A stretch of 64,000 bases of DNA, taken from positions 59,640 to 123,639 of the forward strand of contig JAFVSK010000010.1 of NCBI GenBank assembly GCA_017503785.1, given 5' to 3'. The DNA is from Clostridia bacterium. GTDB taxonomy: Bacteria > Bacillota > Clostridia > Oscillospirales > Acutalibacteraceae. Made by a program: the position numbers and the translations under genes. Positions 1 to 64,000 of the stretch are shown here, one piece after another. The notes below the pieces were generated by a model, which was given only the letters and a program-made list of their open reading frames with translations, had not been told where the DNA came from and ran no database searches. Within the stretch, counting starts at the first letter, position 1. Each line of letters opens with the position of its first letter.

Positions 1-1162
1 GATCCAACACCACCACGTCGGGCTTCCAGCCCTCGCCTGCCAATTGCTTGGCAGCTTTGGCGGCATCGGCCGCCATGAACCGCGCGTTGGTAATGCCGTT
101 TTCTGCAGCGTTGCGAACGGCATCCTCCACGGCGGCAGGAACCACCTCCACACCCACCAGCTCGCGAGCGCGGTGCGCCATCGACAGACCGATGGTGCCG
201 GTGCCGCAATACAGATCCAGCAACGCTTCCTCTCCGGTAAGCGCTGCCGCTTCGGCTGCAAGGCCGTACAGTCGCTCGGCCTGCGCACGGTTTACTTGAT
301 AGAATGACAGGGGCGACAAACGGAAGGTCAAACCGCACAAGGTATCCACGATAAACGGTTTACCGTACAGCGAATAGCACGTATCCCCCAGCACCACGTT
401 GGTATCCTCGGCATTGAGGTTCACCATCACCGAGGCCAATCCCGGCACGGTGTCTTTCAAGGCGGCCACTAACGTATCGGCATGGGGCAGCTTGCCGTGT
501 GTGCACACGAGGCACACCATCCGCTCACCGCTTTGCTCGCCTTCACGGATATATACGTGCCGCAAAAGGCCTTTACCTGTCGTTTCGTCATAAATCGGCA
601 CGCGATTTTCCTTGGCCCATTTCACCACCGTGGTGAGTGCCGCCTCAAACACAGCGGGCTGCAACAGACAATCGCGCTGTTCAATTACGCGGTGACTGCG
701 CGCCGCGTACAAGCCGGCAATGGGCCGATGCTCACCCGGTACCACCGGATATTGCGCCTTGTTGCGATAGCGGTTCGGCTCATCGCACGGAACAATGGGC
801 TGCGGCACCACCGACAAGCCGCCGATGCGCTGCAACGCATCGGCCACGCGCTGCCATTTGCAGCGCAGCTCGGCCTCGTAGGTGATATGCCGATACACAC
901 AGCCGCCGCATTTTCCAAACGCCGGACAATCCTGCTCGGGCAACCGATCGGGCGACGGCTTGATGATGGTTTCCTTTTTGCCGTAGGCCAAGTTCTTTTG
1001 CACCTTGACGATACGGCAGGAGATCTCATCCCCCACCGCCGTAAACGGAACGAACACCGCCATGCCGCGATCCTCGCCGGGCGGCGTGTAACGCCCGATA
1101 CCGCTTCCCTCCGCGCTCATGGCGGTAATGGTCAGCGGAATTACTTGATTCTTCGTCAGCAT
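1..1162 (-). CDS. rlmD: 23S rRNA (uracil-5-)-methyltransferase, RlmD/RumA (TrmA) family, partial at the window edge
   Basis: The frame is open from the ATG at 1162 to base 1, so the C-terminus lies outside the window; about 387 residues are visible. A TRAM-like beta domain comes first (residues 1-60). Cysteines C79, C85 and C88 (CPAFGKCGGC) match the iron-sulfur ligands of the RumA/TrmA family. The SAM-binding motif LLDLYCGTGTIG follows near residue 320. The catalytic cysteine would lie beyond the visible part. Members methylate U1939 or related uridines of 23S rRNA using SAM. The gene starts about 30 bp downstream of the polC stop and is probably the last gene of that operon. RlmD versus RlmCD-type specificity cannot be decided here. 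Confidence 0.88.
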   Translation of the reverse strand, partial: MLTKNQVIPLTITAMSAEGSGIGRYTPPGEDRGMAVFVPFTAVGDEISCRIVKVQKNLAYGKKETIIKPSPDRLPEQDCPAFGKCGGCVYRHITYEAELRCKWQRVADALQRIGGLSVVPQPIVPCDEPNRYRNKAQYPVVPGEHRPIAGLYAARSHRVIEQRDCLLQPAVFEAALTTVVKWAKENRVPIYDETTGKGLLRHVYIREGEQSGERMVCLVCTHGKLPHADTLVAALKDTVPGLASVMVNLNAEDTNVVLGDTCYSLYGKPFIVDTLCGLTFRLSPLSFYQVNRAQAERLYGLAAEAAALTGEEALLDLYCGTGTIGLSMAHRARELVGVEVVPAAVEDAVRNAAENGITNARFMAADAAKAAKQLAGEGWKPDVVVLD

Positions 1163-1192
1163 AACGGTGTTCACCTCTGCATTACTGGTTCA

Positions 1193-4100
1193 TTACATCT
1201 CGAATAAATTCATTTGACTGGAGGACGGAAGCGCGCCAAGCGCACCCAAGTCGCTCAACGATTCCAAAACGGACTTGGAAATGCCCGAACGCACCTGCAA
1301 GTCGTCACGCGAGAGGAATTCGCCCTCCTCGCGTGCTGCCAGCAACGATTCGGCAGCCGCGCCACCCAAGCCTTTCACGGCGCTGAACGGCAAGCGGATC
1401 TTACCGTCCTCGGGCACAAACTTGTACGAATGTGAGCGATACAGATCCACAGGTAGGAACTCCACACCGCGCTGCATAGCTTCATAAATAATGTGCAACG
1501 CATCGGCCAAGGCCAATTCTTTGGCACTGGCTTCACCCTTTTCCATTTCGCGGATACGGTGCATTTCCGCCTTCACAGCCGCCTTGCCGCCCTGCACAAA
1601 CTCGGCATCCACGTCTTCTCCGCGGCCGGTAAAATAGGCTGCATAGTAGGCTGCGGGGCGGTGCACCTTATACCACGCCACACGCAGGGCTGCCGTGCAA
1701 TAGGCCGCTGCGTGCGCTTTCGGGAACATGTACTTGATCTTCATGCACGAGTCAACGTACCAATCGGGAACATTGTGCTCCTTCATGGCTGCAAAATGCT
1801 CCTCGGTGAGCAGTTTGGTGGCCTTGCCCTTACGCACGATCTCCATGATCTTAAACGCCATCTTCGGCGGCAGGCCCTTGTGCATTAAGTAGGTCATAAT
1901 GTTATCACGCGTACCGATAACCTCGGAAATGGTGCACGTGCCTGCGCGGATAAGCTCCTGCGCATTGCCAAGCCACACGTCGGTGCCGTGCGACAGACCT
2001 GAGATCTGCAACAAGTCGGCAAACGTGGTGGGACGGCAATCCAGCAGCATCTGCCGCACAAACGGCGTGCCCATTTCGGGAAGCGACAACGTACCCGTTT
2101 CGCACTCGATATCCTCCACCGTAACGCCGAGCGGTTCGGGCGAGGTGAACAGCTTGTACACCTCGGGATCCGACATGGGCACGTCCATTACGCTGATACC
2201 GGTGTATTCCTCCAAATACTTATACGTGGTAGGAATAACGTGGCCCAGGTTATCCAGTTTCAGAATGGTATCGTGAATGGAATGGAAGTCAAAGTGCGTG
2301 GTAATAACGTCGGAGTTGGGATCGTCGGCAGGATGCTGTGCCGGACAAAAATCTTCAATGAGATAATCGCTCGGCACCACAACCATACCACCGGGATGCT
2401 GGCCGGTGGTTTTCTTTACGCCGGTGCAGCCCACGGCCAAGCGGGCAATTTCGGCATTTGACAACGGCAGATTCCGCGTTTCGGCGTACTTTTTCACATA
2501 GCCGAACGCTGTTTTATCGGCCACCGTGGAAATGGTGCCGGCCTTAAACACGTGATCGCTGCCGAACAGCGATTCGGTGTATTTATGCGCACGCGTTTGA
2601 TATTCGCTGGCAAAGTTCAAGTCGATATCGGGCGTCTTATCGCCGTCGAAGCCCAAGAAGGTTTCGAACGGAATTTCCTGGCCGTCACGGTCCATCGATT
2701 TACCGCATTTCGGGCACGCCTTTTCCGGCAGGTCAAAGCCCGAGCCGTAGGAGCCGTCGGTAATAAATTCGGAATGCTTACAGTGTGAGCACACGTAGTG
2801 CGGTGCCAAGGGGTTAACCTCGGAAATACCGGCCATGTGCGCCACAAACGACGAGCCGACAGAACCACGCGAGCCAACCAAATACCCGTTATCTACCGAG
2901 TTTTTCACCAGCTTCTGCGCGATCATATACAACACGGCAAAGCCGTTTTTGATAATGGAATTGAGCTCCTTCTCCAAGCGTGAGGCTACCAGTTCGGGCA
3001 CCGGATTGCCGTAGATCTCTTTGGCGCGGTTCCAGGTGATCTCCGTCAACTGTTCGTTTGAGCCCTCAATGTGCGGCGGGTAGTTGCCGCCGGGAATGGG
3101 ACGGATCTCCTCGATCATGTTCGCAATGCGATTGGGGTTTTCCACCACGATCTCATACGCTTTTTCGGGATCGAGATAATCGAACTCCCGCAGCATTTCA
3201 TCGGTGGTACGGAAATACAAGGGCGGCTGGGTATCGGCATCGGCATATTCCTGCGCCGCCTGCAGAATACGGCGGTAGATCTCATCCTCGGGATCCATAA
3301 AGTGCACGTCACACGTGGCACAAACGGGAATATTCAGCTCCTCGCCCAAGCGAATGACGGTGCGATTACACTCCTTCAAAAACTCCTCGTTGTCATACAA
3401 CGGAGGAGCCAGTTCCTCACCGTCCTTGTTCAACGTGGGGCGCAGCATAAAGGCGTTGTTGCCCAGCGGCTGCACTTCCAGAAAATCGTAAAACTTGGCG
3501 ATCTCACACAGCTCGTCCCACGGTTTCCCCTCGACGATAGCGTGGAACAGCTCGCCCTGTTCGCAAGCACTGCCCACGATCAAGCCCTCACGCAGCTCGA
3601 TCAGCTTACTGCGCGGAACGCGAGGACGCTTATAATAAGTTTGCAGATTACTGAGCGTAATGAGCTTGTACAAATTCTTGAGACCCACGTTATTTTTAGC
3701 AAGCAGGATCTGGTGGTACGCACGCGGTGTATGCACGTACCCCTCCGGTGCCAAGGCGTTTAATCCCTGCAGCGTTTGGATGCCGCGCTCTTCTTTCAGT
3801 TCTTCCGCCAACCGCAAAAACACTCGCGCCAGCATCGCCGCTTCATCGCTGGAGCGACGACGGTTGGGCACGTTCAGCTTCAAATGCTTGGAAACCGTTT
3901 CCAGCTTATAATTTTTTAAATCGGGGCAGCGCAAATAGGCTATGCGCTCCACGTCCACCGTGGTAAAATCGCACGTCACACCGCTGCGACGAGCGGCTGC
4001 GCGCAAAAACCCAATATCCTTGTGCGGGTTATAGAAAAGCACCGTGGGGGCTTCGCCGCAAAATTCAAAGAACTTCTGCACCGCCTCCGATTCGGTGGGG

Positions 4101-5602
4101 GCACCGCGAAGCATATCGTCGGTAATTCCCAGTTTTTCCGCCGTTTTCGGCAACAGCGGAATACGCGGATCGGCAAAGGTAGCAAAATCGGCTGTCACTT
4201 CCCCGTCGCGCATGCGCACGGCACCGATCTCAATAATACGATCGCGGCGCGGATTATCACCGTTGGTTTTGATCTCAACGGCAATGATCTCACTTGCAAA
4301 GTCGCCGTCGTTCTTGCCGTCCACCACGGGCAGGGTATCGTCTTCGTAGTACCCCTCCATGCCGTACAGCACCTTAATGGGCATCCCCGCTTTTTTGGCA
4401 TCGGCCGCAGCCTTCATCGCTTCGGGATAGGCCTGTGCAACGCCGTGGTCGGTAATGGCAATGGCCGGATGCCCCCATTCGGCGGCTCGCATTACCAGCT
4501 TGGAGGCATCGGTCATGGCATCCATCATGGACATTTTGGTGTGGAGATGCAGCTCCACGCGCTTACGCTCGGCCGTATCCTGCTTTTTATAGCGTGCAAC
4601 CACGGCCATGGCCTTGGGATTCATCACGTTCCCCTTGCTGAACGTATCAAATTCATACAAACCGCTGACCAAGACGTTCACGCCGTCCTTTAACGACTCC
4701 AACGCCTGCAGCTTCGCCTTATCGCGCTTCACATTCGTCCACGTAATAACGGTAATGGATTGCGTGCCGTCACTGATATTAAACGTATGGCGGATGGTCG
4801 TCCCCTCACGGAAGGCGCGAGTTTCATACCCAAACACCTCGCCCCACACCGTGGCAGTAGACCCCTCTTGCAATTTGTTCAGCGGCAACGGCATTTCACG
4901 CGGAATAGGCCCAAAAAACGAAACCGCCGTTTCGCGGTAGATGGGCAACCCATCCGACGGAGCCACCGTGGGATCCTGCGGTTTTAAGGGCTTTACAGGC
5001 GCTGCCTCCTCCTTTTTCTCTTTGGGTGCCGCCATCAACGCCTCTTTGGCGCGCTGAGCAGCCTCGCGCGCTTCGCGCTCGGCATCCTCCTTCATGCGGA
5101 GATATTGCTCATCCTGCTCGTCCACGCCGTCGGCGCCCTGGAACGTGATCGTTACCGGATGGCCGAACAGCTCGGCCACCACATCGGCAAGCATGCGGTC
5201 GGTGTGGGTCGTCTTTAACATATCCAAACCGCCGTGCTTCAATTTCACACAAAAGCCATCGTCGGTGTGCACGTATTCCGCATCGTTAAACGTACCGTTC
5301 ACCGCCACGCAACGGCGCCGCAAATACGCTACCACCGTGGGAAAGCATTCCTCGGTAAGTGTTTCAAACGGATACAGCGGCATCAACTCGGCCGCATGCA
5401 GATTTAAACTGAACGCCAGTTCCTTCTCCAAGCGCTCCAGCTTTTCATACGGAATAAACGTATCGAGCTGCAAACGAATGCGCAAAAAACGGTCGGCACG
5501 ATTGACCTGCATATTCAGCACCGTTGCCGATGCCACACAATCCAATAAGTCGGTATTCTTTATGTACGGTAAAAATAAGTCTTCAATTTTCGGACAGCTC
5601 AT
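1193..5602 (-). CDS. polC: DNA polymerase III, PolC-type alpha subunit, with a degenerate exonuclease domain
   Basis: This is the Gram-positive replicative polymerase; 1469 residues is close to the usual 1430-1470. The N-terminal domain runs to about 190, followed by a charged linker and an OB domain (about 225-310). A PHP domain starts at HLH 352-354 and is interrupted by a DnaQ-like exonuclease insert (about 430-600). A zinc-finger region (CSHC...CPKC) precedes the palm motif PDIDLNF. The exonuclease insert is odd: the motif I D-x-E is E443-I-K445, motif II keeps D529, and motif III has arginine/asparagine (580-583) where histidine is expected, with D586 retained. Proofreading by this domain is therefore doubtful. 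The start overlaps the ispG stop as ATGA. Confidence 0.95.
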   Translation of the reverse strand: MSCPKIEDLFLPYIKNTDLLDCVASATVLNMQVNRADRFLRIRLQLDTFIPYEKLERLEKELAFSLNLHAAELMPLYPFETLTEECFPTVVAYLRRRCVAVNGTFNDAEYVHTDDGFCVKLKHGGLDMLKTTHTDRMLADVVAELFGHPVTITFQGADGVDEQDEQYLRMKEDAEREAREAAQRAKEALMAAPKEKKEEAAPVKPLKPQDPTVAPSDGLPIYRETAVSFFGPIPREMPLPLNKLQEGSTATVWGEVFGYETRAFREGTTIRHTFNISDGTQSITVITWTNVKRDKAKLQALESLKDGVNVLVSGLYEFDTFSKGNVMNPKAMAVVARYKKQDTAERKRVELHLHTKMSMMDAMTDASKLVMRAAEWGHPAIAITDHGVAQAYPEAMKAAADAKKAGMPIKVLYGMEGYYEDDTLPVVDGKNDGDFASEIIAVEIKTNGDNPRRDRIIEIGAVRMRDGEVTADFATFADPRIPLLPKTAEKLGITDDMLRGAPTESEAVQKFFEFCGEAPTVLFYNPHKDIGFLRAAARRSGVTCDFTTVDVERIAYLRCPDLKNYKLETVSKHLKLNVPNRRRSSDEAAMLARVFLRLAEELKEERGIQTLQGLNALAPEGYVHTPRAYHQILLAKNNVGLKNLYKLITLSNLQTYYKRPRVPRSKLIELREGLIVGSACEQGELFHAIVEGKPWDELCEIAKFYDFLEVQPLGNNAFMLRPTLNKDGEELAPPLYDNEEFLKECNRTVIRLGEELNIPVCATCDVHFMDPEDEIYRRILQAAQEYADADTQPPLYFRTTDEMLREFDYLDPEKAYEIVVENPNRIANMIEEIRPIPGGNYPPHIEGSNEQLTEITWNRAKEIYGNPVPELVASRLEKELNSIIKNGFAVLYMIAQKLVKNSVDNGYLVGSRGSVGSSFVAHMAGISEVNPLAPHYVCSHCKHSEFITDGSYGSGFDLPEKACPKCGKSMDRDGQEIPFETFLGFDGDKTPDIDLNFASEYQTRAHKYTESLFGSDHVFKAGTISTVADKTAFGYVKKYAETRNLPLSNAEIARLAVGCTGVKKTTGQHPGGMVVVPSDYLIEDFCPAQHPADDPNSDVITTHFDFHSIHDTILKLDNLGHVIPTTYKYLEEYTGISVMDVPMSDPEVYKLFTSPEPLGVTVEDIECETGTLSLPEMGTPFVRQMLLDCRPTTFADLLQISGLSHGTDVWLGNAQELIRAGTCTISEVIGTRDNIMTYLMHKGLPPKMAFKIMEIVRKGKATKLLTEEHFAAMKEHNVPDWYVDSCMKIKYMFPKAHAAAYCTAALRVAWYKVHRPAAYYAAYFTGRGEDVDAEFVQGGKAAVKAEMHRIREMEKGEASAKELALADALHIIYEAMQRGVEFLPVDLYRSHSYKFVPEDGKIRLPFSAVKGLGGAAAESLLAAREEGEFLSRDDLQVRSGISKSVLESLSDLGALGALPSSSQMNLFEM

Positions 5603-6648
5603 AACGACTCCACTTCTTTGATCAATTCCTCCACGGCATCCTGTTCAGGCACCGTGCGGATCACTTCACCTTTCTTAAACAATGCCACCTTGCCGTCGCC
5701 GCCGGCAATACCGATATCGGCCTCGCGCGCCTCGCCGGGGCCATTCACAACACAGCCCATCACCGCAACGCGAATGGGCTTGTGCACGTGCTTCAGCCGC
5801 TCCTCCACCTGCGCGGCAATACCGATCAGATCAATGCGCGTGCGGCCGCACGTGGGACACGAAATTAAGGTAGGCTCGCCCGGCAACAGATCCAGTGCTG
5901 CCAAAATGCGGCGGCCTGCCTCCACCTCTTTCACGGGATCGGCCGTGAGCGACACGCGAATGGTATCGCCGATACCGCGCAGCAGCAGCGACCCGATACC
6001 GATGGCCGATTTCATTACTCCCATTTGTTCGGTGCCGGCCTCGGTCACGCCCAAGTGCAGCGGATACGGACACGCCGCCGCCGTGAGTTCATAGGCTTGT
6101 ACCATCGTTTGCACGTTTGAGGATTTGATGGAGATCACAATATCCTCAAAATCAAACTTTTCCAGCAATGCTGCGTGATACAACGCGCTGTCGCGCATGG
6201 CTTCGGCGCACGGGTGACCGTATTTTTGCAAGATCTCCTTTTCCAGCGAACCCGAATTGACACCGATGCGGATCGGCACACCGCGAGAAGCGCAAGCCTT
6301 CGCCACCGCCTGAACGCGGCTGTCATCACCGATATTGCCGGGGTTAATGCGGATCTTATCCACCCCCGCAGCCACACTTTCCAGCGCCAGCTGATAATCA
6401 AAATGAATATCCGCCACCAGCGGGATATCCACTTGGGATTTCACGGCATCCACCAGCCGCACAGCCTCTTTATTCGGAACGGCAATGCGCAAAATATCGC
6501 AACCGGCATCGCGCAGGGCCTGTGCCTGACGCACCGTTCCCTCAAGATCAGTAGACGGCACGTTCCCCATTGATTGCACCGCAATGGGTGCTGTACCGCC
6601 GATCGGTACACCACCTACGTTGACAGTTTTACATACGCGACGCTGCAT
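5599..6648 (-). CDS. ispG: 4-hydroxy-3-methylbut-2-en-1-yl diphosphate synthase (flavodoxin)
   Basis: IspG (GcpE) converts 2-C-methyl-D-erythritol 2,4-cyclodiphosphate to HMBPP in the MEP pathway and needs a 4Fe-4S cluster. The 349-residue protein has the short bacterial form: an N-terminal TIM barrel (SVQSMG, DIHFDY, RINPGN) and a C-terminal iron-sulfur domain whose cysteines appear as SCPTCGRTR and GCVVNGPGEA. I chose the ATG at 6648, which has GAGGTG seven bases upstream, over the GTG nine bases earlier. It sits between rseP and polC in the same operon as dxr, so two MEP steps are co-transcribed. Confidence 0.95.
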   Translation of the reverse strand: MQRRVCKTVNVGGVPIGGTAPIAVQSMGNVPSTDLEGTVRQAQALRDAGCDILRIAVPNKEAVRLVDAVKSQVDIPLVADIHFDYQLALESVAAGVDKIRINPGNIGDDSRVQAVAKACASRGVPIRIGVNSGSLEKEILQKYGHPCAEAMRDSALYHAALLEKFDFEDIVISIKSSNVQTMVQAYELTAAACPYPLHLGVTEAGTEQMGVMKSAIGIGSLLLRGIGDTIRVSLTADPVKEVEAGRRILAALDLLPGEPTLISCPTCGRTRIDLIGIAAQVEERLKHVHKPIRVAVMGCVVNGPGEAREADIGIAGGDGKVALFKKGEVIRTVPEQDAVEELIKEVESL

Positions 6649-6660
6649 ACTTTCCACCTC

Positions 6661-7827
6661 TTAAGCAAACAACTTCAAAATATCGTTAAACGTAACGATG
6701 ACGATCAAGATCAACAACAATCCTAACCCAATGGCGTGCACCCAGCCCTCGTATTTCGGGGGCACGCGGCGACGGGTGATACCCTCCCACAGCAAGAACA
6801 ACAAGCGGCCGCCGTCCAGTGCCGGCAACGGCAGCAGGTTAAAGATACCCACGTTCACCGTCAGCATGGCAACCAGCATTAACACGTTGCCCAAGCCAAC
6901 TCGCCACTCCTCCTGACGTACGGCATCCTCCACCACGTCGCCGATGGCATCCACCGTGCCCACCGGACCCGACAGATCGTTTAGCCCAAATTGGCCGGTA
7001 AACATCCCCTTGAGGGTGCGCCACACCGTTACTGCCACGCTGCATTCGGTTCGCAGTGATTCCGACAGCGTGGAGCCCACCGTTTGCGGAATGGCATTTA
7101 CGTAAAAATCGTAGATCAGCGTATGGCGGCCGGTGTTCTCATCGTACACACGCTCAAACTCCACCGCCGGCAGTTGCAGCACTTGTTCGGTACCGTCAAC
7201 CTCGCGCCGCACCGTCATTTCAAATACACCATCGTTACCGGTTTGCAGCAAAAACTGAATGTCAAACGAGGAAAACACGCGCTGACCGTCAATTTTCACC
7301 AGCGCATCACCGGGGCGAAGACCGCTTTGATAGGCAGGGCTCTCCTCTTCCAACACCGAAATGGCGGTACCGGTGTAATACACGTTACCGTCGTTCGACG
7401 GTACGGTGCATACCCCGTTGTAGACCAACAGTACGGCAAAGCCCAAAATCAGATTCATCACAACGCCGGCCACGGTAATAACGAACCGCCGCCATACAGC
7501 CTTATTGAGGAACGACCGCGGATTATCCTCGGCAGCGGCTTTCTCCTCCAAGCTGAGCTCGCCGCCACCGGCGGCATCCTCACCCTCCATGGCACAAAAA
7601 CCGCCGAGCGGCAGCAGGCGCACGGTGTATTTGGTTTCTTTCTTACCGAACTGAAACAGCTTGGGACCAAAGCCAATGGCGAATTCATTCACCTGTACGC
7701 CCACCGCTTTGGCAGCCAGAAAATGGCCCAGTTCGTGAATCACAACAATTATGCCGAACACGACCACCGCCGCCAATAAACGGCCAACGTGCACTAGTAC
7801 CGTAAGGATACCGATCACCTCATCCAA
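6661..7827 (-). CDS. rseP: RIP site-2 metalloprotease RseP family
   Basis: This intramembrane zinc protease cleaves anti-sigma factors and leftover signal peptides in the cytoplasmic membrane. HELGH at about residues 31-35 lies in the first membrane segment. A PDZ domain (RPGDALVKIDGQRV) follows in the middle, and the second metal-ligand motif NLLPLPALDGGR is near the C-terminus with a further membrane helix. At 388 residues it has one PDZ domain, as in Firmicutes RseP/RasP. The start is uncertain: the frame opens with TTG at 7827 without a well-placed ribosome binding site, and later GTG codons are possible. An ECF sigma operon with membrane-anchored partners at 56168-58167 could supply a substrate, but that link is a guess. 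Confidence 0.93.
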   Translation of the reverse strand: MDEVIGILTVLVHVGRLLAAVVVFGIIVVIHELGHFLAAKAVGVQVNEFAIGFGPKLFQFGKKETKYTVRLLPLGGFCAMEGEDAAGGGELSLEEKAAAEDNPRSFLNKAVWRRFVITVAGVVMNLILGFAVLLVYNGVCTVPSNDGNVYYTGTAISVLEEESPAYQSGLRPGDALVKIDGQRVFSSFDIQFLLQTGNDGVFEMTVRREVDGTEQVLQLPAVEFERVYDENTGRHTLIYDFYVNAIPQTVGSTLSESLRTECSVAVTVWRTLKGMFTGQFGLNDLSGPVGTVDAIGDVVEDAVRQEEWRVGLGNVLMLVAMLTVNVGIFNLLPLPALDGGRLLFLLWEGITRRRVPPKYEGWVHAIGLGLLLILIVIVTFNDILKLFA

Positions 7828-7876
7828 TAGCCGAAGGAAGTCGCACTCCTAACCGCCCATAGGGCGGCTTTTCGGC

Positions 7877-7964
7877 ATAAATTTTGTTTTGCCGCTTGAA
7901 ATACACGCTGTATTTCAAGCAAGTATACCGCCGTTGCCGTGAAAATTGTTATTTTGACCGGTTA
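7877..7964. repeat. MITE-like intergenic repeat, degenerate copy 1
   Basis: This stretch between rseP and dxr contains a palindrome (CTTGAAATAC at 7895-7904 and GTATTTCAAG at 7910-7919). The right arm (about 7921-7961) aligns at roughly 80 percent by eye with the reverse complement of the copy at 63887-63997. Its outer edge runs to the dxr stop codon (7962-7964). The left arm is poorly conserved, so this copy looks decayed or truncated. It encodes nothing. Confidence 0.7.
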
Positions 7965-9140
7965 TGGTTCGGCAGCCTCACGCACACGGCGGCGACAGAC
8001 CTCGTCTACCGCTAAAATATCTTCCACACAGGTTACTTTCGGCAGCGGCTGCTCCAACACCTGCGCCACCGCCTCGCCGATCTGTAAGAAGCCGATCTTT
8101 CCCGCACGGAAAGCGGCGTTGGCTTCTTCGTTGGCGGCATTCACTGCCGCGGGGTACGCACCACCCTGCGCAAGTGCACGGCGGCAATAGTCGATCATCG
8201 GGAACGCTTCGCCATCCGGCTCATAAAACGTAAGCTTGGCAAACGCAGCCAGATCCAGCTTCGGCACCGGCGAAGGCACCCGCTCGGGCCACGTAAGTGC
8301 ATACTGAATGGGAATCCGCATATCCGGCACACCCAGCTGCGCCAACACCGAATTATCGTTATACTCCACCAGCGAGTGAATCACACTTTCGCGGTGAACT
8401 ACAATATCTATATTCTCCTGCGGCAGATCAAATAACCATTTTGCTTCAATTAACTCCAACCCCTTGTTCATCATGGTTGCCGAGTCAATGGTGATCTTCT
8501 GCCCCATGCTCCAGTTAGGATGCTTGAGCGCATCGGCCAACGTTACCGTGCGCAGTTCTTCGCGGCTGCGTCCAAAGAACGGACCGCCCGAAGCGGTAAG
8601 GATCAAGCGGCTAACACCCATATCTGCCACCGATTGCGGCGGTGCCCATGCACCGTGCGCCGTGGCCTGCAGGCACTGAAAAATGGCCGAATGCTCACTG
8701 TCTACCGGCAGAATACGCACGCCATGCTCACGCGCTGTGCGCATGACGAGCTCGCCGCCCGCCACCAGCGTTTCCTTATTGGCAAGGGCCACGTCGTGAC
8801 CGGCCTTGAGCGCCGCCAAAGTGGGCTGCAAGCCCACCATGCCAACCACCGAGTTGAGCACCACATCGGCATCGTCGCGCTGTGCCAGCGCGCACAAGCC
8901 GTCCATGCCCGAAAGGATCTCCACCGACAGGTCGGCCACCCTTACACGCAGATCACGCGCCGCCGCCTCGTCAAACAAGGCAGCCGCGCGAGGCTTAAAT
9001 TCTCGAATCTGCTCTTCCAAAAGCGCAGCATTGGAATGTGCCGCCAGCGCGGTTACCGTGTAACCGCGCAGCCGCGCCACGTCTAACGCCTGCGTACCGA
9101 TAGAGCCGGTCGAGCCCAATATTACCAACCGTTTTGACAT
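7962..9140 (-). CDS. dxr: 1-deoxy-D-xylulose-5-phosphate reductoisomerase
   Basis: Dxr converts DXP to MEP with NADPH, the first committed step of the MEP pathway. The 392-residue protein opens with the NADPH-binding motif LGSTGSIGTQ, carries the substrate/metal segments VDSEHSAIFQCL and TASGGPF, and has the KITIDSATMMNKGLE motif, all standard for the family. Length is typical. The ATG at 9140 follows AAAGGGG. It lies 13 bp after cdsA in the operon. Its stop codon overlaps the edge of a repeat element. Confidence 0.96.
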   Translation of the reverse strand: MSKRLVILGSTGSIGTQALDVARLRGYTVTALAAHSNAALLEEQIREFKPRAAALFDEAAARDLRVRVADLSVEILSGMDGLCALAQRDDADVVLNSVVGMVGLQPTLAALKAGHDVALANKETLVAGGELVMRTAREHGVRILPVDSEHSAIFQCLQATAHGAWAPPQSVADMGVSRLILTASGGPFFGRSREELRTVTLADALKHPNWSMGQKITIDSATMMNKGLELIEAKWLFDLPQENIDIVVHRESVIHSLVEYNDNSVLAQLGVPDMRIPIQYALTWPERVPSPVPKLDLAAFAKLTFYEPDGEAFPMIDYCRRALAQGGAYPAAVNAANEEANAAFRAGKIGFLQIGEAVAQVLEQPLPKVTCVEDILAVDEVCRRRVREAAEP

Positions 9141-9153
9141 ACCAATCGCCCCT

Positions 9154-9978
9154 TTAGATCAACGGCATGTAATGCGCTGCCGCATACACCGCAGGCAACA
9201 CGAACAACAAACTGTCGAACCGATCCAGCATACCACCGTGACCGGGGAAAATTTTTCCAAAATCCTTTACACCGCACACGCGCTTGATCAGCGAAGCAAA
9301 CAGATCGCCCACCACCGACAGCGGCGCACACACCAGTGTAAGCACCAGCACCGAGGTGTAGGAAATACTGTCGGATGTTTTCAGCACGGCAATCTGATAG
9401 ACCCACGCTGCCAACGCACTTACGATCAGCGCCACGGCAATACCGCCAATTAAGCCCTCCACCGTTTTCTTAGGCGACAGCTTGGGACACAGCTTATGCT
9501 TTCCAAAAAAGGTGCCCACAAAATAGGCTCCGGTATCCGTCATCCATGCCATAAGCAGCGCCAAGATCACGTAAAACAGACCATCGCTGTCACGCGTGGA
9601 TACGGTGCGCAAATAGGACAGGCAGGCCAAGCTCAAGCTCACCAGCGTTGCCAGTCCAAACACCGCCGCTGCCTTTTTAACGGAAATTTCCGAACGGTAC
9701 AGCAGCATCGTGCCAGCCAGCAGCACCGCGTACATAACGCAGGTGGTTCCCACCGCTGCGGCCGACATCCGCGAAAAGAACGGTGCCAGTGCCGCAAAAG
9801 CCAGCGCAAGGCTTTCCAGCCCATTGTGCTTCAGCATGGAGGTAACGGAAAAGATCTCATATACGGCAATCACAGCGATAAGCGAGGTGGCGATCGTTAA
9901 CACGATCGACCACGGAAGCAGTAGCACCGTTAAGAACAGTGCGCCGGCGATAACTCCCGTCAATATTCGCGTTTTCAT
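9154..9978 (-). CDS. cdsA: Phosphatidate cytidylyltransferase (CDP-diacylglycerol synthase)
   Basis: CdsA makes CDP-diacylglycerol from phosphatidate and CTP in the membrane. The 274-residue protein is almost entirely hydrophobic, with about eight membrane segments. Near the C-terminus it has the family signature around KTVEGLIGG and the stretch ending KRVCGVKDFGKIFPGHGG, followed by LDRFDSL. I start at the ATG at 9978, preceded by AAGGAAG, instead of an ATG 126 bp upstream that would overlap uppS in an unlikely arginine/cysteine-rich extension. It follows uppS by 16 bp. Confidence 0.94.
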   Translation of the reverse strand: MKTRILTGVIAGALFLTVLLLPWSIVLTIATSLIAVIAVYEIFSVTSMLKHNGLESLALAFAALAPFFSRMSAAAVGTTCVMYAVLLAGTMLLYRSEISVKKAAAVFGLATLVSLSLACLSYLRTVSTRDSDGLFYVILALLMAWMTDTGAYFVGTFFGKHKLCPKLSPKKTVEGLIGGIAVALIVSALAAWVYQIAVLKTSDSISYTSVLVLTLVCAPLSVVGDLFASLIKRVCGVKDFGKIFPGHGGMLDRFDSLLFVLPAVYAAAHYMPLI

Positions 9979-9994
9979 ACCGTTACACTTCCTT

Positions 9995-10732
9995 TCAAAC
10001 ACCGCCGAAACGGCGGTGACGTCCGGCATACTCTGCCAAGGCGCGATCCAGATCCTTCGTAGTAAAATCCGGCCACAGCACGTCGTCAAACACGTACTCG
10101 GCATAGGCGCATTGCCAAATGAGGAAATTCGACAAGCGGTATTCTCCGCTCGGCCGCAGGATCATATCCACCTCGGGCTGACCCGCCGTGTATAAATGCT
10201 CGGCAATGCAGGCTTCATCAATTTCCTCGCTCGACAACGTACCGGCTTTTACTTCATCGGCAATGCGGCGCATTGCCATGGCCAGCTCGGCACGACCGCC
10301 GTAATTGATGGCGAGGTTAAGCACCATGCCCGTTTTATCGGCTGTGGAGGCTTCCGCCTCGGCCATCAGTTCTTGAATATCGGGAGCCAGCACCGACCGA
10401 TCGCCGATGAACTGCGTGCGGATATTCTCGTTTTTAAAATCCTCTAAGGATTCTTTGAGATACTGCCGCAGCAGATTCATAATGGCGTTAACTTCTTCCG
10501 CAGGACGCTTCCAATTTTCCGTGGAAAAGGTGTAAAAGGTAACCGTGCCGATGCCACGCTTTTCACAATGCTTGGCAATGGTACGAAACACCTTGGCACC
10601 GGTAACGTGCCCCGCCTGGCGCGGTAAGCCGCGCTTCTTGGCCCAGCGACCGTTGCCGTCCATAATAATGCCCAAATGTGCGGGCACCACGGCGATCTCC
10701 TCTTCGGTTTTACGTTTGGAAAACAAGCCCAC
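9995..10732 (-). CDS. uppS: Isoprenyl transferase, undecaprenyl diphosphate synthase family
   Basis: UppS condenses IPP onto farnesyl-PP to make the C55 lipid carrier for peptidoglycan and other envelope polymers. The 245-residue protein contains the diagnostic IIMDGNGRWAKKRG motif near residue 25, the FYTFSTENWKRP motif, and the C-terminal RPSGEYRLSNFLIWQ and WPDF motifs. The start is GTG at 10732 with GAGGAATATCC upstream. The operon thus couples lipid-carrier synthesis to the MEP genes dxr and ispG. Confidence 0.96.
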   Translation of the reverse strand: MGLFSKRKTEEEIAVVPAHLGIIMDGNGRWAKKRGLPRQAGHVTGAKVFRTIAKHCEKRGIGTVTFYTFSTENWKRPAEEVNAIMNLLRQYLKESLEDFKNENIRTQFIGDRSVLAPDIQELMAEAEASTADKTGMVLNLAINYGGRAELAMAMRRIADEVKAGTLSSEEIDEACIAEHLYTAGQPEVDMILRPSGEYRLSNFLIWQCAYAEYVFDDVLWPDFTTKDLDRALAEYAGRHRRFGGV

Positions 10733-10802
10733 GGATATTCCTCCTCAATTCACCTTATGCAAGACGATGACCGGCGGAAGCAGCCCTCTGCCGGTCACAC
10801 GA

Positions 10803-11357
10803 TCAGATCTCCATGATCTCTTTTTCTTTCTTGGCGGAAATGCCGTCGATCTCCTTGCAGGCTTTATCGGTCATATCCTGCATTTTCTTTTCGGCATTCT
10901 TCAAATCATCTTCGGTGATCTCGGATTTCTTCTTCATATCCTTCAGCTTATCCAGCGCATCACGGCGAATGGAACGAACCGCCACCTTGGCGTCCTCGGC
11001 GTATTTGAACACGCCCTTCACCAGCTCGCGACGACGCTCTTCCGTCAGCGGCGGGAAGTTGAGGCGCAGCGCACTACCGTCGTTCTGGGGATTGAGGCCC
11101 AGATCCGAGGTTAAGATCGCCTTTTCAATGTCGCGCAGGCTGCTTTTATCCCACGGGGTAATGAGCAACGTGCGCGGTTCGGGCACCGAAATGGCCGCCA
11201 TTTGCTGCAGCGGCGTGGGGCACCCGTAGTAATCCACCGTAATGCGATCGAGCACCGCAGGGGTGGCACGGCCGGCACGGATGGTGGCGTATTCATTCAC
11301 GAGCGAGTTAATGCTCTTGCCCATTTTTTCTTGGGCGGTATCAAAAATCTTCTGCAT
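10803..11357 (-). CDS. frr: Ribosome recycling factor
   Basis: RRF splits post-termination ribosomes together with EF-G. The 184-residue protein has the normal family length and the recognisable pattern INSLVNEYATIRAGRATP near the N-terminus and LRLNFPPLTEERRRELVK in the middle. The C-terminal half is a charged three-helix bundle ending in KKEKEIMEI. AAGGAGG precedes the ATG at 11357. It follows pyrH by 12 bp, the usual order in Firmicutes. Confidence 0.97.
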   Translation of the reverse strand: MQKIFDTAQEKMGKSINSLVNEYATIRAGRATPAVLDRITVDYYGCPTPLQQMAAISVPEPRTLLITPWDKSSLRDIEKAILTSDLGLNPQNDGSALRLNFPPLTEERRRELVKGVFKYAEDAKVAVRSIRRDALDKLKDMKKKSEITEDDLKNAEKKMQDMTDKACKEIDGISAKKEKEIMEI

Positions 11358-11369
11358 AATCGTTCCTCC

Positions 11370-12077
11370 TTATGAATGGACGACCGTACCGATGCTTTCG
11401 CCGGCAACGGCACGAACAATGTTTTCGGGTTGCTCCAAATTGAACACCAAAATGGGCAGGTTGTTTTCATTACACAGGCTGGCGGCAGTGGCATCCATTA
11501 CCTTCAGATCGCGGTTGAGAACGTCCATAAACGACAATGTGTCGTACTTCACGGCGTTGGGGTTCTTTTTAGGATCGCTGTCGTACACGCCGTCGACCAT
11601 GCTGGCCTTGAAAATAATATCGGCGTTGATCTCCAGCGCACGCAGCGCCGAGGCCGTGTCAGTGGAGAAATAGGGGTTACCGGTACCGCAGCCAAACACC
11701 ACAACGCGGCCCTTTTCCAAATGGCGCACAGCCTTGTTGCGAATGTAGGGCTCGGCGATCTCGTGCATGGCAATTGCCGTTTGCACGCGCACCTGACAGC
11801 CAAGCTGCTCCAGCGAATCGGCCAGCGCCAACGAGTTGATGGTGGTAGCCAGCATGCCCATGTGATCGGCACGGGTACGTTCCATTTCGCCGCTGGAACG
11901 GCCACGCCAGAAGTTGCCGCCACCCACGACGATGGCGATCTGCGCACCGGCATCCACACATTCTTTAATGGCGGCACACACGCGGTTCACAATATCAAAG
12001 TTGAGGCCAAAGCCCTGTTCGCCCGATAATGCTTCGCCGCTGAGCTTAAGTAATACGCGTTTGTACTTCGGTACCAT
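11370..12077 (-). CDS. pyrH: UMP kinase
   Basis: PyrH phosphorylates UMP to UDP. With the ATG at 12077 the protein is 235 residues, the usual size, and begins with the canonical [37 protein letters not shown] and the C-terminal [17 protein letters not shown] motif are all present. The longer open frame back to 12155 would run through the likely promoter and adds an unconserved extension, so I rejected it. The ribosome binding site is modest (GAGTGG). It is the first gene of the long operon down to polC. Confidence 0.95.
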
Positions 12078-12114
12078 AACTTCCACTCTCATTTCTGCAG
12101 TATATTCTCGCTTT

Positions 12115-12144
12115 ATTTTACTATAAATCCGGGGTACTTGTAAA
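12115..12144 (-). promoter_or_regulatory. Likely sigma-A promoter of the pyrH-frr-uppS-cdsA-dxr-rseP-ispG-polC operon
   Basis: On the minus strand TTTACA (12144-12139) and TAAAAT (12120-12115) are separated by 18 bp, giving a predicted start about 30 nt before the pyrH ATG. No other promoter-like sequence was evident in the short gaps down to polC, but internal promoters cannot be excluded. Confidence 0.5.
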
Positions 12145-12244
12145 GAGATATTCATAAATTCTGACGAATTTTATTCTTTCAGTTTAAACTGGCTTTTTTT
12201 GAAAATATATGCTATACTGAAAACAAACCTGCGGAGGTGACGTT

Positions 12245-12784
12245 ATGTCGGACTGTTTATTGCATATTTGCTGCGCTCCCTGCTCCATTCGCTGCATTGA
12301 AACCCTGCGCGAAGAAGGCATTGAACCGGTGGGCTACTGGTACAACCCCAACATTCACCCCTACACCGAATACCGCAGCCGCAAGACCACGCTGCAAGCC
12401 TACGCCGAGTCGATCGGTATGCGGCTGATCGTGAACGACGATTACGGCTTACGCTCCTTCGTGCATGCGATCTATCCCCATTTGGAGGACCGCTGCGAGA
12501 CCTGCTATCGCCTGCGCATGGAAGAAACCGCTCGCCGCGCTGCCGAAGAGGGCTTTGCCTCGTTCAGCACCACTCTGCTCATCAGTCCGTATCAAAACCA
12601 CGAGCTGCTCATTGCCACCGCCGAGGAAGCCGCCAAAAAGCACGGTGTAACCTTCCTGTACCGCGACTTTCGCCCCTACTTCCGCGAGGGTCAGCAAAAA
12701 GCGCGCGACAGCGAACTGTATATGCAAAAATATTGCGGCTGCGTGTTCAGCGAAGAAGAGCGCTATCGAAAGAAGAAAAGGTAA
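12245..12784 (+). CDS. queH: Epoxyqueuosine reductase QueH (DUF208)
   Basis: QueH reduces epoxyqueuosine to queuosine in tRNA, replacing the unrelated QueG. The 179-residue protein has the family cysteines: HICCAPC near residue 10, CETCYRLR in the middle and YCGCVFSEEER at the C-terminus. These bind the iron-sulfur cluster and second metal. GGAGGTGACGTT precedes the ATG. The last 38 bp overlap the convergent 4'-phosphopantetheinyl transferase gene. A TATACT box lies at about 12212-12217 but no convincing -35 is seen. Confidence 0.93.
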   Translation: MSDCLLHICCAPCSIRCIETLREEGIEPVGYWYNPNIHPYTEYRSRKTTLQAYAESIGMRLIVNDDYGLRSFVHAIYPHLEDRCETCYRLRMEETARRAAEEGFASFSTTLLISPYQNHELLIATAEEAAKKHGVTFLYRDFRPYFREGQQKARDSELYMQKYCGCVFSEEERYRKKKR

Positions 12785-13400
12785 GAAGCTCCTGCGGAAA
12801 CACCTCGGTGCCGCACACGGTTACTGCATAACCGGGAAGCGAATATTCCCGCAGCTGCCACGGTGACGGCGCGAGCAACGTATCGCCGCAACCGATAGGC
12901 ACCGATAACCCGCCGGACAGCCCTACCCCTTGAGCCTTCAGCACGCTTTCCTTGGCAGTCCACAGCCTAAAAAACGCTTGCTGCCGTTCGCTTTCCGTTA
13001 AGGTCTTCAGCCACGTCACTTCCTGCGGTGAAAAATACCGTTCTGCCAAGCGTTCCGCCTGCACGGCTCGCTGCCGTTCCACGTCAATTCCCACGGGTGA
13101 CTCGGCCAGTGCGCACACACCCCACTCACCGCTGTGTGACAAGCTGAAATGCCACTCCGGATGCAAGCGAAGGCGCGGACAACCGTGCTCATCACGCACA
13201 ATGGGCTCTGCAGCTTCGCACAAACTTACCGTATTTAAGCACACCTTGAGTGCCAATCCGGCGCACAAACTGCGCCGACGATCGTCCTCGTGAACGAGAG
13301 AGCGCACGCGCGAACGCCGATCGGCTGACACCGCCGCCAAACAGGCTTCAAATTGCGACGCTGCACGCACCGCATCGGTATGTACTGCTGCAATCACCAT
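12747..13400 (-). CDS. 4'-phosphopantetheinyl transferase, Sfp type
   Basis: The enzyme transfers phosphopantetheine from CoA to carrier proteins. The 217-residue length and motifs fit the Sfp/Gsp group rather than AcpS: FSLSHSGEWGVCALA, then GIDVERQ and the metal-binding WTAKESVLKAQG. GGAGGG precedes the ATG at 13400. Its 3' end overlaps queH tail to tail by 38 bp. No polyketide or peptide synthetase gene is in the window, so its carrier-protein partner cannot be named. Confidence 0.9.
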   Translation of the reverse strand: MVIAAVHTDAVRAASQFEACLAAVSADRRSRVRSLVHEDDRRRSLCAGLALKVCLNTVSLCEAAEPIVRDEHGCPRLRLHPEWHFSLSHSGEWGVCALAESPVGIDVERQRAVQAERLAERYFSPQEVTWLKTLTESERQQAFFRLWTAKESVLKAQGVGLSGGLSVPIGCGDTLLAPSPWQLREYSLPGYAVTVCGTEVFPQELLTFSSFDSALLR

Positions 13401-13469
13401 GCTGCTCCCTCCTTTATTTAGGAGTATACCGCATTTTCATCATTTTGTCCAGTTACGGAGGTATCAATT

Positions 13470-13967
13470 ATGCAAAGAATTGCTCGCTTCGAACACGTTT
13501 CCGCCACGCGGTTTGCCGCCGATTGGGCCGACACCTTCCCCACGGCCCCCACGCCCGCACTCCCTGCATTGCCACGGCGCGCCACCACAGGGTCTGCCGG
13601 CTACGACTTTCACATTCCCGCCGCTCTTACGTTAGCGCCCGGTGAAACCGTTAAGATCCCCACTGGTATCCGCGCCAAAATGGACGACGGTTGGGTGCTG
13701 CAAATTTTCCCTCGCAGCGGCTTGGGATTTAAGTATCGTGTGCAGTTGAACAACACCGTCGGCATCATCGACAGCGATTACTACCATTCCGACAACGAGG
13801 GGCATATTCTTATTAAGATCACCAATGCCAACACCGAGGGAAAAACGTTGACCCTCGCGGCGGGCGATGCCTTTGCGCAAGGGATTTTCCTGCCGTTCGG
13901 CATCACCGAGGATGACGACGCGGCGGAAATTCGCAACGGCGGCTTCGGAAGCACGAGCAAACGGTAA
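13470..13967 (+). CDS. dut: dUTP diphosphatase
   Basis: Dut hydrolyses dUTP to dUMP, keeping uracil out of DNA and feeding dTMP synthesis. The 165-residue protein has the trimeric dUTPase motifs: TTGSAGYDF, a PTGIRAKMDDGW segment, PRSGLGFKYRV, NTVGIIDSDYY and the C-terminal glycine-rich RNGGFGSTSKR. A 35-residue N-terminal stretch before motif 1 is somewhat long. ACGGAGG precedes the ATG. It is divergent from the phosphopantetheinyl transferase. Confidence 0.94.
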   Translation: MQRIARFEHVSATRFAADWADTFPTAPTPALPALPRRATTGSAGYDFHIPAALTLAPGETVKIPTGIRAKMDDGWVLQIFPRSGLGFKYRVQLNNTVGIIDSDYYHSDNEGHILIKITNANTEGKTLTLAAGDAFAQGIFLPFGITEDDDAAEIRNGGFGSTSKR

Positions 13968-13995
13968 AAAATTCCGTTTTTTTTATAAAAAAGTA

Positions 13996-14024
13996 TTGAT
14001 TTTTGCGGAAGAATATGCTAAAAC
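13996..14024 (+). promoter_or_regulatory. Promoter of the ABC exporter/DUF1854/c-di-AMP receptor operon
   Basis: TTGATT (13996-14001), a 17-bp spacer and TAAAAC (14019-14024), in the dut/ABC exporter gap. Confidence 0.5.
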
Positions 14025-14076
14025 GACCTTGTCAGAAAGAATACACCCCGTTTCAGTCTGAAAGGTGTGAACCGTT

Positions 14077-16311
14077 ATGACGTTGGAAACCGCATTGTCA
14101 AACAAAGCCATCCCCAAGGAATTGCTGCCGCAGATCAAAGCAGCGGTTCAACAAGAAGAAACTCCGCATATCGTCCTCATCGGCGATCTGTTCTTAAACG
14201 CAACATACGGCAACACGGCGCTGGTCATTACTGACCGCCGTGTGCTTTGCGTGTCCGAGAACACGTCCGATGAGGTTTTTTCTTTGCCTCTTGCCGAGGT
14301 GAAGCACGTGAAGGTGCGCCGCTTGTACGGCAACGCTGTGTTGCGCATCAATCACCGCAGCGTGTTCCGCTGCACCTTTGCCATTGTGGCGGTGCTCGAA
14401 GCCGTTGCCGCCTATTTGGACACCGCCAAGGATAACGGCGATCTGGATACCGCACGCGACGCGGTGCAAACAGCCTTGGATAAGGAACTGGCGTTTTGCC
14501 CCAAGTGCGGTCGCGCCTTGCTGCGCCCCGGTGCCGAATGTGTAAACTGCATGAGCAAAAGCCATCTGCTCAAGCGCTTGTGGGGATATATGTCGCCGCA
14601 AAAGTGGCTGCTCTTGTTTTGCATCGCCCTCTCCATGCTGACCACCGCCATGGCGCTGGTGCCACCGTATATCACCAAAACCTTGGTGGACGATGTCATT
14701 CCCAACAAGGACCGCGGCGGCTTGTTTGTGCTGGTGGGGATCCTGTTATCCGTATACATTATTCAAAACGTGAGCGGCACGCTGCGCGTGTACTACATGC
14801 GCATTGCCGGCGACCGTTTCCTCACCGACCTGCGCAACGATATTTACCGCAAGGCGCAGTACCTGCCGGTGCGGTTTTACGACAAAACCAGCACGGGCTC
14901 CATCTTTTCCCGCATTGCGAGCGACACGCAAACCATCAACACCTTTACGCTGCGCATGTCGCAGGAAGCGGTGGTGCAGTTCTTTACGATGATCGGCATT
15001 ATGATCATCATGTTTGCACTCAATTGGAAGCTCACATTGCTGTCGCTCATTCCCGTGCCGGCAGTGGCGTTGGGAGCGCGTATCTTTGCCAAAAAGATCA
15101 AGCCCGTATACCAACGCACCTGGCTGAAATGGTCGGCGGTAAGTTCCATCATTTCGGACACGCTCCCCGGTATTCGCGTTATCAAATCCTTTACCGGTGA
15201 AAAGCGGGCGGTGGACAACTTTGTAAAACACAACAACGAATGGCTGAAAGAGGATAAAAACGCCGCTCTGGCCTCGGGTGTGTTCCCGCATACGGTCACC
15301 TTTTTTGTCACCTGCGGCTCGCTGCTTATTTGGTGGCTGGGCGGTCAGTGGGTAATGGACGCCCCCGAAAGCACCTCACTGGGCTTGCTGGTGTCGTTCA
15401 TTTCCTACGCTTCCATGTTCTACGGCCCTGTGAACTTCTTTGCCGGCTTGTCCGACAGCTATCAGCACGCCCTTACCTCGGCCGAGCGGTTGCTGGATAT
15501 TTTGGATGCCGAACCCGAGCACGATTTCGGCAAGGGCCATGCACTCCCCTCCATGGAGGGTCGCATTGAATTCCGTCACGTTAATTTCTCGTTTGATAAG
15601 AGCAAGAAAACATTGGACGACGTAAATCTGGTTATTGAACCGGGCGATATCGTGGGCATTGTGGGCACCACCGGTTCGGGCAAGAGTACACTCATTAATT
15701 TGCTGATGCGCTTCTACGATAATTACGAGGGCGAGATCTTGGTAGACGGCAAGGATATTCGCCAGATCGACCTGGAATATTACCGCTCGCGCATTGGGTT
15801 TGTGCAGCAGGAGCCGCTGATGTTCCACGACACCGTGTTTAAAAATATTGCTTTCTCCGATCCGGATGCACCGGTGGAGGCGGTCATTCACGCCGCCGAC
15901 GTAGCCAACGCACACGACTTCATTGTGCGGCTCCCCGACGCCTACGACACCGTGCTGGGCGAACGCGGCACCGGCCTTTCCGGCGGCGAGCGGCAGCGCT
16001 TGTCCATTGCACGTGCCGTACTAAAGAACCCCTCAATGCTGGTGTTCGACGAAGCTACCGCCTCGGTGGACAGTGAAACCGAGCACTTGATCCAAGGGGC
16101 CATTGAGCGCCTCATCCACGGCCGTACCACCTTAATGATCGCACATCGGTTATCGACACTGCGCAAGGCGAATAAGATCGTTGTGGTGGATAAAGGGCGC
16201 ATTATTGAGTGCGGCACACCGGAGGAGCTGCTGGCGCAAAAGGGCAAGTATTATCGCTTGATCCAAATGCAAAACAGTCAGAACACCGACGTGATCGACC
16301 TTGAGAAATGA
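14077..16311 (+). CDS. ABC exporter (fused permease/ATPase) with an N-terminal PH-like and zinc-ribbon extension
   Basis: The 744-residue half-transporter has six membrane helices (about 175-440) and a C-terminal ATPase with Walker A GTTGSGKST, signature LSGGERQR and Walker B MLVFDEAT. The first 150 residues are unusual for an exporter: a beta-rich stretch containing ITDRRVLCV, like bacterial PH-like domains, then a small zinc ribbon CPKC...CVNC. Similar ABC proteins next to DUF1854 genes are often labelled cyanophycin-associated; no cyanophycin synthetase is in the window, so the substrate is unknown. The downstream DUF1854 gene starts 11 bp after the stop. Confidence 0.88.
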   Translation: MTLETALSNKAIPKELLPQIKAAVQQEETPHIVLIGDLFLNATYGNTALVITDRRVLCVSENTSDEVFSLPLAEVKHVKVRRLYGNAVLRINHRSVFRCTFAIVAVLEAVAAYLDTAKDNGDLDTARDAVQTALDKELAFCPKCGRALLRPGAECVNCMSKSHLLKRLWGYMSPQKWLLLFCIALSMLTTAMALVPPYITKTLVDDVIPNKDRGGLFVLVGILLSVYIIQNVSGTLRVYYMRIAGDRFLTDLRNDIYRKAQYLPVRFYDKTSTGSIFSRIASDTQTINTFTLRMSQEAVVQFFTMIGIMIIMFALNWKLTLLSLIPVPAVALGARIFAKKIKPVYQRTWLKWSAVSSIISDTLPGIRVIKSFTGEKRAVDNFVKHNNEWLKEDKNAALASGVFPHTVTFFVTCGSLLIWWLGGQWVMDAPESTSLGLLVSFISYASMFYGPVNFFAGLSDSYQHALTSAERLLDILDAEPEHDFGKGHALPSMEGRIEFRHVNFSFDKSKKTLDDVNLVIEPGDIVGIVGTTGSGKSTLINLLMRFYDNYEGEILVDGKDIRQIDLEYYRSRIGFVQQEPLMFHDTVFKNIAFSDPDAPVEAVIHAADVANAHDFIVRLPDAYDTVLGERGTGLSGGERQRLSIARAVLKNPSMLVFDEATASVDSETEHLIQGAIERLIHGRTTLMIAHRLSTLRKANKIVVVDKGRIIECGTPEELLAQKGKYYRLIQMQNSQNTDVIDLEK

Positions 16312-16321
16312 GGTGACCGCT

Positions 16322-16807
16322 ATGGAACGTATCTATATTGAAAACGACAACGCCCGCATTACCAAACGCGAAAACGACTTTCATTTAGACGTAGAACTGT
16401 ATTCGGGTGAGGTGTTTGAAAACGTGGAGGCCCGCCGTCTGTTCCCCACCACCGGCCCCGACAAGTACATTACCCTGCTGAACGAGGATGGCAAGGAAAC
16501 CGCCGTAATACGCGATTTAAATTCGCTGATGCCCGACAGCGCCTCCGCCGTGCGCACGGCACTGGAGGAATATTATCTCATCCCCCGTATTCGCACCATC
16601 ACCAAGGTAGAAAGTAAGCCCGGCGGCAATTACATTCACGCCGAAACCGATCGCGGCTCCTGCTCGTTTAAGGTGCAAAGCCGCCAACAGGATATTAAGG
16701 TGTTGTTTGATTGTCGCGTGTTGATCCGCGATTCCAACGATAACCGCTATGAGATCCCCGATTTCCGCCTGCTCGATCGCAAAAGCCGAGACAGCCTGCA
16801 ATTATAA
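16322..16807 (+). CDS. DUF1854 family protein
   Basis: The 161-residue soluble protein matches the DUF1854 pattern, with an N-terminal segment of the type RRLFPTTGPDKYITLLNEDGKE and an EEYYLIPRI segment in the middle. No catalytic motif is recognised. I start at the ATG at 16322, which has GAGGTGACC upstream, not at the in-frame ATG 21 bp earlier that overlaps the exporter gene. DUF1854 genes repeatedly sit next to this type of ABC exporter, so a partner role is plausible, but no function is established from the sequence. Confidence 0.85.
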   Translation: MERIYIENDNARITKRENDFHLDVELYSGEVFENVEARRLFPTTGPDKYITLLNEDGKETAVIRDLNSLMPDSASAVRTALEEYYLIPRIRTITKVESKPGGNYIHAETDRGSCSFKVQSRQQDIKVLFDCRVLIRDSNDNRYEIPDFRLLDRKSRDSLQL

Positions 16808-16823
16808 AGGAGTGTGCTTCACC

Positions 16824-17150
16824 ATGAAACTTATGTTAGCTATCATTAACAACGACGACGCGGCCAGCGTAGCTGCTGCACTCACGCAAGGCGGCTTCAC
16901 CATTACGAAGCTGTCTACCACCGGTGGCTTCCTGCAAGCCGGCAACACCACGCTGCTCATCGGTGCCGAGGAAGCAGACGTGGACCGCGCGCGTGATATC
17001 ATTCGCAAGGAAAGCTTTACTCGCCAAAAGAAAGTGCCTACCAGCGCCTCGTTCGGACGCGGCTTAGCGCCCGGAGATCAGCAGGTGGAAACCACCGTGG
17101 GCGGCGCCACCGTGTTCGTGCTGAACGTCGAAAGCTTTGAGAAAATGTAA
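16824..17150 (+). CDS. darA: PII-like cyclic-di-AMP receptor (DarA/PstA, DUF970)
   Basis: The 108-residue protein has the PII-like ferredoxin fold expected of DarA: an initial strand MKLMLAIINNDD, TKLSTTGGFLQAGNTTLL, GAEEADVDR, and the ending VGGATVFVLNVESFEKM. These are characteristic of the c-di-AMP binding proteins of Firmicutes. It is a signal receptor without enzymatic activity. AAAGGAG precedes the ATG at 16824, 16 bp after DUF1854. Co-location with an ABC exporter suggests, but does not show, that c-di-AMP influences the transporter. Confidence 0.92.
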   Translation: MKLMLAIINNDDAASVAAALTQGGFTITKLSTTGGFLQAGNTTLLIGAEEADVDRARDIIRKESFTRQKKVPTSASFGRGLAPGDQQVETTVGGATVFVLNVESFEKM

Positions 17151-17187
17151 AAAGAGCGGTAACACAAATGTGTTACCGCTCTTTTTA
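17149..17187. terminator. Bidirectional terminator between darA and the GNAT/oxidoreductase gene
   Basis: A near-perfect hairpin (GAGCGGTAACACA with its complement) is flanked by A5 on the left and T5 on the right, so it can act on both strands. It ends both convergent transcripts. Confidence 0.9.
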
Positions 17188-18957
17188 AACCTCGTATTGA
17201 TCGGTTTCGTAAATAGTGCACGGATAGGTGCGTTCGCCGTTTTCGTTCAAGAAGGGCGACAGATCGTCGTTCTGATACCGCTTACGTTCCGCCTCAATGC
17301 GGAAGTTAGGAATCGTGTATTCCGCTCCCTTGTGCAGGCTGGAGCGCCAGCCGAGAATTCCCACGGCTGTCATCGCCGCAGCGCGGTACACATCGAAAAA
17401 CGGTTGGCGATTTTCTTTAATGCAATGAATAAAGTCCACCGTGATATAATAGTCGCCGCCGTTGTGCCAGAAACAGCGCGCCTTTTCTGCCTCATAGGGA
17501 TAGGGCGTGTCGTAGCGTTCAATGGGTTCCTCCCAAATGTTGGGGCGCACCTGCACGCGGAATTCATCGCCGCGAACGGTTTCGGCACACCCATTGGCAC
17601 AGGACAGCCGATACCAGTTGCCGTGTCCGCCAAACTTACACCAGCCGGTCACACGAGCCAGAGAGTTATCGTCCATACCCACCAGCATAATGGAAGCAAC
17701 ATCCTTCACAGGCTCATCCTCGCGCTCAACGCGCACGGCATCGGTGTAGATGCTACGGGTGTTGACCGTTTTGGGCATCGCACCGGTAATGTACATGAGC
17801 GGTGCCAACGAATGTGTGTGATAATAGCACGACGGCATCAAGGCGCGCCAGTGAGTCGCCGTAGGAGTGAACAGCGCATACTCTTTGGGTGTCATGGGAT
17901 GAACGTACTCACCCTCCATGTAGACAGCACGACCAAAATCGCCTTTTTGGTAGTGCTCCTGCAAATACATTACCGACGGGAAATACGCAAAATTCTCGCC
18001 CAGCATGTACAGGCAACCTGTTTCCTCAACGGTGCGGCACAGTTCCACACATTCCTTCATGGTTACACCGGGCAGTGTTTCGCTGTAAACGTGAAGTCCT
18101 TTTTTCATTGCGCGAATAGCAAAGGGCGCGTGATCGGTAAAATAGTTACACAGCACCACCGCATCCATGGGGGCTTCTAAAAATTCATCAAAATCGGTGA
18201 AATACTGCGTATCGGTGTCGCAGTATTTTTTGATCTCCTCCAACCGCTCGACATTGGCATCGCACACCGCACTCACCCACGCTTCGCCGTTGAGGGTAGC
18301 TGCATGAGCAATATCACTACCGCGGAAGGCGCCGAAAATTCCTAAACGCACCTTACCGGTGTTGTCCTCACACAATCGTTTTTGCACCCGAAATTCGGCA
18401 TCGGTGCACAGCACGTTAGTGTAGCCCTGTTCACGCAGGATCTTTGTCCAGCGCTCCTCCATATCCTCCTCGTACAATACCGGATGGAAGCCGGCGCGCA
18501 GATAACTGCGAATAGCCGGAATGCGCCAATCGTCGGTGGTAAGCCACGCACCGTCACAGCCCATGTTATACAGAGTAGCCAGTGCGATCTCATTGAGATA
18601 CCCGCCAAGGCCCTTGCCGCAATAATCGGGATGAACGCCAACCATGTGAACGTAGCCTAAGGTTTCCTCACGATCCAACACCTGTGTTTTGGTTTTCTTA
18701 TCCAGCAGTGCGATCGTGGCAATAGGCCGCTCACCGTCCAGCACAAAAAAGAACGTATCCTGACGGTAGCCCTCGGCTTCGGTAATATACCGCTCGAACG
18801 CCGTTTCCTCACGGTCGAGCAGCTTACCGGCTTTACAAATTTCCATCCAAGCATCTCTGTCGGCTTGGCTGCCGTTGTAGGTACGATAGGTAAAGCCGTT
18901 AAACGAGTCGGCACAGGTGCAGGGCTCAATATATTTATACATTTTCAGCTGGCTCAT
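17185..18957 (-). CDS. Fusion of a GNAT acetyltransferase and a Gfo/Idh/MocA oxidoreductase
   Basis: The single frame encodes 590 residues with two enzymes. Residues about 15-185 form a GNAT domain with the acetyl-CoA loop GVHPDYCGKGLGGYLNE. Residues about 200-590 form a Gfo/Idh/MocA dehydrogenase: a Rossmann start LGIFGAFRGSDIA with an atypical dinucleotide loop, then YSETLPGVTMKECVELC and YHTHSLAPLMYITG in the sugar-binding half. The domains are continuous with no stop between them. The ATG at 18957 has AAAGGAG upstream. The divergent LacI-type gene probably regulates it. The substrate is unknown; an amino-sugar or sugar acid would fit both halves. Confidence 0.88.
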   Translation of the reverse strand: MSQLKMYKYIEPCTCADSFNGFTYRTYNGSQADRDAWMEICKAGKLLDREETAFERYITEAEGYRQDTFFFVLDGERPIATIALLDKKTKTQVLDREETLGYVHMVGVHPDYCGKGLGGYLNEIALATLYNMGCDGAWLTTDDWRIPAIRSYLRAGFHPVLYEEDMEERWTKILREQGYTNVLCTDAEFRVQKRLCEDNTGKVRLGIFGAFRGSDIAHAATLNGEAWVSAVCDANVERLEEIKKYCDTDTQYFTDFDEFLEAPMDAVVLCNYFTDHAPFAIRAMKKGLHVYSETLPGVTMKECVELCRTVEETGCLYMLGENFAYFPSVMYLQEHYQKGDFGRAVYMEGEYVHPMTPKEYALFTPTATHWRALMPSCYYHTHSLAPLMYITGAMPKTVNTRSIYTDAVRVEREDEPVKDVASIMLVGMDDNSLARVTGWCKFGGHGNWYRLSCANGCAETVRGDEFRVQVRPNIWEEPIERYDTPYPYEAEKARCFWHNGGDYYITVDFIHCIKENRQPFFDVYRAAAMTAVGILGWRSSLHKGAEYTIPNFRIEAERKRYQNDDLSPFLNENGERTYPCTIYETDQYEV

Positions 18958-18978
18958 TGCAAACTCTCCTTTTAAACA

Positions 18979-19008
18979 TTGACAAGTTTCCTCGGTAGAT
19001 GCTACAAT
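18979..19008 (+). promoter_or_regulatory. Promoter of the LacI-type regulator
   Basis: TTGACA (18979-18984), an 18-bp spacer and TACAAT (19003-19008). It lies in the 115-bp divergent region and so may be autoregulated. Confidence 0.6.
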
Positions 19009-19072
19009 CAAGATACTGAAATCAAGGACATTTGGCAATGTACAGCATCGCCAAAAACGGAGGTGGATTTTT

Positions 19073-20065
19073 GTGGAAACTGACAAGCTCAAGGCAATTG
19101 CCGAACACAGCGGCACCAGTATTTCCACCGTTCGCCGTGTGCTGGGTCACTGTGCCGGTATCGCCCCCGAAACGCGTGAGGCGGTCATTGGGGCACAATG
19201 CACGCTAAATCATCCTACAGCATGCACCGACCGCCGTATATATTTCATTTTGCCGGATAACCCCAAATTCTTTTGGCACAAGGCGCTCGACGTACTGAAC
19301 GGGCATCCGTTCGATCCGCCGATAAAGCTCAGCTTCTATCCCTCACTTCAGCAACATTCCTTGCTAAAAACCTATCTGGAACCGCTGCTTACCGAAGAAA
19401 ATGCCGTGCTTATTCTCGCGGCCGACCCGGACGAGGGTGAGCAGCAGTTAATTGCCCAAATTGCCAAGCGATCGCTGGTGATCCAGCTGTGTCAATACAC
19501 GCCGATCGAGGGAACCGTGTACGTGGGAGCAGATGCGTATGCCGACGGCTACGCACTGGGGCAGCTGGCAGCACAGCACCTTGGCTCGCCACGCACGGCC
19601 GTGCTGAAAGGTGAACACAGTTATACGCAGGAAGAAAGCTGCCGCGGCTTTATTGACGGACTAGGCTCCCCCGCAACCGTGCTTCCCGAACCCGACGAAG
19701 GGCCGCTGTACGCCTCACTGGTGGCGCGCACGCTTGCCCCGCTGGGTGATTTGGATCTGGTGTTTTGCCCCGGTGGGCGCACCGCCGAGCTGTGCCGCGG
19801 CCTTTATAAGCTACGCAGCCAAGCCACCATACGCTGCATTGGGTATGAGGCATCTCCTCAGTTGCGAAAAATGCCCGAAAAGTCGCTTGTTTTTGCGCTT
19901 TTACAGCAGGATATCGCCTCACAAACGCGCACCGTGTTATCACTCGCCAAGGACTATCTTATTACAGGCGTAAGACCCGCCTCTTCAACGTATTACATTC
20001 CCTCACGTATCGGGGGGTGTGCAAATACGGCTAACAATTTCTCACGCCGTAGAAACGACGGCTGA
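19073..20065 (+). CDS. LacI/PurR-family transcriptional regulator
   Basis: The 330-residue protein has an N-terminal LacI helix-turn-helix (LKAIAEHSGTSISTVRRVLG, residues about 5-24) followed by a sugar-binding-protein-like effector domain with VGADAYADGYALGQLAAQHL and LVFCPGGRTAELCRGLYKL. The start is GTG at 19073 behind GGAGGT. The hinge region is shorter and less conserved than in E. coli LacI. It is divergent from the GNAT/oxidoreductase gene and most likely controls it in response to the same sugar-derived substrate. Confidence 0.85.
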   Translation: METDKLKAIAEHSGTSISTVRRVLGHCAGIAPETREAVIGAQCTLNHPTACTDRRIYFILPDNPKFFWHKALDVLNGHPFDPPIKLSFYPSLQQHSLLKTYLEPLLTEENAVLILAADPDEGEQQLIAQIAKRSLVIQLCQYTPIEGTVYVGADAYADGYALGQLAAQHLGSPRTAVLKGEHSYTQEESCRGFIDGLGSPATVLPEPDEGPLYASLVARTLAPLGDLDLVFCPGGRTAELCRGLYKLRSQATIRCIGYEASPQLRKMPEKSLVFALLQQDIASQTRTVLSLAKDYLITGVRPASSTYYIPSRIGGCANTANNFSRRRNDG

Positions 20066-20086
20066 CCAATGGTCAGCCGTCGTTTT
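20053..20086. terminator. Terminator after the LacI-type gene, shared with convergent capA
   Basis: AAACGACGGCTGACCA pairs with its complement to 20085, followed by TTTTATT. The stem includes the stop codon of the regulator. Confidence 0.85.
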
Positions 20087-21296
20087 ATTCATATTCGCGG
20101 CGAATGATCTCGCCCTTGAGGATGCGACCGGTGATGCGGCCGTACAAATGCTTAACATCCGCCTCCAAGCGATCTTTCTCTTTTTGCGTAGTTAAGGTGG
20201 CATACAACTCGTCTATCGGATACGACGAGATCTGGCCATCGCGGTCTACGTAGTTTTGCATCATGGAGAAGGTCACTTTTTGAATTTTCTTATCCTCTAC
20301 ATACAGATGCAGCGCGTAACCGTAATTGGTTAAGATCTCAGGCATGGCCAAGTACGAGCGCGGATTCATGTTAAAGTTGCCCAAGCAATACGCACACGGC
20401 ACGCCGTTTTGGGTCGTAAGCTTTTGCGGAATGTGCGAATGGGTGGCGATGATCGCATCGGCACCCGCCTCCAGCGCTTTTTCGAAAACGTATTCCGTAA
20501 AGGCACCGGGCTTCAGGTTGAACTGGCCGCCCACGTGCGGATAAAACAGCACCAGATCGGCCTTTTGCTTGGCGGTGCGGATATCCTGCTGCATTTTTGC
20601 AATGTATGGAGTGTCGACTTTGCCTTCCAGGCGATCGTCATCACGCGAATAGGTGGCTGTCATGCCCAACAGTTTTTTCAGTTTCCCGGGCACGTTGGCA
20701 TCTTTCACAAACGGCAGCTTTTCGAACAGGCGGTCCACCCAATCGCTGCTGCGAAACACACCCGGGAGATACGTGCCGGCATCCTGCGCACACAACAGGT
20801 TCACCGTGTCGGCATACTCGCCTTCGGCCAAGCAGGTGCCGCCGCTTCCCTCGTAGTTGGTGCCGTAGGTATACGCAATCACGGCAATGCGCGTGCCGTC
20901 TTTTTCGAAATAATGCGCTTCGGGGCGCTTGGTGCCGCGCAAAAACGAGCCCGTGTGAGCCAAGCCCTTTTCATCCAGTACACGGAGGGTGCGTTCCATC
21001 CCCTCATAGCCGCGGTCGAAGGTGTGGTTGTTGGTAGTCGACACCAGATCAACACCGGCATCTATCAACGCATCGACGTATTCATCGGGAGCATTAAAGC
21101 ACAAGTGGGTGTTCGTGTAGCCGGCTTGCTTACCGGCCAGCGGCGTTTCCAAATTGCCCACCACGTAATCCGACTCGGCAAGCAGTGCTTTGGTGTGCGC
21201 GAACACGCCGCGAAAATCATAGGCCCCACCGCGACGTTTTGCCGCTTTCAGTACCGGCGGTTCGATCATAATATCTCCCAAAAACGTGAGTTTCAC
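20085..21296 (-). CDS. CapA family protein (poly-gamma-glutamate/capsule synthesis type, metallophosphatase fold)
   Basis: The 403-residue protein starts directly with the CapA core FLGDIMIEPP and continues with VGNLETPLAG, STTNNHTFDRG, IAVIAYTYGTNYE and FYPHVGGQFN, giving the calcineurin-like metal-binding pattern GD...NxE...NNH...H. It has no signal peptide or membrane anchor, unlike the second CapA at 59985. CapA domains are found in polyglutamate synthesis but also in many proteins of unknown role; no capB or capC is nearby. The start is GTG at 21296 with GAGGTGATT upstream. Confidence 0.85.
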   Translation of the reverse strand: MKLTFLGDIMIEPPVLKAAKRRGGAYDFRGVFAHTKALLAESDYVVGNLETPLAGKQAGYTNTHLCFNAPDEYVDALIDAGVDLVSTTNNHTFDRGYEGMERTLRVLDEKGLAHTGSFLRGTKRPEAHYFEKDGTRIAVIAYTYGTNYEGSGGTCLAEGEYADTVNLLCAQDAGTYLPGVFRSSDWVDRLFEKLPFVKDANVPGKLKKLLGMTATYSRDDDRLEGKVDTPYIAKMQQDIRTAKQKADLVLFYPHVGGQFNLKPGAFTEYVFEKALEAGADAIIATHSHIPQKLTTQNGVPCAYCLGNFNMNPRSYLAMPEILTNYGYALHLYVEDKKIQKVTFSMMQNYVDRDGQISSYPIDELYATLTTQKEKDRLEADVKHLYGRITGRILKGEIIRREYE

Positions 21297-21316
21297 CGCA
21301 AATCACCTCGGTTTCC

Positions 21317-21345
21317 AGTATACATCATTCGTTTCAAGGAAGCAA
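21317..21345 (-). promoter_or_regulatory. Likely promoter of capA
   Basis: On the minus strand TTGCTT (21345-21340), a 17-bp spacer and TATACT (21322-21317). Confidence 0.45.
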
Positions 21346-21385
21346 GCGGTATATCATATCCCCTCACATATTTTTGCAGGATATA

Positions 21386-21423
21386 TATAACAAGAACTGA
21401 CCGTACGGTCAGTTCTTGTTATA
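21386..21423. terminator. 38-bp perfect palindrome at the end of gpsA, probable terminator
   Basis: The sequence is symmetrical around CCGTACGG with 19-bp arms and includes the gpsA stop codon. Transcribed, it forms a long hairpin but is followed on the minus strand by TATATAT rather than a clean T tract. Confidence 0.5.
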
Positions 21424-22417
21424 ACCAATGATCCTCCTCGGCACGGCCGGGGCGTTCCATCAGCGAACGCACCGCCGACGTAGGCGGATAATTTTCATAG
21501 CAAATGCGGTAGCAGGCCTCCAACAGCGGCATTTCCACACCGACTTTTTGTGCTAACTCATACGCCGTCTGCGCCACGAAGTAGCCTTCTACTGTGCCGA
21601 CGGTCTGCACCGCCTCGGCGGGCGGCACGCCCTGCCCGATCAAAATACCGGCACGGCGATTGCGCGAATGCATACTGCTGCAGGTCACGATGAGATCACC
21701 GATACCCGACAACCCTGCAAAGGTGCTTGCTTTGGCACCTAGCCGCACACCCAAGCGAGCGATCTCCGCCAAACCACGTGTCATCAGCGCAGCACGGGTA
21801 TTATCGCCCATATCCAAGCCGTCACAAATACCGGCCGCAAGCGCTACCACGTTTTTAAGTGCGCCGCCCAGTTCGACACCGATAACATCCTCACCGGTAT
21901 AAATACGCAAGGTAGGATTCATTAAGATCTCCTGCACGGTTTTCGCCGCCTCACCGTCACGCGAAGCGCTCACCACCAGCGTGGGAATACCGCGACCGAC
22001 CTCCTCCGCATGCGATGGGCCGGACAAGGCCACCACGCGCGATCCGGGAACAGCCGTTTCTATCACCTCGGTAAACCGCCGATAAGTGCCTTCTTCAAGA
22101 CCTTTACCGGCATTCGCAATCAGTGCGCCCTCGTTTAAAAAGGGGCGTATTAATGCTGCTGTAGAAGCAATGGCAAACGACGGTACCGCCATCACCGTAA
22201 GATCCGCATCCGCGACACAGGATACATCCGTCGTCAACGTAATGCTTGGAGGCACGGCAATGCCCGGCAGCAGCCTTTTATGCTGACCGTGACGGCGAAT
22301 GTCTTGAATTTCTTTTTCAAACGGTGACCATAGCGATACGGAGTGACCGTAACGGTCGGCGGTAACGGCCAACGCCGTTCCCCAGCCGCCGGCACCCAAC
22401 ACAGTAATACACGCCAT
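21419..22417 (-). CDS. gpsA: Glycerol-3-phosphate dehydrogenase [NAD(P)+]
   Basis: GpsA reduces dihydroxyacetone phosphate to sn-glycerol-3-phosphate for phospholipid synthesis. The 332-residue protein shows the N-terminal Rossmann motif VLGAGGWGTALA, then LSGPSHAEEVGRG and the catalytic-lysine region GGALKNVVALAAG, and the C-terminal TVEGYFVA segment. Length is typical. It follows plsY by one base; both enzymes act in sequence on glycerol-3-phosphate, so co-transcription makes sense. Confidence 0.96.
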   Translation of the reverse strand: MACITVLGAGGWGTALAVTADRYGHSVSLWSPFEKEIQDIRRHGQHKRLLPGIAVPPSITLTTDVSCVADADLTVMAVPSFAIASTAALIRPFLNEGALIANAGKGLEEGTYRRFTEVIETAVPGSRVVALSGPSHAEEVGRGIPTLVVSASRDGEAAKTVQEILMNPTLRIYTGEDVIGVELGGALKNVVALAAGICDGLDMGDNTRAALMTRGLAEIARLGVRLGAKASTFAGLSGIGDLIVTCSSMHSRNRRAGILIGQGVPPAEAVQTVGTVEGYFVAQTAYELAQKVGVEMPLLEACYRICYENYPPTSAVRSLMERPGRAEEDHWL

Positions 22418-22418
22418 C

Positions 22419-23129
22419 TTACTGTTTCCTCCCGAGTTTGCTCTCGGTGCCGTTGAGAATACGCTTGATATTCTCGCGATGCTTGATGATCACGATTACC
22501 GCAATCAACACCGCCACCGCAGCGCAGAATGCGGCGGTTTCCCAGCTTTGGCCGTACACCCACACGCGCATACCGTAGGTTAAAAACGGCATAAAGATAC
22601 CGGCGATCATGGAGCCGAGTGACACCATGCGCGTGATGAGCACCACCAAAATGAAAATGCCCAGCATAATAAGCGCCGTACGCCAGTCCAGCAGCAGCGT
22701 CATACCAAAAGTGGTCATAACGCCCTTGCCGCCGCGGAAACCGAAAAATACAGGGTACATGTGGCCGAGAATACAAAACACACCTGCCAAGTACGCACCG
22801 ACTAACCCTAAGTTTTGAGGATCGTACATTAGCAGTTCCATTTCGTCAGCGGCAGCGGGTAACAGCTGCACATTTTGCAGCAGCAAACCGCCTAGGTAGA
22901 CCGACAGCATACTCTTTAACAAGTCCCCGACAAATGTGAATGCCGCCGGCAGCTTTCCTTGTGAACGCAACACGTTGGTGGCGCCGGCATTGCCGCTGCC
23001 AAATGAACGGATATCGTTTCCCGAAAAGAAGCGAGTGATTATGATAGCGAAATTGACACTTCCCAGCACATACGCTATCAAAGCGGCCAGTAATAACGCC
23101 AGCCAACTGTTTTGCAAAAACGAAACCAT
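22419..23129 (-). CDS. plsY: Acyl-phosphate:glycerol-3-phosphate acyltransferase
   Basis: PlsY acylates glycerol-3-phosphate with acyl-phosphate, the first phospholipid step in Gram-positives. The 236-residue membrane protein has the three PlsY motifs: GSGNAGATNVLR in the first cytoplasmic loop, FRGGKGVMTTFG in the second, and a weaker third motif near the C-terminal helix. It is somewhat longer than the usual 200 residues because of a loop around residues 75-105. AAGGAG precedes the ATG. Confidence 0.94.
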   Translation of the reverse strand: MVSFLQNSWLALLLAALIAYVLGSVNFAIIITRFFSGNDIRSFGSGNAGATNVLRSQGKLPAAFTFVGDLLKSMLSVYLGGLLLQNVQLLPAAADEMELLMYDPQNLGLVGAYLAGVFCILGHMYPVFFGFRGGKGVMTTFGMTLLLDWRTALIMLGIFILVVLITRMVSLGSMIAGIFMPFLTYGMRVWVYGQSWETAAFCAAVAVLIAVIVIIKHRENIKRILNGTESKLGRKQ

Positions 23130-23155
23130 ACGAGCTATCTCCTTATCTACCGCTC

Positions 23156-24487
23156 TTATTTACCGCTGTTGTCGCCTCGTTCACGAATAATAAATCGGAT
23201 AGGCGTTCCCTCAAAGCCAAAGGTTTCGCGCAGTTGGTTTTCCAAATACCGTTGATACGAGAAATGGAACAGATCTGCACGATTAACAAAAAACACGAAC
23301 GTGGGCGGCCGCGTTGACGGCTGCGTAACGTAATAGATCTTTAAGCGGCGACCGCGATCCGTGGGCGGCTGCACACGTGCAGTAGCCTGCGCCAGCACGT
23401 CGTTAAGAGCGCCTGTGGACACACGCGTGGCGTTCTGCCCATTCACATACGTAATCAGCTCCAGTAACCGATCCAGTCGTTGGCCGGTCTTGGCAGAAAT
23501 GAAGATGAACGGTGCGTACGCCATAAAGCTGAAGTCGTTTTCCAGCTTTTTGCGCGTTAAGGACATGGTTTTATCATTTTTCTCCACCGCATCCCATTTA
23601 TTCACAGCAATAATGCAAGCCTTGCCTTTTTCGTGAGCAATGCCGGCTACCTTGCTGTCCTGTTCGGTGAAGCCCTCGGTGCCGTCGATCAAGATCACGC
23701 AAACGTCGGCACGTTCTACGGCCATTTCTGCGCGCAGAATACTGTATTTTTCAATAGCATCATCCACGCGACTGCGACGGCGTAAGCCCGCCGTGTCGAT
23801 CAGCAAAAATTTTCCTTGCGGTGTGGTGATCTCGGTATCAATGGCATCACGCGTGGTACCGGCGATATCCGATACGATGCTGCGCTCCTCCCCTGCCAGC
23901 TTGTTTATCAAAGAGGATTTACCGGCGTTCGGCTTGCCGATAACGGCAACTTTTACAATATCGCCCTCATCTTCCTCTTCGTCTTCCGGCGGAAAATACT
24001 CGAACACCGCATCCAGCAGGTCGCCCGTGCCGGTGCCGTGCAGCGAGGAGACACCAATGGGATCGCCCAAGCCTAAATTGTAAAACTCATAAAACTCTGC
24101 GGGCGGTGCACCGATACGATCGCACTTGTTGACGCACAGCACCACCGGCTTGCCGCTTTTTTGCAGCATTACCGCCACGTCGGCATCGTTGGCCGTAACA
24201 CCGGCCTGCAGATCGGTAACCAGCACGATCACGTCGGCCTGTTCGATGGCCAGCTGTGCCTGACGGCGCATCTGCGACAAAATAATATCGTCGGAATGCG
24301 GCTCGATACCACCGGTGTCGACCATCAGAAACGTGCGGCCGCGCCACTCACAAGGCGCTAAAATGCGGTCGCGGGTAACACCGGGCGTGTCTTTCACAAT
24401 GGAAAGCCGCTTGCCGATAAGCTTATTAAACAACGTGGACTTACCCACATTCGGGCGGCCAACCACCGCCACAACGGGCTTTGCCAT
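23156..24487 (-). CDS. der: Ribosome-assembly GTPase Der (EngA)
   Basis: Der has two tandem GTPase domains and acts in 50S maturation. Domain 1 shows GRPNVGKST, DTGGIE and NKCD; domain 2 shows GKPNAGKSS, DTAGLRRR and NKWD; a KH-like domain ends the 443-residue protein. The ATG at 24487 has GAGGTG at good spacing; an ATG six bases upstream is too close to it. It overlaps the end of the radical SAM gene by a few bases. Confidence 0.96.
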   Translation of the reverse strand: MAKPVVAVVGRPNVGKSTLFNKLIGKRLSIVKDTPGVTRDRILAPCEWRGRTFLMVDTGGIEPHSDDIILSQMRRQAQLAIEQADVIVLVTDLQAGVTANDADVAVMLQKSGKPVVLCVNKCDRIGAPPAEFYEFYNLGLGDPIGVSSLHGTGTGDLLDAVFEYFPPEDEEEDEGDIVKVAVIGKPNAGKSSLINKLAGEERSIVSDIAGTTRDAIDTEITTPQGKFLLIDTAGLRRRSRVDDAIEKYSILRAEMAVERADVCVILIDGTEGFTEQDSKVAGIAHEKGKACIIAVNKWDAVEKNDKTMSLTRKKLENDFSFMAYAPFIFISAKTGQRLDRLLELITYVNGQNATRVSTGALNDVLAQATARVQPPTDRGRRLKIYYVTQPSTRPPTFVFFVNRADLFHFSYQRYLENQLRETFGFEGTPIRFIIRERGDNSGK

Positions 24488-24489
24488 AC

Positions 24490-25791
24490 TCATTCACCTC
24501 TTAACGCGTTCCACAGATCGTACCCATTCGCAGGGACGATCTGCACCGAAACACCCAACGCCGTTGCCAGTTCTTCGGGTGTAACATCGTCCAAAAAGCG
24601 ATCCTGCTCGTGCCGCAGCATCACGTCGGGAATCAGCACACGCTCACAGGGAACGCCCTGCAGCTGTGCCTTTAGATCACCACCTGTTACCAAACCGGCA
24701 ACGGTGATGGTGTCGCCGAAAAAGTTGTTTGTGATTGCCTGCACCCGCACACGCAGTTCGGGCAAGCGTTCACGGGCTCTTTGCACCAATTCCTCTAAAA
24801 TGGGAGCAGCAGCAACACCGGTAACCAGCACGGTATCGGCCGTGCAAGCAGAGATCTCGTCGCCATCTTCCATGGCTTCCTCAAACTGCGAACGCAGCAA
24901 GGCAGTGAGCCCTACCCCGTTTTCCAACTGAGACATCTCTTCATAAAACGCCGCTTCGGGAATGGGGCGCCCCGCCTTAATGTACCATTCATCGGCAGGA
25001 TAGATAAGGCGCGAGCCCGCTTTTTTCAGCTGCTCGTCGCCAAATGCGTGAACCGCCTCCAGCACACGCTCCGCCTCTTCTGCTGTGAACGGGCGAAGCG
25101 GGGTCAGGCCCTCGCGGTACTTGGTTAAACCAACCGGCACCACGGCTACGCTTTCCACCTGAGGAGCCAGCGCCGCCAGATCGCGCATGCTGCGGGCAAG
25201 CTCCTCACCATCGTTCCAGCCGGGACACAGCACCAATTGGCAGCACATGTGGATGCCGGCATCCGCAAAACGCTTGAGCAGCTGCAAGGTGTCACCCGCA
25301 AAGCGGTTGTTCATCATACGGCAGCGCAGCTCGGGATTGGTGGTGTGCACCGAAATGTTAATGGGCGTGATATGCAGCGCTATAATGCGCTCGATCTCGT
25401 GCTCGGACAAATTGGTGAGCGTGATATAGTTGCCAAACAGGAAGGACAATCGACTGTCGTCATCCTTAAAATACAAGCTTTCACGCATGCCGGGCGGCAT
25501 TTGGTCGATAAAGCAGAAAATGCAGTTGTTACGGCAGGTGTGCTGCTTATCCATCAAATACGTTTCAAATTCCAAGCCGATATCCTCGTACTCCGGCTTG
25601 CGAAGCTTTACCACCCGTACGCCCTTTTGGGTTTCCACCTCCAGCGTGAGGCGTTCCTCCACCTCGTAGAAACGGTAATCCAGCACGTCCACAATGGGCT
25701 GGCCGTTCACGGAAAGCAGCCGATCACCGCTGTGTATTCTTTTTTTTGCGGCCGGACTGCCCGGCACCACGCCTGTGATCGTTACCGCCAT
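24490..25791 (-). CDS. PDZ-radical SAM-DUF512 protein
   Basis: The 433-residue protein begins with a PDZ-like domain (GVVPGSPAAKKRIHSGDRLL), then a radical SAM-type cysteine cluster C86-x3-C90-x2-C93 (CRNNCIFC), then a long C-terminal DUF512 region with VLVTGVAAAPILEEL. This is the family often found next to der in Clostridia and cyanobacteria; its reaction is not known. The ATG at 25791 follows GGAGGAAGG. It is the first gene of the der-plsY-gpsA group. Confidence 0.85.
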   Translation of the reverse strand: MAVTITGVVPGSPAAKKRIHSGDRLLSVNGQPIVDVLDYRFYEVEERLTLEVETQKGVRVVKLRKPEYEDIGLEFETYLMDKQHTCRNNCIFCFIDQMPPGMRESLYFKDDDSRLSFLFGNYITLTNLSEHEIERIIALHITPINISVHTTNPELRCRMMNNRFAGDTLQLLKRFADAGIHMCCQLVLCPGWNDGEELARSMRDLAALAPQVESVAVVPVGLTKYREGLTPLRPFTAEEAERVLEAVHAFGDEQLKKAGSRLIYPADEWYIKAGRPIPEAAFYEEMSQLENGVGLTALLRSQFEEAMEDGDEISACTADTVLVTGVAAAPILEELVQRARERLPELRVRVQAITNNFFGDTITVAGLVTGGDLKAQLQGVPCERVLIPDVMLRHEQDRFLDDVTPEELATALGVSVQIVPANGYDLWNALRGE

Positions 25792-25804
25792 AGCTACCTT
25801 CCTC

Positions 25805-25845
25805 CAAAAAACAAAGGGTGCGGCCCCTCCGGGACGCACCCTCTA
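25805..25845 (-). terminator. Terminator of the yceD-rpmF transcript
   Basis: On the minus strand a GC-rich hairpin (GGGTGCG with CGCACCC) is followed by TTTGTTTTTT. Confidence 0.85.
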
Positions 25846-25884
25846 TTCTTCCTTGATTGGGGTATTCGAAACCGGTGGGTATTC

Positions 25885-26067
25885 TTACTCCTCAACCTTG
25901 ACGACCTGTCTGCCGTTATAATAGCCGCAACTTCTGCAAAGACGGTGCGGGCGCTTGTATTCGCCGCACTGCGGGCACTTCACCAATTCGGGAGCCACCA
26001 TCTTCCATACGTTGTTGCGTCTCTTATCACGACGCGCCTTGGAGCTTTTTCTCTTCGGTACCGCCAT
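25885..26067 (-). CDS. rpmF: 50S ribosomal protein L32
   Basis: The 60-residue protein begins [16 protein letters not shown] and has the zinc-ribbon cysteines [18 protein letters not shown], which makes it the zinc-binding (C+) form of bL32. I start at the ATG at 26067 behind AGGAGGTGCTGACG; an upstream in-frame ATG would give an unconserved extension. It follows the YceD gene, the conserved order in many bacteria. Confidence 0.97.
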
Positions 26068-26095
26068 CGTCAGCACCTCCTTAATATAATCAAAA

Positions 26096-26587
26096 CTAAT
26101 CCAGCAACTGCTGTAATGCTGCCAAGCGAGGATCCACCGTTTCATGACGGCAATCGCAAGAGCCCTCGTTCAAATCCTTGCCACACAAGGGGCAAAGACC
26201 GCGGCACTCGTCGCTGCACAGCACTTTTGACGGCTGGTCCAAAATGAGATCCTCTTCCACCAGGGCATCCAGCGGAAGCTGATAATTCTCCAGCAGGACG
26301 AAGCTGTCATTGTCCTCGTGATTGAGGGAAACCACAAGAATATGCTCCATTTGCAGCTGCTGCATGCGGTTGACTTCGCGGGTGCAACGGTCGCACACAC
26401 CGACATAGCGGTATTGTACCGTGGCACGCAACGTTACCACACCGGCAGAGAATTTGATTTGCCCTTTCACCGTAACGTCGTGAAACGGGTATAAACCGTT
26501 CCATTCCACACCGGAAAGATCGATTGCACAATCAATGGGCAAACATTCTGTTTCGCCTAAAAATAAGGACTTGAGTTGCAGAAGCAT
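26096..26587 (-). CDS. yceD: YceD family protein (DUF177), 23S rRNA accumulation
   Basis: YceD proteins are needed for normal 23S rRNA levels and are usually co-transcribed with rpmF, as here. The 163-residue protein shows [14 protein letters not shown] in the middle and the cysteine cluster [19 protein letters not shown] near the C-terminus, both typical of DUF177. A strong promoter sits just upstream. Confidence 0.9.
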
Positions 26588-26613
26588 ATTTCACCTCAAT
26601 AGTCACGCAAAAT

Positions 26614-26642
26614 ATTATATAGGTACAAGCCCTTTTTGTCAA
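26614..26642 (-). promoter_or_regulatory. Promoter of yceD-rpmF
   Basis: Consensus sigma-A promoter on the minus strand: TTGACA (26642-26637), 17-bp spacer, TATAAT (26619-26614). Confidence 0.8.
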
Positions 26643-26699
26643 CCATTTTTTTGCGAAAACCGCTCGGTTCACGAAAAGTTTTTTAAAAAGCCTGTCCCT

Positions 26700-26738
26700 A
26701 TTTCAACAAACAGACGGAGCGCCGAAAACGGCGCTCCG
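26700..26738 (-). terminator. Terminator of the P-loop ATPase gene
   Basis: On the minus strand CGGAGCGCCG-TTTT-CGGCGCTCCG (26738-26715), followed by TCTGTTTGTT. Confidence 0.8.
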
Positions 26739-26752
26739 CAAATCGACCGTGA

Positions 26753-27166
26753 TCAGATCTCTTTCGCCAGTTCAGCGATCTCTGCCGGGATCTCCGCAGG
26801 ATCGGCCGACACAGACAGCACCACGTTGGTGTTGGCCATATCGCTCAGCTTCTTCAGCTTTTCAACAAAACCGAGCAGTTCATCGACACCGCCACCGATC
26901 TTCAGCGTGGAATCCACGAAAATATCGGTAATGTCGTAGTTACCGGCACACATACCGGCAATGTAGCCGTAAAAGGCCTCAAAACCGCGAACAGCATATT
27001 CGTCGGCCGCAACCAAGCGAACCTTATGACTCAGATTGTAGGTCAGGGTCGTGTCCTTTTCAATGAACACCACATTGCCCTTGCTCTGCGCCACAGCCTC
27101 GTTGCACAGGTCAAGCAGCTTCTTGGTTTTGCCCGAGCCCTTTTTTCCGAGAATCAACGTAATCAT
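26753..27166 (-). CDS. Small P-loop ATP-binding protein of unknown function
   Basis: The 137-residue protein opens with a Walker A motif, LILGKKGSGKTKKL, and has a Walker B-like strand DITDIFVDSTLKIGG, followed by LSMANTNVVLSVSADP-like sensor strand. This is the minimal core of a P-loop NTPase without any extra domain. Similar proteins in Clostridia are sometimes labelled PilT-like, but nothing here supports a motility role. The ATG at 27166 has GGGAGG at seven bases; one two codons earlier is possible. It stands alone between a terminator and pgi. Confidence 0.75.
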   Translation of the reverse strand: MITLILGKKGSGKTKKLLDLCNEAVAQSKGNVVFIEKDTTLTYNLSHKVRLVAADEYAVRGFEAFYGYIAGMCAGNYDITDIFVDSTLKIGGGVDELLGFVEKLKKLSDMANTNVVLSVSADPAEIPAEIAELAKEI

Positions 27167-27213
27167 TTTCATTCCTCCCAGTCTATATTCACCGCCTTGC
27201 GGCGGTAACTGCC

Positions 27214-28554
27214 TTATCGTCCCAAGCGCTGCTCCAGCGCTGCCTTTTGCTCTTCGTAGCCGGGTTTACCCAACAGAGCAAACATATTCTTTTTGTACGC
27301 CTCCACACCGGGTTGGTCGAACGGATTGACACCCAGCATGTATCCCGAGATCGCACACGCTTTTTCAAAGAAGTACAACAGATAGCCCAGTTCCTTTTCG
27401 CACACGGCGGGAACGTGAAGCACCATGTTGGGAGTGCCGCCGTCGGTATGGGCGAGCACCGTGCCTTCGTAGGCCTTGCGGTTGATCTCTTCCATTGTGC
27501 AGCCGGTTAAGAAGTTGAGGCCGTCAATGTTTTCGGGATCTTCCTGAATGACCATTTCCACAGGCGATGTATCAATGAGCACAACGGTTTCGGTGAGAAT
27601 GTTGGAACCGTCTTGCACGAACTGACCCAAGGAGTGCAGATCGGTGGAGAACACCACCGAGGCCGGGAACAAACCCTTGCCGTCTTTGCCTTCGCTTTCG
27701 CCGTACAGCTGCTTCCACCATTCCGACATCATGGCAAAGCGCGGCTCGTAGCTGACCATCAGTTCCACCGAGCGGCCTTTGCGCAGCAGAATGTTACGCA
27801 GTGCCGCATAGCGGTAGCAATCGTTGGTTTCCAGCGACGGATCGGCCAAGGCAGCCTGCGCCTCGGCAGCACCGGCCATTAACGCCTCAATATCGCATCC
27901 GGCAACAGCGATGGGCAGCAGGCCCACAGCCGTGAGCACCGAGAAACGGCCACCCACATCGTCCGGCACAACGAAGGTTTCATAACCCTCGCGGTCGGCC
28001 AGGCCTTTGAGCGTGCCGCGCGCTTTATCGGTGGTTACGTAGATACGGCGCTTGGCTTCTTCGGCCCCCACTGTTTTTTCCAAATAATCACGGAACACAC
28101 GGAACGCAATGGCCGGTTCGGTGGTGGTACCGGATTTGGAGATCACGTTAATGGATACACGCTTGCCCTCGCACAAGGAAAGCAGCTCCTGCAGCGCCGA
28201 AGCACTGATGTTGTTGCCGGCGAAGTATACGTCGGGCGTATCTTTCTTTAAGTTGTTATACAACGGAGATTTCAAAAACTCAATAACTGCGCGGGCGCCC
28301 AAGTAGGAGCCACCGATGCCGATCGCAATGAAAATATCGGTATCGTTCTTAATGCGCTCGGCCGCAGCCTGAATGCGCACGAATTCTTCCTTATCGTAAT
28401 TCGTGGGCAGGGTGAGCCAACCGAGGAAATCGTTGCCTGCGCCGATGCCGCTGTGCAACAACTCGTGAGCGGCGGCAACCTGTGCCTGCATTCCCTGCAG
28501 CTCGTGCTCGCGCACAAAGCCTTCTAAGTGACGGATATCCAATGACGTTGCCAT
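27214..28554 (-). CDS. pgi: Glucose-6-phosphate isomerase
   Basis: Pgi interconverts glucose-6-phosphate and fructose-6-phosphate. The 446-residue protein is the shorter Firmicutes form and carries [28 protein letters not shown] (sugar isomerase signature), and [11 protein letters not shown] with the catalytic region. GGAGGAACAAGC precedes the ATG at 28554; the longer frame upstream is not conserved and runs through the promoter. Confidence 0.96.
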
Positions 28555-28585
28555 GCTTGTTCCTCCAGTTGTTTTTCTTGCTTCT

Positions 28586-28614
28586 ATTTTACTATATCTG
28601 CGGCGCGATTGCAA
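28586..28614 (-). promoter_or_regulatory. Promoter of pgi
   Basis: Minus strand TTGCAA (28614-28609), 17-bp spacer, TAAAAT (28591-28586). Confidence 0.65.
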
Positions 28615-28692
28615 CCGCAAATTATGAATTTTTTGTAGGTTTTTACCAAACATTTTGTAAAAGCACGTCGAAATGCACTTTTTTGCTTACAG

Positions 28693-29928
28693 TTATGCAC
28701 AGATTGCCTGCACCATTCGCACAAAAGCACGCCCCCACGTCAGTCGTTCCACCGCGGCGGCTGCCAGAATGGGGTACGATGCTAACACCTCGTCACCGTT
28801 TTTCAGTTCCACCGTGCCGACGATCTGCCCTTTTGCAACAGGGGCTTCCAAGTCCTCTGCCACCGTAACGGCGCACGTGATCTGCTTCTCCTCACCTTTT
28901 TTCACAAGCAGCGGCTGCCACTCGCCCACCTCGGCGGTCACCTCCGTTTGGACACCGCGAAGCACGGGAATGGGTGTCAGCAGCGACGGATCCCACGGCG
29001 GCGTATATAAAGCGTATTTGGCAAAGCCGTAATCCAACAGCTTTCGCGCGCCGCCAAACCGTTCGTCGGTGGTTTCACAACCCAAAATGACCGCCACCAG
29101 CCCCAAGCCGTTTCGCTCGGCAGTGGCCGACAGATTATGACCGGCCGTTGACGTGGTTCCCGTTTTCAGACCCGTGGCTCCTTGATAAAAGCGTATCAGT
29201 TTATTTGTGTTTACGAGCTGCGACTGCCCGCCACGCAGCGTATCCATCCAAATGGTGGTATACTGCTTGATCAGCGGATGCTTCATCAGCTCGCGCGACA
29301 TAACCGCTACGTCGTGCGCGCAGGAGTAGGCCTCGTCGTTCAAGCCGCTGCAATCCAAAAAATGCGTATCGGTCATACCCAGCTCGGCAGCGCGGGTGTT
29401 CATTTCCTGAACAAACCCTTCAATAGTGCCGCTGACGTGTTCGGCCAATGCGGCGCACGCATCGTTGGCCGATACCACCGCGGCAGCCTTTACCAGCTCG
29501 TGAACCGTCATGATCTCCCCCGGCTCCAGCCAAATCTGCGAGCCGCCCATGGAGGCCGCCTCCGACGAGCAGGTAACGGAATCCTCCAGCGTGATCTTTT
29601 CGCTGTCCAGTGCCTCCATTACCAACAACAACGTCATGATTTTCGTTACCGAGGCGATGGGAAGCTTTTCGTGAGAGTTCTTTTCATACAGCACCATGCC
29701 CGAGGTAAGGTCCATCAGCACGGCCGATTTGCCGCCTACCGTCAGTTCGGCGGTGGTGGCTGCCACAGGCAGCGCTTCATCAAAGACGGCGGGTGTCGTC
29801 AGTGTCATCAGCTCCGCCGCAGTTTTCCCTGCTTCCGTATCCCAAATAACGGTTGCCGCCCCCACCGAACCGCTCGTGAGCAATACGCCTGCCATGGCAA
29901 GCGCCAACCATTTGCTAAACCGTTTCAT
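28693..29928 (-). CDS. D-alanyl-D-alanine carboxypeptidase (low-molecular-weight PBP, DacA/DacF type)
   Basis: The 411-residue protein trims D-Ala from peptidoglycan stem peptides outside the membrane. It has an N-terminal signal peptide (KRFSKWLALAMAGVLL), then the penicillin-binding triad: S93-V-T-K96, SANDACAA near residue 150, and LKTGTT near residue 250. A beta-rich C-terminal domain follows, but no clear amphipathic anchor is visible at the extreme end. GGAGGGG precedes the ATG at 29928. Whether it is vegetative DacA or sporulation DacF cannot be told. Confidence 0.92.
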   Translation of the reverse strand: MKRFSKWLALAMAGVLLTSGSVGAATVIWDTEAGKTAAELMTLTTPAVFDEALPVAATTAELTVGGKSAVLMDLTSGMVLYEKNSHEKLPIASVTKIMTLLLVMEALDSEKITLEDSVTCSSEAASMGGSQIWLEPGEIMTVHELVKAAAVVSANDACAALAEHVSGTIEGFVQEMNTRAAELGMTDTHFLDCSGLNDEAYSCAHDVAVMSRELMKHPLIKQYTTIWMDTLRGGQSQLVNTNKLIRFYQGATGLKTGTTSTAGHNLSATAERNGLGLVAVILGCETTDERFGGARKLLDYGFAKYALYTPPWDPSLLTPIPVLRGVQTEVTAEVGEWQPLLVKKGEEKQITCAVTVAEDLEAPVAKGQIVGTVELKNGDEVLASYPILAAAAVERLTWGRAFVRMVQAICA

Positions 29929-29989
29929 CGTTACCCCTCCATTCGTTACCACTCTATGCGGAGGTTTACGGCAAATATGCAATCCCCTC

Positions 29990-30018
29990 TTGCGTTTTGG
30001 CGAAAAACCAGATACAAT
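29990..30018 (+). promoter_or_regulatory. Promoter of the cupin gene
   Basis: TTGCGT (29990-29995), 17-bp spacer, TACAAT (30013-30018), about 55 bp upstream of the cupin start. Confidence 0.5.
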
Positions 30019-30071
30019 AGGAGTGTTAACAGCGGCTTGAAAACCGAAATTTCTTTATGAGGTGATACACT

Positions 30072-30416
30072 ATGGTAAAAACGTATGCTGAACTTCCGAA
30101 AAAGCAGGAGCTGAACCCCGACGGCACCTTAAAGCTGACACACAACTTCCTCAACGCATTTGAGGGCGTTAACCCCAAAGCCCGCTTGTTCTCGGTTGCC
30201 GAGGTCGAGCCCGGCCAGGAGGTTCCGTTCCACGTACATAACGGCGAGAATGAAACCTACTATTTCCTCTCCGGTACCGGCACGTATAACGACAACGGCA
30301 CCATCGTCCCCGTTGCCGCCGGTATGACCACCTTCTGCCCCGCCGGCGAGGGGCACGGCGTGGTGAACACCGGCAGCGAGCTGCTGCGTTTTGTCGCTAT
30401 TATTTTGGTAGATTAA
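30072..30416 (+). CDS. Cupin-domain protein
   Basis: The 114-residue single-domain cupin has the metal-site motifs in order: PFHVHNGENETYYFLSG (HxH...E) and later FCPAGEGHGVVN with the distal histidine. The first motif loop and spacing fit a small bicupin-like fold with an intact metal site. There is no fused domain to indicate a substrate; small cupins of this type include isomerases, dioxygenases and sugar-binding proteins. It is flanked by a promoter and a terminator, so it is monocistronic. Confidence 0.85.
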   Translation: MVKTYAELPKKQELNPDGTLKLTHNFLNAFEGVNPKARLFSVAEVEPGQEVPFHVHNGENETYYFLSGTGTYNDNGTIVPVAAGMTTFCPAGEGHGVVNTGSELLRFVAIILVD

Positions 30417-30425
30417 GCGTAACGT

Positions 30426-30460
30426 AAAAGGCACGGCCCATGGGCCGTGCCTTTTTATTT
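30426..30460. terminator. Terminator between the cupin and MBL-hydrolase genes
   Basis: AAAAGGCACGGCCCA with its perfect complement, followed by TTTTTATTTT. A run of A on the left side would let it work on both strands. Confidence 0.9.
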
Positions 30461-31323
30461 TACAATAATTCGCGTTCAATACAGCTGACCAGCAAATTGG
30501 TGTTCAGCTCCATGGCATCCAGCGGATAAATAGCAGGGACGTTACCGCGGAAAAAGGTCTTTTTAAAATAGGCCACGGCATCGTCGTGCGTGCCGCCGTT
30601 TTTGAAGATCATAACGATCGCATCGGCGGTTTCGGTGGCGTTTTTACGGCAATTGGCCAAGTAGAAGCGCGTGGCATCGTGATCGAGCACGCCGTAATGC
30701 GGTACCAAAATGTTGTCGATATCCATGGCCTCCACCTTGGCGATCGACTCCAGCGCCATGCGGTAGCTTACCAAATAGAGCGGAAACACGATCTCGCCGC
30801 CATCGTACACGCCGAGCGATTCCGAACCAAGCAGCAGCTTTTCGGAGGGCAGGTAAAATCCAATGGAGCACTTGGTGTGCCCGGGAAGCTCTACCACCGT
30901 GAAATCCATGGCACCGGCATGAACAACGTCGCCCTCCTGCACGATGGTATCGACCCGCAATTCGTCAATGCGGTCTTCGTATTCATGAATGCCGCAACGC
31001 ACGGCAAACTTTTGATCGAGATCACGCATGTGATCACGTGCGGTGGGTTTGGCAAACACCTCGGCAGCGTGACGGCCGGCAATAACGCGCGCTGCGGGAT
31101 AGCGCGCCGAAACGTAGGGAGCACCCAGCGCGTGATCGTAATGGGAATGGGTTAAGAAAATAAAATCCAGCGGGCGCTCACCCAGCAGCTCGCGCACTTT
31201 ATCGGCAATGGCGTAGCCGGTAAAGCCGAAACCGGTATCGTACAGGATGGAGGTGGTGCCATCGTCTATCAAAAAAGCGCTGTCACCCGGATGAGCACGT
31301 ACGTCTGTGATGGTTAATTTCAT
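30460..31323 (-). CDS. Metallo-beta-lactamase fold hydrolase
   Basis: The 287-residue protein has the zinc motif THSHYDHALGAP (HxHxDH), a later histidine in ELPGHTKCS, and a C-terminal LVPHYG, so the dinuclear metal site seems complete. It resembles the glyoxalase II/N-acyl-homoserine-lactonase-like branch, but no substrate can be assigned. It is convergent with the cupin gene. Confidence 0.85.
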   Translation of the reverse strand: MKLTITDVRAHPGDSAFLIDDGTTSILYDTGFGFTGYAIADKVRELLGERPLDFIFLTHSHYDHALGAPYVSARYPAARVIAGRHAAEVFAKPTARDHMRDLDQKFAVRCGIHEYEDRIDELRVDTIVQEGDVVHAGAMDFTVVELPGHTKCSIGFYLPSEKLLLGSESLGVYDGGEIVFPLYLVSYRMALESIAKVEAMDIDNILVPHYGVLDHDATRFYLANCRKNATETADAIVMIFKNGGTHDDAVAYFKKTFFRGNVPAIYPLDAMELNTNLLVSCIERELL

Positions 31324-31377
31324 GGTTTTTGCCTTCTTTCAAGGTGACAGTATAACAAAAAAAGTTGTATTTGTAAA

Positions 31378-31411
31378 GAAAAAAGCCTGCGAAATCGCAG
31401 GCTTTTTCTCG
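31378..31411 (-). terminator. Terminator of prs
   Basis: Minus strand AAAAAGCCTGCGA and complement, followed by TTTTTTCTTT. Confidence 0.85.
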
Positions 31412-31416
31412 ATTTT

Positions 31417-32562
31417 TTATTTGCGGTCGGCCAGCAGCTTTTGAATCTTATCGTGGGGATCGATAAGTTTGGTAACCGACATATCGTGGTTGAGCGAAGC
31501 GATGAAGTAAGCAATGTACTTGGACACGTCGACCTCGCAGAACCATTCGCGCTGCTTCAGCTCTTCGGTGCGGTAGGTCAGGTTGGTGCCGATCACGCCC
31601 GAAATGTAGCCATCCTTGTACGCCTTATCGAACTTCTCCAAGCCGTTGGTGAAGATGGCGTAGGTGGCGTAGCAGAAAATGCGGTTTGCCTTGCGCTTTT
31701 TCAGCTCGTAGGCAATATCCAGCATGGACTCGCCGGAGGAGATGATATCGTCGGCGATGAATACGTCTTTACCCTCAACGGAATCACCGAGGTACTCGTG
31801 CGCTACGATGGGGTTGCGGCCGTTGACAACGTGTGCGTAGTCGCGGCGCTTGTAGAACATACCCAGGTTTACGCCCAGAGTGGAAGCGTAGAACATGTTG
31901 CGGTTGATGGCGCCTTCATCGGGGCTGACGATCATCATGTGCTCGGTATCGGGATGAATGTCGGGGAAGCGGCGGAACATGGCCTTCAGCGTTTGGTACG
32001 ACGGGATAATGTTATCGAAGCCCATCAGCGGAACGGCGTTCTGCACGCGAGCATCGTGAGCATCGAACGTGATGACGTTGGACACGCCCATGCGCTCCAG
32101 CTCCTGCAGCGCTACGGCGCAGTCGAGCGATTCGCGGTAGTTACGGCGATGCTGACGACCGCCGAACAGAATGGGCATGATCACGTTAATGCGATGCGCC
32201 TTGCCGCCGGCTGCCTGAATGATGCGCTTGAGATCTTGGAAATGATCGTCGGGCGACATGCAGTTCTGCTGACCGAAGATGTTGTATTTTACGTTGTAGT
32301 TGCCTACATCGACCAAAATAAACAGATCGTCGCCGCGAACGCTTTCTTTAATGAGGCCCTTACCGTCACCCGACGAAAAACGCGGGCACTCCGCCTCCAC
32401 CAAGAAGGTATCCTTGGGTACGCCGGCCTTAGCCGCCCAATCGGTTAAATAGTAGTTGATCTTTGCTGCCAGTTCTTCGGTGCCGGGTTGTGCAATAATG
32501 CTCAGCGGCGCCACCTGGTTGGGCATGGTAAAGATCTTTTCGCTGCTGATTTCCTGTGACAT
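31417..32562 (-). CDS. prs: Ribose-phosphate pyrophosphokinase (PRPP synthetase)
   Basis: Prs makes PRPP from ribose-5-phosphate and ATP for nucleotide, His and Trp synthesis. The 381-residue protein is longer than the classical 315 residues, a form common in Clostridia. It shows the N-terminal segments with IMPILFGGRQHRR, MIVSPDEGAINR, and the PRPP-binding loop DVFIADDIISSGESMLDIA. I prefer the ATG at 32562; a TTG seven codons earlier is also in frame. An extended -10 (TGGTACAAT) lies just upstream at about 32606-32614. Confidence 0.92.
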   Translation of the reverse strand: MSQEISSEKIFTMPNQVAPLSIIAQPGTEELAAKINYYLTDWAAKAGVPKDTFLVEAECPRFSSGDGKGLIKESVRGDDLFILVDVGNYNVKYNIFGQQNCMSPDDHFQDLKRIIQAAGGKAHRINVIMPILFGGRQHRRNYRESLDCAVALQELERMGVSNVITFDAHDARVQNAVPLMGFDNIIPSYQTLKAMFRRFPDIHPDTEHMMIVSPDEGAINRNMFYASTLGVNLGMFYKRRDYAHVVNGRNPIVAHEYLGDSVEGKDVFIADDIISSGESMLDIAYELKKRKANRIFCYATYAIFTNGLEKFDKAYKDGYISGVIGTNLTYRTEELKQREWFCEVDVSKYIAYFIASLNHDMSVTKLIDPHDKIQKLLADRK

Positions 32563-32679
32563 AATATCCCCATTCCTCTCCAATAAAAGTGATCTGCCAC
32601 CATTGTACCATACTTTTCGACACTTGAAAACAAAAATTTTTATTTTCTTAAAAATTTTTTAAGATTTCTGTGCCTGCTA

Positions 32680-32709
32680 TGGACAAGCGCCTTTTTTATT
32701 TGGTATACT
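32680..32709 (+). promoter_or_regulatory. Promoter of hflX
   Basis: TGGACA (32680-32685), 18-bp spacer, TATACT (32704-32709), with the ATG 24 bp downstream. Confidence 0.6.
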
Positions 32710-32733
32710 ACCTAAAGAAAGGACGGTGAGCGT

Positions 32734-33996
32734 ATGTCTGCCGAACTTAATGAAGAACTTGAAGAACGCGAAAAAGCATTCTTGGTTTCGGTGGATACCG
32801 GTGATTTCGACGTTGAGGTATCGCTTGACGAATTGGAAGAACTGGCCGACACCGCCGGCGCCGACGCGCTGGGACGTTTGGTACAAAAACGTGAAGCGCC
32901 CGACAAGGCAACCTGTCTGGGCGGCGGCCGCTTGGAGGAATTGGCCGAGCTGGCGACTGCACACGAAGCCGATCTCGTGATCTTCGACCGCGAGCTTTCG
33001 CCCACGCAGCTGCGCAATTTGGAGGACCGTCTTCCCTGCCGCGTTATCGACCGCACCATGTTGATCTTAGATATTTTTGCAGCCCGCGCCCGTTCGGCCG
33101 AGGGCCGCTTACAGGTTGAGCTGGCTCAGCTGCAATACATGCTGCCGCGCTTAGCGGGGCAAGGTACGGCGCTGTCGCGCTTGGGCGGCGGCATCGGCAC
33201 ACGCGGCCCCGGTGAAACCAAGCTGGAAAGCGACCGCCGACACATTCGCAGGCGTATTCAAGCCTTGCGTCAACAGTTGCAAGCCGTGGAGCAGCAACGC
33301 GCGCTGCGCCGCGAGCGCCGCAAGAAAGACAGCGTGCAAACGGTGGCGATCGTGGGCTACACCAACGCCGGTAAATCCACCTTAATGAATCGGCTCACCG
33401 CCGCAGGCGTGCTGGCCGAGGATAAGCTGTTTGCCACGCTGGACACCACGGCACGCGCCTTAAAGCTGCCCGACGGCCGCACCGTGCTGCTCATTGATAC
33501 GGTTGGCTTGGTGCGCCGCCTTCCCCACCATTTGGTGGATGCGTTCCGCTCCACGCTGGAGGAGGCCGCCGAGGCCGACGTTATTTTAAACGTGTGCGAC
33601 ATTTCCAGTCCCGAGGCAACGGAGCATTTGGCCGTTACCCGCGACCTGCTGATGCAGCTCGGGCGCGGCGACCGTCCGGTGCTGACGGTGTTTAACAAAT
33701 GCGACCGCCCTGCCGCCTTGCCCGCATTGGAGCCCGACGGCAGCGAGCCTTTGTGCATCAGTGCACTGAACGGCGGCGGTATCGACCGCTTGTTGGAACG
33801 CGTTGCCGCCGCACTGCCGCCCGATCGGCGGCGAGTATCGCTCTTGTTCCCCTTTGAGAAAGGCGCTTTAGCCGGCTTGTGCCGTCGCGAGGGCGCGGTG
33901 GAATCGGAGGAATACGTGCCCGAAGGGCTGAAAATGACCGTCACGCTGAGTCTGCGCATTTTAGAACAGGTGCGCGAGTATTTGACGGAAGAATAA
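32734..33996 (+). CDS. hflX: Ribosome-associated GTPase HflX
   Basis: HflX splits stalled or hibernating 70S ribosomes. The 420-residue protein has the N-terminal HflX domain with the GTP-binding domain linker signature GIGTRGPGETKLE, a coiled region (residues 170-195), and GTPase motifs GYTNAGKST, DTVGLVRRLP and NKCD. Length is normal for the family. AAAGGACGGTGAGCGT precedes the ATG. Confidence 0.95.
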   Translation: MSAELNEELEEREKAFLVSVDTGDFDVEVSLDELEELADTAGADALGRLVQKREAPDKATCLGGGRLEELAELATAHEADLVIFDRELSPTQLRNLEDRLPCRVIDRTMLILDIFAARARSAEGRLQVELAQLQYMLPRLAGQGTALSRLGGGIGTRGPGETKLESDRRHIRRRIQALRQQLQAVEQQRALRRERRKKDSVQTVAIVGYTNAGKSTLMNRLTAAGVLAEDKLFATLDTTARALKLPDGRTVLLIDTVGLVRRLPHHLVDAFRSTLEEAAEADVILNVCDISSPEATEHLAVTRDLLMQLGRGDRPVLTVFNKCDRPAALPALEPDGSEPLCISALNGGGIDRLLERVAAALPPDRRRVSLLFPFEKGALAGLCRREGAVESEEYVPEGLKMTVTLSLRILEQVREYLTEE

Positions 33997-34001
33997 ACCG
34001 C

Positions 34002-34033
34002 AAGGCCGCTCTTTTTTGAAAAGAGCGGCCTTT
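34002..34033 (+). terminator. Terminator of hflX
   Basis: AAGGCCGCTCTTTT and complement form a tight hairpin; the right edge is only weakly T-rich. Confidence 0.7.
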
Positions 34034-34062
34034 ACATATTCGCCGATGCAAAACACATACTA
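34034..34062 (+). promoter_or_regulatory. Sigma-G-like promoter of the small spore-type gene
   Basis: ACATA (34034-34038), 17-bp spacer, CATACTA (34056-34062). The -10 is an exact match to the forespore sigma-G consensus, and the -35 fits gCATR except for its first base. Confidence 0.6.
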
Positions 34063-34083
34063 CCCTTGAAAGGAGCATCGGTT

Positions 34084-34254
34084 ATGAAAAAGAAAACAAA
34101 AACCGTGCGCGCGCACGTGACAGACACCGCCGAGCGGGTTGCACAAACACTTCCCAAGCAGGGGCGCGGCAGCATCGTATCGGACGTGCTGGGCAGCTAC
34201 ACCGGCACCGCGCAAGACAACGAGGTGCCCGAGCAGGACGCCGACGATCTGTGA
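34084..34254 (+). CDS. Small hypothetical protein, probable forespore gene
   Basis: The 56-residue protein has a basic N-terminus (KKKTKTVRAHV) and an acidic C-terminus (NEVPEQDADDL). I do not recognise a family. AAAGGAG precedes the ATG at 34084, which I prefer to the start 18 bp upstream. The upstream sigma-G-like promoter and the neighbouring SASP gene suggest expression in the forespore, so a minor spore protein is plausible; this is inference from context only. Confidence 0.65.
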   Translation: MKKKTKTVRAHVTDTAERVAQTLPKQGRGSIVSDVLGSYTGTAQDNEVPEQDADDL

Positions 34255-34276
34255 GAAAATTGACACAAATTGACAA

Positions 34277-34305
34277 GCATGTTTTTGCAAAGACAACGCA
34301 CACTA
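34277..34305 (+). promoter_or_regulatory. Sigma-G-like promoter of the SASP gene
   Basis: GCATG (34277-34281), 17-bp spacer, CACACTA (34299-34305). This resembles the gCATR/CATACTA consensus of sigma-G, as expected for an alpha/beta SASP. Confidence 0.6.
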
Positions 34306-34368
34306 CTATTGCAAACGCAAGAACAGTTACAGGCGAACAGCCTATTACAATTTTGAGGAGTGTACGGT

Positions 34369-34467
34369 ATGTCTAACAAGAACAGCATGGTTCCCGAGGC
34401 TCGCGAAGGCCTCAACCGCTTCAAGATGGAAGCTGCCAACGACCTTGGTGTTCCTCTCCCATCTTAA
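34369..34467 (+). pseudogene. Alpha/beta-type small acid-soluble spore protein, 5' fragment, interrupted by the integrative element
   Basis: SASPs coat and protect spore DNA. TTTTGAGGAGTGTACGGT precedes the ATG. The product begins SNKNSMVPEAREGLNRFK and runs through EAANDLGVP, the family N-terminal helix, then ends as LPS and a stop read from the mobile element. The chromosomal part stops at the CT of 34456-34457. The missing C-terminal helix is found 17.2 kb away at 51636-51740. The truncated product would lack half of the DNA-binding surface. Confidence 0.92.
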
Positions 34468-34470
34468 AAC
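34446..34470. other. attL-type junction
   Basis: Chromosomal ...GGTGTTCCT-CT meets element CCCATCTTAAAAC. The CT at 34456-34457 is the proposed crossover dinucleotide, placed by the reading frame of the restored SASP. Confidence 0.75.
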
Positions 34471-34491
34471 GGTTGTTTTTTGGTACATATT

Positions 34492-36141
34492 TCATTGTTT
34501 TTGAGCGATTTCCTGCATCTCACCGACAAACTTATAATATATCCGTATCGATTGCTGAAACTCGGAATTTCTATGACTTGCCTTGACTTTTCCCTCGGGC
34601 AGAATCTTCGGTCCTACCTCGATTCTGTCAATAAAGGTAAGCAAGGTTTCCCTGTCAAGCACGTCGATATGGGTATATTTTTTTGTCAGTTCAAAAAACT
34701 GTTTGTAGTTGTCGCTTTTGCTCGTCTGCACCGCATCGTCGCTAAGCTCTGCCAACTCTTTTCTAATTTGAACGGATTCCCTTTGCAAATCATCAACCAT
34801 AGAACTCAGTCTGTCATCGTCAAGTCGTCCCTCGGCATTATCCACGTAAAGCTTTGGTATGATCTTATCGATGACAGCCAGTCTGCCTTGCAGCTTCTCG
34901 GTGCGCTGTTTGCGAGCAAGCATTGCCTTTTCGGAGTTTTCCTCCTTCATCACCTTTGCAACGATACGCTCGATTTGCTTATCACTCAAAGAAATTAAGG
35001 AGTTTAAATCATCGCGAATTAGCGCAATAAGGTCAGCATAGCGGATTCGTGTGCCCGTGCAGGGCTCATTGATGTCTTTGCGCTTGTTGATGCAAGAAAG
35101 ATACCAATACTTTTCGCGTTCACCTTTATAGACTGTTCCGCAAGAACATAAAGCGTGTCCACAAAGTTCACAGTATGCCACACCCGAAAAGATGCTCTTT
35201 CGCACGTGGTCATACTGCTGAAAATTACGAGTGCCCTTACCCATATTCTCGTGAGCCCTATTAAAAGTATCTTCACACACCAAGGCTTCGTGGGTATTCT
35301 CGGTTATTACCCAATTTTCTTGCGGTATGGCAATCTTTTTATTGGATTTAACGCTTGCCTTCTTACTCTTTCCCAGCACCGTATGGCCTAAATACACGCG
35401 ATTTTTGAGTATACGCTTGACCGTTGTATAGTTCCAAAGATCCGAAGCTCTTGCAGCACCTTTCTCACTGAATTCATCTCGGTACAGCACGCGATATTTT
35501 AGCGGTGGTATGATACCGTCATTGTTTAAATCCTGCGCTATTTTCCTTGAAGAATCTCCGTTGGCAGCTGCCACAAAAATCCGTTTCACGATTGGTGCCG
35601 TCATCTCATCTGGCACCAATTGGTTTTTGTTTCTCTCAGCTTTCTTATACCCATAAGGCGGACAGGCACAGTAAAGTCCCTCTTGCCTTTTTGTTCGAAG
35701 CACATCCTTAACCTTGCGCGAACCGTCACGCAAATATACCTCGTTCATAGCAAATTGAAACGGTGCCATAATGTTTTCATTTTCGCTATCAAAATTGTCG
35801 GCTATAGCAATATATCGAATACCATTCTCTGGGAAAAACCGCTCAGCATAGTAGCTTGACTCTCCCATATCACGACCGAGACGGGATAAGTCTTTAGTAA
35901 TAACCGTATTAGCAAGACCTTTGTCCAGTTCGCGCATCATATGCTGAAAGCCCGGTCTGTTAAAGTTACCGCCGGAATAACCGTCATCTATAAACTCACG
36001 GACAAGTGTAATGCCGTTTTGTTTGCAGTAATTCTCAACGATCATTCTCTGGTTGCTGATACTCGAAGATTCGCCCTTTTGTGCTTCCTCTTTTGAAAGT
36101 CGGAGATAGGCAAAGCAAAGCATCTTCTGTTCGATTCTCAT
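34492..36141 (-). CDS. Large serine recombinase (integrase/excisionase of the element)
   Basis: The 549-residue protein has the resolvase catalytic domain first (residues 8-150; active-site Ser16 in YLRLSKEE, then KDLSRLGRD), the Recombinase domain (about 160-275; CPPYGYKK, IFVAAANGDSSRKIA), a zinc ribbon with CELCGHALCSC (about 325-370) and a coiled-coil region rich in K/E (about 395-465). This is the architecture of phiC31/TnpX-like integrases. AAGGAGGTAAT precedes the ATG. It overlaps the upstream 62-residue gene as ATGA. Its position 35 bp from the left junction makes it the likely enzyme for integration at the SASP gene. Confidence 0.93.
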   Translation of the reverse strand: MRIEQKMLCFAYLRLSKEEAQKGESSSISNQRMIVENYCKQNGITLVREFIDDGYSGGNFNRPGFQHMMRELDKGLANTVITKDLSRLGRDMGESSYYAERFFPENGIRYIAIADNFDSENENIMAPFQFAMNEVYLRDGSRKVKDVLRTKRQEGLYCACPPYGYKKAERNKNQLVPDEMTAPIVKRIFVAAANGDSSRKIAQDLNNDGIIPPLKYRVLYRDEFSEKGAARASDLWNYTTVKRILKNRVYLGHTVLGKSKKASVKSNKKIAIPQENWVITENTHEALVCEDTFNRAHENMGKGTRNFQQYDHVRKSIFSGVAYCELCGHALCSCGTVYKGEREKYWYLSCINKRKDINEPCTGTRIRYADLIALIRDDLNSLISLSDKQIERIVAKVMKEENSEKAMLARKQRTEKLQGRLAVIDKIIPKLYVDNAEGRLDDDRLSSMVDDLQRESVQIRKELAELSDDAVQTSKSDNYKQFFELTKKYTHIDVLDRETLLTFIDRIEVGPKILPEGKVKASHRNSEFQQSIRIYYKFVGEMQEIAQKQ

Positions 36142-36326
36142 ATTACCTCCTTCGACTGAATCGAACCACTGTTATCATTATACATCATCTTGTCACCATC
36201 AGTCAACGATAATGAACTGGAATAATTTGTCTTGACGCGCTCCTCAATAAGATCCGAAGCTGTCTTATTCGATTCAAAAACTCGTGTAATGATATACTGG
36301 GTATTGGCAATACACTTGTACTCCAT
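36138..36326 (-). CDS. Small hypothetical protein translationally coupled to the large serine recombinase
   Basis: The 62-residue protein begins MEYKCIANTQYIITRVFES and is polar throughout, with no membrane segment and no family that I recognise. AAGGAGGCGAAGGG precedes the ATG. Its stop overlaps the recombinase start as ATGA, so the two are co-translated. Small genes in this position can be regulators of recombinase direction or of its expression, but no motif supports either role. Confidence 0.7.
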   Translation of the reverse strand: MEYKCIANTQYIITRVFESNKTASDLIEERVKTNYSSSLSLTDGDKMMYNDNSGSIQSKEVI

Positions 36327-36383
36327 CAGTCCCTTCGCCTCCTTTCTTTATTCTTAGCCATTTAAGAGCTTTTTAAACATAAA

Positions 36384-36422
36384 AACAGGCCCTATGAATC
36401 GGCAGATTCATAAGACCTGTTA
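36384..36422 (-). promoter_or_regulatory. Leader hairpin with T tract, possible attenuator of the recombinase operon
   Basis: On the minus strand AACAGG...TATGAATC pairs with GATTCATA...CCTGTT and is followed by TTTTATGTTT. It lies between the promoter at 36461-36489 and the first start codon at 36326, so it would stop part of the transcription into the recombinase. Confidence 0.6.
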
Positions 36423-36460
36423 CGTTTGTTTTTGATTAAAGTCTAATTCTTCACGCTAAC

Positions 36461-36489
36461 AGTATAACACATTTACGTTCACTTGTCAT
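36461..36489 (-). promoter_or_regulatory. Promoter of the small-protein/large serine recombinase operon
   Basis: Minus strand ATGACA (36489-36484), 17-bp spacer, TATACT (36466-36461). Confidence 0.6.
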
Positions 36490-36884
36490 CGGCAAAAAGT
36501 CGGCTTTTTATAGGCAAAATATAGGCGCAAAATAGGCATAGCCGAAACAAGTCGAATGTTGCGATAAAAATAGCATTCCTATGCGCTTTCTATCGTAACA
36601 CCTGAGCACTTCAAAGAACTTATATGACTGCCACCCATGACTGCGGGGGGCGAATTGCGAAGAACGTTAGTATTTTAAAATTACCGAGTTGTAGTACTGT
36701 ACGAAATAGTGTTAACGCAAAATCGCAAGTGTGAATATCTCAAATTCCAACGAAACAAACGAACATAAGAAAAACTACCAATACGAATTTCCCGATTTTG
36801 CGATAACATGCCTGCTCTCTTTAACGTAAAATTTGTTTGATATTTTTAGAAAAGTCAATAATTACGCGGATTTTCGAAAAGTAA

Positions 36885-36994
36885 AACAACTACGAATTTG
36901 TTGCACTAAAATAGCATCAAAAACGTAGTTGTTTTTTAATGTATTTTTTCAATTATAAAACGGATTGTTTTTTAACCAAGCCCACTATTCGACA
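36885..36994 (-). ncRNA. Candidate small RNA of the element
   Basis: A promoter at 37000-37028 would start a transcript near 36994. About 55-110 nt later it contains a hairpin (AACAACTACG at 36886-36896 with CGTAGTTGTT at 36924-36933) followed on the minus strand by TTACTTTTC. No gene follows, so a short non-coding RNA is possible. There is no recognised family. Confidence 0.3.
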
Positions 36995-36999
36995 ATATG

Positions 37000-37028
37000 A
37001 TTATAGCATATTCACTTTCCTTTGTCAT
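37000..37028 (-). promoter_or_regulatory. Second promoter similar to the recombinase promoter
   Basis: Minus strand ATGACA (37028-37023), 17-bp spacer, TATAAT (37005-37000). The -35 flank GCCGATGACA is identical to that of the promoter at 36461-36489. Confidence 0.55.
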
Positions 37029-37185
37029 CGGCAAAACTGTGCCAATTTCGTGCAAATTTACTGCCATCACTCAAGGCTGCTAAGGAATGGTACGAAGTCA
37101 GTATGACAGCCGACGTGATATCCATTCGAGTATGGTGATATGCAAATATCGATGTAGCAGTACATATTAAAGCCATATAATATAC

Positions 37186-37218
37186 AAAAGCCCCGGAATC
37201 AAATCCGGGGCTTTTATC
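37186..37218. terminator. Hairpin terminator in the non-coding region
   Basis: AAAAGCCCCGGA (37186-37197) pairs with TCCGGGGCTTTT (37204-37215). It can act on both strands and probably ends the surface-protein operon from the right. Confidence 0.75.
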
Positions 37219-37391
37219 ATCGAAATGTAAAAATCGTATGCCTGCCGCCTATGGCTACCGGGGCACACAAATGCTTTTATATCACCCTCGAATTGACGAA
37301 ATTTCGGCAAAGCAATCACACTCTCCGCCTAAAACAAGCAGCCAAACATCTTAAAAGCCTTTGTTTATGCAGAATTCCAGTAACTAAACCG

Positions 37392-37434
37392 ATGTTACGC
37401 AAAGGGGTATAATTTTTACCCCTTTGCGTAACAT
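37392..37434. repeat. Long hairpin downstream of the last surface-operon gene
   Basis: An 18-bp perfect inverted repeat (ATGTTACGCAAAGGGGTA and complement) with a 7-base loop. No T tract follows on the minus strand, so it may be an mRNA 3' stabiliser rather than a terminator. Confidence 0.6.
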
Positions 37435-37441
37435 GTTTATA

Positions 37442-37912
37442 TCATTCTTTATTTAATTTATATGTGCCACCGGACGTCCCTTCTCCACCTACAATCGTCA
37501 GCGTATTATCTTTCACGCTGAATGTATAGGAGCAATCATGCACTGCTTCGTTTTCAAAATCCATACTTAGCGTATTCCCGTTAATTTTATAGGAATATTC
37601 ATAGTGAGTATCTGATAAGCACATACACCCTTTGCCGTATCCATCAAATTCATATTTCGTATACTGATCATACATCCAAGCACCACTTAAAGCATCGGCT
37701 TTCGTAGGATCGTTCTTTGTATCACTTGGCTTAAATAAAAAGATTGATATTACTGCAATAACTGCTATCACAACAATTAATCCCACAATTGTCAACATTC
37801 TTTGGCGCTGACGTCGTTTTCGAGCTGCAATTCTTGCATTATATCTTCTATATGATTGTTGCTCGGATTTACTCGCATTTTGCCTTCTACGCCCATTTTC
37901 TTCGTTATACAT
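37442..37912 (-). CDS. Single-pass membrane protein with a lipocalin-like extracellular domain (DUF5640-like)
   Basis: The 156-residue protein has a polar, arginine-rich cytoplasmic N-terminus (residues 1-38, with RKRRQRQR), one membrane helix (about 39-61; VGLIVVIAVIAVISIFLF), and a small extracellular beta domain beginning LSGAWMYDQYTKYEFDGYG and ending GGTYKLNKE, which looks like the DUF5640/lipocalin-like group. It is the last gene of the surface operon, 65 bp after the LPXTG-like protein. Its role is unknown. Confidence 0.7.
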   Translation of the reverse strand: MYNEENGRRRQNASKSEQQSYRRYNARIAARKRRQRQRMLTIVGLIVVIAVIAVISIFLFKPSDTKNDPTKADALSGAWMYDQYTKYEFDGYGKGCMCLSDTHYEYSYKINGNTLSMDFENEAVHDCSYTFSVKDNTLTIVGGEGTSGGTYKLNKE

Positions 37913-37977
37913 ATCTTACCTCTCAAAAGAATAGCGGCAACAAGAAGACTCGTTGCCGCCATTATAATGCTTACAAA

Positions 37978-40488
37978 TTATCTTGCTCTCTTTTTGTTAA
38001 ATACAACAGTAGAAAAGATTCCAAGTGCGGAAACCATCAAAAGTACAAACCAGAGAAGGAGATTACTGTTATCACCAGTCTGAGGGCTATTTGAGTCAGT
38101 AGAAACACCTACATTGTATCCACATACATCACACTTGCCGTCTGTATTAGCATCCTTGTGAGCTGCGGTTTCGATCTTGTTACCGCAAGCGCATTCTTTC
38201 CAGTGATTTTCAGCATCGGTGTTTACCCATTCGCCGTAGCTGTGTTCACCCTTTGCAACAACGGTGTCTTCAGCCTTGATTTCAGTTTTAGCTTCTGCAT
38301 CAGCAAAGAGCAACGAACAGCCGGAGCAGGTGTAATACTTGATATTACCTGCTGCTTCGTGAGTTGCAGGGTTAGCAGGTACTTCGGTGGTCTTGTGACC
38401 AGCAGGAATAGGTTCGCCATCCTTGATCTTGGTGTTACAATCCTTGCACCATGTGTCACCGGTATATCCATCTTTGTCACAAGTTGCAGGTTCTGCACCT
38501 CTTATCTCGGTTTCACCGACATGATTATTTGAATTAACAGTACCGTATTCTACATTGCAGGTAGAGCAAACAGCTTTTGCCTTGCAAGTAGCAGTACCGC
38601 CACTATGCTCGGCCTTGTCAATCAAGTTTCCGCAACCTACGGTCTTACATTCTTTCCAGTGATGAGTCGGATCGGTAGACCAAACGGATTCGGGTACGTG
38701 ATCACCAAGTGCCAAATTAGAACCGGAAGTTATGATCTGACGGCAACTCTGACACTTAATGTCGCCAGTATAACCGGGAGTAACACAGTCAGATTCTCTC
38801 TGTCCTTCAACATAGGTACCGCCAACATGGTTGTTAGCATCTACAGTTCCATATTTGAAGGTTTCGGTTGCATGGGCAGTTCCGCATACAGAGCAGCTCT
38901 TCTTATAAATTGCCTGTGCAACGCAAGTAGCCTTACTTACAAGGTACTTAGCATCATGATTCTCTACATAATCACAGGGAGCGAAGTCACCGTAAGTCAA
39001 ATGACATACGGAGCATTCCTTCTTTGTCTGGCAGGTAGCAGTACCACCGGTGTGCGTACCAAGATCCTTCTTATCGTGGCAAACAGTACATTCATGCCAG
39101 TGGTTTGTGCCATCATCAGACCAAGTATTGCTGTAACTATGGGTTATGGTGCGAACATGACCACAGGTGTTACATGTTGTGTCGCAGGTGTTATCGTACT
39201 TATGGTCACCAACCTCGATCTTATTACCGCATCCGCATTCCTTCCAGTGCTGATCAGCATCGGTATTCACCCAATTGCCGTAGCTATGAGAAGGAGTGCT
39301 TCCGGTCAATGCTTCGAGAGTGGTTTCAACCTTTGTTTCGGTGAAATACTTATTACACAAAGAACACTGATAGTGAGCTGCAACGGCAGGAGACAAGGTG
39401 TCCGGTGTATGCTTTTCATCTACGGCAGTCTTTAACTCACCGTAGTTGTGATCACCATAGAACTTGGTGTCAGAGCCGGAAGTAACAACGCCACAGTCAA
39501 CGCATTTTTCATAGGCGTTATTTCCCATATGTACGCAGGTTGCTGTATCAGCGGAAAAAGGCTGAATGTTGGTGTGGTTGTTACCATCTTTACTGGTGGT
39601 GGGGATGGCATTGATCTTGGTTGTGCCATCGGCTGCGAACAACTGACCGCAAGCATCACAGGTGTAATATGCATCCCAACCGCCTTCCTGACAGTTCGCA
39701 GTCTTGGCATTGGTGAGTGTCTTGGCGGTGTGTGCGCAAGTAACAGTGACTACGCAAACATCGGTGAAGCCGCCATCTACAGTCTTAACGGTAATGGTAG
39801 TAGTGCCATGCTTCAGTGCGGTAACTACGCCGTTCTCAACGGTAGCGACAGTCTTATCGCTGCTATCCCAAGTAACAGTCTTGTCGGTTGCCTTGTTAGG
39901 ATCGACAGTAGCAACGAGAGTTGCCGTCTTGTTGTCGCCGGTATCAAGTGCAAGAGTATCCTTATCAAGTGTTACACCAGTAACAGGAATTACAACGTTT
40001 ACTTTTGCGCCGTCATTAACGGTCTGAGTGGTGAACTCTTCAAAGTTAGTATCACTCAGTGCTACGTTCGCAAAATCGGGAACGAGAACACCGGTTTCGG
40101 CATTAGCGGCAACAGTACAGCTGAATGTAACAATTACAGTGTCATTGGCACTGCTATAATCACCTGAGCCATACATAGCGAACAATTTGTACTCATCTTC
40201 CCAAACCGCCTGAACACATCCAAGAGTGCTCACAAGGTTGTCTGCCAGTTTTCCGGAGCCTTCTACATATACGAGACCCTGCGGAATAACAATTTCAAAA
40301 TCGGCACCCATTAGGTGCTCAATCGAACCAATCGACACTGTATAATTTATGGTGTCGCCGGGAGCAGCAGTTGTTTTATCTGCTGTCACCTTAAGTGTTG
40401 TATCGCTTGCCGCCAAAGCTACCGTCATCGGAACGAGACCGATGATAAGAGCCAACGATAAAACAAGCGCCAAAATTCTTTTTTTCAT
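37978..40488 (-). CDS. Cell-wall-anchored cohesin/Ig-like surface protein with Cys-pair repeats and an LPXTG-like signal
   Basis: The 836-residue protein has a signal peptide (ILALVLSLALIIGLVPMTVALA), a cohesin-like beta domain (about 27-165), a Big_2-type Ig domain (about 165-245; TWDSSDKTVATVENGVVTAL), and a long region (about 250-790) of repeated modules with CxxC pairs, tryptophans and His, such as HWKECGCGNKIE. It ends with a sorting signal: SPQTG at 801-805, a hydrophobic stretch and KKRAR. A host sortase would be needed; none is in the window. It would be the wall-attached member of the operon. Repeats of this kind occur in many gut Clostridia surface proteins, with unknown ligands. 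Confidence 0.85.
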   Translation of the reverse strand: MKKRILALVLSLALIIGLVPMTVALAASDTTLKVTADKTTAAPGDTINYTVSIGSIEHLMGADFEIVIPQGLVYVEGSGKLADNLVSTLGCVQAVWEDEYKLFAMYGSGDYSSANDTVIVTFSCTVAANAETGVLVPDFANVALSDTNFEEFTTQTVNDGAKVNVVIPVTGVTLDKDTLALDTGDNKTATLVATVDPNKATDKTVTWDSSDKTVATVENGVVTALKHGTTTITVKTVDGGFTDVCVVTVTCAHTAKTLTNAKTANCQEGGWDAYYTCDACGQLFAADGTTKINAIPTTSKDGNNHTNIQPFSADTATCVHMGNNAYEKCVDCGVVTSGSDTKFYGDHNYGELKTAVDEKHTPDTLSPAVAAHYQCSLCNKYFTETKVETTLEALTGSTPSHSYGNWVNTDADQHWKECGCGNKIEVGDHKYDNTCDTTCNTCGHVRTITHSYSNTWSDDGTNHWHECTVCHDKKDLGTHTGGTATCQTKKECSVCHLTYGDFAPCDYVENHDAKYLVSKATCVAQAIYKKSCSVCGTAHATETFKYGTVDANNHVGGTYVEGQRESDCVTPGYTGDIKCQSCRQIITSGSNLALGDHVPESVWSTDPTHHWKECKTVGCGNLIDKAEHSGGTATCKAKAVCSTCNVEYGTVNSNNHVGETEIRGAEPATCDKDGYTGDTWCKDCNTKIKDGEPIPAGHKTTEVPANPATHEAAGNIKYYTCSGCSLLFADAEAKTEIKAEDTVVAKGEHSYGEWVNTDAENHWKECACGNKIETAAHKDANTDGKCDVCGYNVGVSTDSNSPQTGDNSNLLLWFVLLMVSALGIFSTVVFNKKRAR

Positions 40489-40507
40489 CGCATTTTCCTC
40501 CTTGATA

Positions 40508-41437
40508 CTACCAAAGCAGATTTGTTTTTCTTACATGTGCGAATATACGGTTTACATCCGTTGTATTCACCTTACCGTCTGTACCAATTACGTCTGCACA
40601 GGTTAATTCATACCCAGTGAGAAAATTGGTCTTTCGCACATGTGCAAATGCACGGTTTACGTCAGTCGTATTTACACGGCCATTACCGTCAATATCACCC
40701 TTAAGATGAATTTTCAGAGCTTCGGTAATATCTTCTCGCTCTACTGTGATTTCGTAAGTTCTTGTTGCGTGATTGAGTTTTGATACCTCAATCGTATAAG
40801 TGCCGGGTGAAACCGAGCTAAAACTGTAAGTGCCATCCGTAGATGTAACTTTGTCTATCTCTGTACCATTCTCCAACAAGCGAAGTGTGACAGGCTCGGT
40901 AGCCTCTCCAAAGCTCGTTATCGTACCTTTCACCGTACTACCGGTGGAGATTTTTCCGTTCATCACATTGCAATCAACCTGCGTAGACATGGCATTCGCA
41001 ATATCCTGCGGTAAATAGCGAACCGTTAGTTCAAAATCACCTTTTGCTGATTCGTTAATTCTGAAGGTAAGGTTCATTAAGACGCCGTCTTCTGCAATAT
41101 CACCATCTACTGTAAACCATGGTAATGATAATTCACCATTAACCGAATCATTAACAGGTGTAAACGTGCCACTTGTTAGAATCTCACCTTCATCAGCAGA
41201 AACAAACGTCAATCCTTCCACATCATATTTCACAACAAAGAAAAATATGGATATTCCCGGATTATTACTGATCGTAACGGGTACTGTTACCTCGTCGCCG
41301 ACCTTTCCTTCGGCTTCACCGAATTTAATTTCGGTGGTAGCACCAGCTGCCAAAACAGTTGGTGCTATACCAATACTTAAAAATAATAAGATGATTGCCA
41401 GAAGGAAAGATATTGGTTTGTTCAATATCTTTTTCAT
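40508..41437 (-). CDS. Secreted cohesin-dockerin protein
   Basis: The 309-residue protein has a signal peptide (residues 1-30), a cohesin domain (about 32-160; TEIKFGEAEGKVGDEVTVPV), a carboxypeptidase-regulatory-like beta domain (about 165-240; VKGTITSFGEATEPVTLRL), and a type I dockerin (about 245-309) made of two calcium-binding repeats, GDIDGNGRVNTTDVNRAF and GTDGKVNTTDVNRIF. The second repeat is GTDG rather than DxNxD-like. Having both cohesin and dockerin it could link other members into a chain. The start at 41437 overlaps the stop of the upstream gene by 2-3 bases of spacing and has GGAGG upstream. Confidence 0.85.
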   Translation of the reverse strand: MKKILNKPISFLLAIILLFLSIGIAPTVLAAGATTEIKFGEAEGKVGDEVTVPVTISNNPGISIFFFVVKYDVEGLTFVSADEGEILTSGTFTPVNDSVNGELSLPWFTVDGDIAEDGVLMNLTFRINESAKGDFELTVRYLPQDIANAMSTQVDCNVMNGKISTGSTVKGTITSFGEATEPVTLRLLENGTEIDKVTSTDGTYSFSSVSPGTYTIEVSKLNHATRTYEITVEREDITEALKIHLKGDIDGNGRVNTTDVNRAFAHVRKTNFLTGYELTCADVIGTDGKVNTTDVNRIFAHVRKTNLLW

Positions 41438-41439
41438 TC

Positions 41440-44400
41440 TTATGCCTCCGGAACACCTGCCGCAATGATCCATTGCTGAAGCATGATAACATCGTGAATG
41501 TCAATAATGGTGTCTTCGTTGACATCAGCAGAAAGGAGCTGTTTTTCAGTTAAGGTCATTCCCTTACCGGAAACGTATTGTGCAAGCTGGAGAAGGTCTA
41601 CCATGTGATACTCACGATCGCCATTAAGGTCACCAAGCCAGTAAGAACGAACTTCAACATTACCGCCTGCAGCGTTAAAGATCACATTATTGCCTTCCAA
41701 GTTGCCATTGTCATTTTCATTAAATGCAATATTAATTTCTGCATTGCCATCGGCTGCTGTTTCAAGAACAACAAACTCAATGTTGTATGCAACATTACTT
41801 GCAGCTACGTCTTCAACATCGAACCACAAAACTGTGATTTCACCTTCATCCACATTATCGGTATTAACAATTACTGTTCCATTTGCAAAATACTCACCTA
41901 ATGTAACATTCTTGTATTCCAATCTTGTATGGTCAAAAGTAATAGTGTGGGTAAATCCTGCAAGTCCTGTGTTTTTAGTAATGGATACAGGAACCGTAAT
42001 TGTTTCACCAAGTCTTGCGATGCCGTCGCCAACCTTAATTTCGCCGCCAGTAACAACGGTAACCCTCTCTTTAACCGTAACTGCAAAATCACGAGAAATG
42101 TCGCCATATGCGATAGTAACAACCTTTGTTCCAGGGGTTTGGCTATCAAAGCCGCTCACTTCATAATCGGTTACCGCATAATTTTCGCCATTATTATAAT
42201 AGGCGGTTGCAACCATATCACTAAGGTCGAGATTTTCTCCAAGATAGTATGTGAGTTTTGAAGGTATTGTAGTGATTTGGAAATCAGAGAGAACTTTCTC
42301 GTTCATAAAGATTTCAAAGCTATCGGTAAATCCTGCATAGGAAACCGTAATAATGTGTGTTCCCGGTGTAGTACTAAAGCCTACTAAACTATAATCCGTG
42401 ATTTCCTGTTCACTATCGTCATTGTAAAAAGCCTTAACCACAAGTCCGGTTGTGTCAAGTGTTTCACCGGCATTGTAACCATACTTCGTGGGAAGAGAGG
42501 TAATATCAATATTAGTAACAATCTTTTCTCTCACAGTCACGACAAATGTTGTACTTACACCACCGGATGCTATTACAACATTGTTTATGCCGATTTTTCC
42601 AGTGAAACCACTGATATTATAATCTGTAATCACTTCTGTTGTGCCGTTATTGTACGTTGCAACAACTACCGCACCGGTCATATCAAGCTCTTGGCCTTGA
42701 ATATAATCTAAAACATTGGGAAGTTGGGTTATCTCGATGTTTGCAAGTTGTTTTTCAACTACTGTGATTTCAAAGGTGTCATTAAATCCGTAGTAAGTTA
42801 CTATGATTGTTTGAGTGCCAACCTTATTGCTATAACCGGTCAATTCATATTGATAAGGCTGAAGCACCTTTGTGCTTCCATCGTTGTAATCGGCAACAAC
42901 CTTAAGGCCTGCGGAATTAAATACATCATCTTTAATATAGGTGGTTTTATACGGCAGTTTTTCAACCGAAATACCGACCAAACGATAAGCAATAATTTTA
43001 ATATCAAAGGTTACAGTTTTTCCGCCAACAGTTACGGTAGCAGTTTGCGTACCATAGGTTGAATTATCAATACCGGTAACGATTGCCGCTGTAACGTCAA
43101 TATCCGCAGTAGCACCGCCTTCATAGGTTGCGCGAACTACGGCACCGGTATAATCAACGGGTCTGTCCTTAACAAATTCAGTCTTATCGGGGCCGGAAAC
43201 TAATACTAAATTAGTTACAGTCGGATATTCCTTAACCGTAATATCAAATGTTACGGAACTTCCACCCATAGAAACGGTTACAGTTTTTGTGCCAACCGTA
43301 CTACTATCAAAGCCGGATACCATAGTTTCTGTAACGTCAAGAGCCTCAAATAATCCAGAAACATAAACAACTTCAACTTTAGCACCAGTAAGGTTAAGCT
43401 TTTCACCGATATAATATTCTTTATCGGTAGGTTCGGCTATCCAGCTCATTTCCTCAACCTTTTGCTCAAGATTTTGAGGGTTGCTGCGAAGTTGGGGATA
43501 GGGATATTCAGCATAAGGATCGGAAATCCAAGTTTCCTCAAAGTCAAACCCAACTAAAAATGATTGATCTTTGAGTTGCTCTTCAGTAAGTGGTGTAGCA
43601 CCTTTACACGTAGCGCCATCTGAATAATAACTATTCTTTATACTTGTTAAAGAGTCTGATGATGTATCTGCAATGGCATAACGTCGTGACGAAGTTCCTC
43701 CAGATATCGAACCCATATTATAACAATTTACAATATTGCAACCTCTAACTGATATGCCGCCAGCAGTATAGGCGGAAACATCTCCAGTATTATAACAATC
43801 TATAACACTTCCACCGTTTCCACATATTCCTCCGGCATAAAAACTGCTACTACTACCAGTTGTTTTTACAACAGCGTTATTGTAGCACTTGCTAATGGTT
43901 CCGTTTGCGTTGTTGCCCGCAATACCACCGGAATAACTTGTGCTGGTATCACCGGTTGTAGGAGCACCAGTTACTAAACCTGTTACTGAGCAATCGCTTA
44001 TAATGCCTTTATTTGAACCAGCAATTCCTCCAGTATAAACATGGGATTTACCCCACGCTTTTATAATATTTACCTCTTTCATATTGAGGTTACGTACTAC
44101 ACCTGCTACCTTTGAGAATAATCCAACATAAGCAGTATCACTCATACCAGAAGCTTTATTACTGCTAGTATATTCAATGCGCATACCGATAATCGAATAA
44201 CCGTTTCCATCAAAGATACCAATAAATTCGTCACCGGCATAAATATCGTTACTGCCGATAGGATTCCAACCGCGACCACCAAAATCATAACCGCCTCCTG
44301 CTGCTGTCGCTTCAGTCAAATCTATATCATTCATAAGGATATAGTTTGCAGAAAGGTCATTGCGTATATTATATAAGTCGGCAATCGTGTAAATTTCAAT

Positions 44401-45855
44401 AAAAGGTTTTTCAACTATCTCTATTTCAAAAGTAAAGATTTTTAACGGATGAGTAATCGTAATCGTTTGAGTTCCGACAATACTCATATCATAACCACTT
44501 ACCATATCGTTGGTTACCGTCACAAACTCTGTTGGACTATTCGCAAAGACAAAACGTAAAGAGCATCCACTAATGTCGAATTCATCAAACTTATTATATT
44601 TTGTTTTAGGAAGCGAATAAATATCTGCCTCTACTAATTCACGATCATCTTGAATGTTGAATTTTAACTGAGGGTAAGGATGTATAGCGTTTGGATTCAG
44701 TATCCAAACGTTTTCAAAATCGAATCCCGTATACAGTGATGTCTTAAGCATTTGTGATTCTGTTAAAACAGTTGCGCCTGTTGAGGTTGTCCCTGTACCT
44801 TTAAGATAGTAGCAATTAGAAATCGTGCCCGAACCAACACCCTTACCAGCGCCACTATTAACGTTACCCACATTGTAAGAGGTCGAAATATTCTCCGCAG
44901 AACATGTGATACCGCTATAGGTATTTGTTGAATAGATTTCCTCGCCGGATATCACGCCTGAATTATAAGAATTTTCAACTGAACCACCATATGAAATACC
45001 ATTTACATAAGAATATGCATCTTCCGTTTTAATGTATCCACCCGTTAAAGTGCCAACAAATGTTTGATATGCTACGCTTTTTGAATAGATATCTCCGCTG
45101 TTATAAGCCCTGGAAATTGTGGAATTTGCAACTTTGCCGGCAATACCTGAAACATAAGCCTTGCTTGTATGTCCGCTAATATAAGTTTCAACTTTTCCGT
45201 TATTTGCACACATGTTTATTGTGCTATTAGAAACGTTGCCAACAATACCACCTGCATATACATATTTAGCAGTGGAAGTATCGGCACTACCGGATTTTGC
45301 ATACACATCAACAAATGATTTGCACCCTTCAAATAGAGCACCTTCGCTAGTGCCGGCCAAACCGCCGATGTAAATATCTTTGGATGTGTTTGAAAAACTA
45401 ATGTTTCCTGCAACAGAAAGGTTTTTCACTACACCATCAACACGAGCAAATAATCCGACATAAACCGTTGTATCTGTGCCCGAAGGTACATTTGTTGCAT
45501 CGATTCTTAAGCCGATTATGGAACGTCCATTGCCATCAAAGATGCCCGTAAATGCTTCTGCTCCATAAACATCGTTGCTACCAATCGGATTCCAACCATT
45601 TCCGTCAAAATCCCACTCGCCACCTTGTGCCGTTGCAGTTGTAAGGTCAATGTCATCCATTAAAATGTAGTTAGCGGTTAAATCATTACGAATGTTATAA
45701 AGATCTTCTATGGTTCTAACCTCTATATATCCGTTCTCGTTAACGTTTGTGCTTGTAACCGCAATTGCGTTCATCGGCATAACCGAGAACAGCATCGCTA
45801 CTGCAAGCAGCAAGGCAAATAAACGCCTGCCTTTCCAACTAATTTGTTTTGTCAT
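41440..45855 (-). CDS. Giant surface protein: two GLUG beta-helix modules, seven Ig-like repeats, cohesin and dockerin
   Basis: The 1471-residue protein has a signal peptide (FALLLAVAMLFSVMPMNAIA). Two homologous modules begin with EVRTIEDLYNIRNDL (about 43) and EIYTIADLYNIRNDL (about 485); each contains GLUG-type strands such as YAGGIVGN and YSGGIAGNN. Group-3-like Ig units occur once between the modules and six times in tandem (about 800-1265), each ending in a pattern like VGTKTVTVSMGG. A cohesin (about 1265-1400; EIKVGDGIARLGETITVPV) and a dockerin (about 1403-1471; GDLNGDREYHMVDLLQLAQYV) follow. There is no wall anchor, so attachment must come through cohesin-dockerin contacts. GLUG and Ig regions suggest adhesion or an IgA-protease-like stalk, not catalysis. 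Confidence 0.85.
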   Translation of the reverse strand: MTKQISWKGRRLFALLLAVAMLFSVMPMNAIAVTSTNVNENGYIEVRTIEDLYNIRNDLTANYILMDDIDLTTATAQGGEWDFDGNGWNPIGSNDVYGAEAFTGIFDGNGRSIIGLRIDATNVPSGTDTTVYVGLFARVDGVVKNLSVAGNISFSNTSKDIYIGGLAGTSEGALFEGCKSFVDVYAKSGSADTSTAKYVYAGGIVGNVSNSTINMCANNGKVETYISGHTSKAYVSGIAGKVANSTISRAYNSGDIYSKSVAYQTFVGTLTGGYIKTEDAYSYVNGISYGGSVENSYNSGVISGEEIYSTNTYSGITCSAENISTSYNVGNVNSGAGKGVGSGTISNCYYLKGTGTTSTGATVLTESQMLKTSLYTGFDFENVWILNPNAIHPYPQLKFNIQDDRELVEADIYSLPKTKYNKFDEFDISGCSLRFVFANSPTEFVTVTNDMVSGYDMSIVGTQTITITHPLKIFTFEIEIVEKPFIEIYTIADLYNIRNDLSANYILMNDIDLTEATAAGGGYDFGGRGWNPIGSNDIYAGDEFIGIFDGNGYSIIGMRIEYTSSNKASGMSDTAYVGLFSKVAGVVRNLNMKEVNIIKAWGKSHVYTGGIAGSNKGIISDCSVTGLVTGAPTTGDTSTSYSGGIAGNNANGTISKCYNNAVVKTTGSSSSFYAGGICGNGGSVIDCYNTGDVSAYTAGGISVRGCNIVNCYNMGSISGGTSSRRYAIADTSSDSLTSIKNSYYSDGATCKGATPLTEEQLKDQSFLVGFDFEETWISDPYAEYPYPQLRSNPQNLEQKVEEMSWIAEPTDKEYYIGEKLNLTGAKVEVVYVSGLFEALDVTETMVSGFDSSTVGTKTVTVSMGGSSVTFDITVKEYPTVTNLVLVSGPDKTEFVKDRPVDYTGAVVRATYEGGATADIDVTAAIVTGIDNSTYGTQTATVTVGGKTVTFDIKIIAYRLVGISVEKLPYKTTYIKDDVFNSAGLKVVADYNDGSTKVLQPYQYELTGYSNKVGTQTIIVTYYGFNDTFEITVVEKQLANIEITQLPNVLDYIQGQELDMTGAVVVATYNNGTTEVITDYNISGFTGKIGINNVVIASGGVSTTFVVTVREKIVTNIDITSLPTKYGYNAGETLDTTGLVVKAFYNDDSEQEITDYSLVGFSTTPGTHIITVSYAGFTDSFEIFMNEKVLSDFQITTIPSKLTYYLGENLDLSDMVATAYYNNGENYAVTDYEVSGFDSQTPGTKVVTIAYGDISRDFAVTVKERVTVVTGGEIKVGDGIARLGETITVPVSITKNTGLAGFTHTITFDHTRLEYKNVTLGEYFANGTVIVNTDNVDEGEITVLWFDVEDVAASNVAYNIEFVVLETAADGNAEINIAFNENDNGNLEGNNVIFNAAGGNVEVRSYWLGDLNGDREYHMVDLLQLAQYVSGKGMTLTEKQLLSADVNEDTIIDIHDVIMLQQWIIAAGVPEA

Positions 45856-45859
45856 TTTA

Positions 45860-46801
45860 TTAACCCCTTTCTAAGAGTATATTGTTTTTGCATTTAGAAC
45901 AAAACTTTTCTTTATAATCACATTTAGAGCATATATTCATTTCGATTTCGCCAGCATTTTCGCTAAGACTGGTTCTCGAAGTTTTGAGTATAAACTCTTT
46001 AATGTGTTTGTACTTATCTAGTTCAGATTTATCTGCAATTTCTGGAGCGCACATTATCTTTATGTATTTAATTTGCTCATCCTTTAAACTCCATAAAATC
46101 GCATATTCTTTATTCGGATCGATTAATTCACCTACATCACCAATCAATTTAATCAGCAATCGAGATTCTTTTTCGTAATACCATATAAGGCTTTTGTTAA
46201 AGCCCAAATGATGGTTTTTATATTTTTCATATTCCTCGACTGAAACATTACCGTGATTGGTCATTGTATTATATTTCAAATCAACGCTCGTACCGTCCCT
46301 TGCATAATGAGAATATAGAATATCTTGGAATACAAGTTCCATGTTTTCACCATTCTTCAACGGTATTTTTATGCCAATACTCTTGTTATTCTCATAATCA
46401 TACTCGGTTAAAAAGAACTCTCCTTCACTTATGAACTGCATCAATTTTTTGTATGTAAGGCTAATTCGACCGCCTTTTCCGTCAACACCGGAATATAGAT
46501 ACCATAGAGACAAGTTTTCATTTGAGCCAGTACTAAAGCATAAAGAATAGTGTCTTTTTTGTTCCAACAAGGTTCCGAATTGCTCTTTATCCTTCTTATC
46601 ATTAAACCGATTAGAAGAAGAAATGCGGATGGTTTTACTACCTAAGATAGCATCTATTGCTCTCAAAGAGGTGTAATGAAAAAATTCTTTATGACCCCGT
46701 GTTCTTATATCAAAATACTTTTCAAGATCATCTGCCGTTTGTAAACGTGGAAAGTTTATCCACGCAGTACAGTCTTTTGGCTTATCAGTAATAAAAATCA
46801 C
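45860..46801 (-). CDS. DUF2971-type protein with a C-terminal cysteine cluster
   Basis: The roughly 313-residue cytoplasmic protein shows the DUF2971 opening FHYTSLRAIDAIL and SSNRFNDKKD (residues about 40-70), CFSTGSNENLSLWYLYS in the centre, and a C-terminal CSKCDYKEKFCSKC cluster likely to bind zinc. DUF2971 proteins have no settled function and often lie in mobile or defence regions. The start is uncertain: the frame opens with GTG at 46801, yet the best ribosome binding site (GAGGTGA at 46804-46798) is positioned for an ATT codon at 46792. It ends four bases before the giant surface gene, and it is the first gene downstream of the invertible segment. Confidence 0.72.
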   Translation of the reverse strand: MIFITDKPKDCTAWINFPRLQTADDLEKYFDIRTRGHKEFFHYTSLRAIDAILGSKTIRISSSNRFNDKKDKEQFGTLLEQKRHYSLCFSTGSNENLSLWYLYSGVDGKGGRISLTYKKLMQFISEGEFFLTEYDYENNKSIGIKIPLKNGENMELVFQDILYSHYARDGTSVDLKYNTMTNHGNVSVEEYEKYKNHHLGFNKSLIWYYEKESRLLIKLIGDVGELIDPNKEYAILWSLKDEQIKYIKIMCAPEIADKSELDKYKHIKEFILKTSRTSLSENAGEIEMNICSKCDYKEKFCSKCKNNILLERG

Positions 46802-46803
46802 CT

Positions 46804-46837
46804 CACATTCTCAAAAGGTACACCTTTTGAGAATGTG
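46804..46837. repeat. Invertase crossover site, left (34-bp perfect palindrome, core AC)
   Basis: Arms of 16 bp are perfect complements around the dinucleotide AC (46820-46821). The inner 18 bp, CAAAAGGT-AC-ACCTTTTG, is the exact reverse complement of the inner 18 bp of the right site at 46941-46974. Confidence 0.8.
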
Positions 46838-46940
46838 CCCAAAAACAACTTAAGAATCAAAATCTCTTTCCAAAATCTTCAAAATATCGCCAAAAAGGGT
46901 TGCAAATAGAGGCTTGTTGTGATAAAATATACGATGTGTA
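46838..46940. promoter_or_regulatory. Putative invertible promoter segment
   Basis: The 103 bp between the two crossover sites is A+T-rich, has no open frame and contains one strong promoter (46900-46928). On the opposite strand I see no promoter of similar quality, so only one orientation would transcribe the surface operon. Confidence 0.7.
46900..46928 (+). promoter_or_regulatory. Promoter inside the invertible segment, currently pointing away from the surface operon
   Basis: TTGCAA (46900-46905), 17-bp spacer, TAAAAT (46923-46928) with an extended -10 TG. The predicted start is near 46935, just before the right palindrome. After inversion the same promoter would face the DUF2971 gene with a start near 46843. 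Confidence 0.75.
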
Positions 46941-46972
46941 AATAGTTCCAAAAGGTGTACCTTTTGGAACTA

Positions 46973-46974
<2 letters not shown>
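46941..46974. repeat. Invertase crossover site, right (34-bp perfect palindrome, core GT)
   Basis: Arms of 16 bp are perfect complements around GT (46957-46958). It overlaps the stop codon of the invertase. On the plus strand it is followed by ATTTTTTAA, so it would also act as a terminator for the promoter at 46900-46928. Confidence 0.8.
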
Positions 46975-47605
<631 letters not shown>

Positions 47606-47640
47606 TTATAAGATTTCTCTCCAACTCTACAAATCGATAC

Positions 47641-47682
47641 AAAAAAGCAGAGATAACATAACAAGTCATCTCTGCTTAAATT
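47641..47682 (-). terminator. Terminator of the CAP-domain lipoprotein gene
   Basis: Minus strand AAGCAGAGAT and complement around a 13-base loop, followed by TTTTTT. Confidence 0.8.
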
Positions 47683-47704
47683 AGTTTTTATTCGGTTTGG
47701 ATTT

Positions 47705-48562
47705 TTAATTGTTTTTTAACGATTCGGTATTTTGCATAGTCACCTCAATCGCGCAGTACCACATATCGCTTTCATAGATAACTCCCACGGCGATATAGGT
47801 ATATTCTGATGAGCCGATATAGTTCCAATGACTTGGACTGTTTTTCACAAGAGAAGCCAGTTTAAAAGCGACCTCATCAACTGTACCAACATAACCAGCT
47901 TTAGCGATTGCTTCGCGGGCGTTGGCACTGTAATATGGCTCACCTCTGCCACCAAAAACACCGGGATCTACGTATTCTCCATACTGAAGCGCAGTCGCCG
48001 CCGCACGCTGATCTGCAGTGCTGTGCGCAAAGTTTGATATTAACTGTCGGCTTCGATATCTTGCATATTCAGCAAGTCCCGGCAAATAGATAGCCGGTTC
48101 TTCACGAAATTCATTGATATAATACAGCACGCGATTAGCCACCTCCAAAGAATCCTCTTTCCCTGCACGCACAATTATTGGAACAGTTTGAGATTCCGTC
48201 TCTTGTGGAATAGCGGTGCTCTGCGAACTGTTATGAATGGTCGAATCCTTGCTCGCAACCAAATTGTCAGAATCCAATGACTGCGAAGGAAGTGTTTCCT
48301 TCGCGGTTGTTTCTTCTTGGCTCTCTTCATCCCGGATTTCTGATGCCACAGGAATATGTACTGTATTATCATCTCGGTCTGGAATTGTTGTACTTTCTGC
48401 ACTATCTTCAGATGTGACAGCTTGATTCTCGGCACCTTTTATCTCAGTTTGTGAAACTGAGACTGTAGATTCCTCAACCGGAATTTCACCCGTCCCCGGA
48501 CCAAACTTCGAACACCCTGATACCAGCAGAACAAAGAAAATCACTACAAACAACTTTTTCAT
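47705..48562 (-). CDS. CAP-domain (SCP/PR-1-like) lipoprotein
   Basis: The 285-residue protein has a lipoprotein signal (KKLFVVIFFVLLVSGC, lipid-modified Cys at residue 16), a Ser/Thr/Glu-rich linker (about 20-125) and a CAP domain (about 140-280) starting VANRVLYYINEFREEPAIYL and containing NFAHSTADQRAA and SPSHWNYIGSSEYTYIAVGV. CAP domains occur in secreted bacterial proteins of mostly unknown function. AAAAGGAGATT precedes the ATG at 48562. A terminator lies 25 bp upstream of the start and a structured leader lies further up, so expression appears to be controlled by RNA folding. Confidence 0.85.
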   Translation of the reverse strand: MKKLFVVIFFVLLVSGCSKFGPGTGEIPVEESTVSVSQTEIKGAENQAVTSEDSAESTTIPDRDDNTVHIPVASEIRDEESQEETTAKETLPSQSLDSDNLVASKDSTIHNSSQSTAIPQETESQTVPIIVRAGKEDSLEVANRVLYYINEFREEPAIYLPGLAEYARYRSRQLISNFAHSTADQRAAATALQYGEYVDPGVFGGRGEPYYSANAREAIAKAGYVGTVDEVAFKLASLVKNSPSHWNYIGSSEYTYIAVGVIYESDMWYCAIEVTMQNTESLKNN

Positions 48563-48586
48563 AACATAATCTCCTTTTCGTGAAAT

Positions 48587-48632
48587 AAAAAAGCCGAAAG
48601 GTCTGCAAAAAAAGCAGAGCCAATGTATCGGC
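48587..48632 (-). terminator. Leader terminator upstream of the CAP lipoprotein gene
   Basis: Minus strand GCCGA...TCTGC-T7-GCAGA...TCGGC followed by TTTTTTATTT. It is placed before the ribosome binding site and would stop transcription unless the competing pairing with 48671-48686 forms. Confidence 0.75.
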
Positions 48633-48670
48633 ATTTGGGTGTCTCATCCGATTATTGACTCTGTAATAAT

Positions 48671-48686
48671 TGCAGCCTCTCGGCTA
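48671..48686 (-). promoter_or_regulatory. Predicted antiterminator strand
   Basis: Minus strand AGCCGAGAGGCTGC can pair with GCAGACCTTTCGGCT of the terminator's 3' side over about 14 pairs, including one G-U and one bulged A. This pairing excludes the terminator hairpin. Confidence 0.6.
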
Positions 48687-48699
48687 TTTTTTTATTTAA

Positions 48700-48805
48700 C
48701 CTGCGTTATTGTGGATCTGCTCATTGCGCAAATCCGTAACGGTTCCTTATCCTCCCTTGGATAAGTCTAACGCATCTCTTGGCGTACCGAAAGCCTGAAC
48801 GCAGG
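48700..48805 (-). ncRNA. Structured 5' leader RNA, candidate riboswitch aptamer of unrecognised class
   Basis: The transcript would start near 48809. The domain is closed by an 8-bp stem (AACGCAGG on the plus strand at 48798-48805 with CCTGCGTT at 48700-48707). Inside are at least three stems: ACGC/GCGT around CAAGAGAT, CTTATCC/GGATAAG around AAGGGA, and GGATTTGC/GCAGATCC, plus a possible CGGT/ACCG pairing. I compared it mentally with c-di-GMP-I and -II, SAM, lysine, glycine, TPP, ZTP, Mn, fluoride and c-di-AMP consensus elements and found no match. It precedes a terminator/antiterminator, as a riboswitch would. Confidence 0.65.
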
Positions 48806-48815
48806 CTCTATTAAT

Positions 48816-48844
48816 ATTATACCCGAAAATAGCAGAAAAATCAA
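48816..48844 (-). promoter_or_regulatory. Promoter of the leader RNA/CAP lipoprotein gene
   Basis: Minus strand TTGATT (48844-48839), 17-bp spacer, TATAAT (48821-48816), with the predicted start immediately before the leader's first stem. Confidence 0.75.
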
Positions 48845-48988
48845 GCCATTTAGGCACTTTTAGAACCTAAAATCACCGAAATAGTGCCGATTGGGTTCGA
48901 TTTAAAAATTAAACGAAAAGCTTATCAACAAAGAAATGAAAGAACGCAAAATGACTGCCGAAGGAACGGGAAAATCTACGCACTTTTC

Positions 48989-50002
48989 CTATCCAAACAC
49001 AAAATGCGACCGCATTATTTCTCCCAAATTCACACCAACTTGACCTGTATCTATATAATTACTCCTGCAGTCATATATATTCTTACAATTCTTGTGAGAA
49101 AGATACGCGCGTATTATAGGGGCAAAAAGTGCAACGCGACTTTTTTGAAAATAAAAATCCCGATACCTTTCAAGTGAGTTTAGGAAAACGCGGCTGATTC
49201 GTGCTACAAAACGTGCCGGTTTTATAACAATATGCGTATTTGTCTCAGTTCCACGCATTTCGTTCCAAATACGTATAACATCGTCAGACTCAGGTACAGA
49301 ATACTCCTGATCATCCGGATACTGAGCGTTAAAAATGACGCAACCGAAAGAACCTGGAAGGCGGCGGAGGGCAAACGTATTTTGATGCTTTCTCATAAAG
49401 CGCCAAACCTTGGTTTTCTCCCAGTTCCAGCGTTTACCCAAGGTTTCCAAAGTTAGTATGGAACCCTCTTTGCCATACTGAACCGCAGGCGCTGCAAATG
49501 AAAAAGCGTTGCTGAAATCACAGTGCACCGTATGGCACCATAAATCCAGCCACGCATCAGATTCTTCAAAAATATGATTTTGTTCTACTAATCTCTCAGT
49601 TATATTGCGGGGAATGCACAGAAATCCATAACCTTCTGTAACGTAAACTGAGTTTGACATACACTCGCTGCCATCGCAATTATGAACCCAGTCTGGGAGA
49701 GTCAGTTCAAGCTTCTTGGTCTTCTCATCAAGTGTATATGAAACCAATCCCAGTCTGACAAGTTCATCCAACACTGCTAATGCCTTTGTGCGATTCTTGA
49801 TGCCGAGAATGCTTTTTAGTCCGACAACACCACCGGCCCACATACCGGCTTTTACTTCGTTTTCATAACCACAGTATTTGGCGGTGCCTTTTCGGTATGC
49901 CACACGGGAAGCAAGCTTTGCCCAAGCGCCCATCACACCCTTGCCCACAGGCAAATTGTTACGGGGCAGTTTTACCCATTCATAACATAACAAGCATTTC
50001 AT
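48989..50002 (-). CDS. Element-associated winged-helix/replication-initiator-like protein
   Basis: The 337-residue protein belongs to a family that recurs in integrative elements of gut Clostridia: KCLLCYEWVKLPR at the start, RYLKGTAKYCGY-like RKGTAKYCGYENEVKAGMW, a helix-turn-helix-like stretch GLKSILGIKNRTKALAVLDELVRLGLVSY, then WLDLWCHTVHCDFSNAFSF and LGKRWNWEKTKVWRFMRKH. These helices look DNA-binding, like replication initiators or plasmid regulators, but the function is not established. AAAGGAG precedes the ATG. Confidence 0.65.
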   Translation of the reverse strand: MKCLLCYEWVKLPRNNLPVGKGVMGAWAKLASRVAYRKGTAKYCGYENEVKAGMWAGGVVGLKSILGIKNRTKALAVLDELVRLGLVSYTLDEKTKKLELTLPDWVHNCDGSECMSNSVYVTEGYGFLCIPRNITERLVEQNHIFEESDAWLDLWCHTVHCDFSNAFSFAAPAVQYGKEGSILTLETLGKRWNWEKTKVWRFMRKHQNTFALRRLPGSFGCVIFNAQYPDDQEYSVPESDDVIRIWNEMRGTETNTHIVIKPARFVARISRVFLNSLERYRDFYFQKSRVALFAPIIRAYLSHKNCKNIYDCRSNYIDTGQVGVNLGEIMRSHFVFG

Positions 50003-50029
50003 ACTGATTTCTCCTTTCTGTGAGTATAG

Positions 50030-50068
50030 AAAAAGAGCCTTGCTTCATAAAAGAAACAAGACTCTTAG
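50030..50068 (-). terminator. Terminator of the toxin-antitoxin operon
   Basis: Minus strand AAGAGTCTTG...CAAGGCTCTT hairpin followed by TTTCT. Confidence 0.65.
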
Positions 50069-50072
50069 ATTC

Positions 50073-50891
50073 TTAATTAAATTTCTGTCTAGTCAAAATA
50101 CATTCAACTACGCGGTCAGCGATGATACCTCTGTCACGCTGGGCGTAATATTCAAGCATAGGGGTAAGCAATTCAATTATTTCTGCTCTTGTAAGCTTAG
50201 GCATTTTCAGTTGCCCACCATAAAGTGTACGCGCCGTATTCATTTGACGGGTAAAGCTCGTGTTGAACGGACGTGCAACAATATCTTTGATAAGTCCTTT
50301 AGGATCAATATCCATCGGAGAAAACTGAACATTAGATAGCAAGCCTGCTCCGTTATCAAAAATCGGACAGTATTTGAACTTTCCGTTTTGCTCAATTACT
50401 GCTATGTTGTTAAGATGGCGATCATCATTTAAAAACAGAGCATCCACCTCAAAAAGCAATGTGAGATACTGCGGAAACTCTTTAAGCCCTGTATACTCAG
50501 CGGTTGCCTCGGCAAGAAACTGAATGCGCTTTTTATCGCTGCTAAGCCTTTCTAACTTATCTTTAAGTGAAGTGCCAAGCTGACGTGAAAACAAATGGCT
50601 TAGTGTAATAATAGATTGCCCTTCCTTCAAAAAGTTCTTGCTTGAGCACCCCGTTCTATCTCTGCCATGAACATTCAACCGTTCCATTTCATAGCGTGCA
50701 AAAGAAAAAGGTGTATCCATCTCAATATTACTTTTTTCGAGCAGTTTGGATATAACCGTTTCGGTTAATGCCTCATAGCCAAATTGATCAAGCTTATACC
50801 ATTTGTTTGTATCTTTGTCAAACCATTTTTCTTGATTGCCTTTTGAAGAAGTTTCGGCAACCTTTTCGTTGGTTACAAGTTTAACTGTCAT
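50073..50891 (-). CDS. HipA-like kinase, probable toxin
   Basis: The 272-residue protein resembles the short HipA/CtkA-like kinases: LNDDRHLNNIAVIEQNGKF corresponds to the catalytic loop with its aspartate and asparagine, and CPIFDNGAGLL to the metal-binding aspartate motif. It lacks the N-terminal HipA_N subdomain seen in E. coli HipA. The ATG at 50891 has GGGAGG upstream and overlaps the antitoxin stop as ATGA. Proteins of this kind phosphorylate translation factors or tRNA synthetases; the target here is unknown. Confidence 0.75.
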   Translation of the reverse strand: MTVKLVTNEKVAETSSKGNQEKWFDKDTNKWYKLDQFGYEALTETVISKLLEKSNIEMDTPFSFARYEMERLNVHGRDRTGCSSKNFLKEGQSIITLSHLFSRQLGTSLKDKLERLSSDKKRIQFLAEATAEYTGLKEFPQYLTLLFEVDALFLNDDRHLNNIAVIEQNGKFKYCPIFDNGAGLLSNVQFSPMDIDPKGLIKDIVARPFNTSFTRQMNTARTLYGGQLKMPKLTRAEIIELLTPMLEYYAQRDRGIIADRVVECILTRQKFN

Positions 50892-51421
50892 TCTATTACC
50901 TCCCATTTAAGCCATTGATTGTCTTCTGCCATTCTGCCATTTGTTTTCTTGATAATTTCAAGCGGCTCATAACTTTCCACACCGATTGTCTCCAAATACT
51001 CTCTAATACCGCTGCGACTTTGGGGTACACAACGTTCCTCTAAGAAGTTCTGAAAATCTTCCCAAGTAGGTGCCTCGTTTTTACCAAATGCGGTTTTAAC
51101 AATATTCTCGGTTGTATTTTCTACTGACAAGGTTTCTTCCGTAAAGTCAGCAATAATTTTGGTGCACAAAATCTCTCCGTCATAAAACTCAAATTTTACA
51201 AGCTTATGACCGAGCGGTTTTTTCTTTTCTAAAAATTCATCCATAGACAAATGAGGTGAAATAATAATCCTTTCACCGTCAAATGCAATTTCCATTTTGG
51301 AATCCGTGAGACTGAGTTCGGCAATCCATTTGCTCGGCAAAGACACCTTATAGGTTTTGGAATCCTTACTTGCGGTGCCGCCCGCCTTGCCTACAATTAA
51401 TTTTGCTATTCGTCTTTCCAT
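50888..51421 (-). CDS. AbrB/MazE-type DNA-binding protein, probable antitoxin
   Basis: The 177-residue protein has an N-terminal SpoVT/AbrB-like swapped-hairpin segment (YKVSLPSKWIAELSLTDSKM, then IAFDGERIIISPH) and an acidic C-terminal part that could cover the kinase. I start at the ATG at 51421 rather than 45 bp upstream, which would include the promoter -10. It is directly upstream of and coupled to the HipA-like gene, and a palindromic operator lies in its promoter, so autoregulation is likely. Confidence 0.7.
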   Translation of the reverse strand: MERRIAKLIVGKAGGTASKDSKTYKVSLPSKWIAELSLTDSKMEIAFDGERIIISPHLSMDEFLEKKKPLGHKLVKFEFYDGEILCTKIIADFTEETLSVENTTENIVKTAFGKNEAPTWEDFQNFLEERCVPQSRSGIREYLETIGVESYEPLEIIKKTNGRMAEDNQWLKWEVIE

Positions 51422-51437
51422 AACTATCACCATAAGA

Positions 51438-51466
51438 ATTATAACATATTCGTAACGAATAGTCAA
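51438..51466 (-). promoter_or_regulatory. Promoter and palindromic operator of the toxin-antitoxin operon
   Basis: Minus strand TTGACT (51466-51461), 17-bp spacer, TATAAT (51443-51438). The spacer contains the palindrome ATTCGT-A-ACGAAT (51448-51460), well placed for repression by the antitoxin. Confidence 0.75.
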
Positions 51467-51624
51467 GGTTTTAGCTTTAAGATGAGATATGTATTTTAGT
51501 GGTTCGATTAGTCTACGTATTTAATAGATTTTGTTGGAGGCATCAACCTCCTAAATTTTGGAAAATGTCGAAAAACCGCTATTTTACGCGATTCTTTAAT
51601 AACACTTGGGAACATCAAGGGAGG

Positions 51625-51650
51625 TTGGCGTAACCCTGAAGCAGGGCTAC
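51625..51650. other. attR-type junction
   Basis: Element ...GGCGTAACC-CT meets chromosomal GAAGCAGGGCTAC. The two junction flanks GGTGTTCCTCT (left) and GGCGTAACCCT (right) agree at 7 of 11 positions, typical of attB/attP half-sites. Confidence 0.7.
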
Positions 51651-51740
51651 AACGGCGACTTGACCGCGAAGCAGGCCGGTTCGATCGGTGGCCAGATGGT
51701 CAAGAAAATGATCCAGCAGTACGAGAACAGCCTGAAGTAA
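51636..51740 (+). pseudogene. Alpha/beta-type small acid-soluble spore protein, 3' fragment
   Basis: Reading from the CT at 51636 gives LKQGYNGDLTAKQAGSIGG... and ends MIQQYENSLK with a stop at 51738-51740. This is the C-terminal helix and conserved glycine motif of alpha/beta SASPs, which continues the 5' fragment at 34369 exactly. It has no start codon of its own with a plausible ribosome binding site, so it should be silent unless the element excises. Confidence 0.92.
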
Positions 51741-51754
51741 TTCACGCTTTCTCA

Positions 51755-51788
51755 AAACGCCCCGTCGGCACTGCCGACGGGGCGTTTC
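51755..51788 (+). terminator. Terminator of the SASP gene
   Basis: AAAACGCCCCGTCGGCA with its complement, followed by TTTCTC. Confidence 0.8.
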
Positions 51789-51800
51789 TCTGTGAATTGG

Positions 51801-52751
51801 TTATACCCACCATTGGGCGCGGGGTTGTTCGGTGATGAGGATCTCTTTCATAAACGAAACGGCTTTTTCCAAGCCTTCGCGCACCGACATTAGCAAATCC
51901 TCGTGTTCGATGCTGATGGCGCCGTCGTAGCCGATGATGCGCAGGGTGGAGATGATATCGCGCCACGCCTCGGTGCCGGTTCCGTAGCCGATGGTGCGGA
52001 ACTGCCAGCTCTTATCGGCAATATCCTCGGCAAGATTGAGCACACCGTTTTTAGCAACGTTCGCTGCATACAGCTTGGTATCCTTGGCGTGGAAATGATA
52101 CACTGCGCCTTTCAGTTCACGCAGCGCCATGCAGGGATCCATTCCCTGCCAAATGAGGTGGCTGGGGTCGAAGTTGGCACCGATGATGGGGCCGATGGCC
52201 TCGCGCAGTTTAAGCAGCGTTGCGGGGTTGTACACGCAAAAACCGGGATGCAGCTCCAAGGCGATACGCTCCACACCGTACTGCTGTGCGAACGCGACCG
52301 CCTTTTTCCAATACGGGATCACAACCTCGTTCCACTGATAGTCGAGCACCTCGGTGGCACCGCCGGGCAACACCCAGTTGATATGCTTGGATTCGGGCGA
52401 GTCACCCGGACAGCCCGAAAAGGTAACCACCGTTTTCACACCCAGCTTTTGTGCCAAGCGGCAGGTCTGCTCAAAGGCGCGATGGTCGGCCTCGGCAATC
52501 GCCTTATCGGGATGCACGGCATTGCCGTGGCAAGACAAGGCACTGATGGTGAGCTCGTTACGAGCCAGCGACGCTTTTAACGCTTCCAGCGCCGCCTCGT
52601 CATTCAGCAGCACTTCGGGGTTGCAGTGGCACGGATTGGTCCAGCCGCCCGTGCCCAGCTCGACCGTCTGCACGCCCAAACTATGCAGGTAGGCAAACGC
52701 CTCGTCGGCGGTCATTTCGTTCAGCAATACCGTTAAAACACCTAATTTCAT
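51801..52751 (-). CDS. Sugar phosphate isomerase/epimerase, xylose-isomerase-like TIM barrel
   Basis: The 316-residue protein has the AP-endonuclease-2/xylose-isomerase-like barrel pattern: GVQTVELGTGGW near the start, ALSCHGNAVHP, ALELHPGFCVYN, ANFDPSHLIWQG, and the ending YDGAISIEHEDLLMS with metal ligands. Such enzymes act on inositol- or ketose-related substrates. Start at 52751 overlaps the stop of the preceding dehydrogenase as ATGA. It is the last gene of a three-gene catabolic operon. Confidence 0.85.
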   Translation of the reverse strand: MKLGVLTVLLNEMTADEAFAYLHSLGVQTVELGTGGWTNPCHCNPEVLLNDEAALEALKASLARNELTISALSCHGNAVHPDKAIAEADHRAFEQTCRLAQKLGVKTVVTFSGCPGDSPESKHINWVLPGGATEVLDYQWNEVVIPYWKKAVAFAQQYGVERIALELHPGFCVYNPATLLKLREAIGPIIGANFDPSHLIWQGMDPCMALRELKGAVYHFHAKDTKLYAANVAKNGVLNLAEDIADKSWQFRTIGYGTGTEAWRDIISTLRIIGYDGAISIEHEDLLMSVREGLEKAVSFMKEILITEQPRAQWWV

Positions 52752-53812
52752 TGCGGTTCCTCCCACGTAATTACTTGATTGCTCTCCGCCGAGGTGAACA
52801 CGGTTTCCATCAGTTTCATTACCCGCTTGACCTCGTCGTGCTTGACGATAAGCTCGGCGCGACCCTCGGCGGTGTCGCGCACGTTGCGGTAAAATTCGTG
52901 AATATCACCCTCTACCGCGGGCAGCGGGTATTCACGAATGGTTTCGTTGGTGCGGGGCGCCATGGTTTTGGTGAGACCGGCAGCAGTGACCACGGGCACG
53001 GCATCGCGCTTTTCCCAATCGGACACCATAACGATCTTGCCGTTTAAGTTCCAGTCCTCCACAATGGCGCTGCCGTTTTCGCCCGCAACATACCAGCGCG
53101 GCAACGCGATGAAATGGCTGGTACCCACCTCAATATGTGTGCGCAGGCCGCCCTCGAATTGCAGTAAAATCTTAAAACCGTCTTCACATTCCTCGTTGGT
53201 GACGTTATCGAACTGAGCGTACACCGTTTGCAGAGCGCGATCACCCGCAATGAGCAGGATCTGATCGAGCAAATGTACACCCCAATCCAACACCATACCG
53301 CCACCGTGGCGTTTTTTGTTGCGCCAGTCGCCGGGGATCCCGCGTGAGCCGTGCACACGCGATTCGATGGTAAAGATCGGACCCAAGGTGTTTTCGTCCA
53401 CCAGCCGCTTCACAATGCGATAATCGTGATCCCAGCGGCGGTTTTGATGCACCGTAAACACACGATCACACGCGGCCGCGGTGTCGATCATGGTTTGCAG
53501 CTCGGCGCTGTTCATTGCCACCGGCTTTTCGCAAACCACGTGCTTCCCCGCGCGCAGGGCGGCGCAGGTCATTTCGCAGTGGATGTCGTTGGGAATCGCC
53601 ACAGTCACCACTTGCACGCGCGCATCGGCCCACAGCTCATCGAGCGAAGCGTAGGCGTGAATACCGACCTCCTCCGCAGCGGCAGCGCGCTTTGGGTCGA
53701 TATCATAAATACCGCACAGCGTAAATTCCTCGGGCATTTCCAGCAGGCGTTGGGTGTGCCAGCCGCCCATGCCACCGTAGCCGATAACGGCTACTCCACA
53801 GGTTTTGTTCAT
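52748..53812 (-). CDS. Gfo/Idh/MocA family oxidoreductase (1)
   Basis: The 354-residue protein has the NAD-binding GYGGMGGWHTQRL motif, HVVCEKPVAMN with the catalytic lysine of this family, and DWGVHLLDQILLI with the histidine/aspartate region in the C-terminal sheet domain. These enzymes oxidise sugars, inositols or their derivatives. It follows the second dehydrogenase by 16 bp. Confidence 0.9.
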   Translation of the reverse strand: MNKTCGVAVIGYGGMGGWHTQRLLEMPEEFTLCGIYDIDPKRAAAAEEVGIHAYASLDELWADARVQVVTVAIPNDIHCEMTCAALRAGKHVVCEKPVAMNSAELQTMIDTAAACDRVFTVHQNRRWDHDYRIVKRLVDENTLGPIFTIESRVHGSRGIPGDWRNKKRHGGGMVLDWGVHLLDQILLIAGDRALQTVYAQFDNVTNEECEDGFKILLQFEGGLRTHIEVGTSHFIALPRWYVAGENGSAIVEDWNLNGKIVMVSDWEKRDAVPVVTAAGLTKTMAPRTNETIREYPLPAVEGDIHEFYRNVRDTAEGRAELIVKHDEVKRVMKLMETVFTSAESNQVITWEEPQ

Positions 53813-53828
53813 ATCTGTGATGCTCCTA

Positions 53829-54965
53829 TCAGATCTCGGGAATGGCGATTTCGACCTCGCGGCCTGCTTCGGCCGATTTCATTACGCCGTCAATAATGGC
53901 TTGGTTATACAAGATCTGTGCCGACGGCACGGGGGCTTCGCCGCCGTTACGCACGGCATCCAGGAACGAAGCCAGCTTTTCATAGAAAATACCCTCAGGC
54001 TTGTTCTCAAGCAGCGGGATCTCATGCTGTACCTGCTGGCCGGCAACGTCTTTATACAATACCATCGGGCCACCCACCGTGCCGTTCCAGCATTCGGTGG
54101 AGGGAATACGCAAGCCGCCCTCGGTACCGAGAATGATGGTATCGCCCGGGGTGTCCATGTGCATGGCCCAGGAAATGCGGAAATCGAGAATAACGTCGCC
54201 CTCCAAGCGAATGAAGGCGGCGGCGAAATCGTCAACGTCGAAACGAGCAGCGTCGGCACCGTTGTATTTGGGATTGGCGCCGAAGAACGCCGACTTATAA
54301 CCGCTGACCGTGAGCGGCTTGGGATAGCCAATGGCATTGAGCACCATATCCAGCGAATAGCAGCCGATATCGCCCAACGCGCCGATACCGGCAGTTTTTT
54401 GTTCAATAAAGGTACTGTTGGGAATACCGCGACGGCGGCCGCCACCGGTTTGAATGTAATACACACGGCCCAGCTCGCCCGATTCGACGATCTTTTTGAT
54501 CATCTTCATGTTGGCATCCATACGCGGCTGGAAGCCCAACGACAAGATCTTACCGTTTGCCTTTTCGGCGCGCATAACGGCAACCGCTTCGTCCAGCGTG
54601 ACGGTGAACGGCTTTTCCAGCAGCACGTGCACACCGTGATTCAGCGCTTCAATGGCACACTCGGCATGGGTGGCGTTATAGGTGCAGATGTACACGGCAT
54701 CCAGTTTTTCGGCATCCAGCATAGCTTTATGGTCGGGATAGAAGTTTACGCCTTCAAAGCCGAATTTTTTCATAAACTTCTCGGCTTTGCCGGGAACAAG
54801 GTCGGCCGCCGCGACAAATTTTGCACCCGGAAGGGTTTGCATTACCATAGCATACGATTCAGCGATCCATCCGGTACCGATGAGACCGATGCGCAGCTCC
54901 GTTTGCGGTGCAGCTTGCTCCACATCGGCAGTGGGAGTGAATTGATTTAAAACAGCATCTGACAT
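53829..54965 (-). CDS. Gfo/Idh/MocA family oxidoreductase (2)
   Basis: The 378-residue protein opens with a 25-residue extension and then LRIGLIGTGWIAESYA (nucleotide-binding), HVLLEKPFTVTLDEA, and GALGDIGCYSLDMVLNAIG for the C-terminal catalytic region. AGGAGGG precedes the ATG. It is the first gene of the operon and is divergent from the AraC regulator. Two paralogous dehydrogenases plus an epimerase suggest oxidation-isomerisation-reduction of a sugar or inositol, but the substrate is not shown. Confidence 0.9.
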   Translation of the reverse strand: MSDAVLNQFTPTADVEQAAPQTELRIGLIGTGWIAESYAMVMQTLPGAKFVAAADLVPGKAEKFMKKFGFEGVNFYPDHKAMLDAEKLDAVYICTYNATHAECAIEALNHGVHVLLEKPFTVTLDEAVAVMRAEKANGKILSLGFQPRMDANMKMIKKIVESGELGRVYYIQTGGGRRRGIPNSTFIEQKTAGIGALGDIGCYSLDMVLNAIGYPKPLTVSGYKSAFFGANPKYNGADAARFDVDDFAAAFIRLEGDVILDFRISWAMHMDTPGDTIILGTEGGLRIPSTECWNGTVGGPMVLYKDVAGQQVQHEIPLLENKPEGIFYEKLASFLDAVRNGGEAPVPSAQILYNQAIIDGVMKSAEAGREVEIAIPEI

Positions 54966-55084
54966 AAATTAACCCTCCTAAATTTTCATTATCTAATTGT
55001 ATTTTACAAAATGCTGTGATAAAATACTAGGTAGTTTTACAAGAAAATGTAGACAAATTTTGCTGTTTATCGGAGTTGGTCATC
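54966..55084. promoter_or_regulatory. Divergent control region between the dehydrogenase operon and araC-type gene
   Basis: It contains the similar motifs ATTTTACAAAA (55005-55015) and GTTTTACAAG (55034-55043), which could be regulator half-sites, and an extended -10 (TGTGATAAAAT) pointing toward the AraC gene at about 55014-55026. No full -35/-10 pair is convincing for the other strand. Confidence 0.35.
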
Positions 55085-55873
55085 ATGATCCTATATGAAA
55101 ACAAAGGCGATAGCTTCTACGCCGAGCGTCGGCGTGTGTTTAACACCAATCCGCACCTGCATCATCATTTGGAAATCTTATACATTTCGCAGGGGGAAAT
55201 GGAAGCGGTAATCAACGACGAGGTCTACCGCGCCGCTGCCGGCGACGTGGTGTTTGTGTTTCCCAACCAGATCCACGCCTTCACCGATCTCACGCCGATT
55301 CGCGGGCATATCATCATTGCTTCTCCCGACGATTTTCCCGAGTTCGTCACCCTGTTTAAAAGCAATCTGCCCATCTCCCCCATTCTGCACCCCGAAAACA
55401 AGGAGATCCACAACCTGTTCCGCAACATTTCGCAGGCAATGCAAAAGAAGCCGCCGTATTATCGCGAGATCCAACGCGGCTATTCGCTGGCCCTGCTTAG
55501 CCTTTTGGTGCCGATGATGGAGCTGCACCCGCAAAACACGCTGAATCTGTCTATTGCCCAGCAGGTGTTGCTGTACTGCGACGAGCACTACACCGAGCCA
55601 CTCAGCTTGGAGCTGCTGTCCCGTCGGTTCGGCGTAAGCCGATTTTATATCTCCCACGTGTTCAGCGACAAGATCAAGATCAATTTTAACAACTACGTGC
55701 ACATGCTGCGTATTCAAGCGGCCAAGCAGCTTCTGCGGCACGACAGCCGCTCGGTAACGGAGATCGCGTATCTTGTGGGCTACAACAACATGCGCTCGTT
55801 TAATCGGCGGTTTTTTGCGGCTATCGGTACCACCCCGTCGGACTATCGTCGGCTCCACACGGCTGAGTCATAA
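55085..55873 (+). CDS. AraC-family transcriptional regulator with a cupin sensor domain
   Basis: The 262-residue protein has an N-terminal cupin-like sensor (residues about 15-85; HLHHHLEILYISQGEMEAVI) and a C-terminal double helix-turn-helix (about 165-260) with LELLSRRFGVSRFYISHVF and SVTEIAYLVGYNNMRSFNRRF. The ATG at 55085 lies nine bases after GGAG; a TTG nine bases earlier is in frame. It most likely activates the divergent dehydrogenase/isomerase operon. Confidence 0.9.
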   Translation: MILYENKGDSFYAERRRVFNTNPHLHHHLEILYISQGEMEAVINDEVYRAAAGDVVFVFPNQIHAFTDLTPIRGHIIIASPDDFPEFVTLFKSNLPISPILHPENKEIHNLFRNISQAMQKKPPYYREIQRGYSLALLSLLVPMMELHPQNTLNLSIAQQVLLYCDEHYTEPLSLELLSRRFGVSRFYISHVFSDKIKINFNNYVHMLRIQAAKQLLRHDSRSVTEIAYLVGYNNMRSFNRRFFAAIGTTPSDYRRLHTAES

Positions 55874-55902
55874 TAAAATTCATATTTTTTCCGCATTTTG
55901 GC

Positions 55903-55930
55903 TTGACAAACCCTAAAAAATGGGTATAAT
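55903..55930 (+). promoter_or_regulatory. Promoter of tRNA-Gln
   Basis: TTGACA (55903-55908), 16-bp spacer, TATAAT (55925-55930). Confidence 0.75.
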
Positions 55931-55948
55931 AGAACAAGTCGCCGATAT

Positions 55949-56022
55949 TGCGGAATTGTGTAAAGGTAGCACGACAGTCTCTGAATCTGTTTGTCTAGGT
56001 TCGATTCCTAGTTCCGCAGCCA
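55949..56022 (+). tRNA. tRNA-Gln (CTG)
   Basis: The acceptor stem TGCGGAA pairs with TTCCGCA, the D arm is GTGT...GCAC, the anticodon loop CTCTGAA places CTG at 55981-55983, and the T arm is CTAGG-TTCGATT-CCTAG. G73 and CCA (56020-56022) are encoded. The lowest anticodon-stem pair is a T-T mismatch. Confidence 0.93.
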
Positions 56023-56056
56023 AAAGCACTTGCGAAAGCAAGTGCTTTTTCTTTTT
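56022..56056 (+). terminator. Terminator after tRNA-Gln
   Basis: AAAAGCACTTGC-GAAA-GCAAGTGCTTTT followed by TCTTTTT. Confidence 0.85.
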
Positions 56057-56167
56057 CCGAAATTCTCTCCTCAAAATTTTGAGAGAGCGTATTTTTTATA
56101 AGGATTTTCGCGATTTGTGTTGTATAATGGGTGTAGGAGCCAGACGTGGTTCTAAGGAGGAAACCGT

Positions 56168-56719
56168 ATGGATAACGCTGCTTGTAGCTACCGGCGTTTT
56201 CTGGAGGGTGAGGAACGCGCTTTCGATGAGATCATAAAAGACTTGTTTGACCCCCTCGTCTTTTTTATCCATCGTTACGTGCAAGATATCCACACCGCCG
56301 AGGACATTGCCATTGATGCTTTTTCCGATCTGGTGGTACACCGCCACCGCTATAACTTTAAGGTAACGCTCAAGACCTACGTGTTTATGCTTGGGCGCAG
56401 CCGCGCTCTCAATTACATAAAGCACCGCAGCCGTATGGCCACAGTTGCGCTCGATGGGCTGGAAAACACCCTGTCGGCAAACGAATTGCCGGAGGAGGTA
56501 TTGTTGGCCGACGAACAAAAACGCGCGGTACACGCTGCCTTGGCTGCATTACCCGAAGAAATGCGTGCAGCGGTGCATTTGGTGTATTTTGAGGAATTGT
56601 CCTACGAAGAAGCAGCGCGCGTGATGAAAAAGAACAAAAAACAGATCGACAATTTGCTGTATCGCGCCAAAGCCCTTCTCCGTACCACACTGAACAAGGA
56701 GCGTGATCCTTCGCTATGA
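56168..56719 (+). CDS. ECF-type RNA polymerase sigma factor
   Basis: The 183-residue protein has sigma region 2 (residues about 15-90; FFIHRYVQDIHTAEDIAIDAF) and region 4 (about 120-175; LPEEMRAAVHLVYFEELSYEEAARVM followed by KNKKQIDNLLYRAKALL). The domain organisation is that of ECF sigma factors without region 3. AAGGAGG precedes the ATG. Its stop overlaps the next gene as ATGA, and that gene encodes a membrane-anchored protein that may act as its anti-sigma factor. Confidence 0.9.
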   Translation: MDNAACSYRRFLEGEERAFDEIIKDLFDPLVFFIHRYVQDIHTAEDIAIDAFSDLVVHRHRYNFKVTLKTYVFMLGRSRALNYIKHRSRMATVALDGLENTLSANELPEEVLLADEQKRAVHAALAALPEEMRAAVHLVYFEELSYEEAARVMKKNKKQIDNLLYRAKALLRTTLNKERDPSL

Positions 56720-57273
56720 GAAGCTTCGACGAACGCCGCGACGAGATCTTTCGCCGCAGCAAGCAGCGCATCCGCACGCGGCAGCACGCCATACGGGTTG
56801 CGCTACTGTGTATTCCGTTATTCCTATGCCTTACTGCTGCCGTGCTTTTGCCACGGCTGGGCACGCAAGTCGCTCCCGCCATGCGCGTTGAGGTGCAACA
56901 GGAGAACGGCTCGTTTTACAAAAAAAGCACCGACGCAGAACAGGTTGCCGCTCTATCGACGGCCTTAAAGGCGGCTGCGGCACAACCTCACGATGAGTTT
57001 TTTCAAGATTATGCGAGCGACGTCGGCACGACGTATACGCAACAGGCCGTCCCGAACGTGTCACCAACCGGCGGAAAGACCCACGCTACCAAAGCCCAAG
57101 AAAGTGCCGAAACCGACGGCTGCTACGTTATCACCTTTTTCAACCGTGAGGGCGAACGCCTGATCTATCGGTTACGCAACCGCACGTTAACGGCGGTTAA
57201 CACCGCCACGTCCGTTTTGCTGTCGGAGGAAACTGCCGCTGAACTGCACAGTCTTATTCGACAGCTGTCGTAA
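56716..57273 (+). CDS. Membrane-anchored protein, possible anti-sigma factor
   Basis: The 185-residue protein has a basic cytoplasmic N-terminus (residues 1-25; FDERRDEIFRRSKQRIRTRQ), one membrane helix (about 26-48) and an extracellular domain of about 135 residues ending ETAAELHSLIRQLS. There is no zinc-binding anti-sigma motif (HxxxCxxC). Overlap with the sigma gene and topology suggest an anti-sigma role, although its cytoplasmic part is short. RseP at 6661 could in principle process it. Confidence 0.6.
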   Translation: MRSFDERRDEIFRRSKQRIRTRQHAIRVALLCIPLFLCLTAAVLLPRLGTQVAPAMRVEVQQENGSFYKKSTDAEQVAALSTALKAAAAQPHDEFFQDYASDVGTTYTQQAVPNVSPTGGKTHATKAQESAETDGCYVITFFNREGERLIYRLRNRTLTAVNTATSVLLSEETAAELHSLIRQLS

Positions 57274-57285
57274 GGAGGTAGCCGT

Positions 57286-58167
57286 ATGACCCGTAAGTAT
57301 CGCTGGATCCCCTTAAGTATTCTCGGCTGTATCATTGCCTTGCTGCTGGCAGTTTCGGCGATGTTTGCCCTGCTTCGCCTCAGTGGGCACACCGTTACCA
57401 CCGGCCGCTATTTTACCAACGATGAACGCACGGTGCATTTTTTGATCGACGGTACCACGCTGATCGCCCTTTCCGACACCGGCAATCAGCAAGCGCTGTT
57501 CCAGTCGTTGACCAACGGCGATCCCATTGCCGTCGTTCACGGCGCAGTGGAAGAAAGCTATCCGGCGCAAACCGATGCCTACCACTGCCTGCGGCTTGGA
57601 CACGGCAGTGAGGAGGATATTCCGCTTGAGGTGTTGAACAGCTTATGCTCCCTCGGGTACATTGAGGAAGCGGTGGATATCTCCTCTGCAAAGCCACTCT
57701 CTTTCAATGCCCAATACATTCATTCCCACACGGCGCTTAACGAAACCGATTACCCGACAGTGCGTGTCATTCGGTCGGTTTCGGAACTGCTCACCTATTA
57801 CGATGCGGTGCGCACAACAGAGAACAACGGATTGACAATGGACCACTCCACACCGCTGCTGGAAGCCTTTAACGCCTACGACGATGCCTATTTTGAATAC
57901 CATATTCTCCTGCTGGTGCTGCTGCAAAACGGAAGCGGCTCCATCCGCCATAAGGTAACGGGTGTCTACCAACACAAAGACGGCTTGGTCGTTAAGATCA
58001 ACGCGTTGGCACCGGAAGTGCTTACTTGGGATATGGCATGGTGGCACGTGCTGATCGAACCGGAAGCCGGTATTGACGTACCCGATGCCGAGCACGTGAG
58101 TGTCATCACGCGCGCTGTTCCTTCTACAGTTACGGAATATTGCTGCTATCCCACGCGTGCAGAATAA
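57286..58167 (+). CDS. Membrane-anchored protein of the sigma operon, function unknown
   Basis: The 293-residue protein has one N-terminal membrane helix (residues about 6-28; IPLSILGCIIALLLAVSAMF) and a 260-residue extracellular region without a family that I recognise. The region contains YHILLLVLLQNGSGSIRHK and ends near VTEYCCYPTRAE. TAAGGAGG precedes the ATG, 12 bp after the preceding gene, so it belongs to the sigma-factor operon and is probably an extracytoplasmic sensor or effector. Confidence 0.6.
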   Translation: MTRKYRWIPLSILGCIIALLLAVSAMFALLRLSGHTVTTGRYFTNDERTVHFLIDGTTLIALSDTGNQQALFQSLTNGDPIAVVHGAVEESYPAQTDAYHCLRLGHGSEEDIPLEVLNSLCSLGYIEEAVDISSAKPLSFNAQYIHSHTALNETDYPTVRVIRSVSELLTYYDAVRTTENNGLTMDHSTPLLEAFNAYDDAYFEYHILLLVLLQNGSGSIRHKVTGVYQHKDGLVVKINALAPEVLTWDMAWWHVLIEPEAGIDVPDAEHVSVITRAVPSTVTEYCCYPTRAE

Positions 58168-58183
58168 AATTGCCCTCCATGAA

Positions 58184-58221
58184 GAAAGACCGCGCAAGGC
58201 GTTGCCTTGCGCGGTCTTTGT
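58184..58221. terminator. Terminator between the sigma operon and the serine hydrolase gene
   Basis: AAAGACCGCGCAAGGC and complement (58185-58219), followed by TTTGTT on the plus strand. Confidence 0.8.
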
Positions 58222-59978
58222 TATGCTTTGTTTAACGGAAGCTCCGGTACGAATAAGCGATTGATGCGGTAGGTGATATAGTCGTCATCCAGCTTTTCCA
58301 TGGCCGAGCCGACCACCGGCTGCTCCTCCAGCTTGTGACGAAGTTCGGAACGAAACAGCGCCATCAACGGCTGGCCGGGACGTTCCGTTTGCCACAGGCG
58401 AACACCGTCTTCTTCAAAATACACACGCACGTGTCGCGTGCACGGTGTTTCCACAAAGGCGATGTTTAGCATCAGCACGTCGGCATCGTCCTCATTTTTG
58501 GCTACGCGCCCCGTTGTGCGAATACGATACGGCTCACCGCGGAAATACACCTCGCCGTCGGCCGCCGTGCCAAATCCCACCGGAAAGCGGTGGATATCCT
58601 CATTTTCGGTGTAGGTTACCCAGAAGGTATCCTTTTCCACCGAAAAGGATACCCCCTGCAAGCCGGTGGTGTAGTTGTTTTGCACCAGCTGCAGCACCAG
58701 CGGCAGCAAGCCGGTGGAGGCCGCTTCGGCCGCATCGGTGGTGAGAGAAACACCGTTTAACCGATAGCAAAGTTCCGGCAGCGTTCCCTTTTTAGGAGCA
58801 AGCCAACGCTTCCACCACGGCAGCGGCGGCACTGTTTTTTGCCCACTGATAGCACGAATCGTTTCGGCAAGGTTCTGTACCGCCAATTCGTTTTCGGGTA
58901 ACACGTCGGCAAACTCGCCGCCGAAATACTGCTCTGCCAAGGCAAAATAGCGGCTTTGCTGGAACAGTTCATCGTTACCGGCGTTAGTGACAAGCAAAAT
59001 ACCGCTTTCGGGAAAGGCCAACACGTTTTGGCCCAGCATACCGTTAAACAGAAAGCGGTTTTTCTCGCGGCCGCACCAGATCTGATAGCCGTAATCGAAA
59101 TCACCCAACGACTCCGAGGTGGCTACCGCGCGCGTGGTTGCTGCCTCCAGCCATGCACGGCTGATGAGCTGTTTGCCGTTCCACACGCCGCCGTTCAATA
59201 CCAGCTGTCCGATCTTTGCCAGATCCTCACTGCCGATATACAAGCCCCAACCGCCCTTTTCGATGCCGTCGGGGCAGGTTTCCCAAAAATAATCGGTGAT
59301 TCCCAGCGGTGCAAACAAACGGGGCTTTAAAAACTCGCACAGGCTCTCACCGCTTACACGACAGACGATAGCCGAAAGCAGGTACGTATTTAGGCTGTTA
59401 TAACGAAATTCCCGCCCGGGCTTGGTGCTCGGTGCATTCACAAAAAAGGCCGACAACCAATCCGTTTCAGTCATTGCTGCAGCCTCGTTAAACGTGGCAC
59501 CGCTCGTCATCGTCAACAAATGACGGACTGTGAGTTCTTTGTATTTCAACCGCGACACCGGTGTGGTCTTATCGGGGAACAACTCCACCACCCGCGTATC
59601 CGTTGAAAGCTTTCCTTCATCAACAAGCAGACCGATCGCCAGCGACACAATGCTTTTGCAGGCAGAAAAGGTCATTTTCCACAGCTGCGGATCTTGCGCG
59701 CCAAACACCGCCTGTGCCAGCACCTTGCCGCCACGAAGCAGCAATACACTGTGCATATTCAAGCTGCGATCGGCCGCTAACTCCCGCAAAAACTCCGCTA
59801 CCGTATCAGAGGAGATCCCCTGCGATTCCGGCGTGACTCGCAAAAACGGCTGCGCCACCGACAACCGATGGCAGGGCGGCTTTTGAGGAACGGTGAGTAC
59901 CATGGGCGTGGTGCTTTTTTTAGGATCGATCAATCGGGAAAGCAAGGTCAGCGTACGGTTCACCGTGCGAAGGCTCAT
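58221..59978 (-). CDS. Serine hydrolase, class C beta-lactamase/esterase family
   Basis: The 585-residue protein has the penicillin-binding fold of the beta-lactamase family: the nucleophile motif S105-A-C-K108, then RYNSLNTYLLSAI and a HLLTMTSGATFNE segment. Residues about 390-585 form a separate beta-rich C-terminal domain that I do not recognise. No signal peptide is visible, so it may act in the cytoplasm, which is unusual for a peptidoglycan hydrolase; an esterase is possible. AAAGGAG precedes the ATG. Confidence 0.8.
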   Translation of the reverse strand: MSLRTVNRTLTLLSRLIDPKKSTTPMVLTVPQKPPCHRLSVAQPFLRVTPESQGISSDTVAEFLRELAADRSLNMHSVLLLRGGKVLAQAVFGAQDPQLWKMTFSACKSIVSLAIGLLVDEGKLSTDTRVVELFPDKTTPVSRLKYKELTVRHLLTMTSGATFNEAAAMTETDWLSAFFVNAPSTKPGREFRYNSLNTYLLSAIVCRVSGESLCEFLKPRLFAPLGITDYFWETCPDGIEKGGWGLYIGSEDLAKIGQLVLNGGVWNGKQLISRAWLEAATTRAVATSESLGDFDYGYQIWCGREKNRFLFNGMLGQNVLAFPESGILLVTNAGNDELFQQSRYFALAEQYFGGEFADVLPENELAVQNLAETIRAISGQKTVPPLPWWKRWLAPKKGTLPELCYRLNGVSLTTDAAEAASTGLLPLVLQLVQNNYTTGLQGVSFSVEKDTFWVTYTENEDIHRFPVGFGTAADGEVYFRGEPYRIRTTGRVAKNEDDADVLMLNIAFVETPCTRHVRVYFEEDGVRLWQTERPGQPLMALFRSELRHKLEEQPVVGSAMEKLDDDYITYRINRLFVPELPLNKA

Positions 59979-59984
59979 AGAGCA

Positions 59985-61448
59985 TTACTCCTTTGCGGTG
60001 GTTGTGGTACCACTCTGCGTTGTGGGCAGTTGCGCCTGTTTAAAGTCCTCGACGAAAGCATCTACGTCTTGCTTGCATTTCGCGTTGATGGCGGTGATCC
60101 CTTCGCCCACCAGCGCCATGGTGCGCTCATACGAGCGCTGTGCATACAGCATGTCTACCTCGGCAACACCAAACTTGGTTTGCCATTCGCTTTCGCACGA
60201 TTTGTCCAACGGCACGATGGTGTACTTGCGGCTGTTACCGCTGCCTGTCATATAGCACCAGGTAGGCAATACGTCAACGCCGGTGAGAATCACGGTACCA
60301 TCCTCGTATTTGGAGAAGGTGTACTCGAACACCAAGCCGTCTTCGGTGTGGCCGTTATCGTTACAATCGTAGTGATGCTCGCCGTAATGGGTGTCTTTAT
60401 AGCGGCTCTTGACATCGCGATATTGGCACTGGCCGCCCAACTGCCAATCGCTTCCCGACGAGGTTTTCGAGCTACCGCCGTACATAGATTCAATGGTTTG
60501 ATTGGACAAAATGTTGCCCATGGAATACAAACATACCGTTTGGTTGCCGTTTTCCGCCGTGATCAGTTCCAACGGCTGGATTTTGTGCGGATGACCGCCG
60601 ACGATCACATCGACACCCATTTCGCACAGCTTATTAGCCATTTGCGTTTGATAGGCGTTGGGCTTCGTTTCATACTCGTTGCCCCAATGCAGATACACGA
60701 TGATGGCCTCGGCGCCCTCGGATTTCATATTTTCCATCTGCTGCTGCATATCGGCATAAAAAGCATCCAGCGCCTTGGTGGAGAAATAATTCACCATTCC
60801 CGTCGTGCCGGTTTGAGCACCGTAGGTGTAGTTCACAAAACCCAGCTTAATGCCGTTAACATCTTTCACCAAATACCGTTTATCGGCGCTTGATGCCCGC
60901 AAGCCGATGAAATCCAAATTACGCTCCACGTAGGTATTGGCCGTGAGCGATAAACTGCTGCCGTTGGTAACGTGGTTATTGGCGCACAGACCCAAATCGT
61001 ACCCCGTGCCCGTTACCGTATCGATCAACGAGGGGGGGACACGGAAATACATTTCCGCCTGATAATAGTCGCTCTCCCCTTTGCCGATACCAAACTCCAG
61101 GTTGATCGCCGAATAGTCCAGCGCCGACACGTAGGGCTTTAAGTATTGGAACATCGGCTCAAAGTCGTACACACCGCTCGACACCTTCGCCGAACGCAGC
61201 ACCGGCGTGTGAATTAAAATATCACCCGAATTGCCCACCGTAGCGGTAGACACCACCTTGGGCTCGCGCGGCGCTGCGGTGGTGGTTGTGGTGGGTTTGC
61301 CGATACCAATGGCATTACCGACACCTTGCACTGCCAGCATAACGCCGACAACCACAATGGCGATCGCCAAAGCAACGTTTAATAAAAGAAGCGCCAGCTT
61401 CACACGCCGTTTACGGCGGCGTACACGTTCATGTTTTCTGGGCGGCAT
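59985..61448 (-). CDS. Membrane-anchored CapA family protein
   Basis: The 487-residue protein has an arginine-rich N-terminus (RKHERVRRRKRRVK), one membrane helix (about 16-40), a Thr-rich linker (TTTTTAAPREP) and a CapA domain (about 65-460) with GNSGDILIHTPVL, INLEFGIG, LCANNHVTNG, VYLHWGNEYE and GGHPHKIQP. All metal-binding positions of the CapA/calcineurin-like fold seem present. It is thus extracellular and paralogous to the soluble CapA at 20085. ACAGGGGGA precedes the ATG at 61448. Confidence 0.88.
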   Translation of the reverse strand: MPPRKHERVRRRKRRVKLALLLLNVALAIAIVVVGVMLAVQGVGNAIGIGKPTTTTTAAPREPKVVSTATVGNSGDILIHTPVLRSAKVSSGVYDFEPMFQYLKPYVSALDYSAINLEFGIGKGESDYYQAEMYFRVPPSLIDTVTGTGYDLGLCANNHVTNGSSLSLTANTYVERNLDFIGLRASSADKRYLVKDVNGIKLGFVNYTYGAQTGTTGMVNYFSTKALDAFYADMQQQMENMKSEGAEAIIVYLHWGNEYETKPNAYQTQMANKLCEMGVDVIVGGHPHKIQPLELITAENGNQTVCLYSMGNILSNQTIESMYGGSSKTSSGSDWQLGGQCQYRDVKSRYKDTHYGEHHYDCNDNGHTEDGLVFEYTFSKYEDGTVILTGVDVLPTWCYMTGSGNSRKYTIVPLDKSCESEWQTKFGVAEVDMLYAQRSYERTMALVGEGITAINAKCKQDVDAFVEDFKQAQLPTTQSGTTTTAKE

Positions 61449-61570
61449 AGGTATTCCCCCTGTTTCTGTAATACTCTTATTGTACACCATCACGCCCTTT
61501 CCGTCAACTGCGAACTGCTTTCACATTTCCTCCTCACAAGGCATACCATAACAGTAAGGAGGTGTCGGCG

Positions 61571-61801
61571 ATGGGCTTAAACGAGCTTGCTCCCGGCGAA
61601 AAGGGTGTTGTTATTGAACTCTACACCACCGGCAGTATGCGGCGGCGGTTTTTAGATATCGGTCTTGTGAGAAACACCGTGGTGGAATGTGTGGGGCGCA
61701 GCCCCGGCGGTGACCCCTCGGCCTACCTTATCCGCGGTGCGGTGATCGCCATTCGTGCCGAGGATTGCCGCAGTGTTCGCGTATGCCGTCAGGAGGGATA
61801 A
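61571..61801 (+). CDS. feoA: Ferrous iron transport protein FeoA
   Basis: The 76-residue SH3-like protein shows GLNELAPGEKGVVIEL, RRRFLDIGLVRNTVVE and SPGGDPSAYLIRG, the usual FeoA pattern. It interacts with FeoB in iron uptake. AAGGAGG precedes the ATG at 61571; a GTG nine bases upstream overlaps the ribosome binding site. It precedes feoB by two bases. Confidence 0.93.
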   Translation: MGLNELAPGEKGVVIELYTTGSMRRRFLDIGLVRNTVVECVGRSPGGDPSAYLIRGAVIAIRAEDCRSVRVCRQEG

Positions 61802-61803
61802 CA

Positions 61804-63864
61804 ATGGGACTCACCAAACAATCCAGCAGTCGCGGTGCGATCGATCAAGGTATCGCCATTGAGCGCCGTTCACCAAACCAGCGTGTTATTGCGTTGGCAG
61901 GCAATCCCAATGTGGGCAAAAGCACCGTTTTTAACGGATTAACAGGAATGAAGCAGCACACCGGCAACTGGCCCGGAAAAACCGTCACCAACGCACAAGG
62001 AATCTGCCGTTCCGCACACTACGAGTACATACTGGTGGACATTCCCGGCACCTATTCGTTAATGGCTCACTCCCCCGAAGAGGAGGTCGCCCGCGATTTT
62101 CTGTGCTTCGGCGCGCCGGATGCGGTGGTCGTGGTGTGCGATGCCACCTGCCTGGAACGCAACCTCAACTTGGTACTGCAAACGATCGAACTTTGCGACC
62201 GTGTGGTGGTTTGCCTTAACCTGATGGACGAGGCTAAACGAAAGGGCATTCACGTGGATGCCGACCGTCTTTCGGAACAGCTGGGAGTGCCCGTGGTAGC
62301 AACCGTCGCCCATAAAAAAGAAAGCCTCAACGCGCTGCTGAGCGCGTTGGATGATATGTTCCGCTCTCCGCCGCCCACACCTGTCGCCGTGCGCTATCCC
62401 GTTGCAATTGAAAGCGCCGTTGCGCGTATGCAGCCGTTGCTGAAGGACCTACCGAACAGCCGCTGGATCGCCTTACGGTTGCTGGAGCGCGACGAAGCAC
62501 TCACCCGCACCCTAAGCACCGTTTACGGCGACACGCTTCCCGCTTTTGAAACCGTACTCCCCGCAGAAGCGGTAAAGGACAGCATCGTTACCACCTTAAC
62601 CGAAACCGCCGAGCGCATTGCAAAAACGGTGGTATCGCACTCGAAACCGCAATACAACGCTGCCGATCGGCGTATCGACCGCCTACTCACCGGACGATGG
62701 TTGGGGTATCCGCTGATGCTTTTGTTACTGGCACTGGTGTTTTGGCTCACCATCACGGGAGCAAATTATCCCTCCACCCTGCTGGCAAACGGTCTATTTT
62801 GGCTCGAAGATCGCTTAAGTGATCTGTTTCTCATGCTTAACGCGCCCGATTGGCTGCGCGGCGCACTCGTGCACGGCGCTTATCGCGTGTTGGCGTGGGT
62901 CGTATCGGTTATGCTGCCGCCAATGGCGATCTTTTTCCCACTGTTCACGTTACTGGAGGACGTGGGGTATCTTCCCCGCGTGGCGTACAACCTCGATCAT
63001 CCGTTCCGCCGCTGCCGCGCCTGCGGCAAGCAGGCGCTTACCATGTGCATGGGCTTTGGCTGCAACGCCGCCGGCGTGGTGGGCTGTCGCATCATCGACT
63101 CCCCTCGCGAACGATTATTGGCGATCCTCACGAACAACTTTGTCCCCTGTAACGGTCGGTTTCCCACGTTGATCGCCCTGCTCACCATCTTTTTCGTTGG
63201 CAGCGGCAACTCGCTGCTGTCGGCGGTATTGCTGACGGCGGTGATCCTGCTGGGGGTCCTGCTCACCTTTGGCGTAACGCGATTTCTGTCGGGAACGATA
63301 TTAAAAGGTGTGCCCTCCTCGTTCACACTGGAGCTGCCACCCTACCGCCGCCCGCAAATTGGGCGTGTGATCGTGCGTTCCCTGCTCGATCGTACGTTAT
63401 TTGTGCTGGGGCGCGCGGCGGCGGTTGCGGCCCCTGCCGGTCTGTTGCTCTGGATACTCGCCAATATTACGGTGGGTGATGCCAGTTTGCTGGCGCATAC
63501 CGCTGCATTTCTCGACCCCTTTGCACAATTGATGGGCTTAGACGGCGCCATTCTGATCGCTTTCATTTTAGGCTTCCCCGCCAATGAGATCGTTATCCCC
63601 ATTGTTTTAATGGTGTATCTGGCGCAAGGTACCCTCACCGAACCGGGGAGTCTTACCGAAATGCGTGCCATTTTCTTGGATAACGGCTGGACGTGGACCA
63701 CGGCTGTGAGTACCATGTTGTTTTCACTCTTGCACTGGCCCTGCTCCACTACCCTACTTACCATACACAAGGAAACAGGAAGCCTGAAATGGACCGCAGT
63801 GGCGTTTTTACTTCCCACACTCATCGGCATTCTCGTGTGCATTTTGTTCAATGCGTTGGTATAG
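61804..63864 (+). CDS. feoB: Ferrous iron transporter FeoB
   Basis: The 686-residue protein carries an N-terminal G domain (GNPNVGKST, DIPGTYSL, NLMDEA), a guanine-dissociation-inhibitor-like helical segment, and a C-terminal membrane part with two Gate domains and the NFVPCNGRFPT motif with its conserved cysteine. It imports Fe2+ across the cytoplasmic membrane. CAGGAGGGATAACA precedes the ATG. No Fur box is evident upstream, but none was searched for systematically. Downstream lies a repeat element. Confidence 0.95.
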   Translation: MGLTKQSSSRGAIDQGIAIERRSPNQRVIALAGNPNVGKSTVFNGLTGMKQHTGNWPGKTVTNAQGICRSAHYEYILVDIPGTYSLMAHSPEEEVARDFLCFGAPDAVVVVCDATCLERNLNLVLQTIELCDRVVVCLNLMDEAKRKGIHVDADRLSEQLGVPVVATVAHKKESLNALLSALDDMFRSPPPTPVAVRYPVAIESAVARMQPLLKDLPNSRWIALRLLERDEALTRTLSTVYGDTLPAFETVLPAEAVKDSIVTTLTETAERIAKTVVSHSKPQYNAADRRIDRLLTGRWLGYPLMLLLLALVFWLTITGANYPSTLLANGLFWLEDRLSDLFLMLNAPDWLRGALVHGAYRVLAWVVSVMLPPMAIFFPLFTLLEDVGYLPRVAYNLDHPFRRCRACGKQALTMCMGFGCNAAGVVGCRIIDSPRERLLAILTNNFVPCNGRFPTLIALLTIFFVGSGNSLLSAVLLTAVILLGVLLTFGVTRFLSGTILKGVPSSFTLELPPYRRPQIGRVIVRSLLDRTLFVLGRAAAVAAPAGLLLWILANITVGDASLLAHTAAFLDPFAQLMGLDGAILIAFILGFPANEIVIPIVLMVYLAQGTLTEPGSLTEMRAIFLDNGWTWTTAVSTMLFSLLHWPCSTTLLTIHKETGSLKWTAVAFLLPTLIGILVCILFNALV

Positions 63865-63882
63865 CCGAAGAGAGTTGAACCC

Positions 63883-64000
63883 TAATCGGTCAAAACAACA
63901 ATTTTTCACAGCAACAGCGTTATACTCACTTGAAATACATACAGTATTTCTGCGTTCGCATGCCTTGTTGCCGTACAAAAATTGTTCGTTTTGACTTGTA
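63883..64000. repeat. MITE-like element with terminal inverted repeats, copy 2 (reaches the window edge)
   Basis: Left arm 63887-63915 and right arm 63967-63995 are imperfect inverted repeats (about 23 of 29 positions match by eye; both start GTCAAAAC read inwards). A central palindrome GAAATAC-ATACA-GTATTTC lies at 63932-63950. There is no open frame. It matches the repeat at 7877-7964 in inverted orientation. Confidence 0.75.

Follow-up and report, generated by a model that had tools for sequence, protein, structure and literature searches.

A phase-variation cassette, real and very probably active to judge from comparative sequence data, lies in the window analysed here, a stretch of 64,000 nt from a Clostridia bacterium of the Acutalibacteraceae (assembly GCA_017503785.1, contig JAFVSK010000010.1, positions 59,640–123,639 of the forward strand), and it appears to have been sequenced in its OFF state. 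We consider it likely that the cassette is self-contained, a Sin-like recombinase inverting a promoter segment and the same flip weakening or splitting the terminator of the OFF state. In this mechanism, the serine recombinase would act on two 20-bp sites separated by a whole number of helical turns and invert the 137 bp between them, a segment with one strong promoter ~20 nt from one end. In the OFF state the promoter would face the recombinase and its transcript would be stopped after ~45 nt by an intrinsic terminator, the stem of which would be formed by the proximal site plus its outer arms, one in the segment end and the other in the fixed flank. Inversion would point the promoter at a five-gene surface-protein operon and, because it swaps the outer arms, would weaken or split the terminator and leave the operon leader free of it. 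The terminator would presumably serve to prevent antisense transcription of the recombinase gene from the OFF promoter.

Site pairs, both promoter orientations and a spacing rule are evident in the sequences of relatives; catalysis by the recombinase and termination in the cell we infer. Promoter inversion and orientation-dependent termination are known phenomena, and one crossover would here join the two; what appears new is the splitting of the terminator, the helical rule for site spacing and the behaviour as a cassette. With such a unit, 0.8 kb in size, gut Clostridia would have a compact on/off switch that is portable and recognisable from sequence, and its state could often be read from an assembly.

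The switch region and the putative operon beside it

The first-pass annotation had described two perfect 34-bp palindromes of 16-2-16 design, 103 bp apart and oppositely oriented, with a promoter between them that carries an extended −10 box, and all of this is borne out. The distal (operon-side) recombination site with its outer arms occupies 46804–46837 (16-AC-16) and the proximal (recombinase-side) site 46941–46974 (16-GT-16); both are 100% palindromic over 34 bp, and the gap between them (46838–46940) is 103 bp. The 20-bp cores lie at 46811–46830 and 46948–46967, with crossover dinucleotides AC (46820–46821, the presumed place of crossover) and GT (46957–46958), respectively. The inner 18-mers (46812–46829 and 46949–46966) are exact reverse complements, which places the sites in inverted orientation. 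The putative invertible segment between the crossover dinucleotides (46822–46956) corresponds to a centre-to-centre distance of 137 bp, or 13 helical turns. A search of the 2.06-Mb genome that tolerated up to two mismatches located the inner 18-mer nowhere else; the 16-mer pattern of the palindromes, with no mismatch, occurs in one of nine genomes of the genus, namely the source genome, and in 0/8 of the others. As sequenced, the distal site forms a 15-bp RNA hairpin. The full 34-bp palindromes exist in the sequenced orientation only; a flip swaps their outer arms, undoing both hairpins.

The promoter (TTGCAA-17-TAAAAT with a TG extension, 46900–46928, plus strand) is aimed at the recombinase, the OFF direction, and its transcription start would be expected near 46935. 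Three promoter-like sites were found in the region vs 3.3 in shuffles, so the presence of a promoter is by itself not beyond chance; the argument for this one is its position and strength in relatives. Terminator-like elements numbered three vs 0.8 in shuffles, and both palindromes score as such. An Rfam scan of 46400–47700 gave no match near the gathering score (best E 0.38). Another terminator-like hairpin, read on the minus strand, lies at 47645–47677, upstream of the recombinase gene.

The small serine recombinase (201 aa; 46973–47578, minus strand) matches Resolvase (E 8e-26) and, at 23.6 bits with a cut-off of 23.8, HTH_7. It had been said to abut one site; the gene is present as described, but its stop codon (46973–46975) overlaps the proximal palindrome. 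Its assignment to the Hin/Gin-type invertases did not survive comparison with solved structures. The best match is 2r0q, deposited as Tn552 'bin3' (E 3e-30, residues 4–193 aligned), which we take to be Sin, consistent with the Sin-named chains beside it in the structure matches; gamma-delta (2e-19) and Tn3 resolvases follow, and two chains named only 'DNA-invertase' match at 5e-13 and 6e-13. The invertases of phages Mu and Fels-2 are 32–34% identical to the recombinase, and its match to the Mpi model is weak (42.5 bits, cut-off 272). Among solved structures, then, the sequence is closer to Sin-type resolvases than to Hin/Gin, and classing the enzyme as a Hin/Gin-type invertase would be inappropriate.

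The putative operon consists of five same-strand genes running from 46801 down to 37442 on the minus strand, separated by gaps of at most 65 bp or overlapping. The first (45860–46801) would encode a 313-aa protein whose DUF2971 match is weak (E 0.031, below cut-off); its start codon is uncertain, and the GTG at 46801 adjoins the palindrome. It is followed by a 1471-aa protein with Big_3 repeats, Glug and a C-terminal dockerin (41440–45855), a 321-aa protein with cohesin, carboxypeptidase regulatory-like and dockerin domains in that order (40508–41473), an 836-aa protein with Big_2 and a weak cohesin match (E 2.4e-4, below cut-off; 37978–40488), and a 156-aa DUF5640 protein, last of the run (37442–37912). 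Thus the make-up first proposed, DUF2971–giant adhesin–cohesin/dockerin–LPXTG–DUF5640, stands for the Big_3/dockerin, cohesin/dockerin and DUF5640 members, but DUF2971 is only a weak match and the sortase-like signal, at the C-terminus of the 836-aa protein, reads SPQTG, with a hydrophobic stretch and a KKRAR tail. For the cohesin/dockerin surface proteins, such a switch would suggest that display is bet-hedged within the population.

Site pairs and their spacing among relatives

Relatives of the recombinase were drawn from genome contigs (the best 80 of at least 586), from genomes of the family (match in 106/200, E up to 0.001), order (103/394) and class (51/391; both at E up to 1e-50), three sets that overlap, and from viral contigs, which added 80 loci; 40 further regions were taken by place. 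Among the resulting 268 distinct recombinases, 21 with less than 300 bp downstream were left out, leaving 247. Phages yielded no close relative (best 61%), and neither did plasmids, where the 5000 matches listed were all below 60% identity. Some genomes had several matches—twelve in G132, eight each in G089 and G197, some of them partial—which suggests several switches per cell. Cultured bacteria that carry the system include Faecalicatena faecalis (L042) and Hominisplanchenecus murintestinalis (L065).

Downstream of each recombinase we searched for inverted 20-bp sites 90–320 bp apart, reverse-complementary dinucleotides being a search condition; the search was generic since a fixed consensus misses diverged sites. 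Pairs were found beside 107 of 175 recombinases at least 60% identical to that of the window, 2/44 at 50–60% identity and 0/28 below 50%, and in none of 164 control windows further downstream or 247 shuffles. Dropping two with an identical segment reduced the 109 pairs to 107 distinct segments. A relaxed search on the 68 close relatives (of 175) that had no pair recovered 7 at a score of at least 28 (0/340 shuffles) and 11 at a score of at least 26 (3/340 shuffles), each of the 11 lying no more than 2 bp from whole-turn spacing; ~60 of the 175 thus have no site pair even by relaxed search.

The half-site consensus, from 428 halves, is TCAAAARGT, with the G and T beside the crossover each at 98%, and the family consensus for the 20-bp site is TCAAAARGT-GT-ACYTTTTGA. 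In 96 of the 107 loci the proximal site starts 6–57 bp past the end of the matched recombinase. Crossover dinucleotides were GT/AC in 70 loci, AC/GT in 20, AT/AT in 7, AG/CT in 6, and AA/TT and CT/AG in 2 each. The AT/AT dinucleotide, present in L022, L077, L118, L120, L233, L245 and one more, is self-complementary and cannot on its own tell inversion from deletion; there, spacing geometry may decide. The order of the core dinucleotides (GT/AC or AC/GT) was also considered as a marker of state and rejected, because inversion leaves the cores unchanged.

Exact site pairs were also sought without regard to the recombinase. The 394 genomes gave seven, five of them beside a recombinase, and the viral contigs four, three of them beside a recombinase. 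The three exact pairs that had no recombinase of this family in the sequence examined (L296:1-2200, L297:1-1677, L298:6230-6395) may be orphan switches on which a recombinase elsewhere acts in trans, or may reflect contig ends or chance. In L296 the pair has beside it a reading frame that includes a signal-peptide-like stretch.

The pairs lie 105–257 bp apart, with centre-to-centre distances clustering near 105, 115, 126, 137, 147, 157, 167, 177 and 189 bp and three longer. At a period of 10.5 bp the Rayleigh R is 0.69 (n=107), and with the 134–139 class removed it is 0.72 (n=59, p 5e-14), a value reached by 0 of 20000 jittered sets; the pairs are not fully independent, some of the recombinases being close relatives. 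Ninety of the 107 pairs fall within 2 bp of whole turns vs ~41 expected. Such spacing may reflect a need for two enzyme dimers to meet across a short, stiff DNA loop, and it offers a way of testing directly how inversion of so short a segment by a Sin-like enzyme could work.

Promoter orientation and the predicted OFF-state terminator

The promoter scan was restricted to the segment interior because the TTGACA ending many sites gives false −35 boxes, and direction was called by a 3-bit score difference. Of the 107 segments, 82 have their best promoter aimed at the recombinase (OFF) and 12 at the downstream gene (ON), the direction being unclear in the other 13; in 100/107 loci a reading frame of 90 aa or more on the same strand begins no further than 500 bp from the distal site. 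Mean promoter scores were 13.4 in real segments vs 8.9 in shuffles, and a 3-bit difference was also reached by 27 of the 107 shuffles, so single calls are noisy. The TG extension occurs in 12/12 ON and 54/82 OFF loci, the score itself rewarding TG, and the −10 box ends 18–21 nt from the distal site in 9/12 ON loci, the mirror of OFF loci, 61/82 of which have 17–22 nt between the −10 end and the site ahead. The extension and the mirrored distance together indicate that the ON calls are mostly real. One segment (L195:7935-8093) has an internal inverted repeat, AAAGAATAACACAAA ... TTTGTGTTATTCT, possibly two facing promoters.

Homology between segments agrees with these calls. Homologous segments on the same strand comprised 32 same-state and 5 different-state pairs, whereas those on opposite strands comprised 2 and 9, respectively (Fisher 5e-5, an optimistic value because pairs share loci); seven other pairs had no called state. 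The clearest case is L058 (ON), which when flipped in silico aligns with L006 (OFF) and rebuilds its palindrome; L007 is likewise OFF. The best recombinase tree that a quick search gave requires 12 changes to explain the 12 ON rows (shuffled mean 11.6), and well-supported branches force at least seven. ON is therefore scattered like random labels, the pattern predicted if a given orientation is soon lost in descent. The closest copies (L005/L035, L006/L007, L042/L226) share their state within each pair, and neither the viral contigs nor an all-against-all segment comparison yielded opposite orientations within one species. The first-pass annotation had proposed an invertible promoter that is OFF as sequenced and a search for both states in related genomes. 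Relatives in both orientations and opposite-strand segment homology give the former good support; the latter found both states across the family (82 OFF, 12 ON), not within one species.

These orientations bear on two readings in which nothing flips. The recombinase might be a resolvase, the pair then being a res-like crossover site and an accessory site that resolve dimers, and its nearest solved relatives, Sin and gamma-delta type resolvases, would fit this; resolvase accessory sites also need helical phasing, so the spacing rule would fit too. Sin/Tn552-type resolvases, the source of the closest solved sequence, resolve directly repeated res sites, but here there is one inverted pair, and both of its sites are crossover-type palindromes with reverse-complementary dinucleotides (a search condition in the survey). 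Promoters and segments are, moreover, found in both orientations relative to the recombinase, and we regard the resolvase reading as very improbable. Alternatively, the recombinase, or some other regulator, might repress transcription by binding the palindromes as operators; operators are typically palindromes close to a promoter, and the enzyme does contain a helix-turn-helix, but this would leave unexplained both the inverted segments between relatives and the arm complementarity that flipping restores, and it seems to us more improbable still. Because segments are inverted between relatives, we rejected both readings in favor of inversion.

In the window, a predicted intrinsic terminator read toward the recombinase (46941–46982, plus strand) consists of a 15-bp stem and a 4-nt loop, then ATTTTTTA, with a folding energy of −20.4 kcal/mol (z −6.9). 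The crossover point falls within the stem, and a flip leaves an 8-pair stem that still passes the strict terminator rule. As sequenced, the distal hairpin too resembles a terminator when read toward the operon; after a flip the distal site no longer passes. The OFF state of the window is thus predicted to have two strong hairpins, of which the ON state would lose the one in the operon leader and weaken the other.

Across the family, arm complementarity follows promoter direction at the level of sequence. Just beyond the proximal site of OFF loci, flanking bases pair with each other at 59–93% over the first seven positions, vs 27–40% after partners are swapped among loci (position 2 scores high either way). 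ON loci show little such pairing as found, and flipping them in silico brings it back at several positions. Read toward the recombinase, the T fraction is 0.49–0.67 at positions 7–17 past the site, and at least five T in eight occur in 67/82 OFF loci vs 24/82 beyond the distal site. The mean energy of the proximal hairpin in OFF loci is −14.6 kcal/mol native and −8.2 flipped (p 1e-12), the hairpin being stronger as found in 69/82 and stronger flipped in 8/82. ON loci gave −6.6 native and −10.7 flipped, a difference that is not significant with n=12 (p 0.06); the flipped hairpin is stronger in 8/12 and the native one in 2/12 (L079, L216).

The strict rule gave a like picture. At the first site met by the transcript it is satisfied in 40/94 loci in the OFF arrangement vs 3/94 in the ON arrangement. 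At the proximal site of the 82 OFF loci it is satisfied in 37 native and 16 flipped; on flipping, 22 lose the terminator, 1 gains it and 15 keep it. The outer arms are assembled in 55 OFF loci, split in 3 and neither in 24, vs 0, 6 and 6, respectively, in ON loci (p 1e-6 at thresholds 3 and 2), a test that depends on thresholds (p 8e-7 to 0.06 over nine settings). Rank correlation across the full set of 107 loci is weak (rho 0.23 proximal, 0.18 distal). Three pairs on well-supported branches are independent on the tree; these agree in almost all 200 draws but are not numerous enough to reach significance.

The same hairpins could belong to an ordinary invertible promoter, in which the proximal hairpin is the recombinase gene's own 3' terminator overlapping the site and its break-up in the ON state has no function. 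The proximal site does lie close behind the gene, at 6–57 bp in 96/107 loci, and read from the recombinase into the segment the strict rule is satisfied in 25/82 OFF loci as found and 4/82 flipped, so orientation matters in this direction too. Both measures of termination are, however, higher toward the recombinase than into the segment: at least five T in eight occur in 67/82 vs 51/82, and the strict rule is satisfied in 37/82 vs 25/82. It can also be argued that a terminator serving the recombinase only could sit outside the crossover point. We consider this account unlikely, though less so than the two without inversion, and favor a terminator that acts on the OFF promoter.

Known switches and the limits of the cassette

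The nearest published switch found is cwpV of Clostridioides difficile, to judge from excerpts of its description (Emerson 2009, PMC2784873), where the junction of repeat and segment is predicted to form an intrinsic terminator only in the OFF state. Both systems have a short invertible segment before a surface-protein gene and an OFF-only junction terminator, here by prediction. In cwpV, however, the excerpts place the promoter upstream of the segment, where it is fixed, whereas here it is inside the segment and would flip; the recombinase is the distant tyrosine recombinase RecV and not a serine recombinase encoded next to the switch; and what the terminator interrupts is the gene's own transcript, not that of a promoter facing away (PMC2784873). 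E. coli fimS/fimE, as outlined in the same excerpts, likewise has an invertible promoter near a recombinase gene and orientation-dependent termination downstream of that gene, but its terminator is Rho-dependent (PMC2784873), unlike the intrinsic one predicted here, and an excerpt of PMC9993118 gives a tyrosine integrase and a 314-bp segment, compared with a serine recombinase and 137 bp.

Serine recombinases are also known in inversion. Hin/Gin systems share with ours the recombinase type, two recombination sites and inversion, and Hin is regulated by a remote Fis-bound enhancer, according to the part of PMC3798978 consulted; the enzyme described here is nearer Sin, and its pairs lie 105–257 bp apart with whole-turn spacing. 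Mpi of Bacteroides fragilis is likewise a serine recombinase that flips surface-related regions, but in the excerpts of PMC5903667 it acts on at least thirteen scattered regions, whereas here pairs were found beside their recombinase. The combination of promoter flip, split terminator and Sin-like serine recombinase was not found in full-text searches of the open-licence literature, nor in the excerpts of PMC2784873, PMC11892184, PMC7446863 and PMC5903667.

Recombinase plus switch looks like a cassette when close relatives are aligned. The unit, 0.78 kb at 46794–47572 (minus strand), has 88% DNA identity to L035, a deer-gut Clostridia assembly whose recombinase is 95% identical, and the flanks are unrelated at E 1e-5 (6.6 kb compared with 30001–52000 of the window). 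Homology runs from the first codons of the recombinase to the outer edge of the distal palindrome, the remaining matches being of the palindromes on themselves only. L020 and L272 have the same limit at the distal site; on the recombinase side of L272 only ~35 bp are available, too few to judge that edge. L006/L007 and L042/L226 are alike well beyond the cassette.

The operon had been called mobile, and mobility fits best at the scale of this 0.78-kb unit. For the operon as a whole it is suggested by two features: a large serine recombinase gene (34492–36141) lies near the operon, and homology with three congeners ends at ~33,990, before that gene, where the contig of a fourth congener also ends, which suggests the edge of an inserted region. 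Comparison with the congeners established no empty site or direct repeat for insertion of the whole operon.

Pfam families among first downstream proteins were diverse. In the 90 of 100 that were scanned, the commonest (BspA-type LRR, AMP-binding, zinc ribbons) reach 5/90, so 'surface-protein switch' is not the general rule; related units appear, by their sequences, to sit before many different genes in gut bacteria. A wider account, to which we lean only slightly, would make this a widespread mobile cassette of gut Clostridia, a plug-in on/off switch on unrelated operons, in which the recombination site is itself the terminator guarding the recombinase gene, assembled and split as the promoter turns, and in which inversion is chosen by whole-turn spacing with no enhancer. 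One of the 90 first downstream genes (alignment A2) is a ribosomal RNA adenine dimethylase and may be under such a switch; this family includes macrolide-resistance genes.
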